Shown here piece after piece: positions 1 through 64,000 of a DNA stretch of 64,000 bases (position 1 is its first letter; every line of letters starts with the position of its first letter). Under the pieces are notes generated by a model that worked only from the letters and a program-made list of their open reading frames with translations, was not told the DNA's origin and ran no database searches. The stretch is from Haploplasma axanthum. GTDB taxonomy: Bacteria > Bacillota_I > Bacilli_A > Acholeplasmatales > Acholeplasmataceae. Location: assembly GCF_900660745.1 (NCBI RefSeq), contig NZ_LR215048.1, positions 868,001 through 932,000 on the forward strand. The letters are read 5' to 3'. The position numbers were made by a program, and so were the translations under genes.

Positions 1-727
1 TAACTAAAACTCATGCTAGCTCTGGAACCGCTGGGACTAAAGGATTTACTATATCAAATATGATATATCATCATGATGCACAAGCAGGATATTTGAATTT
101 GGATACTGATGACAATAATTATGGAAAGATAAATTTATGGAGTGCAGTATATGTGACAAGGACTCCTGAAAATTCGATGATTATTTTAGTTTTATGGGAA
201 GCAGAGATTGAATCAAATAAAACTTCAAGTGCAATTAAGAGGTTTGTAAATAAGGAAATGAATATAGTAGTTAGTTCTAATATTCCGGGAGTAGTAGTTA
301 ATTCACATTATCCAAATGAAGATAATTATGTAAAAGGTAAAACGATTAGTTGGAGTGTAGAATCTGGAGCATCTTCTGGATATATGCATTCAGTTGCTAG
401 CTATAGTGAAAGCGATTTTGTTCCTGAAATTAGACTAATCTCTACTACCAAAGGTAGTAATGAAGTTGAAAAAACTTCTTTTTTGAGAATTACTATAAGA
501 ATGATAGAACTGATAAAGCACCATATAGAGGGAATTACAAACAAAAAGGGATGTTAACATATGAAGTAGATAATTACTCTAATATTTCATTTGCAAATAC
601 TTACATAAAAATTGACTATTCAGGAACAATTTTTAAAGATCATTGGTGGAAGAATGTTGACTATAATGGGTCAAGAAGCATAAAATTTGATTACGATTAC
701 GGATTAGGTAAATTTCAAAAAAAATAG
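1..727 (+). pseudogene. Frameshifted 3' part of an unrecognised gene
   Basis: I do not recognise this protein. Frame 3 is open from the window edge, so the gene starts upstream. It stays open until a short out-of-frame tail ending at 557. In another frame coding resumes from about 470 and runs to a TAG at 725-727, with sensible content rich in Tyr, Asn, Lys and Asp. One extra T in the T6 run at 479-484 would join the two frames, adding Ser-Phe-Phe-Glu-Asn-Tyr-Tyr at the junction. The joined product is about 240 residues within the window, polar and rich in Ser, Thr, Asn and Tyr, without membrane segments. That composition suits an exported protein. Either the gene is broken, or the homopolymer was miscounted in sequencing. 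It lies 140 bp upstream of an ABC exporter on the same strand. Confidence 0.6.
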
Positions 728-867
728 TATTTATATAATGTAAAGTTTGTAGAATATCTACTATATATAAGGTGTAAATTACTTTTCAAGGTGGAAATAC
801 AATTAGGATTATGTTTGAATTTAGTGAATGTATTAAAATCAAAAAAGGGTATTTTGGAGGATGAAAC

Positions 868-3072
868 ATGAATATTAATAATATAAGCAAAGTATTCTTT
901 GAAAATGAACCAAAAGAGATTAAAGCACTCAAAAATATTAGTTTTGAAATAATAAATAGTGGTTTAGTCTTAATTAGTGGTGAATCGGGTTCTGGAAAGA
1001 CAACACTTTTAAATATAATAGCTGGTATTGATTCACCAACTAATGGGGAAATTTATCCTGAATTAAATGATAGAAAAGGTAGTTTTATTTTTCAAGATTT
1101 TCAGTTATTTGACGATTTTTCTGTTTATGAAAATATGGAAATTATTCTGGGGCTGAAAAATATTAATGATAGTGATTTAGTTTATGAGGCATTAAAAAAA
1201 GTTAATATGGAAAAATTTTCAGAAAGTAAAATAAATCAACTATCTGGTGGACAAAAGCAAAGAGTTGCTATTGCAAGAGCAATACTATTAGATTTTAGCA
1301 TACTGTATTGTGATGAACCAACAGCCAATTTAGATAAAGAAAATAAAAGAGCTGTTGCTAAAATATTGAAAAAACTTTCTGAAGATAGATTAGTATTAAT
1401 AGTTAGCCATGAAGAAAATCTATGGGAAGATTTGTATGATCAAAAACTTATTTTAGAAGATGGTAATATAATAAGCAATGATATTAAAAGTAATAATTTA
1501 GTAAGAGTAGAGAAGAATAATGAAGAATTCAAACTAAAAAGTTCTGATGCATTTAAGTTTTCTAAAAAATCGATTAAAAAACAAAAAAGTAAGTATATTA
1601 CTACGCTAGTACTATTCATACTTACGTTATCAACACTTATATTAAGTATGAGTATATCTTTTAATTCAAATGATATATCAACATATAGAACTTTTGCTTC
1701 AGTTGATAAACCTAATTTATATTATCTGGAAGTGGATAGAGTTGTTGAAGGAATGCATGAGTTACGTTCTATACCTCTAAATAAAACTGAGTCATACAAC
1801 AAAAAATATAAATCTAAAATGTTTTATAAACCATCTAGAGGCTATATAGATCTTGGATTTGAAGATATTACATATAATGAGATTCTTACTACAATAATTA
1901 TTTCAGATACTTACAATGGAAATATAATTGAGAATAATAGTGTTGTTATTAATGACTATATAGCAGATAAGATTATTGAAAATTCTAATTATATAAGTTA
2001 TGATGAGATTTTAGGTAAAGAAGTAATTTTAAATAATCATAAATTAAATGTAGAATATATCGAGCAATCAAAGAAAATACCCAATCAAGAGTATCAATAT
2101 GAGTATGACTTGTTTCATAGAAAACAAATCTATATGAATTTAAGCACTTTTGAATTAATAGATAACGTAAATTCAAAGTTTTTTACTGCAAATATTTTAA
2201 AGGGAGAAAAAGAAACTAGTATTTATATAGGAAAAAAAACATTAGAGATAGATTTAAATCTTGGTAGTACTACTAATAAGAATAATGAAATCATAATTAG
2301 TGAAAAATATGCACTTGAAAATTTAGTAAGCGATAGTTCAGAGTTAGCAGGCCTAATTGGTAGAGAGATAACATTTGAGTTTTTTAATAAATCATACAGA
2401 CAAAAAAATTTTGATGATTATGAAAAGACTAAGTTTGTTATAACTGGAATTACTAGAACAAGCAATTATGATGTTTATTTTGATTCAAGTGTTTTTGATA
2501 GTTTTAAGAATAGATTTGATAACAGAAAAATGATTAACAATTTTATGAGAGGTATATTTATAGAAGAATATGATAAAAATACTATATCAAAACTTTCAAA
2601 AGAAGGTTTATATCATAACACTTTTATTAGTACAAGAATTGAGTCAACAATTTCAAGTATAAAAATCATTTCGTATATTATGTATGTAGTAAGTGGATTG
2701 TTTCTTATAATATCATTATTTTTATTGTTAAATGTAATTTCAACAAATATGTATGGGAGAAAAAAAGAAATTGGAATATTACAAACAATACATGTATCAC
2801 TTAAACAAATTTTCAAAATATTTATATATGATTTAGCTATAATAATTGTCCCTGCATTTTTAATAGCAGTTATTATTTCAAGCATTGAAATCCATTTTTT
2901 TAATCTTTTTTTAATTAAAGAAAGTATTTCACTAATTTTTTGGATAAACTATAATCTTTTGGCAGTGATATGTGTAGTTACTATATGTATATTAATAAGT
3001 TTATTAATCATATTAAAAACTAGTAATAAACTTAAAAGGTTTACTACAGTTGATGTACTTTATAATAGGTGA
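868..3072 (+). CDS. ABC exporter, ATPase-permease fusion (MacB/FtsX type)
   Basis: A 734-aa fusion of an ABC ATPase to an FtsX/MacB-like permease. The ATPase has Walker A GESGSGKTT at residues 38-46, the signature LSGGQKQR from residue 125, and Walker B YCDEPTANLD near 148. One membrane segment follows at about 244-265, then a large extracytoplasmic domain of roughly 320 residues. Three C-terminal membrane segments complete the 1+3 MacB topology. The start is supported by GGAGG about 8 bases upstream. Fusions of this kind in Gram-positive bacteria usually export peptides or give bacteriocin resistance; the substrate here is unknown. The frameshifted gene upstream could be its cargo or partner, but that is only an inference from position. 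Confidence 0.85.
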   Translation: MNINNISKVFFENEPKEIKALKNISFEIINSGLVLISGESGSGKTTLLNIIAGIDSPTNGEIYPELNDRKGSFIFQDFQLFDDFSVYENMEIILGLKNINDSDLVYEALKKVNMEKFSESKINQLSGGQKQRVAIARAILLDFSILYCDEPTANLDKENKRAVAKILKKLSEDRLVLIVSHEENLWEDLYDQKLILEDGNIISNDIKSNNLVRVEKNNEEFKLKSSDAFKFSKKSIKKQKSKYITTLVLFILTLSTLILSMSISFNSNDISTYRTFASVDKPNLYYLEVDRVVEGMHELRSIPLNKTESYNKKYKSKMFYKPSRGYIDLGFEDITYNEILTTIIISDTYNGNIIENNSVVINDYIADKIIENSNYISYDEILGKEVILNNHKLNVEYIEQSKKIPNQEYQYEYDLFHRKQIYMNLSTFELIDNVNSKFFTANILKGEKETSIYIGKKTLEIDLNLGSTTNKNNEIIISEKYALENLVSDSSELAGLIGREITFEFFNKSYRQKNFDDYEKTKFVITGITRTSNYDVYFDSSVFDSFKNRFDNRKMINNFMRGIFIEEYDKNTISKLSKEGLYHNTFISTRIESTISSIKIISYIMYVVSGLFLIISLFLLLNVISTNMYGRKKEIGILQTIHVSLKQIFKIFIYDLAIIIVPAFLIAVIISSIEIHFFNLFLIKESISLIFWINYNLLAVICVVTICILISLLIILKTSNKLKRFTTVDVLYNR

Positions 3073-3129
3073 AAAGAAAAATGTTTATAATAAGGAACAT
3101 AAAGTATTATAAAAAAAAGTGATAGTGAA

Positions 3130-3579
3130 ATGATAGAGATAAAAGAGATTACTGAAGACAATTATGAAAGAGTAATAAAATTAGAAGTTAATGATGATCA
3201 AAAGAAATATGTTGCACCAAATGTAAAATCACTTGCAGATTGTTACGTATATAGAAATAATAACGATGTTTTTCCGTTTGCTATTTATAATGATGAAGAA
3301 ATTATTGGTTTTATTATGTTTTATACAGAGGATGAAGAAAAAGAAATAACAATTTGGAGAATAATGATTGATAAAGAATATCAAGGTATGGGGTATGGAA
3401 AAAGAGCGTTAGAAATAGCTTTAGAATATATTAATGATAAAACTATCTATGAAAAAGTTTATATTGATTATGTTGTTGGAAATGAAATTGCTATGAGATT
3501 ATATGAACGATTAGGTTTTAAGTTTGATAAGACTAATGAGTATAATGAAGTTGTTATGAAATATATTATTGAAAGATAG
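3130..3579 (+). CDS. GNAT-family N-acetyltransferase
   Basis: A 149-aa cytoplasmic GNAT acetyltransferase that transfers acetyl from acetyl-CoA to an amine. The acetyl-CoA pyrophosphate-binding loop is QGMGYGKR at residues 85-92. It is followed by the helix and the C-terminal IAMRLYERLGF element typical of the fold. The N-terminal half resembles the BltD/PaiA group of spermine/spermidine or diamine acetyltransferases, including a substrate strand ending in VAPN. The true substrate cannot be told from sequence. It lies 57 bp after the ABC exporter and is followed directly by an intrinsic terminator, so it probably closes that transcript. Confidence 0.8.
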   Translation: MIEIKEITEDNYERVIKLEVNDDQKKYVAPNVKSLADCYVYRNNNDVFPFAIYNDEEIIGFIMFYTEDEEKEITIWRIMIDKEYQGMGYGKRALEIALEYINDKTIYEKVYIDYVVGNEIAMRLYERLGFKFDKTNEYNEVVMKYIIER

Positions 3580-3580
3580 A

Positions 3581-3608
3581 GAAGGATAAAAAGTCCTTTT
3601 TCTTTTTT
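3581..3608 (+). terminator. Intrinsic terminator after the acetyltransferase
   Basis: GAAGGA (3581-3586) pairs with TCCTTT (3594-3599) around a short A-rich loop and is followed by a T-rich run. Confidence 0.75.
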
Positions 3609-3630
3609 ATTATGTAATTAAAATATAGAT

Positions 3631-3659
3631 TTGACAAGTATAGTCTATAGGACTATAAT
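3631..3659 (+). promoter_or_regulatory. Consensus sigma-A promoter of pepC
   Basis: A perfect TTGACA (3631-3636) lies exactly 17 bp before a perfect TATAAT (3654-3659). The pepC start codon is about 40 bp downstream. A match this exact suggests a strong promoter; the palindrome inside it suggests that it is repressed. Confidence 0.9.
3639..3657. promoter_or_regulatory. Palindrome in the pepC promoter, candidate operator
   Basis: TATAGTC (3639-3645) and GACTATA (3651-3657) form a perfect 7-bp inverted repeat around a 5-bp centre. It fills the spacer and overlaps the -10 box. The position is that of a repressor site; the cognate regulator is not identifiable. Confidence 0.45.
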
Positions 3660-3697
3660 AAGATAAATTAAAAAGATTGTTGCATGGAGGAATTACA

Positions 3698-5017
3698 ATG
3701 AAAGAAATCAAATTAACAAGAATTGATGAATTAAATGAAAAACTTAATGCTAAAAAAACACAACTAGCTTTAAGAAGAGTATTATATAGTAATGATTTAC
3801 AAAATATCTTTACTAAACAAGAAGAAGAACAAAATATGCAATTTTATTTTTCAAATGAAATAAAGACATTGCCGGTTGCAAACCAAAAACAAAGTGGCAG
3901 ATGTTGGATATTTGCAGGTTTAAATGTTTTAAGAGAAGAACTTGCTAAAAAGTATAATTTGAAGAGTTTTGAGTTTTCACAAAATTATACAGCATTTTGG
4001 GATAAATTTGAAAAGATTAACTATTTCATTGAATCAATTGATGATTTCCTAGATGTTCATTATGATGATAGAACTCTACAACATATTTTAAAAACTGGTA
4101 TTCAAGATGGTGGTCAATGGGATATGTTTGTTAGTTTAATTGAAAAATATGGTGTAGTACCTAAAGAGGTAATGCCAGAGACTACTTCTAGTTCAAACAC
4201 AAGATTTATGAATAGTATTATCAATGTTAAGTTAAGAAAATATGCAGCAGATGCAAGATTATTGCATAAAGAAGGCAAAAAAATTGATGAATTAAAGAGT
4301 CAAGTAATTGAAGAGTTATATACATTCTTAGTTTCATGTTTTGGTCTTCCACCACAAAAATTTGATTTTGAATATCAAAACGATGAAGGATATCATATTA
4401 TTAAAGATTTAACACCTTTAGAATTCTATCATAAACATGTTGGAGATATTTTGGGTGATTATATATCAGTTATCCACGCACCAACATTTGATAAACCATA
4501 TATGAAAACATATACTGTTCCATATTTAGGAAATGTTATTGGTGGTAGAGAAATTAAGTATTTGAATTTAGATATTAATGAATTGAAAGAATTAACTATT
4601 AAGCAATTATTAAATAATGAGGTTGTTTGGTTTGGTTCAGACGTTGCACGTTATGGAGATAGAAAAAAAGGTGTTTGGGATGATAATACTTTTGATTATG
4701 AAACATTACTTGAAATGAGTTTAGAAATATCTAAAGAGGATCAATTATTATATAGTCAAGGAGCAATGAATCATGCTATGGTAATTACAGGTGTTCATCT
4801 TGATAATAATATAAGTAAACGATTTAAAATTGAAAATAGCTGGGGTAGTGAAAATGGAAATAAAGGTTACTATGTTGCTAGCGATTCATGGTTTGATAAA
4901 TTTGTTTATCAATCAATAATTAACAAAAAGTATTTAACAAAAGAACAAATAAAAGCTTGGAATGAAAAACCAACTGTTTTAAAACCTTGGGATCCAATGG
5001 GTTCACTTGCAAAATAA
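3698..5017 (+). CDS. pepC: Aminopeptidase C (bleomycin hydrolase family, C1B)
   Basis: A cytoplasmic cysteine aminopeptidase of 439 aa that trims N-terminal residues from peptides. The papain-like catalytic triad is visible: Cys69 in QSGRCWIF, His359 in MNHAMVITG and Asn380 in ENSWG. The length matches the usual 435-450 aa of PepC. A frame upstream is open to 3677, but the start at 3698 is preferred because GGAGG (3686-3690) sits 7 bases before that ATG. The gene stands alone with its own consensus promoter and a downstream hairpin terminator, so it is probably monocistronic. PepC recycles peptides from intracellular protein breakdown or imported oligopeptides. Confidence 0.95.
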   Translation: MKEIKLTRIDELNEKLNAKKTQLALRRVLYSNDLQNIFTKQEEEQNMQFYFSNEIKTLPVANQKQSGRCWIFAGLNVLREELAKKYNLKSFEFSQNYTAFWDKFEKINYFIESIDDFLDVHYDDRTLQHILKTGIQDGGQWDMFVSLIEKYGVVPKEVMPETTSSSNTRFMNSIINVKLRKYAADARLLHKEGKKIDELKSQVIEELYTFLVSCFGLPPQKFDFEYQNDEGYHIIKDLTPLEFYHKHVGDILGDYISVIHAPTFDKPYMKTYTVPYLGNVIGGREIKYLNLDINELKELTIKQLLNNEVVWFGSDVARYGDRKKGVWDDNTFDYETLLEMSLEISKEDQLLYSQGAMNHAMVITGVHLDNNISKRFKIENSWGSENGNKGYYVASDSWFDKFVYQSIINKKYLTKEQIKAWNEKPTVLKPWDPMGSLAK

Positions 5018-5070
5018 TTAAGCAATAAAGATAATGATTATTATAAGAGTAGAACTTTAAACTTATAAAC

Positions 5071-5128
5071 AAGAGTACCTAGCATGTAAGAATTTTCAGT
5101 TCTTAATAGATAAAAGGTACTCTTTTTA
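5071..5128 (+). terminator. Long-loop terminator after pepC
   Basis: A 9-bp stem, AAGAGTACC (5071-5079) with GGTACTCTT (5116-5124), is followed by TTTTAT. The 36-base interior holds a second small hairpin (TAAGAA/TTCTTA), so the structure is larger than a plain terminator. Confidence 0.7.
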
Positions 5129-5186
5129 TATAATAATAAAAAAATTTTTTGTCTATATTTAAAGTTTAAAATGATAAAACCAAACA

Positions 5187-5195
5187 TGGTATAAT
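5187..5195 (+). promoter_or_regulatory. Extended -10 promoter of gpmA
   Basis: TG-G-TATAAT (5187-5195) is an extended -10 element about 95 bp before the gene. No good -35 lies 17 bp upstream, which is usual for extended -10 promoters. Confidence 0.5.
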
Positions 5196-5289
5196 TAAAT
5201 AAAGAAAAGAATTAAATTTATATAGTAAAAGAAAGGAAAATATATTTTAAGTTAAATTTAATAGATTACTTGAATATATAGGTAAACAT

Positions 5290-5931
5290 ATGGTTGAATT
5301 AGTAGTTGTAAGACATGGACAATCTCTCTGGAATTTAGAAAATAGATTTACAGGTTGGGTTGATGTTGATTTGACAGAAAAAGGTGTTTTGGAAGCAAGA
5401 GAAGCAGGTGAAAAATTAGTTAGCAATAATTATAAGTTTGATATTGCTTACGTTTCAATGCTTAAAAGAGCTAGACATACACTAAACATTATCCTTAATG
5501 TTTTAAATGAAAGCATTCCAATTATTGAATCTAAGAACTTAAATGAACGCCACTATGGTGGTTTGCAAGGTCAAAATAAGCAAGAAGCTACCATAAAATT
5601 TGGTGAAGAAACAGTTAAAACGTGGAGAAGATCATATGATGTTAGACCACCTGAGGCAGAAAAGCCAAATCTTTCTGAACCAAACGGTGAGAGTCTTAAA
5701 GATACATATGAAAGAGTAGTTAAATACTTTCACGAAACAATTGAAAAAGATTTGAAAAATCATAAGAAGTTGTTGATTGTTGCTCATGGAAACAGTTTAA
5801 GAGCATTATCAAAATATTTACTTAAACTTAGTGATAGTGAAATAATCGATTTTGAAATTCCTACAGGCAAACCTTTAGTTTTTAAACTTGATGATAACCT
5901 TAATGTTATTTCATATGATTATTTAAAGTAG
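5290..5931 (+). CDS. gpmA: 2,3-bisphosphoglycerate-dependent phosphoglycerate mutase
   Basis: A glycolytic enzyme of 213 aa that interconverts 3- and 2-phosphoglycerate through a phosphohistidine. The N-terminal RHGQS holds the phosphorylated His9. The dPGM-specific block LNERHYGGLQG lies near residue 87, and a second catalytic His sits in VAHGNSLRAL. It is slightly shorter than the usual 228-250 aa, having lost part of the C-terminal tail. The ribosome-binding site is weak. The next gene begins 9 bp after the stop, so the two are probably cotranscribed. Confidence 0.93.
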   Translation: MVELVVVRHGQSLWNLENRFTGWVDVDLTEKGVLEAREAGEKLVSNNYKFDIAYVSMLKRARHTLNIILNVLNESIPIIESKNLNERHYGGLQGQNKQEATIKFGEETVKTWRRSYDVRPPEAEKPNLSEPNGESLKDTYERVVKYFHETIEKDLKNHKKLLIVAHGNSLRALSKYLLKLSDSEIIDFEIPTGKPLVFKLDDNLNVISYDYLK

Positions 5932-5940
5932 GTAGAATAT

Positions 5941-6501
5941 ATGTGCTTTACTTATGGAATAATGGGGATTGTTGGTGGATTATTAATTATAATTGCTAGT
6001 ATTATTTTAGAAACAAAAAAGAATTATCGTTTTAAAGTTTCAAGCATTCTTTACTTTATTGGATTTCCACTTTGTTATTTAGGTTTAAATGGAATGTCAA
6101 ATCAATTATCATTTAAAAATAGTGACTTTGGTCAATTGTTTTTATATATAAGTTTATTTGGCGTTTTTGGAACTTTTTTAGGATACATAATTAATATTAT
6201 TGATAAGACAAATGTTAACATAGAAGTTAATAAGAGTTTAGATAGTTTCAAATATCCTGTAATTATTGGAAATGTTTTATTGTTTGTAGTAACATCGCTA
6301 ATGATTATATATGGAAGATTTATGGATTATTTAAGATTACCTTATTATTTATTGTTATTTACACCAATTGTTTTAATTGCTATTGCATATTTGATTAAAA
6401 AATATGTTAAAAAATCATTTTTAAATAATATATTGTTAATAACACAAGGTATTTCTCTTTCAATAATGTCACTAATGATAATTATTAATATTTATTCATA
6501 A
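5941..6501 (+). CDS. Hypothetical membrane protein
   Basis: I do not recognise this 186-aa protein. It is hydrophobic, with about five predicted membrane helices: roughly residues 3-22, 31-48, 65-85, 100-120 and 130-150, plus a final hydrophobic stretch at 160-184. No catalytic motif is visible. It begins 9 bp after gpmA and ends inside a terminator hairpin, so it is the last gene of a gpmA transcript. Confidence 0.6.
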   Translation: MCFTYGIMGIVGGLLIIIASIILETKKNYRFKVSSILYFIGFPLCYLGLNGMSNQLSFKNSDFGQLFLYISLFGVFGTFLGYIINIIDKTNVNIEVNKSLDSFKYPVIIGNVLLFVVTSLMIIYGRFMDYLRLPYYLLLFTPIVLIAIAYLIKKYVKKSFLNNILLITQGISLSIMSLMIIINIYS

Positions 6502-6527
6502 AATCCGTTTTTTTAACGGGTTTTTTG
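6501..6527 (+). terminator. Intrinsic terminator
   Basis: CCGTT (6505-6509) pairs with AACGG (6515-6519). The stem is extended by A-T pairs and followed by TTTTTTG. Confidence 0.75.
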
Positions 6528-6555
6528 TTATAATGTAGTAAATGGGGGTATTCAT

Positions 6556-6984
6556 ATGAAAACTTTAATTGTCTATCAAACAAAAACAGATGCAGCTAAA
6601 GAATGTGCAGAAATAATAAATCAAAAATTAAGTAATTGTAAATTAGAAAAAATTGAAAAAGTTAATAAAAATGTAATTGAAGAATATGATTTAATCATTA
6701 TTGGAAGTGGAATTAGATTTAGTAGAATGTATTCTAAAACTAGAAAGTTTTTAAAGAAAAATAAAAACGAACTTCTAAATAAAAAACTCGCTATTTATGC
6801 ATGCAATATGCTAGATGAAACATTTAGTGATGCAATTAAGAAATCTGTTCCGGATGAATTATTAGAAAATGCGATTATTATTGAATCATTTGGTGGCAAA
6901 CAACCATTTAAAAAGTATACTGATAACTCATGGCTTAAAGAAGAAAATTTGAATATGTTTATTGATAAGATTAATGCTTTATAG
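6556..6984 (+). CDS. Flavodoxin-domain protein (HemG-like)
   Basis: A 142-aa protein of the flavodoxin_5 type. It opens with MKTLIVYQTKTDAAKECAE, matching the FMN phosphate-binding beta1-loop-alpha1. The second flavin-binding strand IIIGSGIRFSRM is also clear. The family includes menaquinone-dependent protoporphyrinogen dehydrogenase (HemG) and general flavodoxin-like proteins. No haem genes are nearby, so a role as a small electron carrier or oxidoreductase is as likely. GGGGG sits just before the start, and a TATAAT lies about 25 bp upstream. Confidence 0.7.
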   Translation: MKTLIVYQTKTDAAKECAEIINQKLSNCKLEKIEKVNKNVIEEYDLIIIGSGIRFSRMYSKTRKFLKKNKNELLNKKLAIYACNMLDETFSDAIKKSVPDELLENAIIIESFGGKQPFKKYTDNSWLKEENLNMFIDKINAL

Positions 6985-7039
6985 CATTTTCTTTTTTTTA
7001 ATAGTATAATAAAAGACAAGATTAAAGGAGGAAATAAAA

Positions 7040-7372
7040 ATGTTTAAAAATATAACTTTAAGTGAAATTAAGCAATTAGAAAATGAAGTTTCATATCAAC
7101 CAAACCAAGTTTCTAGTAAAACAATTGCTCAAAATAAATATGTAAGTATTACATTGTTCTCATTTGACAAAGATGAAGAAATCAGTGCTCATAAATCAAA
7201 AGGAGATGCAATGGTAACAATTTTAGATGGCAAATCAAAAATAACAATTGATGATAAAGAATATGTATTATCAAAAGGTGAAACAATCGTGATGCCTGCT
7301 GGTATTCCGCATGCACTTTTTGCAGTTGAAAAGTTTAAAATGATTTTAACTGTTGTTTTTCCAAACGAATAA
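7040..7372 (+). CDS. Cupin-domain protein
   Basis: A single-domain cupin of 110 aa. The first cupin motif includes ISAHKSKGDAMVTILDG, and the second is the G-x-x-I-x-x-P-A-G-I-P-H block near residues 82-93. The metal ligands would be His, Glu/Asp and His; the first motif is partly degenerate. The function of small cupins varies and cannot be assigned. AAAGGAGG lies 8 bases upstream of the ATG. The methyltransferase gene starts 1 bp after the stop, so the two are translationally coupled and may act together. Confidence 0.75.
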   Translation: MFKNITLSEIKQLENEVSYQPNQVSSKTIAQNKYVSITLFSFDKDEEISAHKSKGDAMVTILDGKSKITIDDKEYVLSKGETIVMPAGIPHALFAVEKFKMILTVVFPNE

Positions 7373-7373
7373 A

Positions 7374-8066
7374 ATGGAAGCAGGACATACATTTCTAGCT
7401 ACTCTAGGCAAAAAAAGACTAAGACCAGGTGGCAAAAAGGGAACTAAGTTTCTTTTTAAGAATGCCAATATTGATAGTAATACTTATGTGCTTGAGGTTG
7501 CATGTAATATTGCAACTTCAGCAATTGAATTGGTTAAGAAATACGATTTGAAAAAAATTGTAATATGTGATTTGGATGATAAAGCTTTGGAAAAAGCTCT
7601 GGAAAATGTTAAAAAAGCAGGATTTGAAGATCGTTTTACAATAGTTAAAGCTGATGCTACGAATCTTCCATTTGAAAATGAAACATTTGATGTTGTTATA
7701 AATGAAGCAATGTTAACAATGCTTTTAAGTGATAAAAAAGAAAAAGCTGTTAGTGAATATTATCGTGTTCTTAAAAATAATGGTAGATTATTAACACATG
7801 ATGTATTAATGTTTGCTGAAAATATAGATATTCAAAAAAAGATTAAAGCAGAATTATCAAGAGCAATCAATGTTCATGTTGATCCATTAACAAATTCAGC
7901 TTGGAGAGAATTGTTTTTAAATGCTGGATTTAAAAAAGTGACAAATGATTTTGGTAAAATGACACTGATGAATCCTGTTGGAATGATTAGAGATGAAGGA
8001 TTATTAGGAGCAGTAAAAATTATTAATAAGGGTTTAAAAAAACTGGGGTGTGTAGATAATAGTTGA
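7374..8066 (+). CDS. SAM-dependent methyltransferase, 3' end replaced by an insertion
   Basis: A class I methyltransferase. The SAM-binding motif I is VLEVACNIATSA, where the usual glycines are partly replaced. The acidic motif II is VICDLDD, and KADATNLPFE is followed by the NEAMLTML post-motif. I start it at the ATG at 7374, one base after the cupin stop. Codons 1-223 are native. The last seven residues (LGCVDNS) are read from the end of an IS element that begins at 8043. The original 31 C-terminal codons lie beyond the element at 9191-9286. The truncated product keeps the catalytic fold but loses its final strand, so activity is uncertain. Confidence 0.85.
   Translation: MEAGHTFLATLGKKRLRPGGKKGTKFLFKNANIDSNTYVLEVACNIATSAIELVKKYDLKKIVICDLDDKALEKALENVKKAGFEDRFTIVKADATNLPFENETFDVVINEAMLTMLLSDKKEKAVSEYYRVLKNNGRLLTHDVLMFAENIDIQKKIKAELSRAINVHVDPLTNSAWRELFLNAGFKKVTNDFGKMTLMNPVGMIRDEGLLGAVKIINKGLKKLGCVDNS
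8034..8042. repeat. Target-site duplication, left copy
   Basis: TTAAAAAAA immediately before the IS end; the identical 9 bases occur at 9182-9190. Removing the element and one copy restores the methyltransferase frame. Confidence 0.8.
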
Positions 8067-8069
8067 TAT

Positions 8070-8972
8070 TTATCTGTTTTCCAGAATTTCTGTAATACCT
8101 TTGTCTTTCATAAAATCATCAAAAGTAACTTCTTTTATTGATTTTAGAACTCTTTTAAATATACTTTTAATCATTTTATTTTTAGTTTTAATTCTTTGAT
8201 TCATATTTTTAATATTATGATACGCTAAATAGTTTTGCCTATAAACGAAAAAATTCAAATAGTGTTGTAAGTTTTTAAGTTTATATCCAGAATGTTTATA
8301 GAGAAATCTTTTTAATATACTATGATAATTGTCTACCATTATGGTTGAATATTCTCCAGTTTCATCTTTTCTTCCATTGATATTTTCCACTTCAAATTGA
8401 TTCATGAATTGATATGTTTTAGTGTTCCCGTCATGAATAAATTTTTCAACTTGTCCAATATTGTCAGTGAAATTATCAATGAATTGCTGAGGGAGAGGCA
8501 TTGCTCTGGATACTACTTTAGCTACAGATACACCATATATATTTACCATTGTGACTACACATAACTGGTTAAATGAGAGACCTCTAATACCTTTACCATC
8601 TGGTCTAACATGTTTATAGGGTTTTTCTCTAATACTAATGAATGTTTCATCAATTACGATCACTCCACTTATCTTCAAGTTTTCTTGATAGTTCTTTAAT
8701 GAATGAAATATAATATATCTATAATATAAAACTGTTTTAATATTAATATCAAGATTTCTTGCAATAACTTCCAGCGTAACATCATCAATCATAAAAGCTA
8801 TTAACTTTTTGATTTTATAATCACTTAACTTAAGATGTTTCATTGGAGTCTTATCAATTATGAAAGTTTTTAAACAACTCTTACATTTATATCTTTGTTT
8901 ATTATTTTTGTCTTTTCCATTTTTTATTAAACTGTTAAAAGAACCACATAGATCACAGTTTTGGTTCTGCAT
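8070..8972 (-). CDS. IS1595-like DDE transposase
   Basis: A 300-aa transposase of the IS1/IS1595 superfamily. An N-terminal zinc ribbon (CDLC near residue 6 and YKCKSC near 30) is followed by a helix-turn-helix region. The DDE-type core has VIDETF as first acidic residue (Asp108 region) and HDGNTKTY as the second. The LKR...LQHYLNFFVYRQNY block is typical of the family C-terminus; the third acidic residue appears to be Asp in VDNYHS. The stop codon lies 3 bases beyond the interrupted methyltransferase stop. The gene is intact, so the element may still be mobile. Confidence 0.8.
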   Translation of the reverse strand: MQNQNCDLCGSFNSLIKNGKDKNNKQRYKCKSCLKTFIIDKTPMKHLKLSDYKIKKLIAFMIDDVTLEVIARNLDINIKTVLYYRYIIFHSLKNYQENLKISGVIVIDETFISIREKPYKHVRPDGKGIRGLSFNQLCVVTMVNIYGVSVAKVVSRAMPLPQQFIDNFTDNIGQVEKFIHDGNTKTYQFMNQFEVENINGRKDETGEYSTIMVDNYHSILKRFLYKHSGYKLKNLQHYLNFFVYRQNYLAYHNIKNMNQRIKTKNKMIKSIFKRVLKSIKEVTFDDFMKDKGITEILENR

Positions 8973-8986
8973 TGACGTCCCTTTCT

Positions 8987-9082
8987 ACTATAAAAGCGAG
9001 TGTTTTATCCTAAAGGAACGTCGCCAAACAATCCAGGAATAAAACACTCGCTTTTATAGTTCCTTTATTAAGATTGTTTGGC
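8987..9082. repeat. Three interlocked inverted repeats in the IS leader
   Basis: Three inverted-repeat pairs lie just upstream of the transposase start: a perfect 22-bp pair (8987-9008 with 9039-9060), a 9-bp pair (9011-9019 with 9059-9067) and an 11-bp pair (9023-9033 with 9072-9082). All three cross one another in the order A-B-C-A'-B'-C', so they cannot form one nested hairpin. They must give a pseudoknot or alternative structures in the transcript, or be paired protein sites. Confidence 0.8.
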
Positions 9083-9181
9083 ATTATTATTATAACATTG
9101 TTTTTATTTTTTTATAATGGACTTAAAGCTTTTGTTATCGTTATTTAAGCATAGTCATCAACTATTATCTCCACATCCCAG

Positions 9182-9190
9182 TTAAAAAAA
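9182..9190. repeat. Target-site duplication, right copy
   Basis: TTAAAAAAA directly after the right IS end, identical to 8034-8042. Confidence 0.8.
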
Positions 9191-9286
9191 GAAAACAAGA
9201 AACAATTTCAAAAGATGTATAATACATTCAAAAAATATAAAAATGAATTAGGATATTTTGTAGCAGTTAGTTCGAAATATGAGTAA
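9191..9286 (+). pseudogene. Detached 3' end of the methyltransferase gene
   Basis: Thirty-one codons plus TAA run in the frame that follows the target duplication: Glu-Asn-Lys-Lys-Gln ... ending GYFVAVSSKYE. Joined to codon 223 of the gene at 7374 this gives a 254-aa methyltransferase, a normal length for the family. The fragment has no start codon or ribosome-binding site of its own, so it is not expressed as a protein. Confidence 0.85.
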
Positions 9287-9293
9287 TTATGTT

Positions 9294-9324
9294 AATAAGG
9301 ATTTTATATATCCTTATTTTTTTT
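9294..9324 (+). terminator. Terminator of the original cupin-methyltransferase unit
   Basis: AATAAGGA (9294-9301) pairs with TCCTTATT (9311-9318), followed by TTTTTTAAT. Confidence 0.8.
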
Positions 9325-9367
9325 AATATGATAAAATGTTAATTATTATATATGTGGAGGTAGTAGT

Positions 9368-10582
9368 ATGTTATCGTTAAAATCCTTGTACCAAATTGGA
9401 TATGGTCCTTCAAGTTCTCATACAATGGGGCCAGCAAAAGCTTTAAAAATAATTAAGGAACGATATCCAGATACTACCCATTTTGATATAACTTTATATA
9501 ATTCGCTTGCTTTAACTGGAAAAGGACATTTAACTGAAGAAGCAATAATTGATACCATTAATCCAATAAGTGTTACATTTTTTAATCGAATTGATTTAAC
9601 TAAACATGCTAATACGATTAATATTGTAGGTTATAAAGATGGTTTTATAACTTCGACACATGAAGTGAAAAGTGTTGGTGGTGGACAAATTGTTTTTGAA
9701 GGTGAAGAACAAGCGGAAAAAGAAATATATTCACATAAGAGTTTTAATGAAATTAAGAAGTATTGTAAAAGTAAGAATATAACTTTGTACGAATATGTTA
9801 AAGAAGTTGAAGGGGAAGAAATTGATGAATTTTTAGGTGAGATTTGGACCTCAATGCAAGAAGCAATAAAAAGAGGAATTAATAATGATGGGATATTACC
9901 TGGACCATTAAAAATTCAAAGAAAAGCAAAGATTCTTTTTAACAAAAAAATGAAAAATGAACCATCAGAAATAACAGAAAATCGATTAGTGAGTAGTTAT
10001 GCATTTGCTGTTAGTGAAGAAAACGCTGGTGGTGGTATAATCGTAACTGCTCCAACATGTGGTGCTTGTGGTGTATTACCTGCTTTACTATATTATATGC
10101 GCCAAAAGCACAAAAATGTTACAGATAAGAAAGTTATTGAAGCACTTGCTGTTGCCGGATTATTTGGCAATTTAATTAAAAAAAATGCTTCAATTAGTGG
10201 TGCAGTTGCAGGTTGTCAGGCAGAGATTGGTAGTGCATGTTCAATGGCAGCTGCAGCTCATGCAACGCTATTTAATCTATCAATTGACCAAGTGGAATAT
10301 GCAGCAGAGATTGCTATGGAGCATCATTTAGGATTAACTTGTGATCCAGTTAATGGATATGTTCAAATTCCATGTATTGAAAGAAATGCTGTTGCTGCAC
10401 TTCGAGCAATTGATGCCTGTGGTTTAGCGTATTTCTTAAGTGATTCAAGAAAGATTTCTTTTGACTTAGTAATAAAAACAATGTATCAAACTGGACTTGA
10501 TATGCATACATCTTATAAAGAAACATCAGAAGGTGGATTAGCATATCATTATACAAAAGATGAAGATACTAACTGTTGGTAG
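9368..10582 (+). CDS. sdaA: L-serine ammonia-lyase, iron-sulfur type, single chain
   Basis: Deaminates L-serine to pyruvate and ammonia with a [4Fe-4S] cluster. This is the one-chain form: an N-terminal beta domain with GPSSSHTMGPAKA near residue 14, then the catalytic alpha domain. The Cys-bearing motifs are TAPTCGACGVLP, GCQAEIGSACSM and the C-terminal CDPVNGYVQIPC, all present. At 404 aa it is slightly shorter than the 440-460 aa enzymes. GGAGG sits 7 bases before the ATG. The gene supplies pyruvate for energy or cleans up excess serine. It is isolated from its neighbours by a terminator upstream. Confidence 0.93.
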   Translation: MLSLKSLYQIGYGPSSSHTMGPAKALKIIKERYPDTTHFDITLYNSLALTGKGHLTEEAIIDTINPISVTFFNRIDLTKHANTINIVGYKDGFITSTHEVKSVGGGQIVFEGEEQAEKEIYSHKSFNEIKKYCKSKNITLYEYVKEVEGEEIDEFLGEIWTSMQEAIKRGINNDGILPGPLKIQRKAKILFNKKMKNEPSEITENRLVSSYAFAVSEENAGGGIIVTAPTCGACGVLPALLYYMRQKHKNVTDKKVIEALAVAGLFGNLIKKNASISGAVAGCQAEIGSACSMAAAAHATLFNLSIDQVEYAAEIAMEHHLGLTCDPVNGYVQIPCIERNAVAALRAIDACGLAYFLSDSRKISFDLVIKTMYQTGLDMHTSYKETSEGGLAYHYTKDEDTNCW

Positions 10583-10659
10583 TTTATATTGATTGTTTTA
10601 ATTATGAAAATAATTTATAATAAATATAGATTTTAATATGTGACGAAATGAGGGATCAG

Positions 10660-12489
10660 ATGACGAAGAAAAACAAGATTAGAACCATACTACATTTATT
10701 AGTTTTAGTTCTCTTCGCAATAGGAGTGTTTTTGATAATGACAAAAACAAAAATAACTATTGTAAAAGTTCTTCTTGTTACTAGTCTTTTCTTTTTATAT
10801 TTATGTGGATTTTTAATGTATTATATGATTAGGAAGAATGAAATAATCAAAATGGGACAATCAGCAACTGAATATTTAGAAGATGCCATATTAGTAACTA
10901 ATCGAAAAAATCGAATTGTTTACGCTAATAAGGCATTTTTAGATATGGTTGGTTATTCATATGATGAAATTCATAATGAGAAGCCATCATTTTTTAAATC
11001 TGGATATCATAATAAAGATTTTTATATTAAAATGTGGGCAGAAATTAGAGAAACGGGATATTGGAAAGGCGAAGTTATTGATCGTAAAAAGGATGGATCA
11101 ATTTTTATTAAAGATACGAAGATTATTGCTTTTTTTAATAAGCAAGGGAAAATTAACAAGTATGTTTCAATCCAAAAGAATGTTGATTATATCAAAAAAT
11201 TAGAAATTGATAATGATAAATATCAATATTATTCAACCGAAACGTTATTACCTAATGAAAGATTCTTTATTAAGAATTTAGATGTTTTTATAAAAGATAG
11301 TACAGTTGATCATAAAGTAGTTTATTGTCGAATAATGAATCAATTACCTATTGAATCAAAGTTTGGACATAAAACTTATTTAGATGCATTGATCCTATTT
11401 TCAAATAAAGTTAAAAATATTATTGGTGAAAATACGTTAGTGGCTGAACTTGGTAATTCATCACTCGCATTTGTTATCACTAATTGTCAAAATAAAGATG
11501 AAATAATAATTAATAAAATAATTAGTGCTGCACAAGTCTTAAAAATCAGCGATAAAGAAATAACGTTTGATGTTAGACTAGGAATTGCAATCTATGATAG
11601 TGAATATAATAATTCAGCAAGAAAGTTATTATCGAAATCATTTATTGCTGTTAATAAAGTTATTGAAACTAAAGATCAAATATATATGTATTATAATGAA
11701 TCTTTAGAAAAAAGATTTTATGATGAACTAGAAATGCAAGAAGAATTGAGAAAAGCAGTAAAAAACAAACTTTTTAATTTAAATTATCAGCCACAAATTA
11801 ATAGCGAAACTAAAGAAATAATTGGTGTAGAAGCATTAATAAGATGGCATAATGAAAAACTAGGAACAATTCCACCAAATATATTCTTAAAAGTTGCTGA
11901 AAAATATGGATATATGAATAAAATTGATGAATTTGTTTTAGAAACAGCATTCAACGATTATGAAAGAATTCAAGCTATTAGTTCTAATACTAAAATTTCA
12001 ATTAATGTTTCACAACAAGAACTTTCAAATGAAAAATTTTACTTTAGTCTAAAAGCAAAATTAAAACAGTATAATTTTGAACCAACAAACTTGGTTGTTG
12101 AACTAACAGAGGGACAAGAAATAATTGATATTACCAGACTAGTTGAATACACTAGAAGTTTAAAAGAATTAGGTGTTGAAATATCGTTAGATGATTTTGG
12201 TACGGGTTATAATTCATTAAGTACTTTAGCACTAATTCCATCAGATGAAATAAAGATTGATAAATCATTTATTGATAAATATTTGGATGAAACTATTTCT
12301 ATTGTACAAGCAGTGGTTGCTCTTGCGCATAATATGAAAAAAAGGGTTATTGCAGAAGGTGTTGAACAATATGAACAAGTGAAAGTTTTAAATGAAATTG
12401 GATGTTATAATATACAAGGGTATTATTATGCAAAACCAATGCCACTTGAGAGATTATTAGAGTTTATGAAGGAGAATTTAGATGATTAA
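10660..12489 (+). CDS. Membrane PAS-(degenerate GGDEF)-EAL c-di-GMP phosphodiesterase
   Basis: A 609-aa signalling enzyme that should hydrolyse cyclic di-GMP. Two N-terminal membrane helices (about residues 10-28 and 36-56) lead to a PAS domain near 70-185. A GGDEF-like domain follows in which the signature has decayed to LGNSSLAF, so it cannot make c-di-GMP. The EAL domain keeps EALIRW, the Asn of SINVSQQEL, ELTE, DDFGTGYNSL, KIDKSFI and AEGVEQ, so it should be active. GAGGGA before the ATG at 10660 supports that start over 10648. It overlaps the next gene by 8 bases. No diguanylate cyclase or c-di-GMP riboswitch was found in the window. Confidence 0.88.
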   Translation: MTKKNKIRTILHLLVLVLFAIGVFLIMTKTKITIVKVLLVTSLFFLYLCGFLMYYMIRKNEIIKMGQSATEYLEDAILVTNRKNRIVYANKAFLDMVGYSYDEIHNEKPSFFKSGYHNKDFYIKMWAEIRETGYWKGEVIDRKKDGSIFIKDTKIIAFFNKQGKINKYVSIQKNVDYIKKLEIDNDKYQYYSTETLLPNERFFIKNLDVFIKDSTVDHKVVYCRIMNQLPIESKFGHKTYLDALILFSNKVKNIIGENTLVAELGNSSLAFVITNCQNKDEIIINKIISAAQVLKISDKEITFDVRLGIAIYDSEYNNSARKLLSKSFIAVNKVIETKDQIYMYYNESLEKRFYDELEMQEELRKAVKNKLFNLNYQPQINSETKEIIGVEALIRWHNEKLGTIPPNIFLKVAEKYGYMNKIDEFVLETAFNDYERIQAISSNTKISINVSQQELSNEKFYFSLKAKLKQYNFEPTNLVVELTEGQEIIDITRLVEYTRSLKELGVEISLDDFGTGYNSLSTLALIPSDEIKIDKSFIDKYLDETISIVQAVVALAHNMKKRVIAEGVEQYEQVKVLNEIGCYNIQGYYYAKPMPLERLLEFMKENLDD

Positions 12490-13132
12490 AGGTGTTATTT
12501 TTGATTTAGATGGAACGTTGTTAGATTCTGTTACAGATATTATGAATAGTCTTAACAAAATATTAGGAAAATATGATTATGAATTGAAAAATTATCAAGA
12601 AGTTCGTAGTTATTTAGGAAATGGTGCACAAAAATTAGTTGAAAGATCAATTCCAAGTGAAAAAGATAGAGAAGTTCTTAATCGTATTGTATCAGAGTAT
12701 AATGATTACTATAAGAAAAACAGTAATATTGATACCAAACCTTATGATGGAATAATGGAATTATTGGAGTATTTAAAGAATCATAATTATAAGACAGCAA
12801 TAACATCAAATAAAATCCAAGAAGGTGTTACAAGCCTTAATAATGATACTTTTAAAGGTTTGATTGATGTTGCTATTGGTGAAAGAGTTGGCTTAAAGCT
12901 TAAACCAAATCCTGACATGATCTATTTAGCTTTAAAAGAATTAAATTTAAATGCTGATGAAGTACTATATGTTGGTGATACTGAAGTTGATTTATTAACG
13001 GCCCAAAATGCAAAGCTAAAAAGTATTGCTGTAACTTGGGGATTTAGAGATTATGAAGTACTTGCTGATTTGAATCCTAATTACATTGTTAATGAACCAA
13101 AAGAGATTATTAATATCTTAAAAGAAGTCTAG
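12482..13132 (+). CDS. HAD hydrolase, phosphoglycolate phosphatase-like
   Basis: A 216-aa haloacid-dehalogenase phosphatase. Motif I DLDGTLLDS carries the nucleophile Asp near residue 8. Motif II is AITSNK, and motif III/IV are the KPNPDM and VGDTEVDL blocks, with a helical cap domain between motifs I and II. It resembles Gph/PpaX enzymes (phosphoglycolate or pyrophosphate), but substrates are not predictable in this family. The ribosome-binding site AAGGAG lies inside the end of the EAL gene, and the two genes overlap by 8 bases. Confidence 0.82.
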   Translation: MIKGVIFDLDGTLLDSVTDIMNSLNKILGKYDYELKNYQEVRSYLGNGAQKLVERSIPSEKDREVLNRIVSEYNDYYKKNSNIDTKPYDGIMELLEYLKNHNYKTAITSNKIQEGVTSLNNDTFKGLIDVAIGERVGLKLKPNPDMIYLALKELNLNADEVLYVGDTEVDLLTAQNAKLKSIAVTWGFRDYEVLADLNPNYIVNEPKEIINILKEV

Positions 13133-13156
13133 AGTAATCTAGATTTTTCTTTTTTT
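13126..13156 (+). terminator. Intrinsic terminator
   Basis: TCTAGA (13128-13133) pairs with TCTAGA (13138-13143) around a GTAA loop, with a T-rich run after it. Confidence 0.8.
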
Positions 13157-13214
13157 AAAAGTAAATAAAACATTTCCTTACTACTATTTAATAGAGAAGA
13201 AAGGAAATGATAAT

Positions 13215-14813
13215 ATGAAAAAAATGATTATTGGTTTGTTTATAAGTTTTACAAGTATCTTATTAACATCAAGTGTATTGAAGGCAGAAGAATATAAAGC
13301 GTCAGATTATATATCTGCAAGGGTTTATGGAAATAATGTTGCTAATATTGATAGTTACTTTTATTTTGATAGAGATGGAGATACACTTTGGTTAAAAACT
13401 AAAAATCCAGAAAATACGAGTAAAAATAAAATTGATATTGATGCAGAATTAAGTTCAAACAACTACAATATCGAAATTCTAATGAAAAATGAGAAAGAAT
13501 TGACAATAATTTTACCAGGAGTAAATGTTAATCAAAAAAACTTGAATATATATTTAGATGGTAAAAAAGAAAGTACTCCAACTGGAACTTACCGAGAAAT
13601 GTTTATTAAATCAAATAATATTGAAGTGTATCGAAATAGAATTCTTTATCAAGCACCAGTATATAAAGCAACAAAACAATTTATGCTTGGAATAGAATTA
13701 TATAAAAAGCCTGCAATAAGCGGTAAAGATTTAATAGTTAATAATGTTTCAAAGCCATATACCCAAAATGAAATATTAAAAATATCGGAATTAACGGCTA
13801 AAGATGATTATGATGGAGATATGACAAAGAAAATTAAAATAATTAGAAATGAATGGTTAGGTAATGAACAAAAGATTGGTATCTATGAACAAGAATATAG
13901 TGTTACAAATTCAGCAGGATTAACAACAAACTATATTTTAAAAATAAAGAATCAAGATTTCGATGCTCCTAAAATTGAAGGACCTAAATCAGAAGTTATT
14001 TCTTATACTAAAAAAATAACAAGAGAAGAAATAAAAAATAAGTTTAAAGTTACTGATAATATTGATGATAAATTAAACATTGAAATCCAAAGTGATAACT
14101 TTGTTAATAATAAATTAGGAAAATATACTTTTAATCTTATTGCTAAAGATTTATCTGGTAATATGACAGTTCATAAATATGACTTAGAAATTATTGATGA
14201 TGTTAAACCAATATTTACTGATGAAAATAACGGAATAGTTCAAATTAATCATACTGAAAAGATTACAAATGAGTTATTGTTATTTGGACTTTCTGCATCT
14301 GATGAAATTGATGGGAATTTAACAAAATCAATCAAGATTGTTGATAACCAAGTTAAAGAACAATTAGGTATATATAAAGTGAAATATCAAGTGAAAGATA
14401 AATCGCTTAATACAAGTTATTATGAAAGAACTTATGAAGTAGTATCAACTGATGCTCCATCATTTTGGGTATCAAAGAATTTAATTTCAATTGAAGATGT
14501 TAATAAAATGACTCTTGATCAATTGGCACAATTAATAGCTAGTTATGAAAATATTGAATTATCAAGTTATAATGTTTTAATTAATGAATACCAAGGTAAT
14601 GAATCAATAAGTGGTGAATACTTAATTAAAATGGAAATAATTGATAATAATGGAGAAGAGCATATTATTGATAGAAAGATTAGAGTATTTAATAAAAAGG
14701 AAATCGAAAGTAATTCTAAAAATTTAAACATTACATATATAATTTTAGGAATAAGTATAATAGCGCTAGGTACAACATTTGTATATGTTTTTATAAAAAA
14801 GAAGCGCAAATAA
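13215..14813 (+). CDS. Membrane-anchored surface protein with Ig-like (DUF5011-type) repeats
   Basis: A 532-aa exported protein. The N-terminus (MKKMIIGLFISFTSILLTSS, then a cleavage-like LKAEE) is a signal peptide. Three related domains of about 80 residues follow from near residue 165. Each has a D-x-x-D-G-D/N-x-T/L motif and ends G-x-Y-x-x-x-Y-x-V/A-x-D/N-x-x-x-N/G, the pattern of bacterial Ig-like DUF5011/HYR domains. A single C-terminal helix (about 505-526) followed by KKKRK anchors it, with the domains outside. There is no LPXTG sorting motif, which suits a cell without a wall or one using membrane anchors. Probable role: adhesion or surface spacing. AAAGGAAATGAT precedes the start. 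Confidence 0.78.
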   Translation: MKKMIIGLFISFTSILLTSSVLKAEEYKASDYISARVYGNNVANIDSYFYFDRDGDTLWLKTKNPENTSKNKIDIDAELSSNNYNIEILMKNEKELTIILPGVNVNQKNLNIYLDGKKESTPTGTYREMFIKSNNIEVYRNRILYQAPVYKATKQFMLGIELYKKPAISGKDLIVNNVSKPYTQNEILKISELTAKDDYDGDMTKKIKIIRNEWLGNEQKIGIYEQEYSVTNSAGLTTNYILKIKNQDFDAPKIEGPKSEVISYTKKITREEIKNKFKVTDNIDDKLNIEIQSDNFVNNKLGKYTFNLIAKDLSGNMTVHKYDLEIIDDVKPIFTDENNGIVQINHTEKITNELLLFGLSASDEIDGNLTKSIKIVDNQVKEQLGIYKVKYQVKDKSLNTSYYERTYEVVSTDAPSFWVSKNLISIEDVNKMTLDQLAQLIASYENIELSSYNVLINEYQGNESISGEYLIKMEIIDNNGEEHIIDRKIRVFNKKEIESNSKNLNITYIILGISIIALGTTFVYVFIKKKRK

Positions 14814-14815
14814 AT

Positions 14816-14930
14816 AAAAAAAGTTACGAAACCCTCCACGGAGAAACCACGGCGAAAATTATGTTTCTTTGTAACTTTTTAAATAATCATGAAGGAATTA
14901 TAGACCACGTTTGTCTGGCTCAACCTTCAT
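14816..14930 (+). other. Structured intergenic region, possible small RNA
   Basis: Two folded elements lie here. First, a 10-bp stem (AAAAAGTTAC at 14818-14827 with GTAACTTTTT at 14871-14880) encloses GAAAC/GTTTC and an 11-base tandem repeat CCACGGaGAAA-CCACGGcGAAA. Second, ATGAAGG/CCTTCAT (14889-14930) encloses AGAC/GTCT. A terminator follows at 14981. The first could simply be the surface-protein terminator. I match neither element to a known riboswitch or RNA family. Confidence 0.45.
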
Positions 14931-14980
14931 AAATAAATTTTATAGTATTAAAATGGATAAGTCAAATATTCATTAGTAAA

Positions 14981-15007
14981 AAGGTGCAAAAAAATGCATC
15001 TTTTTTT
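14981..15007. terminator. Bidirectional terminator
   Basis: AAGGTGCA (14981-14988) pairs with TGCATCTT (14995-15002) with one G-T pair. T-runs follow on both strands, so it can serve the minus-strand XRE gene as well as plus-strand transcripts. Confidence 0.75.
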
Positions 15008-15015
15008 ATATTAAA

Positions 15016-15210
15016 CTAATATTCAATTAAATCATCAATTTTTATTTTAAAAACTTTTGTTATTTTTATAAGATTCTCAATGTTTGGAATTACTTTATTA
15101 GTTTCATAGTCACTTATGGTTGCAACTCTAACCCCAATTCTTTCAGCTAAGTCTTTTTGAGTTAGTTTATTAATATTACGGTAATACTTTATTCGATTGT
15201 TTATTAGCAT
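15016..15210 (-). CDS. Small XRE-family HTH regulator
   Basis: A 64-aa protein that is almost entirely a Cro/C1-type helix-turn-helix (LTQKDLAERIGVRVATISDYE, residues 17-37). The tail KVFKIKIDDLIEY is typical of small YozG-like regulators in Bacillota. These bind DNA as dimers and often repress their own gene. A palindrome in front of the gene (15227-15250) fits autoregulation. The targets are unknown; no phage or toxin genes are adjacent. Confidence 0.88.
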   Translation of the reverse strand: MLINNRIKYYRNINKLTQKDLAERIGVRVATISDYETNKVIPNIENLIKITKVFKIKIDDLIEY

Positions 15211-15226
15211 AGGAATAACCTCATTA

Positions 15227-15250
15227 AAATATACGTTATAGCGTATATTT
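15227..15250. promoter_or_regulatory. Palindromic candidate operator of the XRE gene
   Basis: AAATATACG (15227-15235) and CGTATATTT (15242-15250) form a perfect 9-bp inverted repeat with a 6-bp spacer, 17 bp upstream of the regulator's start codon. It is placed to block its transcription. Confidence 0.6.
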
Positions 15251-15255
15251 ATAAA

Positions 15256-15282
15256 TAAAAAAAATAAGACTTAATTCTTATT
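15256..15282 (-). terminator. Terminator of the tRNA-Gly transcript
   Basis: On the minus strand AATAAGA pairs with TCTTATT (plus-strand 15276-15282 and 15263-15269), followed by a T-run. Confidence 0.75.
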
Positions 15283-15299
15283 ATGTTATAATATTAACG

Positions 15300-15361
15300 A
15301 AGTACTTATTGACTTCGCTAACTCAAACAATTTGTTTAATTTAAAGCACTTGTTGACTTTG
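15300..15361. repeat. Imperfect direct repeat in the tRNA-Gly trailer
   Basis: Positions 15300-15317 (AAGTACTTATTGACTTCG) and 15344-15361 match at 15 of 18 bases. Each copy can also fold on itself (CGAAGT/ACTTCG and AAAG/CTTT). AAACAA-T-TTGTTT lies between them. Function unknown. Confidence 0.6.
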
Positions 15362-15374
15362 AAAATTAAACTGG

Positions 15375-15446
15375 AGCGGGCGAGGGGAATCGAACCCCCA
15401 TTTCATGCTTGGCAAGCACGTGTAATAACCATTATACGACGCCCAC
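15375..15446 (-). tRNA. tRNA-Gly (GCC)
   Basis: A full cloverleaf on the minus strand. The acceptor GTGGGCG pairs with CGCCCGC. The anticodon stem CGTGC/GCATG encloses loop TTGCCAA, giving anticodon GCC, and the T arm is GGGGG-TTCGATT-CCCCT. The discriminator is U, and CCA is encoded at 15372-15374. Confidence 0.95.
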
Positions 15447-15517
15447 ACGCTTTATTATAATAACAAAATTCTAATACTAAGTCAATACTTATTTGCAAAA
15501 AAGTTAGGAGTATTTAT

Positions 15518-16705
15518 ATGAAAAAATTAAAGACAATCTTTATTGTCATAATCACTGCTGCAATAACTGGATTTATGATGAGTGTATTAAAGCATAATGG
15601 TTTATGGTTTAAAATCATTTCAGGTTTTAAATCAATTCCAATTTATGGTTACATACTTTTAATTCCAGCATTTGTGTTTATAGCTATCTTAATTCATGAG
15701 TTAGGACATTTAATAAGTTTTGTTCTAAATGGTATAAAAATAAGAGCACTGTATGTTGTTGTTTTTGTTATTAAAAAAGATTTTAATAATAAATGGAAGT
15801 TTGAAATTCATCCTAAAAATATTAAACTCTTTGGAGGCTTAGTAGTTCCTAATTTATCTCCAATCCATAATGATCAAAAATATGAAGAAACAAAAATAAA
15901 GTTTTCGAAAGCTTTGATTGCTGGACCAAACACAAGTATCGGATATTTGATTTTTTCAGTTATAAGTTTTTTAACACTTTGGTTTTTTACTAATTCATAC
16001 TTTTGGATAGGTTTCTTAAATCTTAATTTGATTGTTACAGCATTAATGACAATATTAATAATAGTTTCATCAAAACTTAATACTGATGAATTATATGGTG
16101 ATTATGTAGCACATGAAAAGTTTTTAAAAGATGATACTTTTGTTCTTACGCAAATAATTCAATATCGAGGTTTTTCTTTAATAGAACCAGATCAAGATGA
16201 TGAATATTTATATTCTAAAATTGAAAAACATTATTTAAACAAATATCCTGGATATAATATCTTTGATATTTCATTAGTATCAAATTATCTTAATATGTAT
16301 GACTTTAGTAATGAAGAAAATATTCTTGATGTGATAAAAAAATATAACGTTAGTTATTTAGCAAGTAGTAAACACGGGTTAGAACTAGCATATGAAATTG
16401 CTGCTTTTTATTATAAGATTAAAGATGTAGCAAAAGCTTATGAGTTATTTAAAATAGTTAGTGATACAAATAATACGTATGTTGAAAAGTTAAAAAAAGA
16501 TTTTTTAAATAAACAATATGAGCATTTATTAAATATTAAAGATAATATAAATTATTTAGAAAGTAATAAAGAAGTGATATATACTGATATTGAACTGTTA
16601 CTTCCAATCATTAATAAAGAAAAGATGTTTGAAGAAGTAATTGAAACACTACCATTTGCTCAATATTCATGTACAGTTGAGTTTAAAGAAGAAACAGAAA
16701 TTTAA
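15518..16705 (+). CDS. M50-type site-2 protease-like membrane metalloprotease
   Basis: A 395-aa membrane protein with the zinc-protease motif HELGH in the second hydrophobic segment (about residue 66). The family block K-A-L-I-A-G-P-N-T-S follows near 130. At least four helices cover residues 5-25, 43-75, 138-165 and 170-190. The last 190 residues are soluble and helical, with a tetratricopeptide-like look. M50 enzymes cleave membrane-bound anti-sigma factors or signal-peptide remnants; the second metal-ligand motif is unclear here (DELYGDY is a candidate). Preceded by TTAGGAG. Confidence 0.72.
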   Translation: MKKLKTIFIVIITAAITGFMMSVLKHNGLWFKIISGFKSIPIYGYILLIPAFVFIAILIHELGHLISFVLNGIKIRALYVVVFVIKKDFNNKWKFEIHPKNIKLFGGLVVPNLSPIHNDQKYEETKIKFSKALIAGPNTSIGYLIFSVISFLTLWFFTNSYFWIGFLNLNLIVTALMTILIIVSSKLNTDELYGDYVAHEKFLKDDTFVLTQIIQYRGFSLIEPDQDDEYLYSKIEKHYLNKYPGYNIFDISLVSNYLNMYDFSNEENILDVIKKYNVSYLASSKHGLELAYEIAAFYYKIKDVAKAYELFKIVSDTNNTYVEKLKKDFLNKQYEHLLNIKDNINYLESNKEVIYTDIELLLPIINKEKMFEEVIETLPFAQYSCTVEFKEETEI

Positions 16706-16732
16706 AAACGGCATTTTAGCCGTTTATTTTTT
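16706..16732. terminator. Bidirectional terminator between convergent genes
   Basis: AAACGGC (16706-16712) pairs with GCCGTTT (16719-16725) with T-runs on both sides. The stop codon of the minus-strand gene lies inside the right arm. Confidence 0.85.
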
Positions 16733-17452
16733 AGTTTCTTTATTATTATCTTTTTTTGGATTGATAAGTAATGAGTCTTTTAATGAAGTAAGGAATTTTG
16801 AAACATTAGATTTAATGTTTTCGGATGCTTTAATTGGGATAATGAAGTTTTTCTTTTTTTCTCTTTGATTACCAACAAAGGATTTAAACTTTTCATACAC
16901 AATAGTTTGTTTACTAACTTTAACAACACTTCTAATTTTATTAGCAATATTAATACTGTGAAGTACATCGACAATTAATATTCCAAACCATATTCCAATG
17001 AAAAAATCAAAAATGTAAGATAGATTTGAAGACACTAAAGTATTTAAAAACACTTCTATAGGGTCTTTTAAAAGAAAAAGAAACACTGTTCCAATAACTC
17101 CCCAAATAATAGTAAATAATGGGCAAATTATCCCTTGAATATTTCCTTTCATATTTGAATAATCCCAAAGTTTTATCCCCATTCCTTTTATAAAAATTAA
17201 ACCTGTAAGATATTCAATTAAAGTCATTGTTACAGTGATAATTATAACTTGTACCCACCATGAAATGTTTATTAAACCAATTAAGTATAAAATCACAATT
17301 CCAGCCCCATATAAAGGTAGCCAAGGACCAGTTAAAAAACCAGGATTAATCCATTTTTTAGCACTGAAAAATCTTCTGAAGAATACTTCAAGAATCCATC
17401 CCATAAATGAACCAATCATAAAAAGTGCAAGATAACCGATGAATGTTTGCAT
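16724..17452 (-). CDS. Putative ABC-transporter-type membrane protein (CmpB family)
   Basis: A 242-aa protein of the ABC_trans_CmpB type, found widely in Bacillota. Characteristic features are the opening helix with GSFMGWILEVFFRR, the W-x-N-P-G-F-L-T-G-P-W-L-P-L-Y-G-x-G block near residues 34-50, and later helices around 57-100, 105-128 and 140-162. The C-terminal 70 residues are basic and cytoplasmic. Despite the family name no transport has been shown, and no ATPase gene is adjacent. It converges on the M50 protease gene with a shared terminator. Confidence 0.75.
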   Translation of the reverse strand: MQTFIGYLALFMIGSFMGWILEVFFRRFFSAKKWINPGFLTGPWLPLYGAGIVILYLIGLINISWWVQVIIITVTMTLIEYLTGLIFIKGMGIKLWDYSNMKGNIQGIICPLFTIIWGVIGTVFLFLLKDPIEVFLNTLVSSNLSYIFDFFIGIWFGILIVDVLHSINIANKIRSVVKVSKQTIVYEKFKSFVGNQREKKKNFIIPIKASENIKSNVSKFLTSLKDSLLINPKKDNNKETKK

Positions 17453-17481
17453 AATAAACTCCTTTTCTTTTATTATACTAT

Positions 17482-17505
17482 AAAAAAATCCATCAATGTG
17501 ATGGA
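17482..17505 (-). terminator. Terminator of tRNA-Thr
   Basis: TCCATCA and TGATGGA (17489-17495, 17499-17505) form a 7-bp stem, followed on the minus strand by seven T. Confidence 0.8.
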
Positions 17506-17517
17506 ATAAAAAAATGG

Positions 17518-17588
17518 TGCCCCCAACAAGAATCGAACTTGTATTTCAAGCTTACCATGCTTGCGTTCTACCATTAAACTATGAGGGC
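17518..17588 (-). tRNA. tRNA-Thr (GGT)
   Basis: A minus-strand cloverleaf. The acceptor GCCCTCA pairs with TGGGGGC, the D stem is GTTT/GAAC, and the anticodon stem CAAGC/GCTTG has loop ATGGTAA, giving anticodon GGT. The T arm is ACAAG-TTCGATT-CTTGT. Discriminator A, with CCA encoded at 17515-17517. Confidence 0.92.
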
Positions 17589-17659
17589 AACAAAGTAATT
17601 ATATCAAAAAAAAATATTAATTCAATACTTATAAAAATCTTATAAAGGATAAAAGATAA

Positions 17660-17688
17660 TTGTTTTTTTATCATTAGTATTGTATAAT
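17660..17688 (+). promoter_or_regulatory. Promoter of the cold-shock gene
   Basis: TTGTTT (17660-17665), a 17-bp spacer and TATAAT (17683-17688), about 45 bp before the start codon. Confidence 0.7.
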
Positions 17689-17733
17689 AGTTATGTGGTA
17701 ACACGATAGAAGAATTAAAAAAGGAGTAACGTA

Positions 17734-17931
17734 ATGACAGGAAAAGTAAAATGGTTTGATGCTGATAAAGGATATGGATTTATTTCATCAGATGAAGGAA
17801 AAGATATTTTTGTACACTTCAGCGCAATTAAGAGCGAAGGGTTCAAAACATTAGCTGAAGGCGACCAAGTAGAATTTGAAGTTACAAGCGGTGACCGTGG
17901 ACAACAAGCGGCAAACGTTGTAAAATTATAA
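17734..17931 (+). CDS. Cold-shock protein (CspA family)
   Basis: A 65-aa single cold-shock domain that binds single-stranded RNA and DNA as a chaperone. RNP1 is KGYGFIS and RNP2 is DIFVHFSAI; the N-terminal MTGKVKWF is canonical. Length is as expected for CspA/CspB. AAGGAG lies 7 bases upstream. It has its own promoter and terminator, so it is monocistronic. The 5' leader is short, without an obvious long cold-box. Confidence 0.96.
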
Positions 17932-17942
17932 TTTAATTAGTC

Positions 17943-17977
17943 AAAGGACATTCTTTTTAGAGTGTCCTTCTTCTTTT
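17943..17977 (+). terminator. Terminator of the cold-shock gene
   Basis: AAGGACA (17944-17950) pairs with TGTCCTT (17963-17969), followed by a T-rich run. Confidence 0.85.
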
Positions 17978-18047
17978 AATTGATACTTTAAAATAAAGTT
18001 ACTAAGTAACTGAAAATATAAAAGAATAAAAAAGAAGGAGTGGTCAA

Positions 18048-18782
18048 ATGGAAAAAGATTTGTTGGAAATGCATAAAAATCACTTGAAGAATCTTATGCA
18101 TGAAAAGAGAATAACAGACATATCATTTTTTAATGAATGTTTTTTACCAGCATATACTTATGATGCAGTTAGTTTAGAGGGTAAGAGTAAAATACCATAT
18201 GAAGAGGTTAAAAAACTGATTAAGTATGGAGAAATTGCTCGTTTTGACAAGCGAGAACAAAAAGAAGTTTTGAACCACGTGAATTGTTATAATCAAATTT
18301 TAAAGTGGACATCAGCAAAGAAAGATTTAACAGAAGATATGATAAAAGATCTTCATGAAATGTTAATGAAAGATATTCTTGTTGGTGGTGTCTATCGGAA
18401 TGTTAATATTCAAATACTAGGAGCAATCCATCAACCACCTGATTACATTAAAGTTTATGATCGAATGAAGAAATTATTTTCAGATCAAGATTTAGATAAT
18501 ATGAATTATTTTGACAAAGGTATATATCTTCATGCAATGATTGCTAAGATTCATCCTTTTTTGGATGGTAATGGAAGATTAACAAGATTAATCTTAAACT
18601 TTTATTTAATAAAATCAGGTCATATTCCAATAACCATTCCATTAGATAGTAGAACTGAATATTTTAATGCTATTGATATTTTTAAAGAACAAAAAGATAT
18701 TATGCCATTAAAATTATTTATAAAAAACATGCTTAATAAAAGATATGAAGAATTAATTGATGAATTAGAGGTAGAGTGCTAA
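18048..18782 (+). CDS. Fic-domain protein (AMPylase family)
   Basis: A 244-aa Fic protein. The active-site loop HPFLDGNGRLTR near residue 168 carries the catalytic His and the anion hole, so AMP transfer to a protein hydroxyl is plausible. An N-terminal S-L-E-G segment near residue 45 sits where class II Fic proteins carry the inhibitory helix, though the full S/T-x-x-x-E-G pattern is not met. There is no winged-helix tail. No small antitoxin gene is adjacent, so self-inhibition is more likely than a FicTA pair. AAGGAG precedes the start. Confidence 0.88.
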   Translation: MEKDLLEMHKNHLKNLMHEKRITDISFFNECFLPAYTYDAVSLEGKSKIPYEEVKKLIKYGEIARFDKREQKEVLNHVNCYNQILKWTSAKKDLTEDMIKDLHEMLMKDILVGGVYRNVNIQILGAIHQPPDYIKVYDRMKKLFSDQDLDNMNYFDKGIYLHAMIAKIHPFLDGNGRLTRLILNFYLIKSGHIPITIPLDSRTEYFNAIDIFKEQKDIMPLKLFIKNMLNKRYEELIDELEVEC

Positions 18783-18801
18783 AAAATGCACTCTTTTTTT
18801 G
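18773..18801 (+). terminator. Terminator after the Fic gene
   Basis: AGAGTGC (18773-18779) pairs with GCACTCT (18788-18794) and runs into T7. The left arm overlaps the end of the gene. Confidence 0.85.
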
Positions 18802-18834
18802 TAAATATGGTAAAATTAGATGTAGGTGATTAGA

Positions 18835-19683
18835 ATGCCAAAAATAGGAAATATAAATGAACTAAAGGTTCTAAGAGAAACAGATATAAGTTTTATGCTT
18901 GATTCAGATGAAGGAGAAATCTTCTTACATAAAAACGAATCAAATTATCAAAAGTTAAAAGCTGGAAATGTAGTTTCAGCATTTTTATACTATGATCAAG
19001 ATGGTAGATTAGCTGCTACCTTAAAAACCCCCTTAATAACAACGTCAAAACCAGCATTATTAGAGGTTGGAGATATTGTTAGTAAATTAGGTGTTTTTTT
19101 ACGTATGGGAATTAGTAAAGATCTATTGTTATCAAAAGATGATTTACCCCTTAATAAAAAGGAATGGCCCCAAGTGGGAGATAAATTATTTGTTAAATTA
19201 AATGTTAAAGGTAGATTGGTTGCTAAAATTGTTGATTTAAAAGAAGTTGAAAGAAAAGAAACTTTGGCAATTAATGATGAAAAAGAGTTTTATGTTCAAA
19301 GAATTGGTGAACAAGGATTGAACTTAGTTAGTGAAGATTTAGAAATTATTTTTGTACATAATTCAATGTATCGTGGAAATTACCATTTAGGTGAAAAAGT
19401 TGTAGTTAAAGTAATCGGAGAAAGTGATAAAGGTTATTCTGGATCACTTGTTAAACAAAAAGAATTACTACGATTTGATGATGCAGAAGAGATTATGAAC
19501 TATTTAAAAAGATATAAAAAACTTCCATTAACTAGTAAAAGTAGTTCAGAAGAAGTCAATGTCTATTTTGATATGAGTAAAAAAGCATTTAAAAGAGCTT
19601 TAGGTTTATTATACAAAGAAAGAAAAGTTGACTTTACAGAAACAGAAACAATATTAATAGATGGTGAAAAAAATGAAAGATAA
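18835..19683 (+). CDS. cvfB: S1-domain RNA-binding protein, CvfB/YitL type
   Basis: A 282-aa protein with three consecutive S1-like beta-barrels and a C-terminal winged helix, the layout of S. aureus CvfB and B. subtilis YitL. Recognisable pieces are EGEIFLHKNE (first barrel), VGDKLFVKL (middle) and a C-terminal DMSKKAFKRALGLLYKE helix-turn region. The ATG at 18835 is chosen over the in-frame GTG at 18826 because AGGTGA (18824-18829) is well spaced from it. It overlaps proS by 11 bases. CvfB binds RNA and affects virulence gene expression in staphylococci; the role here is unknown. Confidence 0.82.
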   Translation: MPKIGNINELKVLRETDISFMLDSDEGEIFLHKNESNYQKLKAGNVVSAFLYYDQDGRLAATLKTPLITTSKPALLEVGDIVSKLGVFLRMGISKDLLLSKDDLPLNKKEWPQVGDKLFVKLNVKGRLVAKIVDLKEVERKETLAINDEKEFYVQRIGEQGLNLVSEDLEIIFVHNSMYRGNYHLGEKVVVKVIGESDKGYSGSLVKQKELLRFDDAEEIMNYLKRYKKLPLTSKSSSEEVNVYFDMSKKAFKRALGLLYKERKVDFTETETILIDGEKNER

Positions 19684-21100
19684 AAAATTAGTAGATGCAA
19701 TTACATCAAGAGATACAGATTTTGCTAAATGGTATACGGATTTATGTTTAAAAGCAGAATTAATGGATTATAGTGATGTTGCAGGATTTATAATATATCG
19801 TCCATATGGATATGCAATATGGGAAAACATTCAAAGTTATTTAGATAAAAAGTTTAAAGAAACTGGGCATCAAAATGTTTATATGCCATTAGTGATTCCA
19901 GAATCTTTATTTCAAAAAGAAAAAGATCATGTTGAAGGATTTGCTCCTGAAACAGCAATGATAACAACATCAGGTGTTGAAGATTTACCTGAAAGACTGA
20001 TTGTTAGACCAACATCAGAAGTATTATTTTCAACACATTATTCTAAAATAGTTCAATCATATCGTGATTTACCTAAAAAATATAATCAATGGTGTAGTGT
20101 TGTTAGATGGGAAAAAACAACAAGACCATTCTTAAGAGGTAAAGAGTTTTTATGGCAAGAAGGTCATACAATTCATGATAATGAAATAGAAGCCAAAACA
20201 GAAACTCTAGATATGCTTGAAACATATAAAAATTTAGGAAAAGATTTATTAGCTATTCCTTTTGTTACTGGTCGAAAAACGGAAAAAGAAAAGTTTGCTG
20301 GAGCAGAAGAAACATATACAATTGAAGCATTAATGCATGATGGAAAAGCACTTCAATCGGGAACTACACATTACTTTGGACAAGGATTTGCTAAAGCATT
20401 TGACATTAAATTCCAAAACGAACAATCAAAGATTGAATATGTATACCAAACATCATGGGGAGTATCTACTAGATTAATTGGTGCGATAATTATGGTTCAT
20501 GGTGATGATGAAGGTTTAGTATTACCTCCATATGTTGCACCTGATCAAGTTGTTATTATTCCTATTCAAGGTAAAAAAGAAGAAGTTAAAAATGCTTCAA
20601 ATAAAATTTATCAGGAATTAAAAGAAAAGGGAATTCGTGTGTTATTAGATGATTCTAATAAATCACCAGGATGGAAGTTTAGTGAATATGAAATGAAAGG
20701 TGTTCCAATTAGATTAGAAGTTGGACCACGTGATTTAGAGTCTAATGAGGTTACTTTAGTAACTAGACATAATCGTAATAAAAAACAAGTTAAACTTGAC
20801 GATTTAGCTGTTGAAGTTGAAAAATCAATGAAAGAAATGCATGAAGAAATGTATCAAAATGCATTAAATCATGTTAATAAGAATACAAGAGAAGCTAAAA
20901 CTTATGATGAATTCAAAAAACATCTTGAAAAAGGTGGATATGTAAAAATTAGTATTAGTGGAGAAGAAGCAGAAATTAAAATTAAAGAAGATACAGGAGC
21001 AACAGCAAGAGCAATTATTGACTCAGATTTAGTAACTGAAATTTGCCCTGTTACAAATAAAAAAGCTGTACAAACAGTTTTATTTGCAAGAGCATATTAA
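19673..21100 (+). CDS. proS: Prolyl-tRNA synthetase, archaeal/eukaryotic-type short form
   Basis: Charges tRNA-Pro. This is the 475-aa type without the bacterial editing insertion. Class II motif 2 is seen in VVRWEKTTRPFLRGKEF with the downstream EGHT, and motif 3 in the GWKFSEYEMKGVPIRLEVGP region. The C-terminal zinc-binding-like extension ends in FARAY, typical of archaeal-type ProRS. Such enzymes occur in Mollicutes, Borrelia, some Clostridia and Deinococcus, in contrast to the longer form in most bacteria. The start at 19673 lies inside cvfB, and GGTG precedes it. Confidence 0.93.
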   Translation: MKDKKLVDAITSRDTDFAKWYTDLCLKAELMDYSDVAGFIIYRPYGYAIWENIQSYLDKKFKETGHQNVYMPLVIPESLFQKEKDHVEGFAPETAMITTSGVEDLPERLIVRPTSEVLFSTHYSKIVQSYRDLPKKYNQWCSVVRWEKTTRPFLRGKEFLWQEGHTIHDNEIEAKTETLDMLETYKNLGKDLLAIPFVTGRKTEKEKFAGAEETYTIEALMHDGKALQSGTTHYFGQGFAKAFDIKFQNEQSKIEYVYQTSWGVSTRLIGAIIMVHGDDEGLVLPPYVAPDQVVIIPIQGKKEEVKNASNKIYQELKEKGIRVLLDDSNKSPGWKFSEYEMKGVPIRLEVGPRDLESNEVTLVTRHNRNKKQVKLDDLAVEVEKSMKEMHEEMYQNALNHVNKNTREAKTYDEFKKHLEKGGYVKISISGEEAEIKIKEDTGATARAIIDSDLVTEICPVTNKKAVQTVLFARAY

Positions 21101-21120
21101 TCTGAGAGGTTGGTGATGAA

Positions 21121-22476
21121 GTGCTTACTAATGTTTTTCTAGTTAATGCATTTGGTAACTTAAATGGTTTTGAGTTAATGTTTGCATTAGGTGGAATGAT
21201 TTTAATAGGACACTTAATTGGGAAATTATTTAATAAAATTAAAATGCCTGAAGTTACTGGATATATTGTCTCTGGTATACTAATAAACTTAATTATTAGA
21301 TTTATATTTAAAAAAGAAGCAATCGTTAATGAGTTAGTTGATTCATTTCAAGTTGTTATTGTAATAGCACTAAGTTTTGTTTCATTTATGATTGGTACAC
21401 AAATATCTAAATATAAGGTCAGGAAATTCTCAAAGACAGTAATTCCAGTTGTTATATTACAACTAATATTTGTTGTTAGTTTTACGACATTGTTTTTTTG
21501 GATTTTAAATGATTTAAAGTTTGCTTTATTAATTGGAGCAATCAGTTCAGCAACTGCACCAGCGGCAATTGTTGAAATAACAGGTAAATATAAAACTAAA
21601 GGGGCACTAACAGATGTTTTATCTTCAATAGTCGCTCTTGATAATTTAGTAGGTATAATTTATTTTTTCACAATATTAGGTTTTATTGAACAAGGAAATA
21701 CATTGAATGTTAGTTACCTTCCAAGTTTTGAGTATTTGATTGGAGCATTTGCTGCAATCATTATTGGGATAGTAACAGGATTTATCTTAGTCTTATTTGA
21801 TAAATATATGTTTGTTAAAATTAAAGATAATGATGAAAAACAGCATTCATACTTAGTAATAATGGTCGGGATGATACTATTAATTTCATTAGGTTCATAT
21901 ATGATATCAAACAGTCCATTAACAAGTATTTATCATGTATCTCCATTTATAACTACGCTTGTTGCTGGAATAGTTTTTACAAACTTTATTGATCAAGCAT
22001 CAAATGAAGAACAATCATATGCAATGCATCAATTCTTACCACCACTTTTAACAGCATTCTTTGTTGTTGCTGGGATGGAACTTGATGTAACAAAACTATT
22101 TACAATAACAGGATTATATGCACTAGTATATGTGATAACCCATGCAACTGGAAAATTTCTTGGTGCATATCTTGGAACAAGAATTGTTCCATCAACAAAA
22201 AAAGTATTAAAAAATCATTTGCCATATGCAGTATTAACGCAAGGTGGATTTGAAATTTATTTAGCTGGAATTGCAGCAACGGTTTTAAAAGATAATCAAA
22301 TATTATTAGTTGTCTTAACTAGTGTATTAATGTTTGAGTTATTTGCACCATTATTATTAACAAGAGCATTATTTAATGCCGGAGAAGTTAAGGCACTTTC
22401 AATTCCAATTCAGATGGAAGAAATATCTAAAAAAACTAAATTGACAAAAACAAAAAGATTAAGAAAGAATTCTTAG
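21121..22476 (+). CDS. Cation/proton antiporter (CPA2, Kef/NapA-like)
   Basis: A 451-aa membrane antiporter with about 12-13 helices. The family hallmarks are GHLIGKLFNKIKMPEVTGYIVSG near the N-terminus, the discontinuous helix with SSATAPAAIVEI, and SIVALDNLVG, where the Asp is the usual ion-binding residue. Asn-Asp in place of Asp-Asp here suggests electroneutral exchange, by analogy only. There is no RCK/TrkA-N domain at the C-terminus, so it is a bare transporter. The start is GTG at 21121 with GGTGAT just upstream, 20 bp after proS. Confidence 0.85.
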   Translation: MLTNVFLVNAFGNLNGFELMFALGGMILIGHLIGKLFNKIKMPEVTGYIVSGILINLIIRFIFKKEAIVNELVDSFQVVIVIALSFVSFMIGTQISKYKVRKFSKTVIPVVILQLIFVVSFTTLFFWILNDLKFALLIGAISSATAPAAIVEITGKYKTKGALTDVLSSIVALDNLVGIIYFFTILGFIEQGNTLNVSYLPSFEYLIGAFAAIIIGIVTGFILVLFDKYMFVKIKDNDEKQHSYLVIMVGMILLISLGSYMISNSPLTSIYHVSPFITTLVAGIVFTNFIDQASNEEQSYAMHQFLPPLLTAFFVVAGMELDVTKLFTITGLYALVYVITHATGKFLGAYLGTRIVPSTKKVLKNHLPYAVLTQGGFEIYLAGIAATVLKDNQILLVVLTSVLMFELFAPLLLTRALFNAGEVKALSIPIQMEEISKKTKLTKTKRLRKNS

Positions 22477-22487
22477 TCTTTTTTTTA
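22455..22487 (+). terminator. Terminator overlapping the antiporter stop codon
   Basis: An 11-bp stem (22455-22465 with 22470-22480, one G-T pair) closed by AGAA is followed by TTTTTT. The TAG stop lies in the right arm. Confidence 0.75.
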
Positions 22488-22488
22488 A

Positions 22489-22519
22489 TAAAAAAACAAC
22501 TACCACAATGTGGTAATTG
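22489..22519 (-). terminator. Terminator of the RNase J gene
   Basis: CAAcTACCAC and GTGGTAaTTG (22497-22506, 22510-22519) form a hairpin. Seven T follow on the minus strand. Confidence 0.8.
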
Positions 22520-22525
22520 TCTGAA

Positions 22526-24226
22526 TTAGTTTGTTTCTTTAGTTTTAGATAAATCAGAAATTATTGGAATAATTACTGGTTTTCTCATTGTAATCTCGAA
22601 AATTTTTGATTGTAACTGATCAATAATTTTTTGTTTCATATTTAATTCATTAAACATTTTTTTATTTAATTCTGCAATAGCTGTTTTGGTTGCTATTGAA
22701 GCAAGTTCATTAGTTATTTCTTCATTACCACGCATATAAATAAACCCTCTTGAAACAATTGTTGGATTAGATAATAAACGTTTTTTAGAAGAATCAATAG
22801 TAATGATAATCGCGAATAGACCTTCTTCAGATAAAGTCTTTCTTTCTCTAATAACTGCACTACCAATATCACCAATTCCACTACCATCGATATAAATATC
22901 TCCAGCTTGGACATGCCCTGCTAATCTAATTGAATCTTTTGTAATTGCGGCAACATCTCCATTATCCATAATTAAAATGTTGTTAGGTTTAACTCCACAA
23001 CTAACAGCTAAATCACGATGGTACTTAAGCATTCTATGTTCACCATGCATAGGAATAAAGAACTTTGGTTTAACAAGTGATAACATAAGTTTAAGATCAT
23101 TTTGTGAACCATGACCTGATGTATGTGTATCAGCAAGTGGTCCGTGAGTAATAACTTCAACATCTAATCTAAATAGTTTGTTAATTGTTCGATTAACTCC
23201 TTCTTGATTACCAGGAATTGGAGAAGAAGAGAAGATAACAGTATCACCTTTATGAGCTTTAATTTGTTTATGTGATCCATTAGCAATTCTACTTAATGCT
23301 GCAAATGGTTCACCTTGTGAACCTGTAACTATTATAGTTACATCACTATCTTTGATCTTATTGATTTCTTCACCAGAGATTAGGAAACCTTTAGGTATTT
23401 TAATGTAACCAGATTGTTTACCAACTTCAATTGCTCTTTCCATACTACGTCCAAAAACGGCAATTTTACGTTTATTTAAAATTGATGAATGAATAATTTG
23501 TTGAATTCGGTACATATTAGATGCAAAAGTAGCAATAATAATACGTCCTTTTATTCTTGAAAATAATTCATTAATTGATTTACCGATTTTACTATCAGAT
23601 TCAATTAAACCTTCACGTTCAGCATTTGTTGAGTCTGATAACATACATAAGGTACCTTCAGAACCAATTTGTGCTAATTTATCATATTCAGCTGGCGGAC
23701 CAACTGGTGTAAAATCAATTTTAAAGTCCCCAGTATGGAATAGAATACCTTCTTTAGTTCTAAAAACAATTCCAAACATATCAGGAATAGAGTGGTTTAA
23801 TCTTATAAACGACATTTCAGTATGTTTGAAGTTGTACTTATAATGAGACTTAAAAACCTCGATTTGAGGTGATTTAACATCTTCATGTTCATTTAATTTA
23901 TGTTCGATCATATCAACTGCAATACCAGCAGCATATATTTTAGGTATATTTACTTTTTTTAATAAATATGGAATTCCACCAATGTGATCTTCATGGGCAT
24001 GTGTAATAAAAAGGCCAACAATACGTTCTTGATTGTCTATTAGATACTGGTAGTCAGGAATAACATAATCAATTCCAAGTAAATGATTGTCTGGAAATAA
24101 AATTCCAGAGTCAACAATAAATATCTGATTGCTGATCTCATAAATATACATATTCTTTCCTACTTCGCCTAAGCCTCCTAAGGAAAAAATGCCGATTTCA
24201 TCGGTTTTTAATAGTGTATTTTTCAT
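22526..24226 (-). CDS. rnj: Ribonuclease J
   Basis: A 566-aa metallo-beta-lactamase/beta-CASP nuclease with 5'-3' exo- and endonuclease activity in mRNA decay. The zinc motif is THAHEDHIGG. Later ligands are in LNHSIPDMFG, LFHTGDFKID and the C-terminal GHGSQND and PMHGEHRML blocks. The length equals RNase J1/J2 (about 555 aa). The start is set at 24226, where GGAGG (24233-24237) is 6 bases upstream; the frame is open further but has no ribosome-binding site. Only one paralogue is in the window, so J1 or J2 cannot be told. Confidence 0.95.
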   Translation of the reverse strand: MKNTLLKTDEIGIFSLGGLGEVGKNMYIYEISNQIFIVDSGILFPDNHLLGIDYVIPDYQYLIDNQERIVGLFITHAHEDHIGGIPYLLKKVNIPKIYAAGIAVDMIEHKLNEHEDVKSPQIEVFKSHYKYNFKHTEMSFIRLNHSIPDMFGIVFRTKEGILFHTGDFKIDFTPVGPPAEYDKLAQIGSEGTLCMLSDSTNAEREGLIESDSKIGKSINELFSRIKGRIIIATFASNMYRIQQIIHSSILNKRKIAVFGRSMERAIEVGKQSGYIKIPKGFLISGEEINKIKDSDVTIIVTGSQGEPFAALSRIANGSHKQIKAHKGDTVIFSSSPIPGNQEGVNRTINKLFRLDVEVITHGPLADTHTSGHGSQNDLKLMLSLVKPKFFIPMHGEHRMLKYHRDLAVSCGVKPNNILIMDNGDVAAITKDSIRLAGHVQAGDIYIDGSGIGDIGSAVIRERKTLSEEGLFAIIITIDSSKKRLLSNPTIVSRGFIYMRGNEEITNELASIATKTAIAELNKKMFNELNMKQKIIDQLQSKIFEITMRKPVIIPIISDLSKTKETN

Positions 24227-24329
24227 AATAATCCTCCGTAAGCAAAACTTCTCTCTCTTATTATAAGATAAAAACTCTAAAAAAGATAGTATAAGACAAT
24301 TTATGTTATAATATTTTCGAGGTGGAAAG

Positions 24330-25106
24330 ATGAAAAAGTTTATTTTTTTTGATTTAGATAACACAATACATAGTACTAAAAATAAAGAAATTCCTAGTCA
24401 AACTATTGACTTAATAAAAAAGTTAGCATTAATGCCTAATACATATGTTGGCTTAGCAACGGGAAGAGGACCATCAAAAGTTCATATGTTAGAAGGACTT
24501 GAGGAGTTGTTCACATATAAAATTTTCATTAATGGAAGTGTTGCATATAAGAACAATAAACTTATCTATAGTAATCCTTTAAAACTTGATGATATCGAAC
24601 AAGTTCTAAAAGAAACTGAAAAAGAAGAAGTTAGTGTAGGTTTTGTTACTATTGATAAAGAATATGTTAATGAATATAGTCTAGAAGTTGATTATGGTAT
24701 AAAAGGCTTTGGCGACAAAGTTCCAGAAATTAATCCAAAAATTTATATTGAAAAAGAAGTTTACCAATTATGGTTATTTTCAAGAGATAAAGAAAAGATT
24801 AATAAAATTACTAGTAAATCAAATTTTCTTTGTTATCCATGGCATAGTGGTGGAGCAGATTTGGTTGACAGAAATACTAATAAAGCGATTGCTATTGCAA
24901 AAGTTTTAGAAAACGAAACCGATTATCAATTAATCACTGTTGGTGATGGCCATAATGATATTGAAATGATTAAATTAGCTGATATTGGAATTGCTATGGG
25001 AAATAGTGGGTTTCCAGAATTAAAAGAAAAAGCTAATTACGTTGCCCCACATATAGACAGTAATCAGCTTTATGATTTCTTTAAAGAATTAAAGATTATA
25101 GACTAA
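24330..25106 (+). CDS. HAD hydrolase, Cof/YidA type
   Basis: A 258-aa sugar-phosphatase-like enzyme of HAD subfamily IIB. Motif I is FFDLDNTI, motif II LATGRG, motif III is a Lys after the C2B cap, and motif IV is TVGDGHNDIEMIKLADIGIAMGN. The cap domain lies between motifs II and III, as in Cof proteins. Substrates are usually phosphosugars or FMN/PLP-like compounds and cannot be fixed. GAGGTGG precedes the start, and an extended -10 (TGTTATAAT) lies near 24304. Its last 11 bases overlap the 3' end of coaD on the other strand. Confidence 0.85.
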   Translation: MKKFIFFDLDNTIHSTKNKEIPSQTIDLIKKLALMPNTYVGLATGRGPSKVHMLEGLEELFTYKIFINGSVAYKNNKLIYSNPLKLDDIEQVLKETEKEEVSVGFVTIDKEYVNEYSLEVDYGIKGFGDKVPEINPKIYIEKEVYQLWLFSRDKEKINKITSKSNFLCYPWHSGGADLVDRNTNKAIAIAKVLENETDYQLITVGDGHNDIEMIKLADIGIAMGNSGFPELKEKANYVAPHIDSNQLYDFFKELKIID

Positions 25107-25575
25107 GTTTTTTCTTAACTAGTTCGATATTTTCTTTAGGAATATATAAAGAAATATCAACGTTATGATAAACAAGTTCTTTTATTGCACTGGATGAAAC
25201 AAAATGATTGTTTCTTGAAGGAAATAAAAGAACAGTTTCAACATTTGGATTGATATTAGCATTATATTCTGATAATGAATATTCATATTCATAATCTTGA
25301 ATATTTCTTAAACCTCTAAACATAATTTTAATATCATGTTCTTGAGCATAGTTAACAATTAATCCATTTGTTGAATCAACTTTAATTTTTGGAGCATCTT
25401 TTAATGCATTTTTTATCATTTGAATTCTTTCTTCAGTTGTAAACTTATGTACCTTTAAAGCGTTATTCGCAACTAAAACAATTAGTTCATCAACTAATTT
25501 TGCTGCACGTTTTATAACATCTAAATGACCATTTGTTAAAGGATCAAATGTTCCGGCATAAACAGCTCTAACCAT
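25096..25575 (-). CDS. coaD: Phosphopantetheine adenylyltransferase
   Basis: The penultimate step of coenzyme A synthesis: adenylation of 4'-phosphopantetheine. The nucleotidyltransferase motif is GTFDPLTNGHLDV (residues 8-20). RGLRNIQDYEYE and the ATP-binding loop FPSRNNHFVSSSAIKEL are typical of CoaD. At 159 aa the length is exact for the family. It overlaps the convergent HAD gene by 11 bases and has an independent start just upstream of the divergent membrane-protein gene. Confidence 0.97.
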   Translation of the reverse strand: MVRAVYAGTFDPLTNGHLDVIKRAAKLVDELIVLVANNALKVHKFTTEERIQMIKNALKDAPKIKVDSTNGLIVNYAQEHDIKIMFRGLRNIQDYEYEYSLSEYNANINPNVETVLLFPSRNNHFVSSSAIKELVYHNVDISLYIPKENIELVKKKLSL

Positions 25576-25632
25576 AGTATCACCTCATCACAATTAGTAT
25601 AACATAATATTAAATAAAAAAGGAGAAAAATC

Positions 25633-26040
25633 ATGAGAATTGAAAAAAGATCAATAGTCTTCCAATTATTGATGTATATTTTATTTCTGCTGTTAGCAAT
25701 CTTTATGATTGTAAGAACAGTAGTAGGAAAAGAATGGGTTTTATATGTTGGACTTGGAGTTTTTATAGTACTAGGAATTATTTTTTTTCTAATGTATAAA
25801 AAAGGAAGTGTTAAACCAATTGAAATTCGCAAAGCAGAAATTATTATTAATAAATATAATTTATATGTATTTATGGTTGGGTATTTAGCACAAATGTTAA
25901 TAACTAACGAAAGTATAAAAAATATTGTTTTTTGGATTACAAGTGTAATACTGATTCTATCAGCATTAGTTGGGATAATACTGCATTCAAGAATTCTTTT
26001 AAGAGATAAAAATAGTAGAAATATAGAAATAATAGGATAG
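25633..26040 (+). CDS. Hypothetical four-helix membrane protein
   Basis: Not recognised. It is 135 aa with four predicted membrane helices at about residues 8-27, 35-54, 74-93 and 97-119. A basic N-terminus and a charged C-terminal tail (RDKNSRN) probably both face the cytoplasm. AAGGAGAAAA sits before the ATG. It lies 57 bp from the divergent coaD gene and is followed by a strong bidirectional terminator, so it is a single-gene transcript. Confidence 0.6.
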   Translation: MRIEKRSIVFQLLMYILFLLLAIFMIVRTVVGKEWVLYVGLGVFIVLGIIFFLMYKKGSVKPIEIRKAEIIINKYNLYVFMVGYLAQMLITNESIKNIVFWITSVILILSALVGIILHSRILLRDKNSRNIEIIG

Positions 26041-26063
26041 CCTTTTGGGCTGTCCTATTATTT
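26031..26063. terminator. Bidirectional terminator
   Basis: A 12-bp stem (26031-26042 with 26048-26059, one G-T pair) lies between two convergent genes, with T-rich tracts on both sides. Confidence 0.85.
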
Positions 26064-27653
26064 TAATTCAACATCAAATTTTTGTGTTCCAACTAAAGAT
26101 TCTAATTTAGTAATAGTTTCATCTAAATTATAACTTTGAACTTGGAAGATTACATGATCACCATTACTTAAAACACGATCTCCACCATGAACCATAATGT
26201 TTGTTCGGTTAGTTGCATCAGATTGGACTAATTCTTTTATTAAACAGTTTGCTGGCCAAAGAATATCTCTAACAGTTTTATTAACAACAAATGCATTGTC
26301 ATTAATAATTCCTTTAATCTCATACATATGCCAAACACGGTTTCTATCTTGTTCCTTCATCATTTTCTTTAAAACAATTTCATTTAAAGGCTTAGCATGG
26401 AATAAATGAGCAACAATCATTGAAACAAAAATAGCAATAACAATATATAGGGTTGTTTCAACATGAAGAGAAGCTTCAACAATAAATAGTAGTGTTGTTA
26501 TTGGAGCATCCATAGATGCAGCAAAGAAAGCACCCATTGCTATTAAGATTATTGCAGTTGAATATTCAGGATTAAATCCCATTTTAACTAAAAAAACATT
26601 TGAAATTGCACCAATTAAAACTCCAATTACTAAAACAGGAATAAAAAGACCACCAGTAACTGCTGAACCACTTGATAATGTGATTGTAATAATTTTAGCA
26701 GCAAATAATAAAACTAAAACTAGCAATGAAAAATGAACAGGGTTGTTTAATAATTCGATAATAATATTATGATGTCCATTACCTAAATTCTCAGGTAACA
26801 ACAAGCCAATAATTCCAATGATAATAATAGCAAATAATATTTTGTAAAATCTTTTGACATTTTTTAATCTCTCAGAGGATATTTTACCAATTAATTCAAT
26901 TAAATAGTTAAATAAACTCACAAATAAACCAGTAATAAGTCCAATTAATGGAGCAATCCAAAGATATTTGATTGGCATTGCTGTAATTTGTTGAATTGGG
27001 AAAAACACAGAACCTTTATTAAAGATTGCATCAAGGCTTCTAGTAACAATTGTTGAGAAAACTGCTCCACTCATTGCTGCAGTAAGAAGCATCCAAGAAA
27101 ACTTTTTGTGCATCTCTTCTAATGGGAAAATAATTCCTGCCATTAATGAACCAGTAGCAAATGAGAAACCTGCACTTGTGCCAGATGTTAAAATATATCT
27201 TTTAAAAGCTGGTTTAGTATGGAGTGTTTCGTTAACACCCTCAGATATCGAAGTACCAATTAAAACACTAGCACCTTCAATTCCAAGTGGGAAACCACCA
27301 AGGAAAACTAATAACGTAGATATCATTGTGAAGATTAAAGTAGGTAACCATTTAAAAGTTAATAAACCTCTTACTAATCCTGCTGTTCTAGGAATTGCTC
27401 CACCAGCAGTACTTGGTACTCTATCAATTATTGTTGAAATTAAAAAAGCGATAAATATTAATCCCCCAAAGAATAATGGAATATATAGAGGATTATTTCG
27501 TACAAAGATATATATATCCTTAGAGTATTGACTAAAATAGTTAGCAATATACCTAAATCCATAGAGTATTAAACCAGAAACTATTCCGGTTATTACTCCA
27601 TAAAAAAGGATTACTTTTAAGACGTTGTTCCAACTGTTTTTCATATGATTCAT
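26058..27653 (-). CDS. ClC-family chloride channel/antiporter with TrkA-C domain
   Basis: A 531-aa ClC transporter. The canonical helices carry TAGGAIPRT (GSGIP position), GIEGASVLIG (GREGP position, with the gating Glu kept) and GSAVTGGLFIPVLVIGVLIG (GxFxP position). The C-terminal 90 residues form a RCK_C/TrkA_C-like regulatory domain ending GDRVLSNGDHVIFQV. The retained Glu allows proton coupling, but channel or exchanger cannot be decided. The variation GIEGAS instead of GREGP is notable because this loop lines the anion path. Two nearby ATGs (27653 and 27644) are possible starts; neither has a clear ribosome-binding site. Confidence 0.85.
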   Translation of the reverse strand: MNHMKNSWNNVLKVILFYGVITGIVSGLILYGFRYIANYFSQYSKDIYIFVRNNPLYIPLFFGGLIFIAFLISTIIDRVPSTAGGAIPRTAGLVRGLLTFKWLPTLIFTMISTLLVFLGGFPLGIEGASVLIGTSISEGVNETLHTKPAFKRYILTSGTSAGFSFATGSLMAGIIFPLEEMHKKFSWMLLTAAMSGAVFSTIVTRSLDAIFNKGSVFFPIQQITAMPIKYLWIAPLIGLITGLFVSLFNYLIELIGKISSERLKNVKRFYKILFAIIIIGIIGLLLPENLGNGHHNIIIELLNNPVHFSLLVLVLLFAAKIITITLSSGSAVTGGLFIPVLVIGVLIGAISNVFLVKMGFNPEYSTAIILIAMGAFFAASMDAPITTLLFIVEASLHVETTLYIVIAIFVSMIVAHLFHAKPLNEIVLKKMMKEQDRNRVWHMYEIKGIINDNAFVVNKTVRDILWPANCLIKELVQSDATNRTNIMVHGGDRVLSNGDHVIFQVQSYNLDETITKLESLVGTQKFDVELK

Positions 27654-27864
27654 TAATTAACGCAACCTTTCACATTTTTTTATTATACTCCTTTTTTTTC
27701 AACTGTAAATAGTTTAAAAGTAGTTTTTTTAAAACAATGATGTAAAAATTAGTTAAACTTTTGAATGATTATATTAATAAACAGAAAATCGATTTGAAAA
27801 TAGTAATATTTTTGATAAAATATAGGTGATTATTGAACAAAAAAATTAATAACGTTTTCACGAT

Positions 27865-27893
27865 TTGACTTTTAAAAATCGCAAGAGTATAAT
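27865..27893 (+). promoter_or_regulatory. Promoter of the V/A-ATPase operon
   Basis: TTGACT (27865-27870), 17-bp spacer, TATAAT (27888-27893), 26 bp before the first start codon. The rest of the 266-bp gap back to the ClC gene is AT-rich with no gene that I can support. Confidence 0.85.
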
Positions 27894-27919
27894 AACAAAG
27901 TATTGAACGGAGGGACATT

Positions 27920-28228
27920 ATGGAAAGCTTAATTAAAGATGTTATTGAATTAGATAAACAAGCAAGAGAAAAAATTATTGAACTACAACAAAATAAAGAA
28001 GAACTTGTTAATAGTATTAAAAAAGAAAAAGCTAAAATGATCAAAGATAATGATAAAAAAATAGCTAAAGAATTAAGTTTACAAGAAAAGAAACTAGAAG
28101 AGAATTTCATGATGGAAGAAGGAAGATTGAAGCGTTCATTTGAGCAAAGCAGTAAAGAGTTACAAGACAAATTTACTGAAAACAAAGATGAATGGGTTAA
28201 TAAAATGTTTGAAATATCATTAAACTAA
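27920..28228 (+). CDS. V/A-type ATPase subunit G/H (peripheral stalk)
   Basis: A 102-aa all-helical protein. It is a single coiled coil of heptads rich in Lys and Glu (QAREKIIELQQNKEELVNSI and onward). Both the position at the head of the operon and the length match the G/H (AhaH, NtpF) stalk subunit that pairs with subunit E. Sequence alone would only say 'coiled coil', so the assignment rests on context. GGAGGG precedes the ATG. Confidence 0.75.
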   Translation: MESLIKDVIELDKQAREKIIELQQNKEELVNSIKKEKAKMIKDNDKKIAKELSLQEKKLEENFMMEEGRLKRSFEQSSKELQDKFTENKDEWVNKMFEISLN

Positions 28229-28246
28229 AGTGAAGAAGGTGAAAAA

Positions 28247-29275
28247 ATGCTAATGGAAAATGCATTAGTCACTAAAGCGCGCTCAATCTATGGAAAACTT
28301 CTCAAGGATGAAGATTTTAATCAACTAATAAAAAAGAGAACAGTAGGTGAGGTTGCAGCTTATTTAAGAGCGCATCCTTTTTATTTTGAAGCATTTAGTG
28401 GAGTGTCAGATCAAAATATTAATCGTAAGAGATTAGAAGAAATAATTAGAAAATATCATTTTACACAAACATTAAAATTAATTAAGTTTGCTGCTAACAA
28501 AAATAAGCCTTTTTATGAGATTAATGTTATTGAAAAAGAACATCAAATAATTATGTCAATGTTAAAATCATATATTTCTGATGATAAGTATGATGTAATT
28601 AATGATTTACCAATATTTTTTGATAGATATTCTAAACTAGATTTATATGAAATATCGAAAACAAAGAATATTAAAGAACTTGTTGTTGCTTTAAAAGGAA
28701 CAGTATATGAAAAGATTATGAATCCTTATGTTAATGTTACGAATGATCAAATTCATTTTAATCAATTCGAAATGTTACTTGAGCAAAGATATAATGAATA
28801 CGTATCAATTCAAATAAAGAAGTTTTTTAAAGGTAAGGTTGAAAAAGATTTATTAAATATCTTAAACACAAGAACTGAATTAAACAATGTTGTCAAAGTT
28901 TATCGTTTAAAGAAATTCTATCATACTTCTGATGATGAAATTAAAAGCATCTTAGTTAATAAGTATAATCCAATTAAAGAAAGTAAACTTAATGCATTGT
29001 TAAATGTTGAAACACCAGAAGATTTACTAAAAAATGTTTTAAAAAACAGATATGAAAATCTCGCAAGTGTTGATAAAAACTATATTGAAAACTATATGGA
29101 CAGTATTTCATATCAACTAGCTAAGAAGACATTGTTATATAGTCAAAAAGCACCACTTGTTTATATGTCATATTTAACAATTAGTGATGTTGAAATTGAT
29201 AATTTAATCCATATTATTGAAGGTATCAGATATGGAGTACCTGAAAGCGAAATTAGAGAGATTATTATTATATAA
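28247..29275 (+). CDS. ntpC: V/A-type ATPase subunit C
   Basis: The 342-aa funnel subunit (eukaryotic d) that couples the central rotor shaft to the membrane ring. It shows the C-subunit start ALVTKARSIYGKLLKDEDF and repeated helical segments such as the LNNVVKVYRLKKFY region and the LRAHPFYFEAFSG segment. Length is close to the 320-350 aa norm. GAAGGTGA lies upstream. The gene comes before I and K here, whereas in Enterococcus and Thermus operons it follows E. Confidence 0.85.
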   Translation: MLMENALVTKARSIYGKLLKDEDFNQLIKKRTVGEVAAYLRAHPFYFEAFSGVSDQNINRKRLEEIIRKYHFTQTLKLIKFAANKNKPFYEINVIEKEHQIIMSMLKSYISDDKYDVINDLPIFFDRYSKLDLYEISKTKNIKELVVALKGTVYEKIMNPYVNVTNDQIHFNQFEMLLEQRYNEYVSIQIKKFFKGKVEKDLLNILNTRTELNNVVKVYRLKKFYHTSDDEIKSILVNKYNPIKESKLNALLNVETPEDLLKNVLKNRYENLASVDKNYIENYMDSISYQLAKKTLLYSQKAPLVYMSYLTISDVEIDNLIHIIEGIRYGVPESEIREIIII

Positions 29276-29333
29276 AATAATCCAAAGTATTTGGTAAAAA
29301 TAAAGAAAATAAAAAAGAAAGGGAGTGTTTCTT

Positions 29334-31256
29334 GTGAGCATTGCCAAGATGAAGCTTGTTACATTGAGTTCAGACTTGAATCAATTAGACGAGGTTTTAC
29401 GTAAATTTATTGAATTTGAACAATTTCACCCGATTGCATCTGAACAATTTGTTGACCGTGTTCGAGGATTAAAAACATTTAGTTCATCGAATCCATTCAA
29501 ATCATTATTAGATGAAATTATTGAAATAGAAAATGAATTCAATATTCAATTACCGCAAGTTAAACAAGATAATTTAGAATATAACATTGACCAGATGCAT
29601 GATGAAGTTGTTAAAGTGCATCAGGAATTAAGAAGAGAAGTTAAAGCAATTAAAGATATTGAAAAAGAAATGGAATTATATAATCTATCGTTAGAACAAA
29701 TCCATAACTTAGAAAACTTAGATATTTCACTTGATGATATCTTCTCATGTAAGTTTTTATATACAAGATTTGGTAGATTACCAGTTGATAGTATAGAAAA
29801 AATAAAATATTACAGAAACAAACCATTTATATTTAAAGCATTTAATGAAAAAGATAATTATGTTTGGTGTATGTATATGGCTACTGAAGAATATAAACAT
29901 GAAATTGATAGTTTATTTGCTTCATTATTCTTTGAAAGAGTTAGAATTCCAGAATTTGTTCATGGAACTCCTGAAAAAGCTGAAAAACAATTAGTAGAAC
30001 ATATTGAGTGTTTAAAACTTGATTTAGATGGTTTAAAAAATGAACTTAGCAAGATGAAAGAAACATGTATGGGAAATCTTTCAAGAACAAAAGGTGAATT
30101 AGAGTTTTTAGGAAAACTTTTTGAAGCTAAAAAATATGTTGTTGGACTTGGTGAAAGATTTTCAATTACAGGGTTTGTTGTTAAAACTGATGTTGATAAG
30201 TTTAAAGATCACTTTAAAGAAACAGCAAATTTAGATATTGATGTTAGACCTGCATCAAGTGATAAAAGAATTACTCCACCAACTAAGTTGAAAAATAATT
30301 GGTTTACAAGACCATTCCAAATGTATGTTGAAATGTATGGTACACCTTCTTATAAAGATATTGATCCAACATTGTTTGTTTCGATTACATATACATTGAT
30401 TTTCGGTATAATGTTTGGAGATTTTGGTCAAGGCTTATTAATGTCACTTATTGGTTTCTTATTAGCTAAATATAAGAAAATGCCACTTGGAAGTATTATT
30501 GCAAGAATTGGTATTTCATCAGCATTCTTTGGACTTATATATGGATCGTTCTTTGGTAATGAAGAAATACTCGGTGAAATATATCAAAAGATTGGAATTG
30601 CAGGTAAATTCTTACCACTCCATGTAATGAGTAGTAGCGTTACAATGAACTTGCTTATAGGAACAGTTTTAATCGGTGCTGTATTAATTCTTACTGTAAT
30701 TATAATGAACACGATTATTAAGTTTAAACATAAAGATTATGCACATGCTGTTCTTTCTAACAATGGTCTTATGGGGTTATTGTTTTACGGCTTCTTATTA
30801 ACAGGTATTGTACTTAAAATATTAAATGTTGCAAACTTGTTTAATACAGTGACAATAATATTATTAGTGGTTATACCATTATTAACTATTTTCCTTAAAG
30901 AACCAATTGAAAGATTACTACATAAAGAAAAGCCTTTCCCAGATGGATTTGGTGGATTCTTTATTGAAGGATTCTTTGAACTATTTGAAGTATTGTTATC
31001 ATATGTAACAAACACAATGTCATTCTTAAGAGTCGGTGGTTTTATATTATCACATGCTGGTATGATGTTAGTTGTTAATAAGTTAGCACAAATGGGTGGT
31101 GGCAATAATATAGTTGTCTTAATCATCGGTAACTTATTTGTTATGGGACTTGAAGGCTTGATTGTAGGTATTCAAGTATTAAGATTAGAATTTTATGAAA
31201 TGTTTTCAAGATATTATGAAGGTGACGGAACACCTTTTACACCAATTAAATTTTAG
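29334..31256 (+). CDS. ntpI: V/A-type ATPase subunit I
   Basis: The 640-aa stator and ion-channel subunit. The N-terminal 340 residues are soluble with long coiled coils (around 85-130 and 220-255). Seven to eight membrane helices follow from near residue 350, starting with the GIMFGDFGQGLLM loop typical of subunit I. The essential Arg of the half-channels is probably in the SFLRVGGFILSHAGM segment. I start it at the GTG at 29334 (SIAKMKLVTL...) rather than the GTG at 29325 because AAAGGGAG is better spaced from it and it aligns with family N-termini. Confidence 0.92.
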   Translation: MSIAKMKLVTLSSDLNQLDEVLRKFIEFEQFHPIASEQFVDRVRGLKTFSSSNPFKSLLDEIIEIENEFNIQLPQVKQDNLEYNIDQMHDEVVKVHQELRREVKAIKDIEKEMELYNLSLEQIHNLENLDISLDDIFSCKFLYTRFGRLPVDSIEKIKYYRNKPFIFKAFNEKDNYVWCMYMATEEYKHEIDSLFASLFFERVRIPEFVHGTPEKAEKQLVEHIECLKLDLDGLKNELSKMKETCMGNLSRTKGELEFLGKLFEAKKYVVGLGERFSITGFVVKTDVDKFKDHFKETANLDIDVRPASSDKRITPPTKLKNNWFTRPFQMYVEMYGTPSYKDIDPTLFVSITYTLIFGIMFGDFGQGLLMSLIGFLLAKYKKMPLGSIIARIGISSAFFGLIYGSFFGNEEILGEIYQKIGIAGKFLPLHVMSSSVTMNLLIGTVLIGAVLILTVIIMNTIIKFKHKDYAHAVLSNNGLMGLLFYGFLLTGIVLKILNVANLFNTVTIILLVVIPLLTIFLKEPIERLLHKEKPFPDGFGGFFIEGFFELFEVLLSYVTNTMSFLRVGGFILSHAGMMLVVNKLAQMGGGNNIVVLIIGNLFVMGLEGLIVGIQVLRLEFYEMFSRYYEGDGTPFTPIKF

Positions 31257-31268
31257 GAGGAAAAAATT

Positions 31269-31694
31269 ATGTTAAATGTATTAAAAATTATGGTTCCAAT
31301 TTTAGGAGTTTTATTAGTTATTTTACCTTTAGTAAAGGTATTTAAAGGAAATGCAAGTAAAGTATCAGTTAAAAAAAGAATGATTCTTCATGTTGCTTTA
31401 TTCTTTGCGTTAGTATTAGGTCTAGCTCTTGCTACACCAACTGTATTTGCTGCTGAAGAAGTAGTTCCAGCTGCAGGTGAAAGTGTTGGTACAGGGTTAA
31501 AATATATAGCTGCTGCACTTGCAACAGGTTTATCAGCTCTTGGAGCAGGGATTGCGGTTGCTGCTGCAGCACCAAGTGCTATTGGAGCAATTTCAGAAAA
31601 TCCAAAGAACTTTGGTAAATCATTAATTTTCGTTGCCTTAGGTGAAGGGGTTGCAATCTACGGACTACTAATTTCAATCTTAATTATTGGATAG
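31269..31694 (+). CDS. ntpK: V/A-type ATPase subunit K (rotor-ring proteolipid)
   Basis: A 141-aa four-helix proteolipid. Helices are at about 4-24, 36-60, 75-100 and 113-140. The second hairpin is canonical (GLSALGAGIAVAAAAP then FVALGEGVAIYGLL), with the ion-binding Glu in ALGEGVAIYG. The first hairpin is divergent and lacks an equivalent acidic residue, so each protein carries one ion site per four helices. A polar loop containing Glu-Glu-Val-Val (61-72) separates the hairpins. H+ or Na+ specificity cannot be read with confidence. AGGAGG lies just upstream. Confidence 0.92.
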   Translation: MLNVLKIMVPILGVLLVILPLVKVFKGNASKVSVKKRMILHVALFFALVLGLALATPTVFAAEEVVPAAGESVGTGLKYIAAALATGLSALGAGIAVAAAAPSAIGAISENPKNFGKSLIFVALGEGVAIYGLLISILIIG

Positions 31695-31708
31695 TCCGGT
31701 GATTAATA

Positions 31709-32017
31709 ATGAAGTTTTTCTTATTAAGTGATAACGTTGATACCCTTGCAGGTATGAGATTAGTAGGTATCGAAGGTATAGTTATTCATAAAAGACAAGA
31801 AGTTTTAGATGAATTACAAAAAGTAATGAGTGATGAAACTGTTTCGATTGTTTTAATGACGACTAAGCTTGTGGAATTATGTCCAGAAGTTATCTCAGAA
31901 TTAAAGCTTCGTCAAACAAAACCACTTATTGTTGAAATACCCGATCGACATGGTTCATCAGACATTGGTGAATCAATTGACCGATATGTTAGTCAAGCAA
32001 TCGGTTTTAAGATATGA
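31709..32017 (+). CDS. ntpG: V/A-type ATPase subunit F
   Basis: A 102-aa central-stalk subunit that regulates rotation in the A3B3 head. It has the compact fold with an opening KFFLLSDNVDTLAGMRLVGI and the ending PLIVEIPDRHG, conserved in bacterial F subunits. It begins 14 bp after the proteolipid gene and before subunit E; in many operons F follows C instead. Confidence 0.88.
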   Translation: MKFFLLSDNVDTLAGMRLVGIEGIVIHKRQEVLDELQKVMSDETVSIVLMTTKLVELCPEVISELKLRQTKPLIVEIPDRHGSSDIGESIDRYVSQAIGFKI

Positions 32018-32025
32018 GGTGAATA

Positions 32026-32604
32026 ATGATGGATCATTTTAACGAAGAGAGTTTATATAAATACTTTGAAAAAACAATTAAAAGTGAATCAGTAGAAATT
32101 ATTCAAGAGATTGAAAAAGAGTTAGTCGTAATGCGTGAAAAAGCATTAAAAAATGTTAGTGATGAACTCGAAAAATCAAAAGAAATTAATCTTGAAGCTA
32201 AGAAAAAATTATTATATCAAAAGCACCAAAAAAATTTAAGTGATTTAAAACATAAATATGATTTGGAACTAATGAGAATTAGAAATGGCTTAGTTAATGA
32301 ATTAATCAACGAATTGAAAAAGAAGTTAATTGAATATACAAAAACTGATGAATATGTTTCAAAGATGAGTGACATTATTGAAAAATATCGTAGTGATATT
32401 GACTATATTGAAATCTCAAAAACAGATAGTTTAAATAAAAAAATTAAAGATATAAAAATACAAACAAATGATGAAATCATTGGTGGCGTTAATATTGTCT
32501 TGAAAAAAAGTTCTTTCCAAATAGATACTACTTTTAATTCAAAGATTGAAGACGCTAAAAAATGGTTCCATCAAAATTCTAAATTGTTTGTAGTAGAAAA
32601 GTAG
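32026..32604 (+). CDS. ntpE: V/A-type ATPase subunit E (peripheral stalk)
   Basis: A 192-aa stalk subunit. A long N-terminal helix (residues 15-100) is rich in Lys and Glu. A C-terminal alpha/beta domain with DEIIGGVNIVLKK near 145-157 matches the conserved G-G-V/L region of subunit E, which docks on the top of the A3B3 head. It would dimerise with the G/H coiled coil encoded at the head of the operon. GAGGTGAAT lies before ATGATG. Confidence 0.85.
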   Translation: MMDHFNEESLYKYFEKTIKSESVEIIQEIEKELVVMREKALKNVSDELEKSKEINLEAKKKLLYQKHQKNLSDLKHKYDLELMRIRNGLVNELINELKKKLIEYTKTDEYVSKMSDIIEKYRSDIDYIEISKTDSLNKKIKDIKIQTNDEIIGGVNIVLKKSSFQIDTTFNSKIEDAKKWFHQNSKLFVVEK

Positions 32605-32614
32605 AGGTGGAATT

Positions 32615-34363
32615 ATGGCAAATACCATATATTCAATCAATGGACCAGTTGTTAAATTAAAAAACACAAAAGATTTTTCAATGTTAGAAATGGTTTATGT
32701 AGGTAAAGATAAACTAATGGGAGAAGTCATCTCTGTTTCTAAAGATTTAACAACAATCCAAGTATATGAAAGTACAACAGGAATAAAAGTTGGGGATCAA
32801 GTTGTTGGAACAAAAACACAAGTATCCGTAACACTTGCTCCAGGAATTTTAAAACATATTTTTGACGGTATTCAAAGACCTTTAGAAGCGATTGCTGAAA
32901 AAAATGGTGTATATATGTCAAAAGGTAGTGACATTGATCAAATTGATTTAGATAAAGAATGGGAAATCACTTATAAAGTATCTAAAGGTGATTATGTTAC
33001 ACCAGGACAAATCTATGCAACAACAAAAGAAACAGATGTTATTGAGCATCGCTTCTTAATTCCTACTAATGTTAAAGGAATTGTTGTTTCTAGTCCAAAA
33101 GATGGTAAGTATAAAATGAGAGATAACTCACTAAAAGTTGAGTTAGAAAATAAAGTAGTAGTTGATGTTCCATTTGCACAAAAATGGGCAATTAAAGAAG
33201 CTAGACCAGTTGAGGAAAGATTAGTTATTAGTACACCATTAATTACAGGTCAAAGAGTAATTGATACATTATTCCCGATTGCTAAAGGTGGTACTGCAGC
33301 TCTTCCAGGTGGATTTGGAACTGGAAAAACAATGATGCAACACCAATTAGCAAAATGGTGTGATGCTGATATTATTGTTTATATCGGTTGTGGGGAACGT
33401 GGAAATGAGATGACTCAAGTTCTTGAAGAATTTGGAGAATTGATTGACCCTAAAACTAAAAAATCATTAATGGAACGTACAGTTTTAATTGCTAACACAT
33501 CAAACATGCCGGTTGCCGCTAGAGAAGCAAGTATTTATACAGGGTTAACAATTGCGGAATATTACCGTGATATGGGATATCATGTGGCTGTTATGGCTGA
33601 CTCAACATCACGTTGGGCTGAAGCTTTAAGAGAAATCAGTGGACGTCTAGAAGAAATGCCAGCAGAAGAAGGGTTCCCAGCTTATCTACCAAGTAGAATT
33701 TCACAATTCTATGAAAGAGCAGGCTATGTTAAAACTTTAAATAATCAACACGGATCAGTTTCAATTATTGGTGCTGTTTCTCCACAAGGATCAGATTTCT
33801 CTGAACCAGTAACTCAAAACACAAAACGCTTTGTTAGATGTTTTTGGGCACTTGATAAGAAATTAGCGTATGAAAGACACTATGCCGCAGTAAATTGGAA
33901 TTTAAGTTATTCAGAATATTTAAGAGATTTAACACCATGGTATAATGAATTCTTATCTCCACATTTCTTGGAAAATCGAAAAGAAATAGTGGCAATTCTT
34001 GCTGAAGAAAATAAACTATTAGAAATTGTTAAACTTATGGGTAGTGATGTATTACCTGATGATCAAAAACTTATTATTGAAATAGGTAAAGTAATTAGAT
34101 TAGGATACTTACAACAAAATGCTTTCCATAAAGATGATACATATGTATCGCTTGAAAAACAATTAAAGATGATGGATGTAATTTTATATCTATATAAAGA
34201 AGCAAAGAACTTTACATTAAGAGGTAAAGCATTAAGTACATTAATTCAAACAGGTATTTTTGAACATGTTATTAAGATGAAATATGATGTTGAAAATGAT
34301 AAGTTAGATAAATTTGATTTATATTATGAAAAAATAGATCAAGTTGTTAAATCAATTTTATAG
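32615..34363 (+). CDS. ntpA: V/A-type ATPase catalytic subunit A
   Basis: The 582-aa catalytic subunit. The P-loop is GGFGTGKT at residues 232-239. [32 protein letters not shown] and the arginine-finger neighbourhood are conserved. The non-homologous insertion of A subunits (about 110-200) is present. Length matches the family (580-590 aa). It is followed 10 bp later by subunit B. Confidence 0.98.
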
Positions 34364-34373
34364 GAGGTCTATT

Positions 34374-35822
34374 ATGAAATATCAATATATTGGATTAGAT
34401 GAAATAAATGGACCACTTATCTTTTTAGAAAACATTAAAGATGTTGGTTTTGAAGAAGTTGTTACAATTGAATTAAAAAATGGGGAAAGACGTAAAGGTC
34501 GTGTAATTCAAATTGATGGTGATAAAGTAGCTATTCAAGTATTTGAAGGTACTACAGGACTTTCACTTGAAAACTCAAAAACAACTTTTACTGGTGAACC
34601 AATGAAAATTGATTTATCAAAAGAAATTTTAGGAAGAACATTTAATGGTTCTGGTGAACCAATTGATGGTCTTGGTGATATATTCTCGGAAGTTAGATAC
34701 GATATTAATGGTAGCCCATTAAATCCAGTTTCAAGAGTTTATCCAAGAAACTATATACATACAGGAATAAGTAGTATTGATACATTAACAACCTTAATTA
34801 GAGGTCAAAAATTACCAATCTTTTCAAGTTCTGGTTTAAGTCATAATGAACTTGCTACTCAAATAGTTAAACAAGCAAAACTATCTGATTCAGAAGATTC
34901 AGAGTTTTGTATAGTATTTGCTGCAATGGGTGTTAAACACGACGTTGCCAATTATTTTAGACAAGCATTTGAAGAAGCAGATGTTATGTCAAGAGTTGTT
35001 ATGTTTGTAAATATTGCAAATGACCCAATCATTGAAAGAATTTTAACACCACGATGTGCATTAACTGCTGCAGAATATTTAGCATACGAAAAGAACATGC
35101 ATGTTTTAGTTATCTTAACTGATATGACTGCATATTGTGAAGCATTACGTGAATTCTCAAGTTCTAAAGGTGAAATTCCTGGGCGTAAAGGATATCCTGG
35201 ATATTTATATTCTGACCTTTCTTCATTGTATGAGAGAGCTGGAATTATTAAATCAGCAAAAGGATCAGTGACACAAATTCCAATTTTAACAATGCCTAAT
35301 GATGATATAACTCATCCAGTACCAGATTTAACTGGCTATATTACAGAAGGTCAAATTGTTTTAAGTAAAGAATTACATCAAAAAGGTGTTTATCCACCAG
35401 TTAATATTCTTCCATCGCTATCAAGATTGATGAAGGATGGAATTGGTTCTAAATATACAAGAGCGGATCATCAAGATTTAGCAAATCAATTATTTGCTTC
35501 TTACGCAAGAGTACAAGAAGCTAAATCATTAGCATCAGTTATTGGTGAAGATGAATTAAATGAAGTTGACCATGCATACTTAGTATATGGTAATTATTTT
35601 GATAATTATTTCTTATCTCAAGGTAATGAAAACAGATCAATTGATGAAACATTGAATCTAGGATGGGATTTATTATCATTACTACCAAAGAGTGAATTAA
35701 GTAGATTAGATCAAAAAACGATTGAAGAATTTTATGATTCAAACCGTGCCCAAGTAAGATTTAAAATTAATAATTCAAAAATTTCTGATGAAATAATCTC
35801 AAAAGGAAAAATGAATGAGTAA
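34374..35822 (+). CDS. ntpB: V/A-type ATPase subunit B
   Basis: The 482-aa non-catalytic nucleotide-binding subunit. It has a degenerate P-loop (SSSGLSHNELATQI), which is normal for B. TDMTAYCEALREFSSSKGEIPGRKGYPGYLYSDL is partly visible as the conserved block, as are the SLYERAG and TMPNDDITHP motifs. AGGAGGT precedes the ATG at 34374, favouring that start over one 30 bp upstream inside subunit A. It overlaps subunit D by 8 bases. Confidence 0.97.
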   Translation: MKYQYIGLDEINGPLIFLENIKDVGFEEVVTIELKNGERRKGRVIQIDGDKVAIQVFEGTTGLSLENSKTTFTGEPMKIDLSKEILGRTFNGSGEPIDGLGDIFSEVRYDINGSPLNPVSRVYPRNYIHTGISSIDTLTTLIRGQKLPIFSSSGLSHNELATQIVKQAKLSDSEDSEFCIVFAAMGVKHDVANYFRQAFEEADVMSRVVMFVNIANDPIIERILTPRCALTAAEYLAYEKNMHVLVILTDMTAYCEALREFSSSKGEIPGRKGYPGYLYSDLSSLYERAGIIKSAKGSVTQIPILTMPNDDITHPVPDLTGYITEGQIVLSKELHQKGVYPPVNILPSLSRLMKDGIGSKYTRADHQDLANQLFASYARVQEAKSLASVIGEDELNEVDHAYLVYGNYFDNYFLSQGNENRSIDETLNLGWDLLSLLPKSELSRLDQKTIEEFYDSNRAQVRFKINNSKISDEIISKGKMNE

Positions 35823-36420
35823 TCAAGTTGTTCCAACAAAAGGTAACTTATTAAATATTAAAAAAAGTTATGAGTTAGCAAGTCTTGGGCAAGATTTAAT
35901 GGAGAGAAAAAAGAATATTTTAATGCGCGAAATGATGACTTTGCTTGATAAAGTAGCGAAAATTCGTGATGAAATATCTGATACTTATAAAAAAGCATAT
36001 CGATTATTACAAGAAGCTAATATTACATTAGGGATTGTTGATGAAATTGCTAAAGCTGTTCCTGTTGATAATGGATTATCAGTTAGCTATGAAAGTATTA
36101 TGGGAGTAGATATTCCAAAAATACATCATAACAAACAAGAAATCAAACTATCTTATGGGTTAAGCAGTACTAATAGTAAGTTTGACCAAGCTTTTCAAGC
36201 CTTTCAAAAAGTTAAAGAATTAACAATTCTTCTAGCTGAAATTGATAATAGTGCTTATAGAATAGCTAACGGTATAAGAAAATCTCAAAAAAGAACTAAT
36301 GCTTTAAAAAATATCGTTATGCCTGATTTAGAAGAACAAATAAAAACAATAACAAACGTTTTAGAAGAACGAGAACGTGAAGAGTTTTCAAGAATGAAAG
36401 TTATAAAGAATAGAAAATAG
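35815..36420 (+). CDS. ntpD: V/A-type ATPase subunit D (central shaft)
   Basis: The 201-aa rotor shaft. The N-terminal P-T-K-G-N-L-L block and two long antiparallel helices (5-75 and 120-200) are as in the family. The conserved C-terminal R-I-A-N-x-I-R-K-S-Q-K-R-T-N-A-L-x-N-I-V-x-P motif is clear. It ends the ATPase set, with one small membrane-protein gene 11 bp downstream. Confidence 0.95.
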   Translation: MSNQVVPTKGNLLNIKKSYELASLGQDLMERKKNILMREMMTLLDKVAKIRDEISDTYKKAYRLLQEANITLGIVDEIAKAVPVDNGLSVSYESIMGVDIPKIHHNKQEIKLSYGLSSTNSKFDQAFQAFQKVKELTILLAEIDNSAYRIANGIRKSQKRTNALKNIVMPDLEEQIKTITNVLEEREREEFSRMKVIKNRK

Positions 36421-36431
36421 GTTGAATAATA

Positions 36432-36881
36432 ATGAATGATATATCAAAGTCTAGAAAAATAATGATTGTGGAATCTTTAATAGCAATTTCATTTTTTAGT
36501 GTATGGTTTGTTATGGGATTAATTGCATATTTAAAATTTGAAGCTAAAGATGAAATGAGAATATTTATGAAATTAGGATTAATATCATTAATAGGTGTCA
36601 TTGTTGTTTTAATTCTTGAACTTTATTCATTAAGACATATGTCAATAAAAAAACAACGATTAGTTTTAATCGTTGCTGCTATAATGTATCTGATATTCTT
36701 TTCAGTTATGGAGTATGATTTTATTGATGTAGTAATTCACGATGATAGAAAAAAACTTGCATATTCTGTAGGTTTCATTATTGTAATAATAATGAACACA
36801 ATTTTAATGACATTAAAGAGTGTTTCGTTATATAGTTTGTATTATAATGATAATTTGAAGATTGATCAAAGTGACCTTTAA
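36432..36881 (+). CDS. Hypothetical membrane protein at the end of the ATPase operon
   Basis: Not recognised. It is 149 aa with four predicted membrane helices (about 12-32, 45-65, 73-92 and 110-134). It starts 11 bp after subunit D and stops inside the operon terminator, so it is cotranscribed with the ATPase. It could be an assembly factor or an unrelated passenger; nothing in the sequence decides. Confidence 0.6.
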   Translation: MNDISKSRKIMIVESLIAISFFSVWFVMGLIAYLKFEAKDEMRIFMKLGLISLIGVIVVLILELYSLRHMSIKKQRLVLIVAAIMYLIFFSVMEYDFIDVVIHDDRKKLAYSVGFIIVIIMNTILMTLKSVSLYSLYYNDNLKIDQSDL

Positions 36882-36898
36882 TTAAGGTCATTTTTTTA
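36872..36898 (+). terminator. Terminator of the V/A-ATPase operon
   Basis: TGACCTT (36872-36878) pairs with AAGGTCA (36884-36890), followed by seven T. Confidence 0.88.
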
Positions 36899-36905
36899 AT
36901 TTAAA

Positions 36906-36932
36906 TAAAAAAACTAGGAATTAACCTAGTTT
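36906..36932 (-). terminator. Terminator of the zinc operon/fur remnant
   Basis: AAACTAGG and CCTAGTTT (36911-36918, 36925-36932) form a stem around AATTAA. T-run on the minus strand. Confidence 0.82.
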
Positions 36933-37191
36933 TAACGACAATCTTTACATAGACCATAAATAGTCATTTCATGATTTGTAACAAGAAAATCATGCTCATT
37001 TTTTAATTCTTTAATAGTACTATTCATATTACAATCAATAGCAAACATAGATAAGCAATTAGTACAAACAAAATAGTGATGATGATGTCCATCGACATTT
37101 AAAAAGTAAAAACTTTTTCCATCAAAATGAAATTTGAGTAACAAATTATTTTTTTTTGAATAGGAAATTGTATTTGGTCTAATCAAAAAAG
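36932..37191 (-). pseudogene. zur: Fur/Zur-family regulator, C-terminal fragment
   Basis: This is the metal-binding and dimerisation half of a Fur-family repressor. It opens mid-protein (FLIRPNTISYSKKN) and includes the His cluster DGHHHHYFVCTNC and the closing GLCKDC, i.e. the regulatory His site and the paired CxxC structural zinc site. The DNA-binding half lies 1.8 kb away at 38968-39115, beyond an IS91-like element. A TTG near 37186 could start a fragment, but it lacks a ribosome-binding site. The Zur assignment rests on its place at the end of a zinc-transport operon. Confidence 0.85.
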
Positions 37192-37249
37192 GATATACTT
37201 AAAAAAACTCCATATTAGAAGTTTATTACAAAGTATAATATATCTTAGT

Positions 37250-37585
37250 TTATTTTAAAACGTTAAAAGGAATTAATTTTTTAAAAACATCTTTAGGAAC
37301 AAACTGCAACTTACCACATTCAGGACAGAAATCTAAAGGGAAAGCAGCCTCATTATGAAGAACATCCATAGAAAAATGTTCATAACTTAAATTTAATTCA
37401 AAGTGACAATCAAGACATTTCATTTCAATCATATCAAACAAATCAGAATTTTTAAAATAGTTATCAAAAGATAACTTAGGACCAGGGATAAAACCCTCAG
37501 CAATACCTAATTCATATTCACGATAAAGATTCTTCTTTTGTGAATTAGACAAAATAGGTTTATAAGTTTTAAAAAGTTTAGGCAT
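37250..37585 (-). CDS. Zinc-ribbon accessory protein of the IS91-like element
   Basis: A 111-aa protein of unknown function with two CxxC pairs (KCLDC near residue 62 and FCPECG near 93) that would form a zinc ribbon. The N-terminus is basic. Its start overlaps the end of the transposase gene by 8 bases, so the two are coupled. Classic IS91 carries a small orf121 upstream of its transposase; this partner is downstream and not obviously the same protein. It may help target recognition or strand handling. Confidence 0.6.
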   Translation of the reverse strand: MPKLFKTYKPILSNSQKKNLYREYELGIAEGFIPGPKLSFDNYFKNSDLFDMIEMKCLDCHFELNLSYEHFSMDVLHNEAAFPLDFCPECGKLQFVPKDVFKKLIPFNVLK

Positions 37586-38888
37586 CAGAAATATAAGCTC
37601 CTTTATTATTATTTGGTAGAAATGAAAGTTTGATATTTAAAACCATCTTGGCACCACAGCTACAAAGAAGGGGATCAAACTTAAAAGTATCTAGCAACAT
37701 TATACGCCATTTTAATCTAGATTTTAAGTAATCAATAGAAGATTTAGAAACTAATTTAGTAAAAGAGTTAGCACGAGCAGATTTATTAGCATAAAAACCA
37801 TAGTAACGAATTTGATGAAAACCCTCATCATGGATATGTCTAATTAGTCTAGAAATAAAGATATGAGGATGTTCAGTAATAACGACAGGATTATTAGGAT
37901 CATCGTGAGGAGTATAACGCCAAGAGACAGTGCTATTAGTAGAATCAAGAGATAAAATATTGGATTCAGCAATAGGAGGATGAGAAGCATATCTAGCAAT
38001 ATAATTAGCAATTTTTTTAGTGTTATAAAATTTAGTAAACTCTTTAATCCTAGGACCGTAAGTATAAAAACCGTCTTTATATTTTTTGATAATTTTAGAC
38101 CTTAAGATGTTAAATTCACGATAAAGAGAATGATTACCAAAAGCTTTGAGAACTTTAGAAGCTAAGGATAAGAATTTGAACATAAAAGTCTTTCTGAGAC
38201 GTTCGAAAGGAAAAAAATAAAGATCTTTTTTCTTGTTAAACTTATCAATAGTAGCTTCAGCAATTAAAACATGAATATGAGGATGAAGATTTAAACTACG
38301 GCCCGAAGTATGAAGGAAAGCAACGAAGCCAAGCCTAGCATCATCTGCTAGATCTTTTTTAGAAAGATCTAAAGAAAAATGAAGAGAATCATTAACAGAT
38401 TTAAATAAACAATCAAATAAAGGTCGACACTTCCAAAAGAAAGGTCTTAAATCAAAGGGAAGAGAAAAAACAAAATGACGATGAGGAACAGAAATAAGTT
38501 TCTTTTGAATTTCCAAAGAGCGAGAATCACGATATTTATGGCCACAAGAGGAACAAAATCTAGAATGACAAGATAAACCAGATAAATGATAATGATCACA
38601 TTTAGAGCACTCATAGAAAAGATAGCCCTTAGATAAATTTCTACAATCAATCATAGATTCAACATTTTTAATAATAGAAGAACGAAGTTTATCTTGATGA
38701 AGTAATTTAAAAGAAGGCCAAAAAGCGCGAAAAATCTCCTTTATAGAGACGTGATTAGAGTTTAGGGAACGAACATGCTCAAGATTAGAAAGTCTCGTTA
38801 ATTCATTCTCATAAACAGTATTACCATTTTTAGCAGCAGTGGCTAGTAAATCTTTATAAAGATTTTTAACATAAACATTAGTATCCAT
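37578..38888 (-). CDS. IS91-family HUH transposase
   Basis: A 436-aa rolling-circle transposase. The N-terminal zinc-binding region has YECSKC, CHSRFCSSCGHKYRD near residues 92-122. The HUH metal motif is HPHIHVLI near 202. The tyrosine motif YIARYASHPP near 293 supplies the two Tyr that cleave and join single strands. The gene is intact, so the element could be active. It is preceded by a terminator-like hairpin that would shield it from transcription entering from the zinc operon. Confidence 0.92.
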   Translation of the reverse strand: MDTNVYVKNLYKDLLATAAKNGNTVYENELTRLSNLEHVRSLNSNHVSIKEIFRAFWPSFKLLHQDKLRSSIIKNVESMIDCRNLSKGYLFYECSKCDHYHLSGLSCHSRFCSSCGHKYRDSRSLEIQKKLISVPHRHFVFSLPFDLRPFFWKCRPLFDCLFKSVNDSLHFSLDLSKKDLADDARLGFVAFLHTSGRSLNLHPHIHVLIAEATIDKFNKKKDLYFFPFERLRKTFMFKFLSLASKVLKAFGNHSLYREFNILRSKIIKKYKDGFYTYGPRIKEFTKFYNTKKIANYIARYASHPPIAESNILSLDSTNSTVSWRYTPHDDPNNPVVITEHPHIFISRLIRHIHDEGFHQIRYYGFYANKSARANSFTKLVSKSSIDYLKSRLKWRIMLLDTFKFDPLLCSCGAKMVLNIKLSFLPNNNKGAYISDA

Positions 38889-38925
38889 AGCTATATTATA
38901 AATAATAAGATATGAAAATAAAAGA

Positions 38926-38963
38926 GGCGATTAGTAATCGCCCCGAGTGAAATTTATTTCACT
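38926..38963. repeat. Two adjacent perfect hairpins at the IS91-like element end
   Basis: GGCGATT-AGT-AATCGCC (38926-38942) and AGTGAAAT-TT-ATTTCACT (38946-38963) lie at the transposase-proximal end. The second is 4 bases from the junction. Subterminal hairpins are typical of IS91 ends; the first, followed on the minus strand by a T-rich run, also looks like a terminator. Confidence 0.8.
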
Positions 38964-38967
38964 TTTT

Positions 38968-39115
38968 GTTCAAAATATTCAATTGTTCGATAAACTGTTG
39001 AAAGATTCATAGTATCCATTGGAAGAAGTTCATAAATCATTTCAGCATTTAATGGTTTTTTTGAATTTTTTAAAACATCAAAGATTGTTTGTCTCTGTTT
39101 GGTAAGTTTAATCAC
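38968..39115 (-). pseudogene. zur: Fur/Zur-family regulator, N-terminal fragment
   Basis: Starts with GTG at 39115, overlapping the permease stop (GTGATTAA), with AAGGTGG upstream. It encodes the winged helix of a Fur-family repressor: KLTKQRQTIFDVLKNSKKPL, then MNLSTVYRTIEYFE, the recognition-helix block. Native sequence ends at GAAC (38968-38971). Translation then runs into the IS91-like element and stops at 38954 after four foreign codons, giving a 53-aa peptide without metal sites or dimer domain. With the element removed the protein would be 135 aa. Confidence 0.88.
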
Positions 39116-39929
39116 GATAACCGCCACCTTTAATAAATCTCTTAATTATCATAAGAACTATTAATATTATAGCATAAACAATAACAATTGTAGAACCTGC
39201 AGGAATATCAAATTGATCAGCAACCGAAATTCCTAAAAAAACAGCAATAATAGATGATATAGAACCTATAACTAATGTTCTTTTAAAACTTGTTTTAAAC
39301 TGCATTCCAATTATAACTGGAAATATTACAAACGAAGAAATAAGTAGAGTTCCAATAGTCTTAACACCAATAGTAATTAATATTGCAGTTAAAACAGATA
39401 ATGAATAAGAAAGTAGTGTTGTCTTAACGCCTCTAAATTTCGCATATTTATAATCATAAGTCATTAATAAAAGTTTTCTATAAAATACTGTTACAAATAG
39501 AATAATTAATATAAGAATGATTATCCCCATAATGATTTCTGATAGATTAACAGTCCACATATTTCCAATTAACATACCTTCAATTGAACGATTAAATCCC
39601 GAACTTTTATGAATGATAATAAGTCCAACAGCTAATGAAACTGTTGAAATTATTCCTAGTGCAGCATCACCGTTAATATTTCTTTTTTGGGATAAATATT
39701 TGACAAGAATTGAAAGAACAATCGCAAAAGGAATACTAACGAATAATGGTTCATTAACAAATAACATTCCAATAGCAAGTCCAGTAAAACTGACATGAGC
39801 AAGTCCATCAGCGATTAACGCTTGTTCATTTAAAACAAGGAAAGGGCTAATAATTGCCGCAGATAATCCGATAATAATCGCGATTAATAATGCATACCAT
39901 CCAAAACTATATTGTAAAAACTCAAACAT
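39108..39929 (-). CDS. znuB: Zinc/manganese ABC transporter permease (ZnuB/AdcB type)
   Basis: A 273-aa ABC-3 family permease with seven to eight helices. The family block SLAVGLIIIHKS and the GVKTIGTLLISSFVIFPV region are present. The start at 39929 (MFEFLQYSFGW) is preferred because GGGGG lies just upstream; it overlaps the ATPase gene by 8 bases. A longer frame upstream has no ribosome-binding site. It forms the membrane channel for the binding lipoprotein and ATPase encoded before it. Confidence 0.9.
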   Translation of the reverse strand: MFEFLQYSFGWYALLIAIIIGLSAAIISPFLVLNEQALIADGLAHVSFTGLAIGMLFVNEPLFVSIPFAIVLSILVKYLSQKRNINGDAALGIISTVSLAVGLIIIHKSSGFNRSIEGMLIGNMWTVNLSEIIMGIIILILIILFVTVFYRKLLLMTYDYKYAKFRGVKTTLLSYSLSVLTAILITIGVKTIGTLLISSFVIFPVIIGMQFKTSFKRTLVIGSISSIIAVFLGISVADQFDIPAGSTIVIVYAIILIVLMIIKRFIKGGGYRD

Positions 39930-40587
39930 GTTTATGCCCCCTATGTTCAAATTCTTTAAACTCTTTTGATTCACCAAAAAATTTAACTTCTTGATCAATA
40001 TATAGAATTAAACTATTATCTTTTAATGTATCACTTAAATCATGTGTAACATTAATGATAGTCATATTTCTTTCTTTTTGTAAACTATTTAAGAAAAGAT
40101 AAAAACCTTCTCTAAATTCTGGATCTAGCGCACTAGTTGGTTCATCAAGAATTAGTAAATCAGGATTACTAATTAGGGCTCTAATAATATAGACACGTTG
40201 TTGCTGCCCGCCTGATAAGATAGACATGTTCTCATTAATTAAATGGGAAATATTCATAATTTCTAGCCATTTTTTAATTTCGTTATCAGTAGATTCTTTT
40301 TCTATTTTATCTAGTCCACCATAAATAACTTCTTTAACAGTTATTGGAAAGTTTTTCTTCGTTTGAAGTTTTTGTGGTAAATAACCAACTTTCTTTTCAT
40401 TGATTGTTATTGAACCAGAAGAAGGAGTAGTTAAATTAGTAAGAACTTCAATTAAAGTGGTTTTTCCACTTCCGTTTGGTCCGATAACATTTAAAAAATC
40501 ACCTTTTTTTAGCGAAAAAGAAACATCTTTCAATGCTTCATATTTTCCGAATCTAACAGTTAAATTGCATACAGTAACACTATCCAT
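39922..40587 (-). CDS. znuC: Zinc ABC transporter ATPase (ZnuC/AdcC type)
   Basis: A 221-aa ATPase: Walker A GPNGSGKTT near residue 36, signature LSGGQQQR near 122, Walker B LLILDEPTSALD and the switch His in VTHDLSD. The C-terminal tail ends in the His-rich EHRGHKHV, common in zinc-related ATPases. It begins 2 bp after the lipoprotein gene and overlaps the permease gene. Operon order and neighbours support metal import. Confidence 0.92.
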   Translation of the reverse strand: MDSVTVCNLTVRFGKYEALKDVSFSLKKGDFLNVIGPNGSGKTTLIEVLTNLTTPSSGSITINEKKVGYLPQKLQTKKNFPITVKEVIYGGLDKIEKESTDNEIKKWLEIMNISHLINENMSILSGGQQQRVYIIRALISNPDLLILDEPTSALDPEFREGFYLFLNSLQKERNMTIINVTHDLSDTLKDNSLILYIDQEVKFFGESKEFKEFEHRGHKHV

Positions 40588-40589
40588 TA

Positions 40590-41483
40590 TTAATCACCTA
40601 ACGCTCTTTTAATATTTTGATAATTTCTTTCTAATAAATCATAATAAGTAACTTTATTGTTAAAATCATCTAAAGTAACATTATGATAACCATGTAATTC
40701 TAAAAGATTTAATTCATAGTTTTCATTACTTAATTCACGCATTATTGTTTTGGCAACACGAGGTTCTTTCAATTCTTCAGTAAATAAGTAATGTGTATTA
40801 GCAGTTTTTACTTCATTAAGTAAAGTGCTAATTTGACTTGCACTTAAATCAGCATCTGGTTTACTAGTTGCACTTAAAGCAATTACATTCAAATCATAAT
40901 GAGAAGAAAATGATTGCATTGCATTGTGTCCAGCAAAATAAATTGTTGGCTTATTTTTTGTTTTAAAATAGTTGATGATAATTGTATCTAATTCAGTTAA
41001 TTTATTAAGATATGTATTAGCATTATTTTCATAAAACTCTTTATTAGAAGGATCAATTTCAATAATTGTATCTCTAATTCCTTGAACAATCTTTATATAA
41101 TTATTAGTACCAGACCAGTAATGTAGATCTTCATGTGTGTTGTTTGATTTTGCTATTAATGAACTAACATTTAATGTTATTGTTTCATTACTAGTAATAT
41201 TTTTAACGTTATTATTTAACCAAGCATCCATTTCATAACTTGTAAATAAAAATAGTTTACTTTTTTTAATTTCTGTTATTTGTTTACTCGTAGGTTTAAA
41301 ATCATGAGCTTCATCGCCAGGTTTTGTTAGTAGTGAGACTGATAGTTTATCACCACTTATAATTCTTGTAGCATCATACTGTGGATACATAGTAGCAACT
41401 ATATCGGCATTTTTATTTTTTGTACATGATATTAAAACTATACTTAGAATAAGTGTTATAGTAATAAATAATATTTTTTTCAT
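40590..41483 (-). CDS. znuA: Zinc-binding lipoprotein (ZnuA/AdcA type)
   Basis: A 297-aa cluster A-I substrate-binding protein. The lipobox LISC puts the lipidated Cys at residue 20. The metal ligands should be His60 in GDEAHDFKPT, a His in the short HEDLHYW loop, the His of FAGHNAM and the Asp in SKPDADLS. The acidic/His-rich loop usual in ZnuA is very short. Manganese-binding PsaA-like proteins are close relatives, so Zn over Mn is inferred from the loop and the Fur-type regulator. It is the first gene of the operon and has a regulated-looking promoter. Confidence 0.88.
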   Translation of the reverse strand: MKKILFITITLILSIVLISCTKNKNADIVATMYPQYDATRIISGDKLSVSLLTKPGDEAHDFKPTSKQITEIKKSKLFLFTSYEMDAWLNNNVKNITSNETITLNVSSLIAKSNNTHEDLHYWSGTNNYIKIVQGIRDTIIEIDPSNKEFYENNANTYLNKLTELDTIIINYFKTKNKPTIYFAGHNAMQSFSSHYDLNVIALSATSKPDADLSASQISTLLNEVKTANTHYLFTEELKEPRVAKTIMRELSNENYELNLLELHGYHNVTLDDFNNKVTYYDLLERNYQNIKRALGD

Positions 41484-41514
41484 ATGGATAATTCTCCTTA
41501 TCTAAACCTAAATT

Positions 41515-41556
41515 ATTATATCACTAATATAATTGTTTTGCAAATTGTTCGCAAAA
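41515..41556 (-). promoter_or_regulatory. Zinc-operon promoter with palindromic candidate Zur box
   Basis: On the minus strand TTGCAA (41538-41543), 17 bp, then TATAAT (41515-41520). The -35 sits inside TTTTGCAAA-TTG-TTCGCAAAA (41536-41556), a 9-3-9 inverted repeat with one mismatch. A Fur-family dimer bound there would block the promoter. Confidence 0.65.
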
Positions 41557-41566
41557 ATAAAAAGAT

Positions 41567-41595
41567 TTGGAAAAGAACTTGAAAAGTGGTATAAT
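41567..41595 (+). promoter_or_regulatory. Promoter of the rimP-nusA-infB operon
   Basis: TTGGAA (41567-41572), 17-bp spacer, then TG-G-TATAAT (-10 at 41590-41595), an extended -10. Confidence 0.75.
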
Positions 41596-41644
41596 ATACA
41601 ATTGATATGAGAATCATATAATTTAATATTTAGTGAGGTGTATT

Positions 41645-42082
41645 GTGAAAATAGAAAGTATTAAAGATAAGTTGAATAAAATTCTTGAAGATTATGAATT
41701 CACAATTTATAGTGTTAAGACTAAGAAAGAGTTTGGAGAAAAAATATTAGAAATCTTGTTAAAAGGTAAAAATATTACAACTGATGTCTTAGAACAAATC
41801 CACACTAAACTATTTGAGAATTTAGAAGATGATTTGGATGATGATTATTTCTTAGAATTATCATCAGTAGGTGCAGAATATCCACTTAATTCATTAGATG
41901 AAGTAATGGAGCATGTTGATGGATATGTATATGTTGAGACAAAAGATTTTAAGGGCGTTGGATTATTACTTGAAGTTAATAATAATGAACTAGTAATTAA
42001 GTATAATCAAAAAGGCCAATTTAGAAAAATAAAAATTGAATATGACGATGTTCTAAATATTAGAACGAGTGTCAAAATATAA
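41645..42082 (+). CDS. rimP: Ribosome maturation factor RimP
   Basis: A 145-aa factor that helps assemble the 30S subunit. The N-terminal alpha/beta domain contains DDYFLELSSVGAEYPL (normally L-E-V-S-S-P-G), followed by a small SH3-like barrel with VEVKNELVIKY-type strands. The Pro of S-P-G is replaced by Val, a mild oddity. The GTG at 41645 is chosen because GAGGTG lies about 6 bases upstream. It is first in the conserved rimP-nusA-ylxR-infB-rbfA cluster. Confidence 0.9.
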   Translation: MKIESIKDKLNKILEDYEFTIYSVKTKKEFGEKILEILLKGKNITTDVLEQIHTKLFENLEDDLDDDYFLELSSVGAEYPLNSLDEVMEHVDGYVYVETKDFKGVGLLLEVNNNELVIKYNQKGQFRKIKIEYDDVLNIRTSVKI

Positions 42083-42093
42083 GGAGTGGTAGC

Positions 42094-43161
42094 ATGATAA
42101 GAAAAGATTTGCTAAAAAATATTTCAAGTGTTGCTGAAGCAACAGGATTAACAGATGAACAAGTGTTAGAAGCAATAACACAAGGATTAATATCTGGTTG
42201 TAAAAGAACACATAAAGTGAATTCATGCCGTGTTGAATTTAAAGAAGATAAAAATGAACTTTTAGTGTATAAACAATATTTAGTTGTTGATGATTATGAT
42301 TTAACAGCTGATAAAACATATACACAATTGTTATTAGAAGATGCAAAAGCTGAAAAAGCAAGAGTTAAAGTTGGAGATATTTTAGAAATTAAAGTAAATC
42401 CAGAAGAATATGGACATTACGCTATTCGTGATATGAAACAAAAGTATAACGAAATAGTTGTTAATTATCAAAAGAGTAATCTATTAGGTTTCTTTAAAGA
42501 TAAAGAAAATGAAATGTTAAGAGCTAGAGTAATCGATGCTTCACCAACAACATATCGTATTGACTTAGGTAAAGAAACAACATTGTTACCTAAGACAGAA
42601 ACTTTAGATAAAGATAATCTTCATATTGGTGATGATATTTATGTATATGTTTCATCAGTAGAAATGAAACCTAAAGGACCAAAAATTTATGTAACAAGAA
42701 AACATCCAGGACTTGTTATGAAGTTAATGGAAAAACATATTCCTGAAATTGCTGAGGGAGTAGTAGAAATAGTTGGTATTAGTCGTGATGCTGGAGATAG
42801 ATCAAAAGTTGGAGTTAGAACAAATAATCCACAAGTTGATCCAATTGGAGCATGTGTTGGTGAAGGTGGTTCAAGAATTAGAGAAGTCGTTGCTGCATTA
42901 TCAGGTGAAAAAATTGACTTGTTTAGATGGAGTGATAATGAACGTGAATTAATTGAAAATGCTCTTCAACCAGCTGATGTTGTTGCAGTTACAAAAGTTA
43001 ATCCACGTGAAAAAACAGCTTTAGCTATAGTACCAAATGACCAATTGTCACTTGCTATTGGTAAACAAGGACAAAACGTAAAACTTGCGGTTCAAGCATC
43101 AGGTTGGAGTATTGATATTAAATCGGAAGCTATGGCTGCCGGTGAAGGGATTCTATACTAA
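42094..43161 (+). CDS. nusA: Transcription factor NusA
   Basis: A 355-aa elongation, pausing and termination factor that binds RNA polymerase. Order: N-terminal polymerase-binding domain (1-130), S1 domain (about 137-200), and two KH domains with GVRTNNPQVDPIGACVGEGGSRI and LAIGKQGQNVKLA. There are no C-terminal acidic repeats, as in other Bacillota and Mollicutes. GGAGTGG lies before the start. Confidence 0.97.
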   Translation: MIRKDLLKNISSVAEATGLTDEQVLEAITQGLISGCKRTHKVNSCRVEFKEDKNELLVYKQYLVVDDYDLTADKTYTQLLLEDAKAEKARVKVGDILEIKVNPEEYGHYAIRDMKQKYNEIVVNYQKSNLLGFFKDKENEMLRARVIDASPTTYRIDLGKETTLLPKTETLDKDNLHIGDDIYVYVSSVEMKPKGPKIYVTRKHPGLVMKLMEKHIPEIAEGVVEIVGISRDAGDRSKVGVRTNNPQVDPIGACVGEGGSRIREVVAALSGEKIDLFRWSDNERELIENALQPADVVAVTKVNPREKTALAIVPNDQLSLAIGKQGQNVKLAVQASGWSIDIKSEAMAAGEGILY

Positions 43162-43163
43162 AG

Positions 43164-43427
43164 ATGCGTGTTAAGAAAATACCGATGCGTACATGTGTTG
43201 TTACAAAAGAAGTTCTTCCTAAAAAAGAATTAGTGAGAGTAGCAGCAACAAAAGAAGGAATCGTATCAATTGATTTAACAGGAAAAGCACCTGGAAGAGG
43301 AGCTTACTTAAAATTATCGAAAGATGTTATTGAACTTGCAAAGAAAAATAAAGCATTAGATCGTAAACTTGAAGTTACTGTACCTAATGAAATATATGAA
43401 AAATTGAGTGAATTAATTAATGATTAA
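43164..43427 (+). CDS. rnpM: RNase P modulator RnpM (YlxR)
   Basis: An 87-aa nucleic-acid-binding protein of the DUF448/YlxR family, now known in B. subtilis as a modulator of RNase P. The hallmark PMRTCVVTKEVLPKKELVRV opens the protein and GKAPGRGAYL lies in the middle. It begins 2 bp after nusA and overlaps the next gene by 8 bases. Confidence 0.92.
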   Translation: MRVKKIPMRTCVVTKEVLPKKELVRVAATKEGIVSIDLTGKAPGRGAYLKLSKDVIELAKKNKALDRKLEVTVPNEIYEKLSELIND

Positions 43428-43710
43428 AATTATTGGTTTAGCCAGACGTGCAAGAAAAATCACGAGTGGTACTGAAATAACAATAAATGGTGTAAGAAGT
43501 GGTAAAGTTAAGTTAGTTATTCTAGCGAATGATGCTTCTTTGAACACGAAAAAGCTAGTTAATGATAAATGTAAAACTTATGGAGTAACTGTTGTTGAAG
43601 AATTTTCTACAATTGAATTGTCGGATGCAATCGGAAAAGAAAACATAAAGGTTATAGGTATCGTTGACGACGGATTTAGTAAGTCAATACTGAATCAGAA
43701 AAGGAAGTGA
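43420..43710 (+). CDS. ylxQ: L7Ae-family RNA-binding protein (YlxQ)
   Basis: A 96-aa small L7Ae/L30e-type protein ([17 protein letters not shown] at the start, then [21 protein letters not shown]). Bacterial members bind kink-turn RNA. It sits in its usual place between ylxR and infB and overlaps the ylxR end. Its biological target is unknown. Confidence 0.9.
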
Positions 43711-43715
43711 ATAAT

Positions 43716-45542
43716 ATGGCCAAAAAAATAATAAAGCAAGAAAAAAAAGCGCCTAACAAGAGTAATAATAGTAATAAAAAAGATAACAAGGCCGGTGAAA
43801 AAATAGTTATCTTTAAAGAAGGTATGAATGTATCTGACTTATCAAAAGAACTAGGCGTATCAAATGCAGTTGTAATTAAGAGTTTAATGAATTTAGGAAT
43901 TATGGCGAGTGTTAATGTTTCATTAGATCGTGATACTGTTGAACTTGTTTCAATGGAATTAGGATATCAAGTTAAAAATGAAGTAATTACAGATGTAGTT
44001 AGATATGATGAATTTGTAATTGTAGATGATGAAGAAAATTTGGAACAAAGACCACCGATTGTTACAGTTATGGGACACGTTGATCATGGTAAAACAACTT
44101 TATTAGATACAATTAGAAAATCTAGAGTAACTGCCGGTGAAGCTGGTGGAATTACACAACATATTGGTGCTTACCAAGTAAACAGAAAAGGTAAAAAAAT
44201 TACTTTCATTGATACTCCAGGACATGCTGCATTTACTGAAATGCGTAAACGTGGAGCGAAAGTTACTGATATCGTTGTTTTAGTTGTTGCTGCTGATGAT
44301 GGTGTAATGCCTCAAACATTAGAAGCACTAGATCACGCTAAAGCTGCTAAAACATCAATTATTGTTGCTGTTAATAAGGTTGATAAACCATCAGCTAATC
44401 CAGATCATGTAATGACTGAATTATCAAACCATGGTTTGCTACCAGAAGAGTGGGGTGGAGATACACCTTTCATTAAAATATCAGCACTTAAAAAAGAAGG
44501 TATTGATGAGTTATTAGATATGATAGAACTAGTTAGTGAATTAGGAGATTATAAAGCAAATCCTAATCGTGAAGCTAGAGGATCAGTTATTGAAGCTAAA
44601 TTAGATAAAGGAAAAGGACCAGTTGCAACTTTCATAGTTGAAACAGGAACACTTCATATCGGAGATAACGTTGTCGTTGGTAATACATATGGTAAGATTA
44701 GAACAATGGAAGATGACTTGCAAAAACGTTATAAAGAAGCAGGTCCATCAAAAGCAATTGAGGTAACAGGATTAAACTCTGTCCCACTTGCTGGAGATGT
44801 TTTCATGGTCTTTAAAGATGAAAAAACTGCTCGACAAATTGCTGAAAGTAGAATCGCAAATGAACGAGAAGGCGAACAAAAGCAAATGAAAGCAACACTT
44901 GATTCAATGTTTGGTCAAATGGGTGCAGAAGTTAAAGAATTAAATCTTTTAATTAAAGCAGATGTTCAAGGATCAATTGAAGCACTAAAAAATGTTTTAC
45001 AAACAATTAATATTGAAGGATTGCAAGTAAATATTGTTAGAGGTAGTGTAGGAGCAATCACTGAAAGTGATGTTTCTCTGGCAAGTGCTTCTAATGCGAT
45101 TGTTATTGGGTTTAACGTTAGACCAATGGGTAATGTTCGTGATGTTGCTGATAAAGAAGGCGTTGAAATAAGATTATATAATATTATTTATCGCGTTGCT
45201 GAAGATATTGAAAAAGCTTTAAAAGGAATGTTAGAACCAACATTTGAAGAAGTAGTAATTGGTCAAGTTGAAGTTAGAGATACATTTAAAGCTTCAAAAA
45301 TTGGAACAATTGCAGGTGGTTATGTAACTGATGGAGTTGTTAAACGAGATGCATTAGTTAGAATTATTCGTGATGGTATTGTTGTTTATGAAGGTAAATT
45401 AGCTTCTCTTAAACGTTTTAAAGATGATGTTAAAGAAGTTAAAACAGGATATGAATGTGGTTTATCAATTGTAAATTACAATGATATCAAAGTTGGAGAT
45501 ATAATTGAAGTTTCAGAAATGAAGGAAGTTGAGGTAGCATAA
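43716..45542 (+). CDS. infB: Translation initiation factor IF-2
   Basis: A 608-aa GTPase that delivers initiator tRNA to the 30S subunit. The G domain starts with GHVDHGKT at residues 120-127; DTPGHAAF and NKVDKP follow. The basic N-terminal extension before the G domain is only about 119 residues, with a short Lys/Asn-rich linker. This compares with several hundred residues in E. coli and is typical of Mollicutes. The ATG at 43716 is chosen over a GTG 9 bp earlier for ribosome-binding-site spacing. Confidence 0.97.
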
Positions 45543-45543
45543 A

Positions 45544-45885
45544 ATGTCAATTACAGTTGAACGTTTAGGTAGTTTAATTCAAAGAGAATTAGCACCAATT
45601 GTTAATACAGTTATTCAAGATAGTAAAATCGGCTATATTAATTTAACAGAAGTAAAAGTTAGTAAAGATTTATCTTTTGCAAAAGTTTATTATACAATTT
45701 TAAGCGATGACGAAAAAACTTTAAACTATGCAAAAAAGACATTAGATGAAAAAAATGCAACTATAAGAATGGAACTAGCAAGAAAAATTAGAAATGTAAG
45801 AAAAATACCAGAAATAATCTTCGCATATGATGAAGCATTAGCATATGGTAATCATATTGATCAAATACTTAAAACAATCAAGTAA
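45544..45885 (+). CDS. rbfA: Ribosome-binding factor A
   Basis: A 113-aa KH-fold protein that binds the 30S subunit during late 16S maturation. Recognisable parts are ISVERLGSLIQREL-like opening residues, LTEVKVSKDLSFAKVYYTIL, and the RKIRNVRKIPEIIFAYDEAL segment. It starts 1 bp after the infB stop. A UUCG-capped terminator overlaps its end. Confidence 0.93.
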   Translation: MSITVERLGSLIQRELAPIVNTVIQDSKIGYINLTEVKVSKDLSFAKVYYTILSDDEKTLNYAKKTLDEKNATIRMELARKIRNVRKIPEIIFAYDEALAYGNHIDQILKTIK

Positions 45886-45901
45886 CTTCGGTTACTTTTT
45901 T
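45880..45901 (+). terminator. UUCG-tetraloop terminator of the infB operon
   Basis: AAGTAAC (45880-45886), TTCG, GTTACTT (45891-45897), T-run: a very stable C(UUCG)G hairpin. Confidence 0.9.
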
Positions 45902-45936
45902 GTTATTTAAAGTGTTATAATATTGATGGTGAAAAA

Positions 45937-48240
45937 ATGATAGCAAGAGTATTAGTAGACTTAAAAGTTAAGACTTTAAATAGATTATTTGATTATTATA
46001 TTCCGGAAAGTGAAAAAGATAGTATTGAACTTGGAATGAGAGTAGTCGTTCCTTTTGGTCAGCAAAAAAGATTAGGTTATATTATTGAATTTGTTGAAGA
46101 AAGTGATTTTGCAGATAAAACAATTATAGAAGTTTTAGATGTTGTTCCAAGTATTTCAAAAGAAGCTTTTGAATATCTTGACTATTTAAAATCTAAAAAC
46201 AACCGCTTACTAATCGAAATAGTTGAAACGATTATTCCTTCTGAACTTTTCTTGAAATATGAACAATATATCTATATTAATTCTCTTGAAGAAGTGTCAA
46301 AAGAATTATTAAATGAATTTAAAAATGGAAAAGTAAAATATACTAATAAACTAAAAAAATATAAAAAAGAGATTAACAGGTTAATAAAGAATGATCAGCT
46401 TAAAGTTGTTACACAATATGAAGAAAAAGCAAAAACAAAATATAAACAAGTAATTAAATATTTAGATGATAGTCATTATAAAAATGCTATTAAATATCAA
46501 GATTTAATTGAACATGTAAAAGAATATCCTAATCTAACAAGACAAGAACTTCTTAATAGTGGGTTTAGTATTAGTTCTATTAATACCCTAATTAAAAATC
46601 AGGTATTTGATGTTGTATTAGAAGTTGATAATCGTGATGTTACATTTAGAGAAACAAATCTTATTTCAGAATATGAATTAAATAATGAACAAAAAAAAGC
46701 TTATGAAATGATTAAACAAGACAGTAAGAATATATATTTACTTAGAGGAATTACTGGTTCAGGAAAAACTGAAGTCTATATGCATGTAATGAAAGACATC
46801 TTAAAAAAAGGCATGCAGGTTTTATATTTAGTTCCTGAGATTATGTTGGTTGCTCCACTTATGCAGCAACTTTCAAGCAGATTTAATGAAAGAATTGTTC
46901 ATTACAATAGTAATCTCTCACAAGGTGAAAGATTTGATGCCTGGAATGCTATTATTAATGATGAAGCAAGGATTATTGTTGGAACGAGAAGTTCAGTATT
47001 TCTTCCAATTAAAAATTTAGGATTAATTGTTGTTGATGAAGAACATGATAATTCTTATACACAAAGAGAAAAAGTACAATACGAAACAATCGATATTGTT
47101 AAACTTAAAAGCGAATTGCATAATTGTCCAGTAATATTAGGGAGTGCAACACCTAAAATAACAAGCATGTATTATGCACTAAATAATAAATATAAACTTC
47201 TTGAACTAAATAAAAGAGCGACAAATGAAAAACTACCAACAGTTCATTATGTTGACATGAAAAATGAACTTAAAAATGGTAATACAAAAATCTTTTCAAA
47301 ATTATTAGAGGAAAAAATTAATGAAAAGCTAAATAAAAAAGAACAAATTATTCTTCTTTATAACAGAAAAGGATATTCATCATTTGTAATGTGTAGAACT
47401 TGTGGTTATACTCCTAAATGTCAAAACTGTGATGTTGCATTAACTTATTATAAGGATGAAAATGAACTTAGATGTCCTTATTGTAATCATAAGGAAGAAA
47501 TGCCAGAGGTATGTCCTTCGTGTGGTAATAAAACCATTAGACCAATCGGTATGGGAATTGATCAAATCTATGAAATTGTTAGAAAACATTTTGAAAATGC
47601 ACGGGTTGTTAAAATGGATGCTAAATCAACTAGCAGAAAAGGTAGTCATGAGAGTATTTGGTTAGATTTTAAAGACTACCAATATGATATTTTAGTTGGA
47701 ACCCAAATGGTTTCTAAAGGACTTGATTTTCCCAAGGTTTCATTAGTAGGTGTTTTAATGGCTGATTTAGAGTTAAGAGCTCCTACGTATTTAGCAGCAG
47801 AAGAAACATATAGTCTGCTAACGCAAATGGTTGGAAGAAGTGGTAGAAAAATTACAGGTGAAGCGATCATTCAAGGTTATGATATTGCTAATTACGCTAT
47901 TAGTAGCGTTGATAAGAGTTATAATAACTTTTATGAAGAAGCAATCTATTATCGTAAATTATCAAAGTATCTACCCTTTTATGAAGTAGTTCAATTATTG
48001 ATTTCAAATGAATCATATTTAGAAGCATATCAAGATGCCTTAAGAATTAAAAAAGAATTAGAGAAAGAATTTGAAATAGTTTTAGGACCAGCAGAGTCAT
48101 TAATTAAGTTTATTAAAAATGAATTTAGATTTGTTATTACCGTTAAAGATCAAAAAATAGATAATAAAATAATAATTAAAGTAATTGAAAAATACTCGAA
48201 ATCAAGAGTTAATTACTTGAGTATTCCAGATATACTTTAG
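45937..48240 (+). CDS. priA: Primosomal replication restart helicase PriA
   Basis: A 767-aa 3'-5' helicase that reloads the replisome at stalled forks. After the DNA-binding N-terminus the helicase core has GITGSGKTEVY near residue 271 and the DEEH box. Eight zinc-binding Cys lie in CRTCGYTPKCQNC and the later CPYC and CPSCG motifs, with SKGLDFPKVSLVGVL and the QMVGRSGR box after them. Length and order are complete. It lies 51 bp after rbfA and leads into fmt and pgpA. Confidence 0.97.
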   Translation: MIARVLVDLKVKTLNRLFDYYIPESEKDSIELGMRVVVPFGQQKRLGYIIEFVEESDFADKTIIEVLDVVPSISKEAFEYLDYLKSKNNRLLIEIVETIIPSELFLKYEQYIYINSLEEVSKELLNEFKNGKVKYTNKLKKYKKEINRLIKNDQLKVVTQYEEKAKTKYKQVIKYLDDSHYKNAIKYQDLIEHVKEYPNLTRQELLNSGFSISSINTLIKNQVFDVVLEVDNRDVTFRETNLISEYELNNEQKKAYEMIKQDSKNIYLLRGITGSGKTEVYMHVMKDILKKGMQVLYLVPEIMLVAPLMQQLSSRFNERIVHYNSNLSQGERFDAWNAIINDEARIIVGTRSSVFLPIKNLGLIVVDEEHDNSYTQREKVQYETIDIVKLKSELHNCPVILGSATPKITSMYYALNNKYKLLELNKRATNEKLPTVHYVDMKNELKNGNTKIFSKLLEEKINEKLNKKEQIILLYNRKGYSSFVMCRTCGYTPKCQNCDVALTYYKDENELRCPYCNHKEEMPEVCPSCGNKTIRPIGMGIDQIYEIVRKHFENARVVKMDAKSTSRKGSHESIWLDFKDYQYDILVGTQMVSKGLDFPKVSLVGVLMADLELRAPTYLAAEETYSLLTQMVGRSGRKITGEAIIQGYDIANYAISSVDKSYNNFYEEAIYYRKLSKYLPFYEVVQLLISNESYLEAYQDALRIKKELEKEFEIVLGPAESLIKFIKNEFRFVITVKDQKIDNKIIIKVIEKYSKSRVNYLSIPDIL

Positions 48241-48251
48241 GAGGTATTAGA

Positions 48252-49175
48252 ATGAAAATAATTTTTATGGGAACACCAGAGTTTTCAGTGCCAGTTTTAG
48301 AAAAACTAATTGAAAATAATTATGAGATAGTTATGGTTGTTACACAACCAGATAAGCTTCAAGGAAGAAAAAAAGAAATAATTTATTCTCCTGTAAAAAA
48401 ACTAGCTTTAGAAAAAGATTTAAAGATATTTCAACCAATTAAATTAAAAGATGAACTAGATGAAATATTAAATGTTGATGCAGATTTAATAGTTACTGCT
48501 GCTTTTGGACAAATCCTTCCTAAAAAACTATTAGAACGTTTCAAAGCAATCAATGTCCATGGCTCATTATTACCTAAATATCGTGGTGGTGCACCGATTC
48601 AATATGCTTTATTTGATGGACTTCAAAAAACAGGTGTAACAATTATGGATATGGCTTTTAAAATGGATAGTGGTGATATTATTCTTCAAGGTGAAGTTCC
48701 AATAACTGAAGATGATAATTATGAAACACTAGCAAGGAAAATGTCTGTTTTAGGTGCAGATCTTTTAATTAAAGTTTTAAAAGGTAATTATGAAAGCATT
48801 AAACAAAATGAAGAAGACGTTACATTTGCATATAATATTAAAAGACATGAAGAATTTCTAGACTTCTATGGTGGCTATTTTAACGTTTTAAATCATCTTA
48901 GAGGCTTACTACCAGAACCTGCTGCAACGATAGTTGTAAATGGTGAATTCTATAAAGTATATAAAATGGTAAAAAGTGATATAATAAAAGAGATGAAACC
49001 GGGAGAGATTCTGATTGAAAATCGTCGAATGTTTATTAAATCAACAACTGAAATTGTTGAAGTTATTGAGATTCAAGCTCAAGGAAAGAAAAAAATGTTG
49101 GTGAAAGATTTCTTAAACGGTCAAAAATCTCTTAAATCTGGTGACTATGTAGAAAGAAGGAATTCTAATGTCTAA
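48252..49175 (+). CDS. fmt: Methionyl-tRNA formyltransferase
   Basis: A 307-aa enzyme that formylates initiator Met-tRNA. It has the N-terminal GTPEFSVPVLEKL, the formyl-donor loop HGSLLPKYRGGAPIQYAL with catalytic Asn and His, and the C-terminal tRNA-binding barrel. TAGGAGGT precedes the ATG. It overlaps pgpA by 8 bases. No def gene is in this window. Confidence 0.97.
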   Translation: MKIIFMGTPEFSVPVLEKLIENNYEIVMVVTQPDKLQGRKKEIIYSPVKKLALEKDLKIFQPIKLKDELDEILNVDADLIVTAAFGQILPKKLLERFKAINVHGSLLPKYRGGAPIQYALFDGLQKTGVTIMDMAFKMDSGDIILQGEVPITEDDNYETLARKMSVLGADLLIKVLKGNYESIKQNEEDVTFAYNIKRHEEFLDFYGGYFNVLNHLRGLLPEPAATIVVNGEFYKVYKMVKSDIIKEMKPGEILIENRRMFIKSTTEIVEVIEIQAQGKKKMLVKDFLNGQKSLKSGDYVERRNSNV

Positions 49176-49743
49176 AAAAAGAACATTATTTACAAGAGAA
49201 GAAATGCTTAAAATGAATATTGAGATTTTAAAAGAACGTGGAGTTTTAGTTAAACAAATCGCTGAAATTACACAAGCACAACAAGCAAAATACACAGAAG
49301 GTATACCAATGGCGTTATGTATTGAGTCCGTTGAAAAAATTCTTTCATATCGTGATGTATTTCACTTTGTCCATTTAGCAGCTGAAATTGATCGATTAGT
49401 TGAAGAAAAAGCTTTTAGAAGCCCAATGCAAGACATCTTACATGATGATTTAGGACTTTTTGGGGTTGATGAAACACTTGGTCTGGATTTAGCTGGTTTA
49501 TATGGAACAATTGGTCAAACAAACTTTGGAGATATTGATGTTAACAAAGTTGGAGTTGTTTCTACTCTAAATGAAGAAGGAAAAAAAGAAGGTGTTTGTC
49601 ATACATTCTTAGATGATATTGTTGGTGCAATTGCAGCAGCAGCATCTACAAGAGTTGCTCAAGTTTTAAATGAAGAATTTGCAGCAAGTGACAATAGTTT
49701 TCAACGTATAAGTATTTTCGATTTTGATGAAATAAAAAAATAA
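49168..49743 (+). CDS. pgpA: Phosphatidylglycerophosphatase A-family protein (YutG-like)
   Basis: A 191-aa protein resembling B. subtilis YutG. It has the N-terminal helical part with LKERGVLVKQIAEI, the middle D-E-T-L-G-L-D-L-A-G-L-Y-G-T-I-G-x-T-N block and the conserved C-terminal CHTFLDDIVGAIAAAAS. Unlike E. coli PgpA, the YutG type is soluble. The family dephosphorylates phosphatidylglycerophosphate to give phosphatidylglycerol, though the YutG group is less well characterised. It overlaps fmt and is close to the next gene. Confidence 0.8.
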   Translation: MSKKRTLFTREEMLKMNIEILKERGVLVKQIAEITQAQQAKYTEGIPMALCIESVEKILSYRDVFHFVHLAAEIDRLVEEKAFRSPMQDILHDDLGLFGVDETLGLDLAGLYGTIGQTNFGDIDVNKVGVVSTLNEEGKKEGVCHTFLDDIVGAIAAAASTRVAQVLNEEFAASDNSFQRISIFDFDEIKK

Positions 49744-49762
49744 ACATTAGGTGTGATTTACT

Positions 49763-51070
49763 TTGGAAGAAAAAAAGAAAGTAAAAGATAATAAAATTAA
49801 GAAACTTGGTAATGCTCTTTTTGCCAAGTTTTTTGGCTTTGAAGAAGGAATCGATATTACTGATGATGTTGCTGTATTAAACAGACGTAACGTTGTTATA
49901 AAAAATATCATTTTTATCTCTGGTTTATTTTATTCATTATTATTATTAATTCTTTCAATATCAACAAAACAAAGGACTGACTGGGCTATTACAGTTATTT
50001 CATTCCCAGTAACCTATTTAATTAATAAACTATTAAAAGCTTTGATTAATATGGACAGAAAAGATAAAACAAAACAGCTTATTGCTGCATATATCGCTTC
50101 ATTTTATATTTTCTTATCATCAGTATTAATATATGCAAGATTATATAGTTCAGGAATATTTGAAACAGTATCATATATTTTGATTTATTATGCGATTGTT
50201 GTGATATCTCTCTATCAAGATAAAAAATTATTATCAACAGCATTTTCATATTTATTTGTTTTAGTAACTGTTATTCATTTTACATGGACATATCAAATAA
50301 CTACTAGAACACAAGGATTAAGTGTTTTAGACTTCTTAAAAGATTTTGTTGGAACCAATGAGTTTGGAGATTTGATTTTAAGATCATTAGTCTTTGCTTT
50401 ATTCTACTTGGTTGTTTATGTTATTGTTTCAATTGGACAATATATGCAAGAAGAACGTAAGAAAGAACTAATAAAAAGAAGACAAGTCCAAAAAGATTTC
50501 TCATCAATTGTTGGTAATTTATTTCAAGCAGTTTTTATTAATGCATATATTAACGTTAATCAAGAGCATGCATATCAAGTTCAAAAGGTTAGTGAGAAAA
50601 TTGCTAGTTTTGTTGGTATGAATGAAGCTGATATTAAAAATTTAAGTGAATATGCAATAATTCATTATCGCTATTCTGAAATTAAAGACTTTGATATATC
50701 AGCAACAACTTATGATGAAGCAGAATATGAACAATTAAAAGCTAAAACAACGCTTGGAGCAGATATTGTTAAACGTATGGAATTATCACAAAACTGTGAA
50801 GCAATTGTAAGATCACATGTTGAAAATACTATTTCAGATGAAAAAATGCGAGCAATTATGAATACTCAACCAGATTTGCAGTCACAAATTATTTTACTTG
50901 CTGATATATATGTTACACTAAGAAGTTTCAATACATATAAACGACCATATACACATGCAATGTCGATTAGTTTATTTGAGCATCAAATGTCAAATTATTT
51001 TAGAATTGAACTTAAAGATAGATTTTTAAAATTTGCTGATGAAGTTGAAGAATTATATAATAATTTTTAA
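49763..51070 (+). CDS. Membrane protein with degenerate HD-GYP domain
   Basis: A 435-aa protein with five to six membrane helices between residues 45 and 230. A cytoplasmic domain follows with the helical layout of HD-GYP phosphodiesterases. The catalytic marks are gone: the LLHDIGK position reads IIHYRYSEI, and HHE..DG.GYP reads SHVENTISDEKM. The later ILLADIYVTLRSFNTYKRPY still matches the family's VaDvyDALtsxRPY helix. It probably senses rather than degrades c-di-GMP, or has another role. The start is TTG at 49763 with AGGTGTGAT upstream. Confidence 0.65.
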   Translation: MEEKKKVKDNKIKKLGNALFAKFFGFEEGIDITDDVAVLNRRNVVIKNIIFISGLFYSLLLLILSISTKQRTDWAITVISFPVTYLINKLLKALINMDRKDKTKQLIAAYIASFYIFLSSVLIYARLYSSGIFETVSYILIYYAIVVISLYQDKKLLSTAFSYLFVLVTVIHFTWTYQITTRTQGLSVLDFLKDFVGTNEFGDLILRSLVFALFYLVVYVIVSIGQYMQEERKKELIKRRQVQKDFSSIVGNLFQAVFINAYINVNQEHAYQVQKVSEKIASFVGMNEADIKNLSEYAIIHYRYSEIKDFDISATTYDEAEYEQLKAKTTLGADIVKRMELSQNCEAIVRSHVENTISDEKMRAIMNTQPDLQSQIILLADIYVTLRSFNTYKRPYTHAMSISLFEHQMSNYFRIELKDRFLKFADEVEELYNNF

Positions 51071-51099
51071 TTGATATTTAATAGTACAAATGCTATAAT
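51071..51099 (+). promoter_or_regulatory. Promoter of metK
   Basis: TTGATA (51071-51076), 17-bp spacer, TG-C-TATAAT (-10 at 51094-51099). The -35 begins directly after the preceding stop codon, and the SAM riboswitch starts about 18 bp downstream. Confidence 0.85.
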
Positions 51100-51116
51100 T
51101 GATTTAACTTAATAAA

Positions 51117-51241
51117 CTTATTAAGAGCTATCGAGGCCCGTGACCGTTGAAGTAGCGGCAACCTATTAAATTAGGTGCCATCACAAGGGGGAAACCCAAC
51201 AATAAGGAAATAGACGTTGTCCTTGTTGATAACGTTTTTTT
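51117..51241 (+). promoter_or_regulatory. SAM-I (S-box) riboswitch with terminator
   Basis: The aptamer spans 51117-51206. P1 is CTTATT/AATAAG, then AAGAG, P2 GCTAT/GTAGC, and GTTGAAG. The GGCAACC core is followed by the P3 hairpin and GGTGCCA. P4 is a short G-rich hairpin. The terminator ACGTTGTC (51214-51221) with GATAACGT (51228-51235) is followed by T7. CCTTGTTG in the terminator can instead pair with CAACAATAAGG at the 3' side of P1. That gives the usual off-switch: bound SAM frees the terminator and stops metK. Confidence 0.93.
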
Positions 51242-51259
51242 AATGAAAGAGGTTAGGAA

Positions 51260-52402
51260 ATGAATTATTTATTTAGTAGTGAATCAGTTACAAAAGGACA
51301 TCCAGACAAAGTAGCTGATAGAATTAGTGATGCAATTTTAGATGCAGTTTTAAAAGAAGATAAAAATGCAAGAGTTGCATGTGAAACGGCAATTAAATCA
51401 GATTTAGTTTTAGTTTTTGGTGAAATAACGACTAATGCTAAAATAGATTATGAAGATATAGTAAGAAAAACTATTAATGAAATTGGATATGATAACGATA
51501 TCCTAGGATTTAATGGTAATACAGTTGAAGTAGTGATTAAATTATCTACTCAATCAAGTGAGATTGCTATGGGCGTTGATAGAACAGAAGAGTTGAATCA
51601 AGGTGCTGGGGATCAAGGATTAATGTTTGGTTATGCTTCTAATGAAACAGAAAATTATATGCCGCTTGCTATTGATTTATCACATAAATTAGCATTAAGA
51701 TTAACAGAAGTTAGAGAAAAATCGATTGTTAAAGACTTAAGACCAGATGGTAAAACTCAAGTTACTGTTGAATATGATGAAAACAATCAACCAGTTAGAA
51801 TTGATAGTATCGTTATCTCAACTCAACATGATAAGGCACATAATCAAGAAACACTTAGAAAAGTTCTTGTTCCAGAAGTGATTGAAAAAGTAGTACCATC
51901 AAACTTAATTGATGATAATACAAAAATCTATATTAATCCAACAGGAAGTTTTATTCTTGGAGGACCTGCAGCTGATTCAGGATTAACAGGAAGAAAAATT
52001 ATTGTTGATACATATGGTGGGTATGCTAGACATGGTGGTGGTGCTTTCTCAGGAAAGGATCCATCGAAAGTTGATCGATCAGCAGCATATATGGCAAGAT
52101 ATTTAGCTAAACATATTGTTGCAGCTAACTTAGCTGATAAATGTGAAATTCAAATTGCTTATGCAATTGGTGTTGCAAAACCAGTAAGTGTTCATATTGA
52201 AACATTTGGTACTGAAAAAGTAAGTAAAGAACAAATTTATAGTATTATTGTAAATAATTTTGATTTAAGACCGGCAGCAATCATAAAGAAATTAGATTTA
52301 AAACGACCTATTTATACAAAAACATCATCATATGGTCATTTTGGACAAGAATCAAATGATTTTACTTGGGAACAGTTGAATGATATTGATATTTTTAAGT
52401 AA
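51260..52402 (+). CDS. metK: S-adenosylmethionine synthetase
   Basis: A 380-aa enzyme that makes SAM from Met and ATP. It has [17 protein letters not shown] near residue 13, [12 protein letters not shown] near 116, [21 protein letters not shown] (a classic signature) and [20 protein letters not shown]. Complete length. GAGGTTAGG precedes the ATG. The SAM riboswitch in its leader gives feedback control. No methionine synthesis genes are nearby. Confidence 0.98.
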
Positions 52403-52431
52403 TTAATGTAAAATAACACTGTGGTGATGAT

Positions 52432-53358
52432 ATGAGTTTATATACAGAGTTAGAAGAAAAAAGAGTTATTTTATTTGAACAATATAAAAAGAATCGTAAT
52501 AAATCATATATGTTTGCCATAATTGGATTTGTTGTTGCTGCGGTTGTCGTTTATATAATGTCGCAAACGGGAAATTATGATAATTCAACTAGCGTTATAA
52601 TTATACTATTAGTTATAATTGGAATAACAGCAATCCCATTTTCTATTTACAATAAAAAAGCAAAAGATTTAAAGAAAAATTTTGACAATACAATCAAAAA
52701 TGAAATTGTCAACATAGTTTTAAAAGAAACGCTTGAAGATAGTTCATATAATCCACAAGGCTATGTTCCGATTGAAACAATCAATTCAGCAGGTCTAGTT
52801 AGAAGACCAGATCGATTTAGCGGTGAAGATTTAATAACAGGAAGTTACAATGGAGTTAAGTTTCAAGTTTCTGATGTTGATTTAAAAGAACGTCATGAAA
52901 CAAGAACTAAGAATGGAACAATTGTTACATATCGAACTTATTTTAAAGGCCGTTGGTATGTATATGAGTTTTCTAAAAACTTTAAGCAAGTTTTAAAAAT
53001 CGTTGAAAGAAATTCAGGTACAAATACAAGAGCGCTTAAAAAGTTTGAAACTGAGATGCTTGAATTCAATAAAAAGTTTTCGATTTATGGATCAGATGAA
53101 CAGTTTTTCTATTATGTTGTAAATCCATATTTAATAGAAAGATTATTAATATTAGAAAATCAACATCGTGGATCAATATATTATTGTATAAATAACAATA
53201 AACTTCATATTGGTATTAATGATAATAGTGATTCATTGGAAGTGGACTTTAGTGTTCCAATTAATGAACAAACGTTAAAACGTTTTACTGAAGATATTGT
53301 TTTGATAAAAACAATTATTGAAGAATTTCGTTTAGATGATATAAAATTTACAGAATAG
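52432..53358 (+). CDS. DUF3137-family membrane protein
   Basis: A 308-aa protein with two N-terminal membrane helices (about 25-43 and 52-70) and a soluble domain with the DUF3137 hallmarks: FSGEDLITGSYNGVKFQ near residue 123 and the FKGRWYVYEF strand near 164. The function is unknown. DUF3137 genes are regularly found next to lemA in Bacillota and Bacteroidota, as here, so the two proteins probably act together at the membrane. Confidence 0.8.
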   Translation: MSLYTELEEKRVILFEQYKKNRNKSYMFAIIGFVVAAVVVYIMSQTGNYDNSTSVIIILLVIIGITAIPFSIYNKKAKDLKKNFDNTIKNEIVNIVLKETLEDSSYNPQGYVPIETINSAGLVRRPDRFSGEDLITGSYNGVKFQVSDVDLKERHETRTKNGTIVTYRTYFKGRWYVYEFSKNFKQVLKIVERNSGTNTRALKKFETEMLEFNKKFSIYGSDEQFFYYVVNPYLIERLLILENQHRGSIYYCINNNKLHIGINDNSDSLEVDFSVPINEQTLKRFTEDIVLIKTIIEEFRLDDIKFTE

Positions 53359-53373
53359 AAGGAGAATGAAAAT

Positions 53374-53952
53374 ATGTTTTTAGCAGATACAGGTCAAGTA
53401 TTATTAATCGTTGGGGTTATAATCGTTTTATTAGTTTTAATTGTTGTTTTTTGGGCAATTAGTGTTTCAAATACAATTAAAAGAATGAAAGTTAAAGTTG
53501 AAGAATCAGAATCAGGTATTGATGTTGCATTAACTCAAAGATTTGATATGTTAAATAAATTGTTTCAAGCTACAAAAGGTTTCATGAAACATGAAAAAGA
53601 AACTTTAGAAGGAATTGTTAAATTACGTCAACCAGCAGCAGGTGCTAGCATTGAAGATAAACAAAACTTTTCTAATCAAGTTGAAAGAGGGCTTCAAGCA
53701 ATTAACGTTGTTGTTGAACAATATCCAAACTTGAAATCTTCAGAAACAGTTACTAAGTTACAAAATGCAACAATTAATGTTGAAGAAAACTTACAAGCAG
53801 CAAGAAGAATTTACAATTCAAATGTTTCACATTACAACCGATACATTGTTGTATTCCCAAATAGCATTATTGCTAATCGTGGTGGAGCTACTAAATTACA
53901 ATTCTTTGAAGCAGAAGATATCAAACGTCAAGACGTTAAATTTGATTTTTAA
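53374..53952 (+). CDS. lemA: LemA-family protein
   Basis: A 192-aa LemA protein. One N-terminal helix (residues 8-30) leads to a helical bundle containing VEESESGIDVALTQRFDMLN near 45 and SNVSHYNRYIVVFPNSIIA near 150, both typical of LemA. It is anchored with the domain in the cytoplasm or outside, which is not settled in the family. AGAAGGAGAATG lies upstream. The name comes from a Listeria epitope; the biochemical role is unknown. Confidence 0.9.
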   Translation: MFLADTGQVLLIVGVIIVLLVLIVVFWAISVSNTIKRMKVKVEESESGIDVALTQRFDMLNKLFQATKGFMKHEKETLEGIVKLRQPAAGASIEDKQNFSNQVERGLQAINVVVEQYPNLKSSETVTKLQNATINVEENLQAARRIYNSNVSHYNRYIVVFPNSIIANRGGATKLQFFEAEDIKRQDVKFDF

Positions 53953-53962
53953 TAAAAATATT

Positions 53963-53990
53963 AAAGCTGACTATCTTAGTTAGCTTTTTT
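53963..53990 (+). terminator. Terminator of the DUF3137-lemA pair
   Basis: An 11-bp stem (53963-53973 with 53977-53987, one G-T pair) followed by T-rich sequence. Confidence 0.85.
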
Positions 53991-54042
53991 GTTATAGATA
54001 TGTAAAATTATTGGTAATTTATACATATACTTGAAAAAAACA

Positions 54043-54066
54043 CTCTATTATAGTATTATAATAGAG
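54043..54066. promoter_or_regulatory. Perfect palindrome over the presumed secA promoter
   Basis: CTCTATTATA (54043-54052) and TATAATAGAG (54057-54066) form a perfect 10-bp inverted repeat with spacer GTAT. The right arm contains TATAAT, the likely -10, about 20 bp before secA. TTGAAA at 54031 is 20 bp away, too far for an ideal -35. It may be an operator or a 5'-end hairpin. Confidence 0.5.
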
Positions 54067-54085
54067 ATAAAAAGGAAGTGATTTC

Positions 54086-56548
54086 ATGTTTAAAAAGTGG
54101 TTTGACCCTTCGCGTAAGGTGCTTAAACAAGCGGATATTATCGCTAAAAAAGTAATTAGCCTTGAAAATGATGTGGCGAAATTAAGCGATGAAGAATTAA
54201 GAAATAAAACAGAAGAATTTAAAAATAGATTTAAGAATGGTGAAACGTTAGAAGATTTACAAGTTGAAGCCTATGCTGTTGTTAGAGAAGCATCTAAACG
54301 TGTTACTGGAATGACACCTTATTATGTACAAGTATTAGGGGCTGTTGCTATTCATGAAGGTAATATTGCTGAAATGAAAACAGGGGAAGGTAAAACATTA
54401 ACAGCGGTAATGCCTGCATATTTAAATGCATTAAATGGTGAAGGCGTTCATATTGTTACAGTGAATGAGTATTTAGCTAGACGTGAGGTTGAAGGCCAAA
54501 TCGGAAATATTTTCCGTTTTTTAGGATTAACTGTCGGTTTAAATATTCGTGAATTAACAAGAGAAGAAAAGCAAGCAGCATATGATGCTGATATTATGTA
54601 TTCAACAAATAGTGAATTAGGATTTGATTATCTTCGTGATCATATGGTTTTATATGCTAAAGATATGGTTGCTCAAAGAGGATTAAATTTTGCTATTATC
54701 GATGAAGTTGACTCAATTTTAATTGATGAGGCTAGAACACCATTAATTATTTCTGGTGGAGCTAAAAATAATCAAAACTTATATGAAAGAGCTGATCGAT
54801 TAGTTAAGACACTTAGTGATGAAGATTATGAAATTGATGTTGAATCAAAGACAATCGAATTAACCCCTTCAGGTATTAATCATGCTGAAGAAGTATTTGG
54901 AATAGAAAACTTATATGATTTACAAAATGTAAGTGTGGTTCACCATATAAATAATGCATTGCGAGCAAACTATATTCTAGCTAAAGATAAAGAATATGTT
55001 GTTCAAGATGGAGAGATTTTAATTGTTGACCAATTTACTGGACGTATTTTACAAGGGCGTCAATTTAGTGAAGGATTACATCAAGCAATTGAAGCTAAAG
55101 AAAACGTTCAAATTAAAAAAGAAACAATTACTGTTGCAACAATCACATATCAAAACTTCTTTAGAATGTATAAAAAATTATCAGGTATGACTGGTACTGC
55201 AAAAACTGAAGAAGAAGAATTTAATGAAATATATAATATGAATGTTATTGTTATACCTACTAATGAACCAGTTATTAGAGTTGATGCATCTGATTATATG
55301 TATTCAACTATGGAACAAAAGTTTAAAGCGTTATTAGATGATGTTGAAGCTCGACATAAGGCTGGACAACCGGTGTTAGTTGGGACGATTGCAGTAGAAA
55401 CAAGTGAATATTTATCATTAGAATTAAGAAAAAGAAGAATTCCTCATGAAGTCTTAAATGCTAAGAACCATGCAAGAGAAGCAGAGATTGTTGAAAAAGC
55501 TGGTCAAATAGGAGCTGTTACAATAGCAACTAATATGGCTGGGCGTGGTACAGATATTAAACTTGCTGAAGGTGTCGTTGAACGTGGTGGATTAGCAGTA
55601 TTAGGTAGTGAAAGACATGAATCACGAAGAATTGATAACCAATTAAGAGGACGTTCTGGACGTCAAGGTGATCCTGGATTCTCAAGATTTTATATTTCTG
55701 CTGAAGATGAATTAATGGTTCGTTTTGCTGGTGATGCATTTAAGCGCCGTATTCAAATGATTCAAAACTTAAATGAAGATAAAGAAGCTCCAATTGAATC
55801 AAAAATGTTTACTAAGTTTGTTACAAATGCTCAAAAAAGAATTGAAGGTAGTAACTTTGATTCACGTAAAAACGTCTTGAAATATGACGATGTTTTAAGA
55901 ATGCATCGAGAAATTATTTATAAAGAAAGACGCGATGTTTTAACATTAGAAAGTATTGAAGAACAAGCAATTATAACATTGAAAAAGAGTTTAGAAGAAA
56001 ATGCTCTTGATTTTGTTGACACAACAATTAGAAATCCTAAAGTTGATTATGAAGCTTTAGTTAAGTTTTTTGATGGTCCAATCTTTAAAGAAGGAACATT
56101 GTTGATTGAAGATATTCAAGGTAAAACATATGAACAAGTATTAGAACATTTAAATCATTTAGCTGATATTGAAATTAATAATAAGAAAACAACAATTCCA
56201 CCAGAAGTCTTTAATGAATTCTTAAAAGTTATTATGTTAAGAATTATTGATACTTATTGGATGCGTCATATTGATACAATGAGTGAATTAAGACAAGGTG
56301 TAGTATTACAAGCTTATGGTCAACAAAATCCATTAGTTATCTATCAAAAAGAAGGTTATCGTCTATTTAATGAGCTGGTTGCTAATATTGGTAGAGATAT
56401 TACAAAATATATATTAAAGGCTAATATCCAAGTAAATGTTGAGAGAGAAGCGGTAGTTAAAAATACAGCAACTAATCAAGGTTCAGAGGATAAAGCGAAG
56501 AAACAAAGAGTAAGAAAAATCAGAGGGAGACAAGCTCCTTGGCGTTAA
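54086..56548 (+). CDS. secA: Preprotein translocase ATPase SecA
   Basis: An 820-aa motor for Sec-dependent export. It has Walker A MKTGEGKTL (97-105), the VNEYLA and YSTNSELGFDYLRD motifs, DEVDSILIDEARTPLIISG, the peptide-crosslinking domain, TNMAGRGTDIKL and the QLRGRSGRQGDPG helicase motif. The C-terminus ends in basic residues (IRGRQAPWR) and lacks the SEC-C zinc motif that binds SecB, as in several Mollicutes. GGAAGTGAT precedes the ATG. prfB begins 12 bp after the stop, the common secA-prfB pairing. Confidence 0.98.
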   Translation: MFKKWFDPSRKVLKQADIIAKKVISLENDVAKLSDEELRNKTEEFKNRFKNGETLEDLQVEAYAVVREASKRVTGMTPYYVQVLGAVAIHEGNIAEMKTGEGKTLTAVMPAYLNALNGEGVHIVTVNEYLARREVEGQIGNIFRFLGLTVGLNIRELTREEKQAAYDADIMYSTNSELGFDYLRDHMVLYAKDMVAQRGLNFAIIDEVDSILIDEARTPLIISGGAKNNQNLYERADRLVKTLSDEDYEIDVESKTIELTPSGINHAEEVFGIENLYDLQNVSVVHHINNALRANYILAKDKEYVVQDGEILIVDQFTGRILQGRQFSEGLHQAIEAKENVQIKKETITVATITYQNFFRMYKKLSGMTGTAKTEEEEFNEIYNMNVIVIPTNEPVIRVDASDYMYSTMEQKFKALLDDVEARHKAGQPVLVGTIAVETSEYLSLELRKRRIPHEVLNAKNHAREAEIVEKAGQIGAVTIATNMAGRGTDIKLAEGVVERGGLAVLGSERHESRRIDNQLRGRSGRQGDPGFSRFYISAEDELMVRFAGDAFKRRIQMIQNLNEDKEAPIESKMFTKFVTNAQKRIEGSNFDSRKNVLKYDDVLRMHREIIYKERRDVLTLESIEEQAIITLKKSLEENALDFVDTTIRNPKVDYEALVKFFDGPIFKEGTLLIEDIQGKTYEQVLEHLNHLADIEINNKKTTIPPEVFNEFLKVIMLRIIDTYWMRHIDTMSELRQGVVLQAYGQQNPLVIYQKEGYRLFNELVANIGRDITKYILKANIQVNVEREAVVKNTATNQGSEDKAKKQRVRKIRGRQAPWR

Positions 56549-56560
56549 GGGGTATTTTTG

Positions 56561-57655
56561 ATGGAAAGATACGAAATAAATCGAATAATTGAAAAATTCA
56601 CAAAACAGGTTGATGATTTAGATAAAAACATTAATCCTGAAAAATTAAAAAAAAGATTTTTAGAATTAAATAATGAAATGCAAAAAGCGGATTTCTGGAA
56701 TAATCCTGATAATGCAAAAGTTGTAACCAAAGAAGCCAATTTTATCAATGATAGATTGGCTGCTTTGACCTCTTTAAATGAAAAATTAAATGGTGTTATT
56801 GAATGGTTTGAGATTAGTGAAGAAAGAACTGAAGAATGGGAAATTCTTGAAAAAGACATTAAAAAACTCGAAAAAGAATTAGATGAGTTTTCAATTGAAG
56901 TTCTTTTAAGCGGTCAATATGATATAAACAACGCAATTTTAGAAATTCATGCTGGAGCTGGTGGTACTGAGGCACAAGACTGGGCTGAAATGTTATATAG
57001 AATGTACCAAAGATATTCTAATCTTAAAAACTATAAGTATGAAATAATTGATATTCAATCTGGGGATGAAGCTGGTATTAAATCAGTAACAATCTTAATA
57101 AAAGGTGAATATGCTTACGGATATTTAAAAGCTGAAAGAGGAGTTCATCGTTTAGTTAGAATTTCACCATTCGACTCAAATGCAAGACGACATACATCGT
57201 TTGCATCTGTTGAAGTAATGCCGGAAATTGATGATAACATTAAAGTTGAAATCAAAGATGAAGAAATCAGAGTGGATGTTTATCGTTCATCTGGTGCTGG
57301 TGGACAATCAGTCAATACAACTGACTCAGCAGTAAGAATAACGCATATTCCAACTGGAATTGTTGTTAGTTGTCAAAACGAGAGAAGTCAAATTAAGAAT
57401 CGTGAAACTGCAATGAAATTATTACAGTCAAAACTGATTCAAGAAGAAATGCGTAAACAAGAAGAGAAACTTCAAAATATTAAAGGAGAATTAAAAGACA
57501 TTGCATGGGGATCACAAATTAGATCTTATGTATTCCATCCATATCAAATGGTTAAGGATCATAGAACTAATTATGAAACCTCACAAATTACTTCTGTAAT
57601 GGATGGAGAAATATCTGATTTTATTACAGCTTATTTAAAAGCAGGAGGTAACTAA
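56561..57655 (+). CDS. prfB: Peptide chain release factor 2
   Basis: A 364-aa factor that ends translation at UGA and UAA. The codon-recognition tripeptide SPF is in RISPFDSNARR. The hydrolysis motif GGQ is in SSGAGGQSVN near residue 246. The gene is read without interruption: the programmed +1 frameshift (CUU-UGA) found near codon 25 in many bacteria is absent. Its presence fits UGA being a stop here. AAGGGGT precedes the ATG at 56561. Confidence 0.97.
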   Translation: MERYEINRIIEKFTKQVDDLDKNINPEKLKKRFLELNNEMQKADFWNNPDNAKVVTKEANFINDRLAALTSLNEKLNGVIEWFEISEERTEEWEILEKDIKKLEKELDEFSIEVLLSGQYDINNAILEIHAGAGGTEAQDWAEMLYRMYQRYSNLKNYKYEIIDIQSGDEAGIKSVTILIKGEYAYGYLKAERGVHRLVRISPFDSNARRHTSFASVEVMPEIDDNIKVEIKDEEIRVDVYRSSGAGGQSVNTTDSAVRITHIPTGIVVSCQNERSQIKNRETAMKLLQSKLIQEEMRKQEEKLQNIKGELKDIAWGSQIRSYVFHPYQMVKDHRTNYETSQITSVMDGEISDFITAYLKAGGN

Positions 57656-58524
57656 TGATCCATGAAAAAATTCGTAAAAACGAATTATTAAATATAACTT
57701 TAGGAGTAATATCGGTTGTTATTGGATATTATTTCTTTTATGCACCTTCAAATTTAATTACCGGAGGTGTTACAGGAGTATCAATTGTTTTTAGAGAAGT
57801 ATTTGATGCAAGTCCTACTGCAGTTAGTATCTTTATCTTTATTGCCAATGCAATTCTTTTAGTTGTTGGAGGTTTAGTACTAGGAAAAAAGTTTTTCTTT
57901 AAAACACTTTATGGAACACTCTTTTTACCATTATTAATTTTTGTTCTTACTGTTGCAAAAATTCCACAAGATTTCATTTTGAGAGAAATAGCTTCTAATA
58001 AATTATTAATTTCAGCAATAGGTGGTTCAGTACTAACCGGTCTTGGATTAGGTTTAGTTTTTAAAAGTAATGCAACAACTGGTGGTATGGATGTTATTCA
58101 AAAAATCTTGAATCATAAACTGAAAGTTTCATATTCAGTTGCACTATATATGACTGATGGTATTATGGTTGCAATTGGGTTACTTATATTTGGAATTGAA
58201 TCGACATTTTATGCAATTTTTTCAATTATAATTGCAGGAATTGTTATTGATAAACTAATGTTAACAGGAAAAGCAGGGTATACTGTTTTCATAGTTACTA
58301 ATGAATATCACGATATAAAAGATGCTATTTACAAAAAAATCAAACGTGGTGTTACGAAAATATCTGTTGTTGGTGGATATAGCGAGCAAGATAAAGATAT
58401 GATAATTTGTACAATAACTAAAAATCAATTATATAATCTAAAATTAATAATTGCTGAAATTGATCCTGCGGCATTTACATTCATAACTAAAACAACTGAA
58501 TCAGTTGGTCAAGGATTTAATTAA
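57655..58524 (+). CDS. YitT-family membrane protein
   Basis: A 289-aa protein with five to six membrane helices (DUF161) and a C-terminal DUF2179 domain of about 80 residues (TVFIVTNEYHDIKDAIYKKIKRG). The family block SNLITGGVTGVSIV is near residue 32 and SNATTGGMDVI near 138. It is common in Bacillota with several copies per genome; the function is unknown. Its ATG overlaps the prfB stop by one base, so it is translationally coupled. Confidence 0.9.
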   Translation: MIHEKIRKNELLNITLGVISVVIGYYFFYAPSNLITGGVTGVSIVFREVFDASPTAVSIFIFIANAILLVVGGLVLGKKFFFKTLYGTLFLPLLIFVLTVAKIPQDFILREIASNKLLISAIGGSVLTGLGLGLVFKSNATTGGMDVIQKILNHKLKVSYSVALYMTDGIMVAIGLLIFGIESTFYAIFSIIIAGIVIDKLMLTGKAGYTVFIVTNEYHDIKDAIYKKIKRGVTKISVVGGYSEQDKDMIICTITKNQLYNLKLIIAEIDPAAFTFITKTTESVGQGFN

Positions 58525-58525
58525 A

Positions 58526-59287
58526 ATGGTTACTAATATTAAAAAATATAAATATTATAGTGAAGTTACTTATGAGAATAATAACTATAATATTGAAAAT
58601 GAAATTATGATTAAATATAAGATTAATACAGGAAAAACATTTAATAATAATGAGTGGACTGAAATAATTGATGAAAACAATTATTATTATTTTGATCGTA
58701 TTGCTAAAGAAAAATTAAGAAGATTATTGACTGAAAATGAGTTAAGAAATTTTCTTTTTGATTTAGGAGCTAATAAAGATTTGATTGATAAATTAGTAAT
58801 AAAGTATAAAAAGTATAATTTTATTAATGATGACTTATATACAAAAGAATATATATCATATAGACAATATAAAGAAGGACCTTCATTAATATCCAAAAAG
58901 CTTATAAGTAAAGGTATAAGTCAAGAGATAATTAATGAGAATCTTAAAAATATTGATGAAAATAAGATTATAACAGAAAAAGTTGAATCGCAATTAAATA
59001 AAAGAATTAAGCAAAATAAATATGAGTTTCAAAACAAACTTAAACTTGATTTAATAAAAAAAGGTTACACAAAGAGTTATATTTATTCAATTGTTGATAA
59101 AATGATTAATCAAACGAAATTTGATGATTTATTAGTTATCGAAAAAGATTATCAAAAACTTATTAGAAAATATGAGAACAAAAAAACAAAAGAAGAACTA
59201 AATTATTTCATTAAAACAAAATTATATCAAAAAGGTTATAGTAAAAATGATATTGAATACATCATTAGTAAAGAAAAAGATAATTAA
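58526..59287 (+). CDS. recX: Recombination regulator RecX
   Basis: A 253-aa RecX-like protein, longer than the usual 150-270. It is made of repeated three-helix units: LTENELRNFLFDLGANKDLI, then FINDDLYTKEYISYRQYKEG (the conserved N-D-x-x-Y/F-A block), GPSLISKKLISKGIS, and more C-terminal repeats. RecX inhibits RecA filaments. The start is placed at 58526, just after the YitT stop, where AAGGA is suitably spaced. recA is not in the window. It is very rich in Asn, Lys and Ile. Confidence 0.82.
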   Translation: MVTNIKKYKYYSEVTYENNNYNIENEIMIKYKINTGKTFNNNEWTEIIDENNYYYFDRIAKEKLRRLLTENELRNFLFDLGANKDLIDKLVIKYKKYNFINDDLYTKEYISYRQYKEGPSLISKKLISKGISQEIINENLKNIDENKIITEKVESQLNKRIKQNKYEFQNKLKLDLIKKGYTKSYIYSIVDKMINQTKFDDLLVIEKDYQKLIRKYENKKTKEELNYFIKTKLYQKGYSKNDIEYIISKEKDN

Positions 59288-59357
59288 GTTGTAAAGAGTT
59301 AAAATCCCCCTTTACAAGACTTGAAAACTTTGATATATTAGATGTGTATTTAATATG

Positions 59358-59490
59358 AATCGTATAATTAGTCTAATATGGTGACTAAGTTTCTACAGCG
59401 CTACCGTAAATTGCGCGGCTACGGTTGACATGGCTTTTTTTCCGTTGTCAAAAGTAGTAGAAACCAAAGATCTCTTTGGTTTTTTCATTT
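59358..59490 (+). promoter_or_regulatory. Guanine-class purine riboswitch with terminator
   Basis: Aptamer 59358-59426: P1 AATCGTA/TACGGTT, P2 TTAGTC/GACTAA with the TAATATGGT loop, J2/3 GTTTCTAC (59389-59396), and P3 GCGC/GCGC with loop ACCGTAAAT. J3/1 carries C at 59419, the residue that selects guanine/hypoxanthine; U51 is kept, so it is not the 2'-deoxyguanosine variant. The terminator AAACCAAAG/CTTTGGTTT (59461-59482) ends in a T-run. GTAGAAAC (59457-59464) can pair with GTTTCTAC when ligand is absent, which opens the terminator. Confidence 0.95.
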
Positions 59491-59537
59491 TTGAAACATT
59501 CTATTAAGTACAAAAAAAATAAGAAGGGAAATAAGAC

Positions 59538-60980
59538 ATGAAAGAAAGAATTATGAAGTTTTTCAAATTTGAAGAACGAAGAGCCACTTTTAAAGGTGAG
59601 TTCATTGGTGGATTAGTTACATTTTTAGCTATGAGCTATATTTTAGCTGTTAATCCAAGTATGATTAGTGCTGCAGGAATACCACGTGGAGGTGCATTTA
59701 TTGCAACTGCATTAGGTGCTTCAATCGCAACTATTGTAATGTCACTTGTGGCTAACTATCCGGTTGCACTTGCACCAGGGATGGGTGTTAATGCATTCTT
59801 TACATTTACAATTGTAGGTGGAATTGCAGGTACTTCATCATTTGGTTTAGGTTATTCATGGCAAGAAGCATTAGCTATTTCATTTTTAGGTGGGGTATTA
59901 TTTGTTATTATTTCATTTACACCTCTAAGAAAAAAACTAATTGAAGCAATTCCTTCAGGATTGAAAGCGGCAATTGGTGTTGGTATTGGTTTCTTTATTG
60001 CTTTTGTTGGACTTCAAAATGCAGGGATTGTAACACAATCAAGTTCAACAGGTGTTACATTAGGAAACTTTTCAAATCCAAATGTTTTAGTAGCTATATT
60101 TGGAATAATCTTGATTTTTGTTTTACATAATTTAAATTCAAAAGTTTCAAGATTCTCATTTATACTTGCAATACTTGGAACAGCAGTACTTTATGCAGTT
60201 TTATCACTTATTGGTGTTGAAGGTCTAACAAAGATTGAATTGTTTAAATATAGTGAATTAGCTGGATTTAAAGATTCATTTGGTGGATTTATTACAGGAT
60301 TTAAAACTTTATTCCAAGATTCACCTGCAGTGTTAGTTGATGGTGTAGTTGCAAGAGAAGCAATGACAGCAAGTGCTAAATTGATTACATTACCTTTTAT
60401 TGTTTTCGCATTATTATTCGTTGATATATTCGATACTGCCGGTACTTTAGTAGCAGTTACTAAAGCAGCAAAACTTGAAGATGAAAATGGCGAATTACCT
60501 AATCTTGATAAAGCATTATTCTCAGATGCAATAGGAACTTTAATAAGTTCTGCAATGGGAACACCAGAAATTACTTCATATGTTGAATCATCAACAGGTG
60601 TTGAATCAGGAGCTAGAACAGGATTCTCTAATTTAGTTGTTGCATTCTTATTCTTAATATCAATTGCACTTTACCCAGTTATGTCAGTTTTTGGAATATT
60701 CCCAGTGACTTCAATGGCACTTGTATTAGTAGGTGTTTTAATGGCTGCTCAAATTAAAGAAATTAATTGGGACGATAAAGCAATTGCAATCGCAAGTTTC
60801 ATGACAATACTTGGTATGGTTGTTACATATTCAGTATCTGATGGGATTGCATTTGGATTTATTTCATATTCAGTATCAATGTTAGCTCAAAAACGTGCTA
60901 AAGAAGTACACCCTTTAATCTTTATCTTATCAGTTGGTTTTGTTATTTATTTTGGAGTTTATTCAAAACTATTTATGTAG
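59538..60980 (+). CDS. Purine permease, AzgA/PbuG type (NCS2)
   Basis: A 480-aa membrane transporter with 13-14 helices. AzgA-family marks are EFIGGLVTFLAMSYILAVNP near residue 21, the NYPVALAPGMGVNAFFTFTI block, and the DIFDTAGTLVAV and GTPEITSYVESSTGVESGAR motifs of the substrate site. The guanine riboswitch in its leader supports guanine/hypoxanthine uptake, as for B. subtilis pbuG. GAAGGGAAAT precedes the ATG. Confidence 0.94.
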   Translation: MKERIMKFFKFEERRATFKGEFIGGLVTFLAMSYILAVNPSMISAAGIPRGGAFIATALGASIATIVMSLVANYPVALAPGMGVNAFFTFTIVGGIAGTSSFGLGYSWQEALAISFLGGVLFVIISFTPLRKKLIEAIPSGLKAAIGVGIGFFIAFVGLQNAGIVTQSSSTGVTLGNFSNPNVLVAIFGIILIFVLHNLNSKVSRFSFILAILGTAVLYAVLSLIGVEGLTKIELFKYSELAGFKDSFGGFITGFKTLFQDSPAVLVDGVVAREAMTASAKLITLPFIVFALLFVDIFDTAGTLVAVTKAAKLEDENGELPNLDKALFSDAIGTLISSAMGTPEITSYVESSTGVESGARTGFSNLVVAFLFLISIALYPVMSVFGIFPVTSMALVLVGVLMAAQIKEINWDDKAIAIASFMTILGMVVTYSVSDGIAFGFISYSVSMLAQKRAKEVHPLIFILSVGFVIYFGVYSKLFM

Positions 60981-61002
60981 TTTTTAAAAGATACGTAAGA
61001 TC

Positions 61003-61034
61003 AAACGATAGGCATTAGTTCTATCGTTTTTTCT
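61003..61034 (+). terminator. Terminator of the purine permease
   Basis: AAACGATAG (61003-61011) pairs with CTATCGTTT (61021-61029), followed by a T-rich run. Confidence 0.87.
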
Positions 61035-61340
61035 TTATTAATAAAAAAAAGATACTTATATCTGTGTCAAAACGATATTAATTGTATATAATTGATTATA
61101 TTAATTAAAATTATTAAAAATGATTGATATTTCTTAACAAAAGTTTTACAATTATAAGTGCTGTATAGAGTAAGTTATTTGCTTATAATTGGCACAAATG
61201 ATATTATTATTTATGTAAGCAGTTTAAAATTATGCTGATTTACCAATTCTTTATGACTTTAAAGTAAATGTTCCTAATAACAACAATTTAAGAAGATGAA
61301 AGAAGATTTGGTTTTAGCACTTAGAATGGAGTAATTATAT
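61035..61340. other. Non-coding AT-rich gap with one inverted repeat
   Basis: No gene can be supported here. The stretch is very AT-rich and full of short stop-interrupted frames. One perfect 10-bp inverted repeat, CAATTATAAG (61149-61158) with CTTATAATTG (61182-61191), stands out. A 12-codon frame at 61296-61334 has no support. It may be the remains of a lost gene. Confidence 0.5.
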
Positions 61341-61976
61341 ATGCGAATCGAATTTTGGCTTGATTATTTATGCCCAATTTCTTATTTAACACACAAAAAC
61401 TTAATGGACGCAATTGATGAATTAGGACTTAAAAACTATGAACTATATTATCGCAGTTACATAGTTAATGAGAGTTGCCTTGTTAGCAATAATGACAATC
61501 CTGTTATTGATAAGAGGGGAACGCTTAAATCAAAAGATATTTTAGAACTTCTTGATAGAGAGTTTCCAAAATATAAAGAATTACCATTAGTAAATACTGA
61601 ACTAGCTCATGAACTAGCACATCTTGCTAAAAGAAACGATTTAGCAAAAGAATATAATACACTAGTTTTAAAGAGTTATTTTGAATTAGGTAAAGATATT
61701 AGTGATAAAAAAGTTTTACTTGATATCGCTAAAGAAATTGGCATAGATTATGAACTTGCTAAACAAACATTAGAAACTAAATGTTATATAAAACAAATTA
61801 TTTCTAACAAAGAAAATGCTCTTTATAAAGGAATAGATGAAATTCCTCATTTAAGAGTAAATATTAAAAACAACTACAATAAATATTTAAGCAAAGAAGA
61901 AATTAAAGAAGTTTTTTCTAAGGTTTTAAATAACAACAAAAAAGTTGAGTATTGTGGAGAATTTTGTGATTTTTAG
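61341..61976 (+). CDS. DsbA/FrnE-like thioredoxin-fold protein
   Basis: A 211-aa protein of the DsbA-like family with the YjbH/FrnE layout. The thioredoxin fold starts with FWLDYLCPISYLTHK; the active site reads Cys11-Pro-Ile-Ser instead of CxxC, so only the first cysteine is kept. A helical insertion follows, and the cis-Pro loop is seen in IDEIPHLRV. A CGEFC pair closes the C-terminus. There is no signal peptide, so it is cytoplasmic. A role in thiol chemistry or as a ClpXP adaptor-like protein is possible but not shown. Confidence 0.72.
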   Translation: MRIEFWLDYLCPISYLTHKNLMDAIDELGLKNYELYYRSYIVNESCLVSNNDNPVIDKRGTLKSKDILELLDREFPKYKELPLVNTELAHELAHLAKRNDLAKEYNTLVLKSYFELGKDISDKKVLLDIAKEIGIDYELAKQTLETKCYIKQIISNKENALYKGIDEIPHLRVNIKNNYNKYLSKEEIKEVFSKVLNNNKKVEYCGEFCDF

Positions 61977-62006
61977 AAGTAGTCATAATTGACTACTTTT
62001 CTTTAT
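61977..62006 (+). terminator. Terminator upstream of the Wadjet operon
   Basis: AAGTAGTCA (61977-61985) pairs with TGACTACTT (61990-61998), followed by TTCTTT. Confidence 0.87.
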
Positions 62007-62104
62007 AGTTTTTTTACTATTTACTATAATTAAAAAAGATAGTAAAAAAAAATAATCTATGTTAAAATATATTAGAGATTAAATATAAAAAGAGGGGGAC
62101 CAAA

Positions 62105-63484
62105 ATGGCACATTTGTTTGAAATGATACACCCTAATTTTTTTAGTGTGCTGGCTTCGCCAAATAAAAAAACCTATGTTGATTGTATATTTATAATTTAT
62201 AATGCTGTTGATAGTATTGAAGAGTCTTTTCAAGGAGATCGTGAATACGTTGTTCAACGCCTTATAGATTATTTTGATGATAAAGAAAGTGAAGAATTTG
62301 CAGATGTATCAGAAGATGAAAAAGCATCAACTAGCAGACAAAAAGCAAACCACGTTATCAATGTTTTAAAAAACAATGGTTGGATTGGTGAAGAAGAACT
62401 TGGAGATTATAAAACTTCAATTAATTTATTTGATTATAGTATAAGAATAATTACAATTTTAGATGATATAGTTAATGCTCGCCAAGATGAGTATACGGGC
62501 GAGATTTTTGCCATATATTCATTGCTTAATGCATTTACTAAAGAAGAGGGAATTGGCGTTATTGAACAAGCATTCCAAAAAACTAATGAGGTAATTAGAA
62601 AATTAAAAACTTTAAAAGCTAACATCTATAGATATTATTTTGATGTTACAAAAAAACAATCAAAACAAGATCTTCAAAAAATCTTAGAAAAACTATTAGT
62701 TGAATATAAACAAAACTTCTTCGATTCTGCATATTATAACTTAAAGACTAAAGATAGTCTTCCTAGGTATAAAAGAGGAATTTTAAGTGGAGTTTCAAAT
62801 ATTTACGATAATGTTGAAGTTATGGATCATCTAGCAAACTTAGTTATGCAAACAAAAAGAATTGATGATTATAATGTTGCATTTGAATATTTAGAAACAA
62901 GATTAAGATTTATTACAGATAGTTTTAGTGCACTTGAAAATTTAATTCTAGATATTGATAGAAAGAATGAACAATACATTAGTGCAACAGCATCAAAAAT
63001 ATTATTCTTAACAAATCACTCTGATGATATAGAAGGAATCTTCAACCGCTTATTTAAACTAGTTTTAAATGATGATGACTTTGAATATAATTCGATAATT
63101 CACATGGCACAAATAAAGAATTTGGATACTTATTCACTATATAACCAAAGAAGAGTTAGAATGGATAGTGAACCAGAAGAACTATATTTAGATGATGATT
63201 TTATTACTGACGAGAAAAAACGTGAAAAGATTGCTTTAATGTTGAAACATAATATGTATAGTAAAAAAGAAATTAATAAATATGTGTTAGAGATCTTAAA
63301 TGGTAGTAAAGAGATTTTAGCTTCTGAACTTCAAATCAGTTCACAAGAAGAATATGTTAAACTAATTTTAATCTTCTTATACTCAAAATCAATTGGGATG
63401 AGTTATGATATTGATTTATTAGATTATGAAGCAAAAACAAACTTTGTATCATTTAAAAATTTTACGATTAAGGTTAAACGGTGA
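62105..63484 (+). CDS. jetA: Wadjet defence protein JetA (MukF/kleisin-like)
   Basis: A 459-aa protein of the JetA family (DUF5716-like). The N-terminus LFEMIHPNFFSVLASPNKKTYVDCIF is the family opening, followed by winged-helix and long helical segments, as in the MukF-like kleisin. In Wadjet, JetA bridges the SMC-like JetC ATPase and the JetB partner; the complex extrudes DNA loops and JetD cuts small circular DNA. The next gene is a JetB homologue 5 bp downstream, which supports the call. AGAGGGGG precedes the start, and a terminator lies upstream, so jetA heads the operon. Confidence 0.85.
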   Translation: MAHLFEMIHPNFFSVLASPNKKTYVDCIFIIYNAVDSIEESFQGDREYVVQRLIDYFDDKESEEFADVSEDEKASTSRQKANHVINVLKNNGWIGEEELGDYKTSINLFDYSIRIITILDDIVNARQDEYTGEIFAIYSLLNAFTKEEGIGVIEQAFQKTNEVIRKLKTLKANIYRYYFDVTKKQSKQDLQKILEKLLVEYKQNFFDSAYYNLKTKDSLPRYKRGILSGVSNIYDNVEVMDHLANLVMQTKRIDDYNVAFEYLETRLRFITDSFSALENLILDIDRKNEQYISATASKILFLTNHSDDIEGIFNRLFKLVLNDDDFEYNSIIHMAQIKNLDTYSLYNQRRVRMDSEPEELYLDDDFITDEKKREKIALMLKHNMYSKKEINKYVLEILNGSKEILASELQISSQEEYVKLILIFLYSKSIGMSYDIDLLDYEAKTNFVSFKNFTIKVKR

Positions 63485-63489
63485 TTATA

Positions 63490-64000
63490 ATGAATAAAAC
63501 AACAGCACTTAAAAATTTTAATGATAATTATTCAAAATTAAAAGAAGGCGAAAAAAATAATTTTTCAAGAATTGTTAATAAGCTTTTACAAGTTAATTTT
63601 TTAACAAAAAGAAAGCCTGGAGATCAAAACGATTTTCGTTTCATTTTGGCTTATAAAGAAACATTTGAAGGATTCTTTGCTTTAATTGATTTTATCCTTA
63701 ATATCCATCGTGAAGATGAAGTTATTTATATTATCAATGAAGAAAGATATAACCATATTACATTAAGAAAAACAGAAAGTATTTTAATATTAGTTCTTAG
63801 AATTATCTTCCAAAGAAAACAAGAACTTGTAACATTAGATGAAGATGTTGAAGTTTATTTATCTGAAATTCATGATGAATTAACGAGAATTGGTTATTTA
63901 GATAATAAAAGAATTACTAAAACAGAATTAAAACCTGCATTAACTTTTTTAAGAAGTTACAATATTATTGATTATATCGATAAAGGTTTAAATGATGATG
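63490..64000 (+). CDS. jetB: Wadjet defence protein JetB (MukE-like, DUF4194), partial
   Basis: The first 170 codons of a DUF4194 protein; the gene continues past the window edge. Family features are the early short strand DFRFILAYKETFEGFFALIDFIL, the core HITLRKTESILILVLRIIFQRK near residue 96, and KPALTFLRSYNIIDYID near the cut. JetB is the MukE-like winged-helix subunit that binds the JetA kleisin. It starts 5 bp after jetA. The ATPase (jetC) and nuclease (jetD) genes are expected just beyond the window. Confidence 0.85.
   Translation, partial: MNKTTALKNFNDNYSKLKEGEKNNFSRIVNKLLQVNFLTKRKPGDQNDFRFILAYKETFEGFFALIDFILNIHREDEVIYIINEERYNHITLRKTESILILVLRIIFQRKQELVTLDEDVEVYLSEIHDELTRIGYLDNKRITKTELKPALTFLRSYNIIDYIDKGLNDD

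Follow-up and report, generated by a model that had tools for sequence, protein, structure and literature searches.

A palindrome before znuA in Haploplasma axanthum is a probable Zur operator beside an interrupted zur gene

In the 64,000-nucleotide stretch of Haploplasma axanthum DNA analysed here (the window), a palindrome, TTTTGCAAATTGTTCGCAAAA, lies at positions 41536–41556 between znuA on the minus strand and rimP on the plus strand, and it raises the question of whether the organism keeps the operator of a Fur-family zinc repressor (Zur) whose own gene is broken. An earlier note on this DNA had proposed such an orphaned operator; the letters and coordinates proved exact, and the palindrome covers the -35 element of znuA. 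Our analysis indicated that the palindrome is very probably the Zur operator of a znuABC-zur operon, with the repressor gene split and the promoters of znuA and of a second target, rpmE2, probably constitutively on. The features involved are collected in Table 1.

Table 1. Features at the znuA and rpmE2 loci (window positions; the last two lines give positions in the genome)
Feature	Position	Strand	Evidence or detail
zur 3′ fragment, metal-binding and dimerisation half, two CxxC	36932..37148	-	PF01475 positions 54-121, 28.8 bits
IS91-family element that splits zur; left end placed to within a few bases (T run)	37149..38970	-	
IS91-family transposase gene	37578..38888	-	Pfam Y2_Tnp and Zn_Tnp_IS91
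zur 5′ fragment, DNA-binding half	38971..39115	-	PF01475 positions 4-55, 32.7 bits
znuB, permease	39108..39998	-	Pfam ABC-3, 178.3 bits
znuC, ATPase	39922..40587	-	Pfam ABC_tran; NCBIfam best AztA, ZnuC, below curated cut-offs
znuA, zinc-binding lipoprotein of ABC importer	40590..41483	-	Pfam ZnuA, 184.1 bits
znuA promoter-like pair: -35 TTGCAA 41543-41538 (inside box), 17-bp spacer, -10 TATAAT 41520-41515, extended TG	41515..41543	-	consensus scan only
Putative Zur box, 17-bp core 8-1-8, TTGCGAACAATTTGCAA on znuA strand	41538..41554	-	22.5 bits, matrix from 30 other loci
rimP, divergent neighbour	41633..42082	+	Pfam RimP_N
Box pair before rpmE2	1815624 and 1815658		34 bp apart; 22.6 and 26.2 bits
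rpmE2, type B L31, 85 aa, no cysteine	1815357-1815611		type B L31 model 104.2 bits, cut-off 86

The operon's own regulator, which the earlier note had described as broken, is split by an IS91-family insertion, so that the matches to PF01475 fall into two pieces with the element between them. The best alignment of the 5′ fragment was with the Zur of the relative G015 (31/47 residues identical), and the 3′ fragment grouped in the tree with the Zur of two genus-mates, G001 and G002, in which the gene is uninterrupted (support 99/98; 41/69 and 40/69 residues identical). The element was recognized by NF033538 (transpos_IS91) at 241.4 bits against a cut-off of 125, and it is present in five copies in the genome; the near identity of the four others (99.8–99.95% of DNA) suggests that it was recently active. 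A 111-aa ORF with cysteine pairs, which had no Pfam match, also lies inside the element (window 37250–37585).

The palindrome had been read as a 9-3-9 repeat suiting a Fur-family dimer, with the arms TTTTGCAAA and TTCGCAAAA around TTG complementary at 8 of 9 positions; on the znuA strand the 21 bp read TTTTGCGAACAATTTGCAAAA, and the right half supplies the -35 TTGCAA. The Fur-like symmetry was retained in our analysis, but in another register: the better reading is the 17-bp 8-1-8 palindrome at 41538–41554, a divergent copy of TTGCRAATNATTYGCAA, whose Fur-like 7-1-7 unit is TGCAAATTGTTCGCA (Fur-family 7-1-7 form, TGCRAATNATTYGCA). The 7-1-7 inverted repeat is among the Zur-box forms named in PMC6103462. 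The 9-3-9 register was rejected, as a genome-wide search with up to three mismatches returned 18 places versus 27 for the reversed control; its single exact copy in the genome is the znuA palindrome.

The box overlaps the predicted promoter of the zinc importer operon. TTGCAA-17-TATAAT was the best promoter-like pair before znuA (10/12 to consensus), and a weaker pair (41554–41526, 9/12) also overlaps the palindrome. The scan as a whole found 32 pairs compared with a shuffle mean of 28.1, and because it finds about as many pairs as shuffles do, the promoter call alone is weak. A shared role of the palindrome at the divergent rimP promoter was rejected, the rimP pair (41567–41595) having no overlap with the box. 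A second inverted repeat, AATTGATATGA / TCATATAATTT (window 41600–41624, 9/11 pairs), lies in the rimP leader right after its -10; none was seen by eye upstream of znuA in the genus-mate G002.

Of 5000 base shuffles of the 149-bp gap between znuA and rimP, 11.4% contained a 9-3-9 dyad paired at 8 or more of its 9 positions, and 1.3% contained one that also had two or more G-C pairs. The dyad on its own is only moderately surprising and is weak evidence against chance; the box exceeds chance because it is conserved before znuA and has a second target.

Conservation was analysed in the genome under study and 60 relatives, of which 42 of 61 gave ZnuA matches; the best 30 of these 42 loci (own and 29 relatives) were taken, and one named Acholeplasmataceae contig provided a 31st, the scan of named genomes having given only two loci. 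TTGCRAATNATTYGCAA with at most two mismatches was found upstream of znuA in 31/31 loci (11 exact, 14 with one and 6 with two mismatches), a test that is partly circular because the consensus was derived from the same upstream regions, which does not apply to the genome-wide placement. Dinucleotide shuffles of the same 31 regions (200 rounds) gave a mean of 0.1/31 and a maximum of 1. Beyond the 30 loci, boxes near znuA were also present in G035, G034 and G011, from the 12 remaining genomes with ZnuA. Sites with at most one mismatch occurred in 13 of 14 chosen relatives' genomes, with 22 of the 25 places before znuA; of the other three, G027 has two, both within ORFs, and G002 has one, which precedes a thioredoxin-like gene. 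This last site, an exact box between rpsD and the thioredoxin-like gene (L107:1310–1326), is a candidate further Zur target.

Scoring with a matrix from 48 boxes in 30 loci, own locus excluded, gave 22.5 bits for the znuA box; the second-highest score in the window was 5.7 bits. The best boxes of the 30 relatives span 20.8–27.9 bits and only three score below the own box, which is weak but within the relatives' range. A TATAAT-like hexamer was located at offset 24 from the box centre in 24/31 loci (25 in the own genome, 14 in G002). In 16/31 znuA loci the -10 stands between two boxes with a spacing of exactly 43 bp, and 5 of 160 genomes of the order carry two exact boxes at this spacing; only one box is present before znuA in the own genome and in both genus-mates. 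In 27/29 relatives znuABC is followed immediately by an uninterrupted Fur-family gene, and the 25 linked proteins placed on the tree each have two or more CxxC. Of the two remaining relatives, G015 has its Zur-clade gene elsewhere, with no strong box within the region fetched, and in G058 the contig ends. The expectation that the site would be kept upstream of znuA in relatives with an intact regulator was thus borne out.

A genome-wide search for the motif near zinc-related or ribosomal-protein paralogue genes, which the earlier note had suggested, pointed to rpmE2 as a second locus. The own genome contains TTGCRAATNATTYGCAA with no more than one mismatch at 4 places, where about 0.27 would be expected given the base composition of the window, and three of these fall in two zinc-related promoters, those of znuA and rpmE2; the fourth (724614), inside an ORF, scored 15.6 bits, the highest of the other candidates scored in the genome. 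Places with exactly two mismatches were at chance level (5 versus 5.5 expected): three lie inside ORFs, 1789517 is intergenic with 7.4 bits, and 298465 scored 12.5 bits. The 89 places with up to three mismatches, versus 64 for the control, are mostly chance.

rpmE2, encoding a zinc-free L31 paralogue, is a classic Zur target; the other L31 of this genome (69811–70035) has two CxxC. Control of C- paralogues of L31 by Zur is established elsewhere (PMC3087516, PMC6103462). The box pair, rpmE2, a histidine-rich lipoprotein gene and an ArsR/SmtB-type regulator gene stand in a row (L157, G000:C1:1811619–1815674), a possible zinc-scavenging operon; the lipoprotein (1145 aa, with repeats, 42 histidines and one cysteine) had no specific family match. 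Among 88 genomes of the family, only the own genome matches twice with L31, and twelve relatives have type B L31 alone. Because a scan of 58 L31 loci found the box at none of the 57 others, the rpmE2 switch seems peculiar to the own genome within the family, the link coming from one genome. The lost regulon that the shared motif was to define does gain rpmE2, followed by the lipoprotein gene, but it appears to comprise only two promoters in this genome.

In 395 genomes of the class, exact WTGCRAATNATTYGCAW was found in 47 versus 6 for the reversed control. The gene at the first box in 24 newly fetched loci was ZnuA-like in 16 (calls made by eye and from ZnuA match coordinates), CobW-family in 1, Fur-family in 3, and other or nothing in 4. 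The CobW-family case is an exact box in G015 (L215, G015:C1:648315) before a gene for a CobW/COG0523-family GTPase, a usual Zur target elsewhere; like the own rpmE2 pair, it places the same site at another presumably zinc-responsive gene. At a Clostridia znuA locus (L051), the box lies 14 bp before the ATG, and the seven ORFs listed for this locus include no Fur gene.

In the Fur-family tree, the 25 znu-linked proteins, the unlinked one of G015 and the own 3′ fragment formed one clade (support 99/99). The 1.88-Mb single contig contains only two other PF01475 matches (E ≤ 0.001), both intact, without CxxC and outside the Zur clade: 1794093–1794485 on a long branch of unsure placement, and 1342163–1342513 in a separate clade with paralogues of six relatives that have an intact Zur. 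The latter type (L002, G000:C1:1342163–1342513, with L161, L165 and L169–L171) is a CxxC-less paralogue that the family has retained; in the own genome it lies beside or near nadD/nadE. A metal island (L158, G000:C1:1788000–1800000) holds two P-type ATPases, Crp-type and ArsR-type regulators, a CxxC-less Fur-family protein and transposases. The ArsR/SmtB-type gene behind rpmE2 (1811619–1811918) matched the metalloregulator model NF033788 at 88.5 bits (cut-off 55), and the last third of its protein carries D-x-H-x10-H-x2-E, the pattern of the zinc site of SmtB/CzrA.

One of these three proteins might use the box, which would then not be orphaned; we consider this unlikely. Fur-family sites share an AATNATT core, which makes cross-binding possible, and the ArsR-type protein has the presumed zinc site and passes its model; however, neither Fur paralogue has CxxC or belongs to the Zur clade, the second has counterparts in relatives that keep an intact Zur, and ArsR/SmtB operators are of a different, 12-2-12 type. 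It is likewise quite improbable that another sensor, such as the ArsR/SmtB-type protein or the Fur paralogue encoded close to the metal ATPases, took over the Zur boxes; if true, control of zinc uptake and zinc-free L31 would have passed to a regulator from another family or clade. We give very little credence to a split zur that works in part, whether through a 5′ fragment that binds DNA alone or through cells with an uninterrupted zur in the population. The fragment retains the recognition helix region (NLSTVYR), and the insertion may be young, its copies being nearly identical, but Fur-family proteins bind as dimers and dimerise for DNA binding through the part now cut off, and the assembly's single contig carries the insertion. 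It is very improbable that the palindrome arose by chance or serves an unrelated regulator as operator: such a dyad is not rare in the AT-rich gap and manganese regulators also use TTTGC-type half-sites, but the box recurs in all 31 znuA loci, with an adjacent Fur-family gene in 27/29 relatives, and again as a pair at rpmE2.

If the palindrome is a Zur operator, zinc-loaded Zur in the relatives, a dimeric Fur-family repressor encoded by the fourth gene of the operon, would sit over the -35 when zinc is plentiful and, where two boxes are present, would block both sides of the -10; when zinc is scarce, Zur would leave the box and the znuA promoter would open. The rpmE2 promoter is flanked by the same boxes, so production of zinc-free L31 and the histidine-rich lipoprotein would start alongside that of the importer. 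The operators of the own genome are still good, but zur is split and the contig has no other Zur-clade gene, so that znuABC and rpmE2-lipoprotein are probably expressed constitutively from both promoters. The idea of an operator without its repressor agrees with this gene content; binding, zinc response and the loss of repression in this strain are inferred. The strain looks like a natural zur mutant.

The box is of a known Zur-box type with an already published motif, here extended to the Acholeplasma-like lineage. According to PMC8457756, the Clostridium thermocellum protein Fur_1691 gave by DAP-seq (in vitro) the motif TGCAAATcATTTGCA in front of an operon for a zinc ABC transporter, and three other species conserve it; the authors did not test for a zinc response. 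The present site resembles it as a pseudo-palindrome before a zinc ABC operon with a Fur-family protein, but it occurs in another class, is slightly divergent (TGCAAATTGTTCGCA), and has a split repressor gene. Among the boxes given in PMC545781, the Gram-positive TAAATCGTAATNATTACGATTTA is likewise a palindrome around AATNATT before genes for zinc uptake and C- ribosomal paralogues, with the half-site TCGTAAT compared with TGCRAAT here, and the Desulfovibrio ATGCAACNNNGTTGCAT is likewise palindromic over 17 bp, has TGCAA in its outer half-sites and precedes znuABC-zur, with the centre AACNNNGTT compared with AATNATT here; the own box, AACAATT in one orientation, stands between both. The double Zur boxes over -35 and -10 described for S. 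coelicolor znuA and B. subtilis yciC (PMC6103462) resemble the pairs at 16/31 znuA loci (43 bp apart) and own rpmE2 (34 bp apart), unlike the single-box znuA promoters of H. axanthum and both genus-mates. An Acholeplasma Zur box was not found in the papers searched; the main text of the promoter-based network paper PMC5138195 names no Zur, and its supplement S4 (28 predicted sites) may include one.

The noteworthy part is the interrupted repressor beside intact operators. The analysis assigns a Zur regulon to the Acholeplasma-like lineage and offers a natural zur-interrupted strain in which the zinc-free ribosomal protein may be made constantly. It makes testable what permanent zinc uptake and permanent L31 swapping cost, and how fast operators decay after the loss of their repressor.
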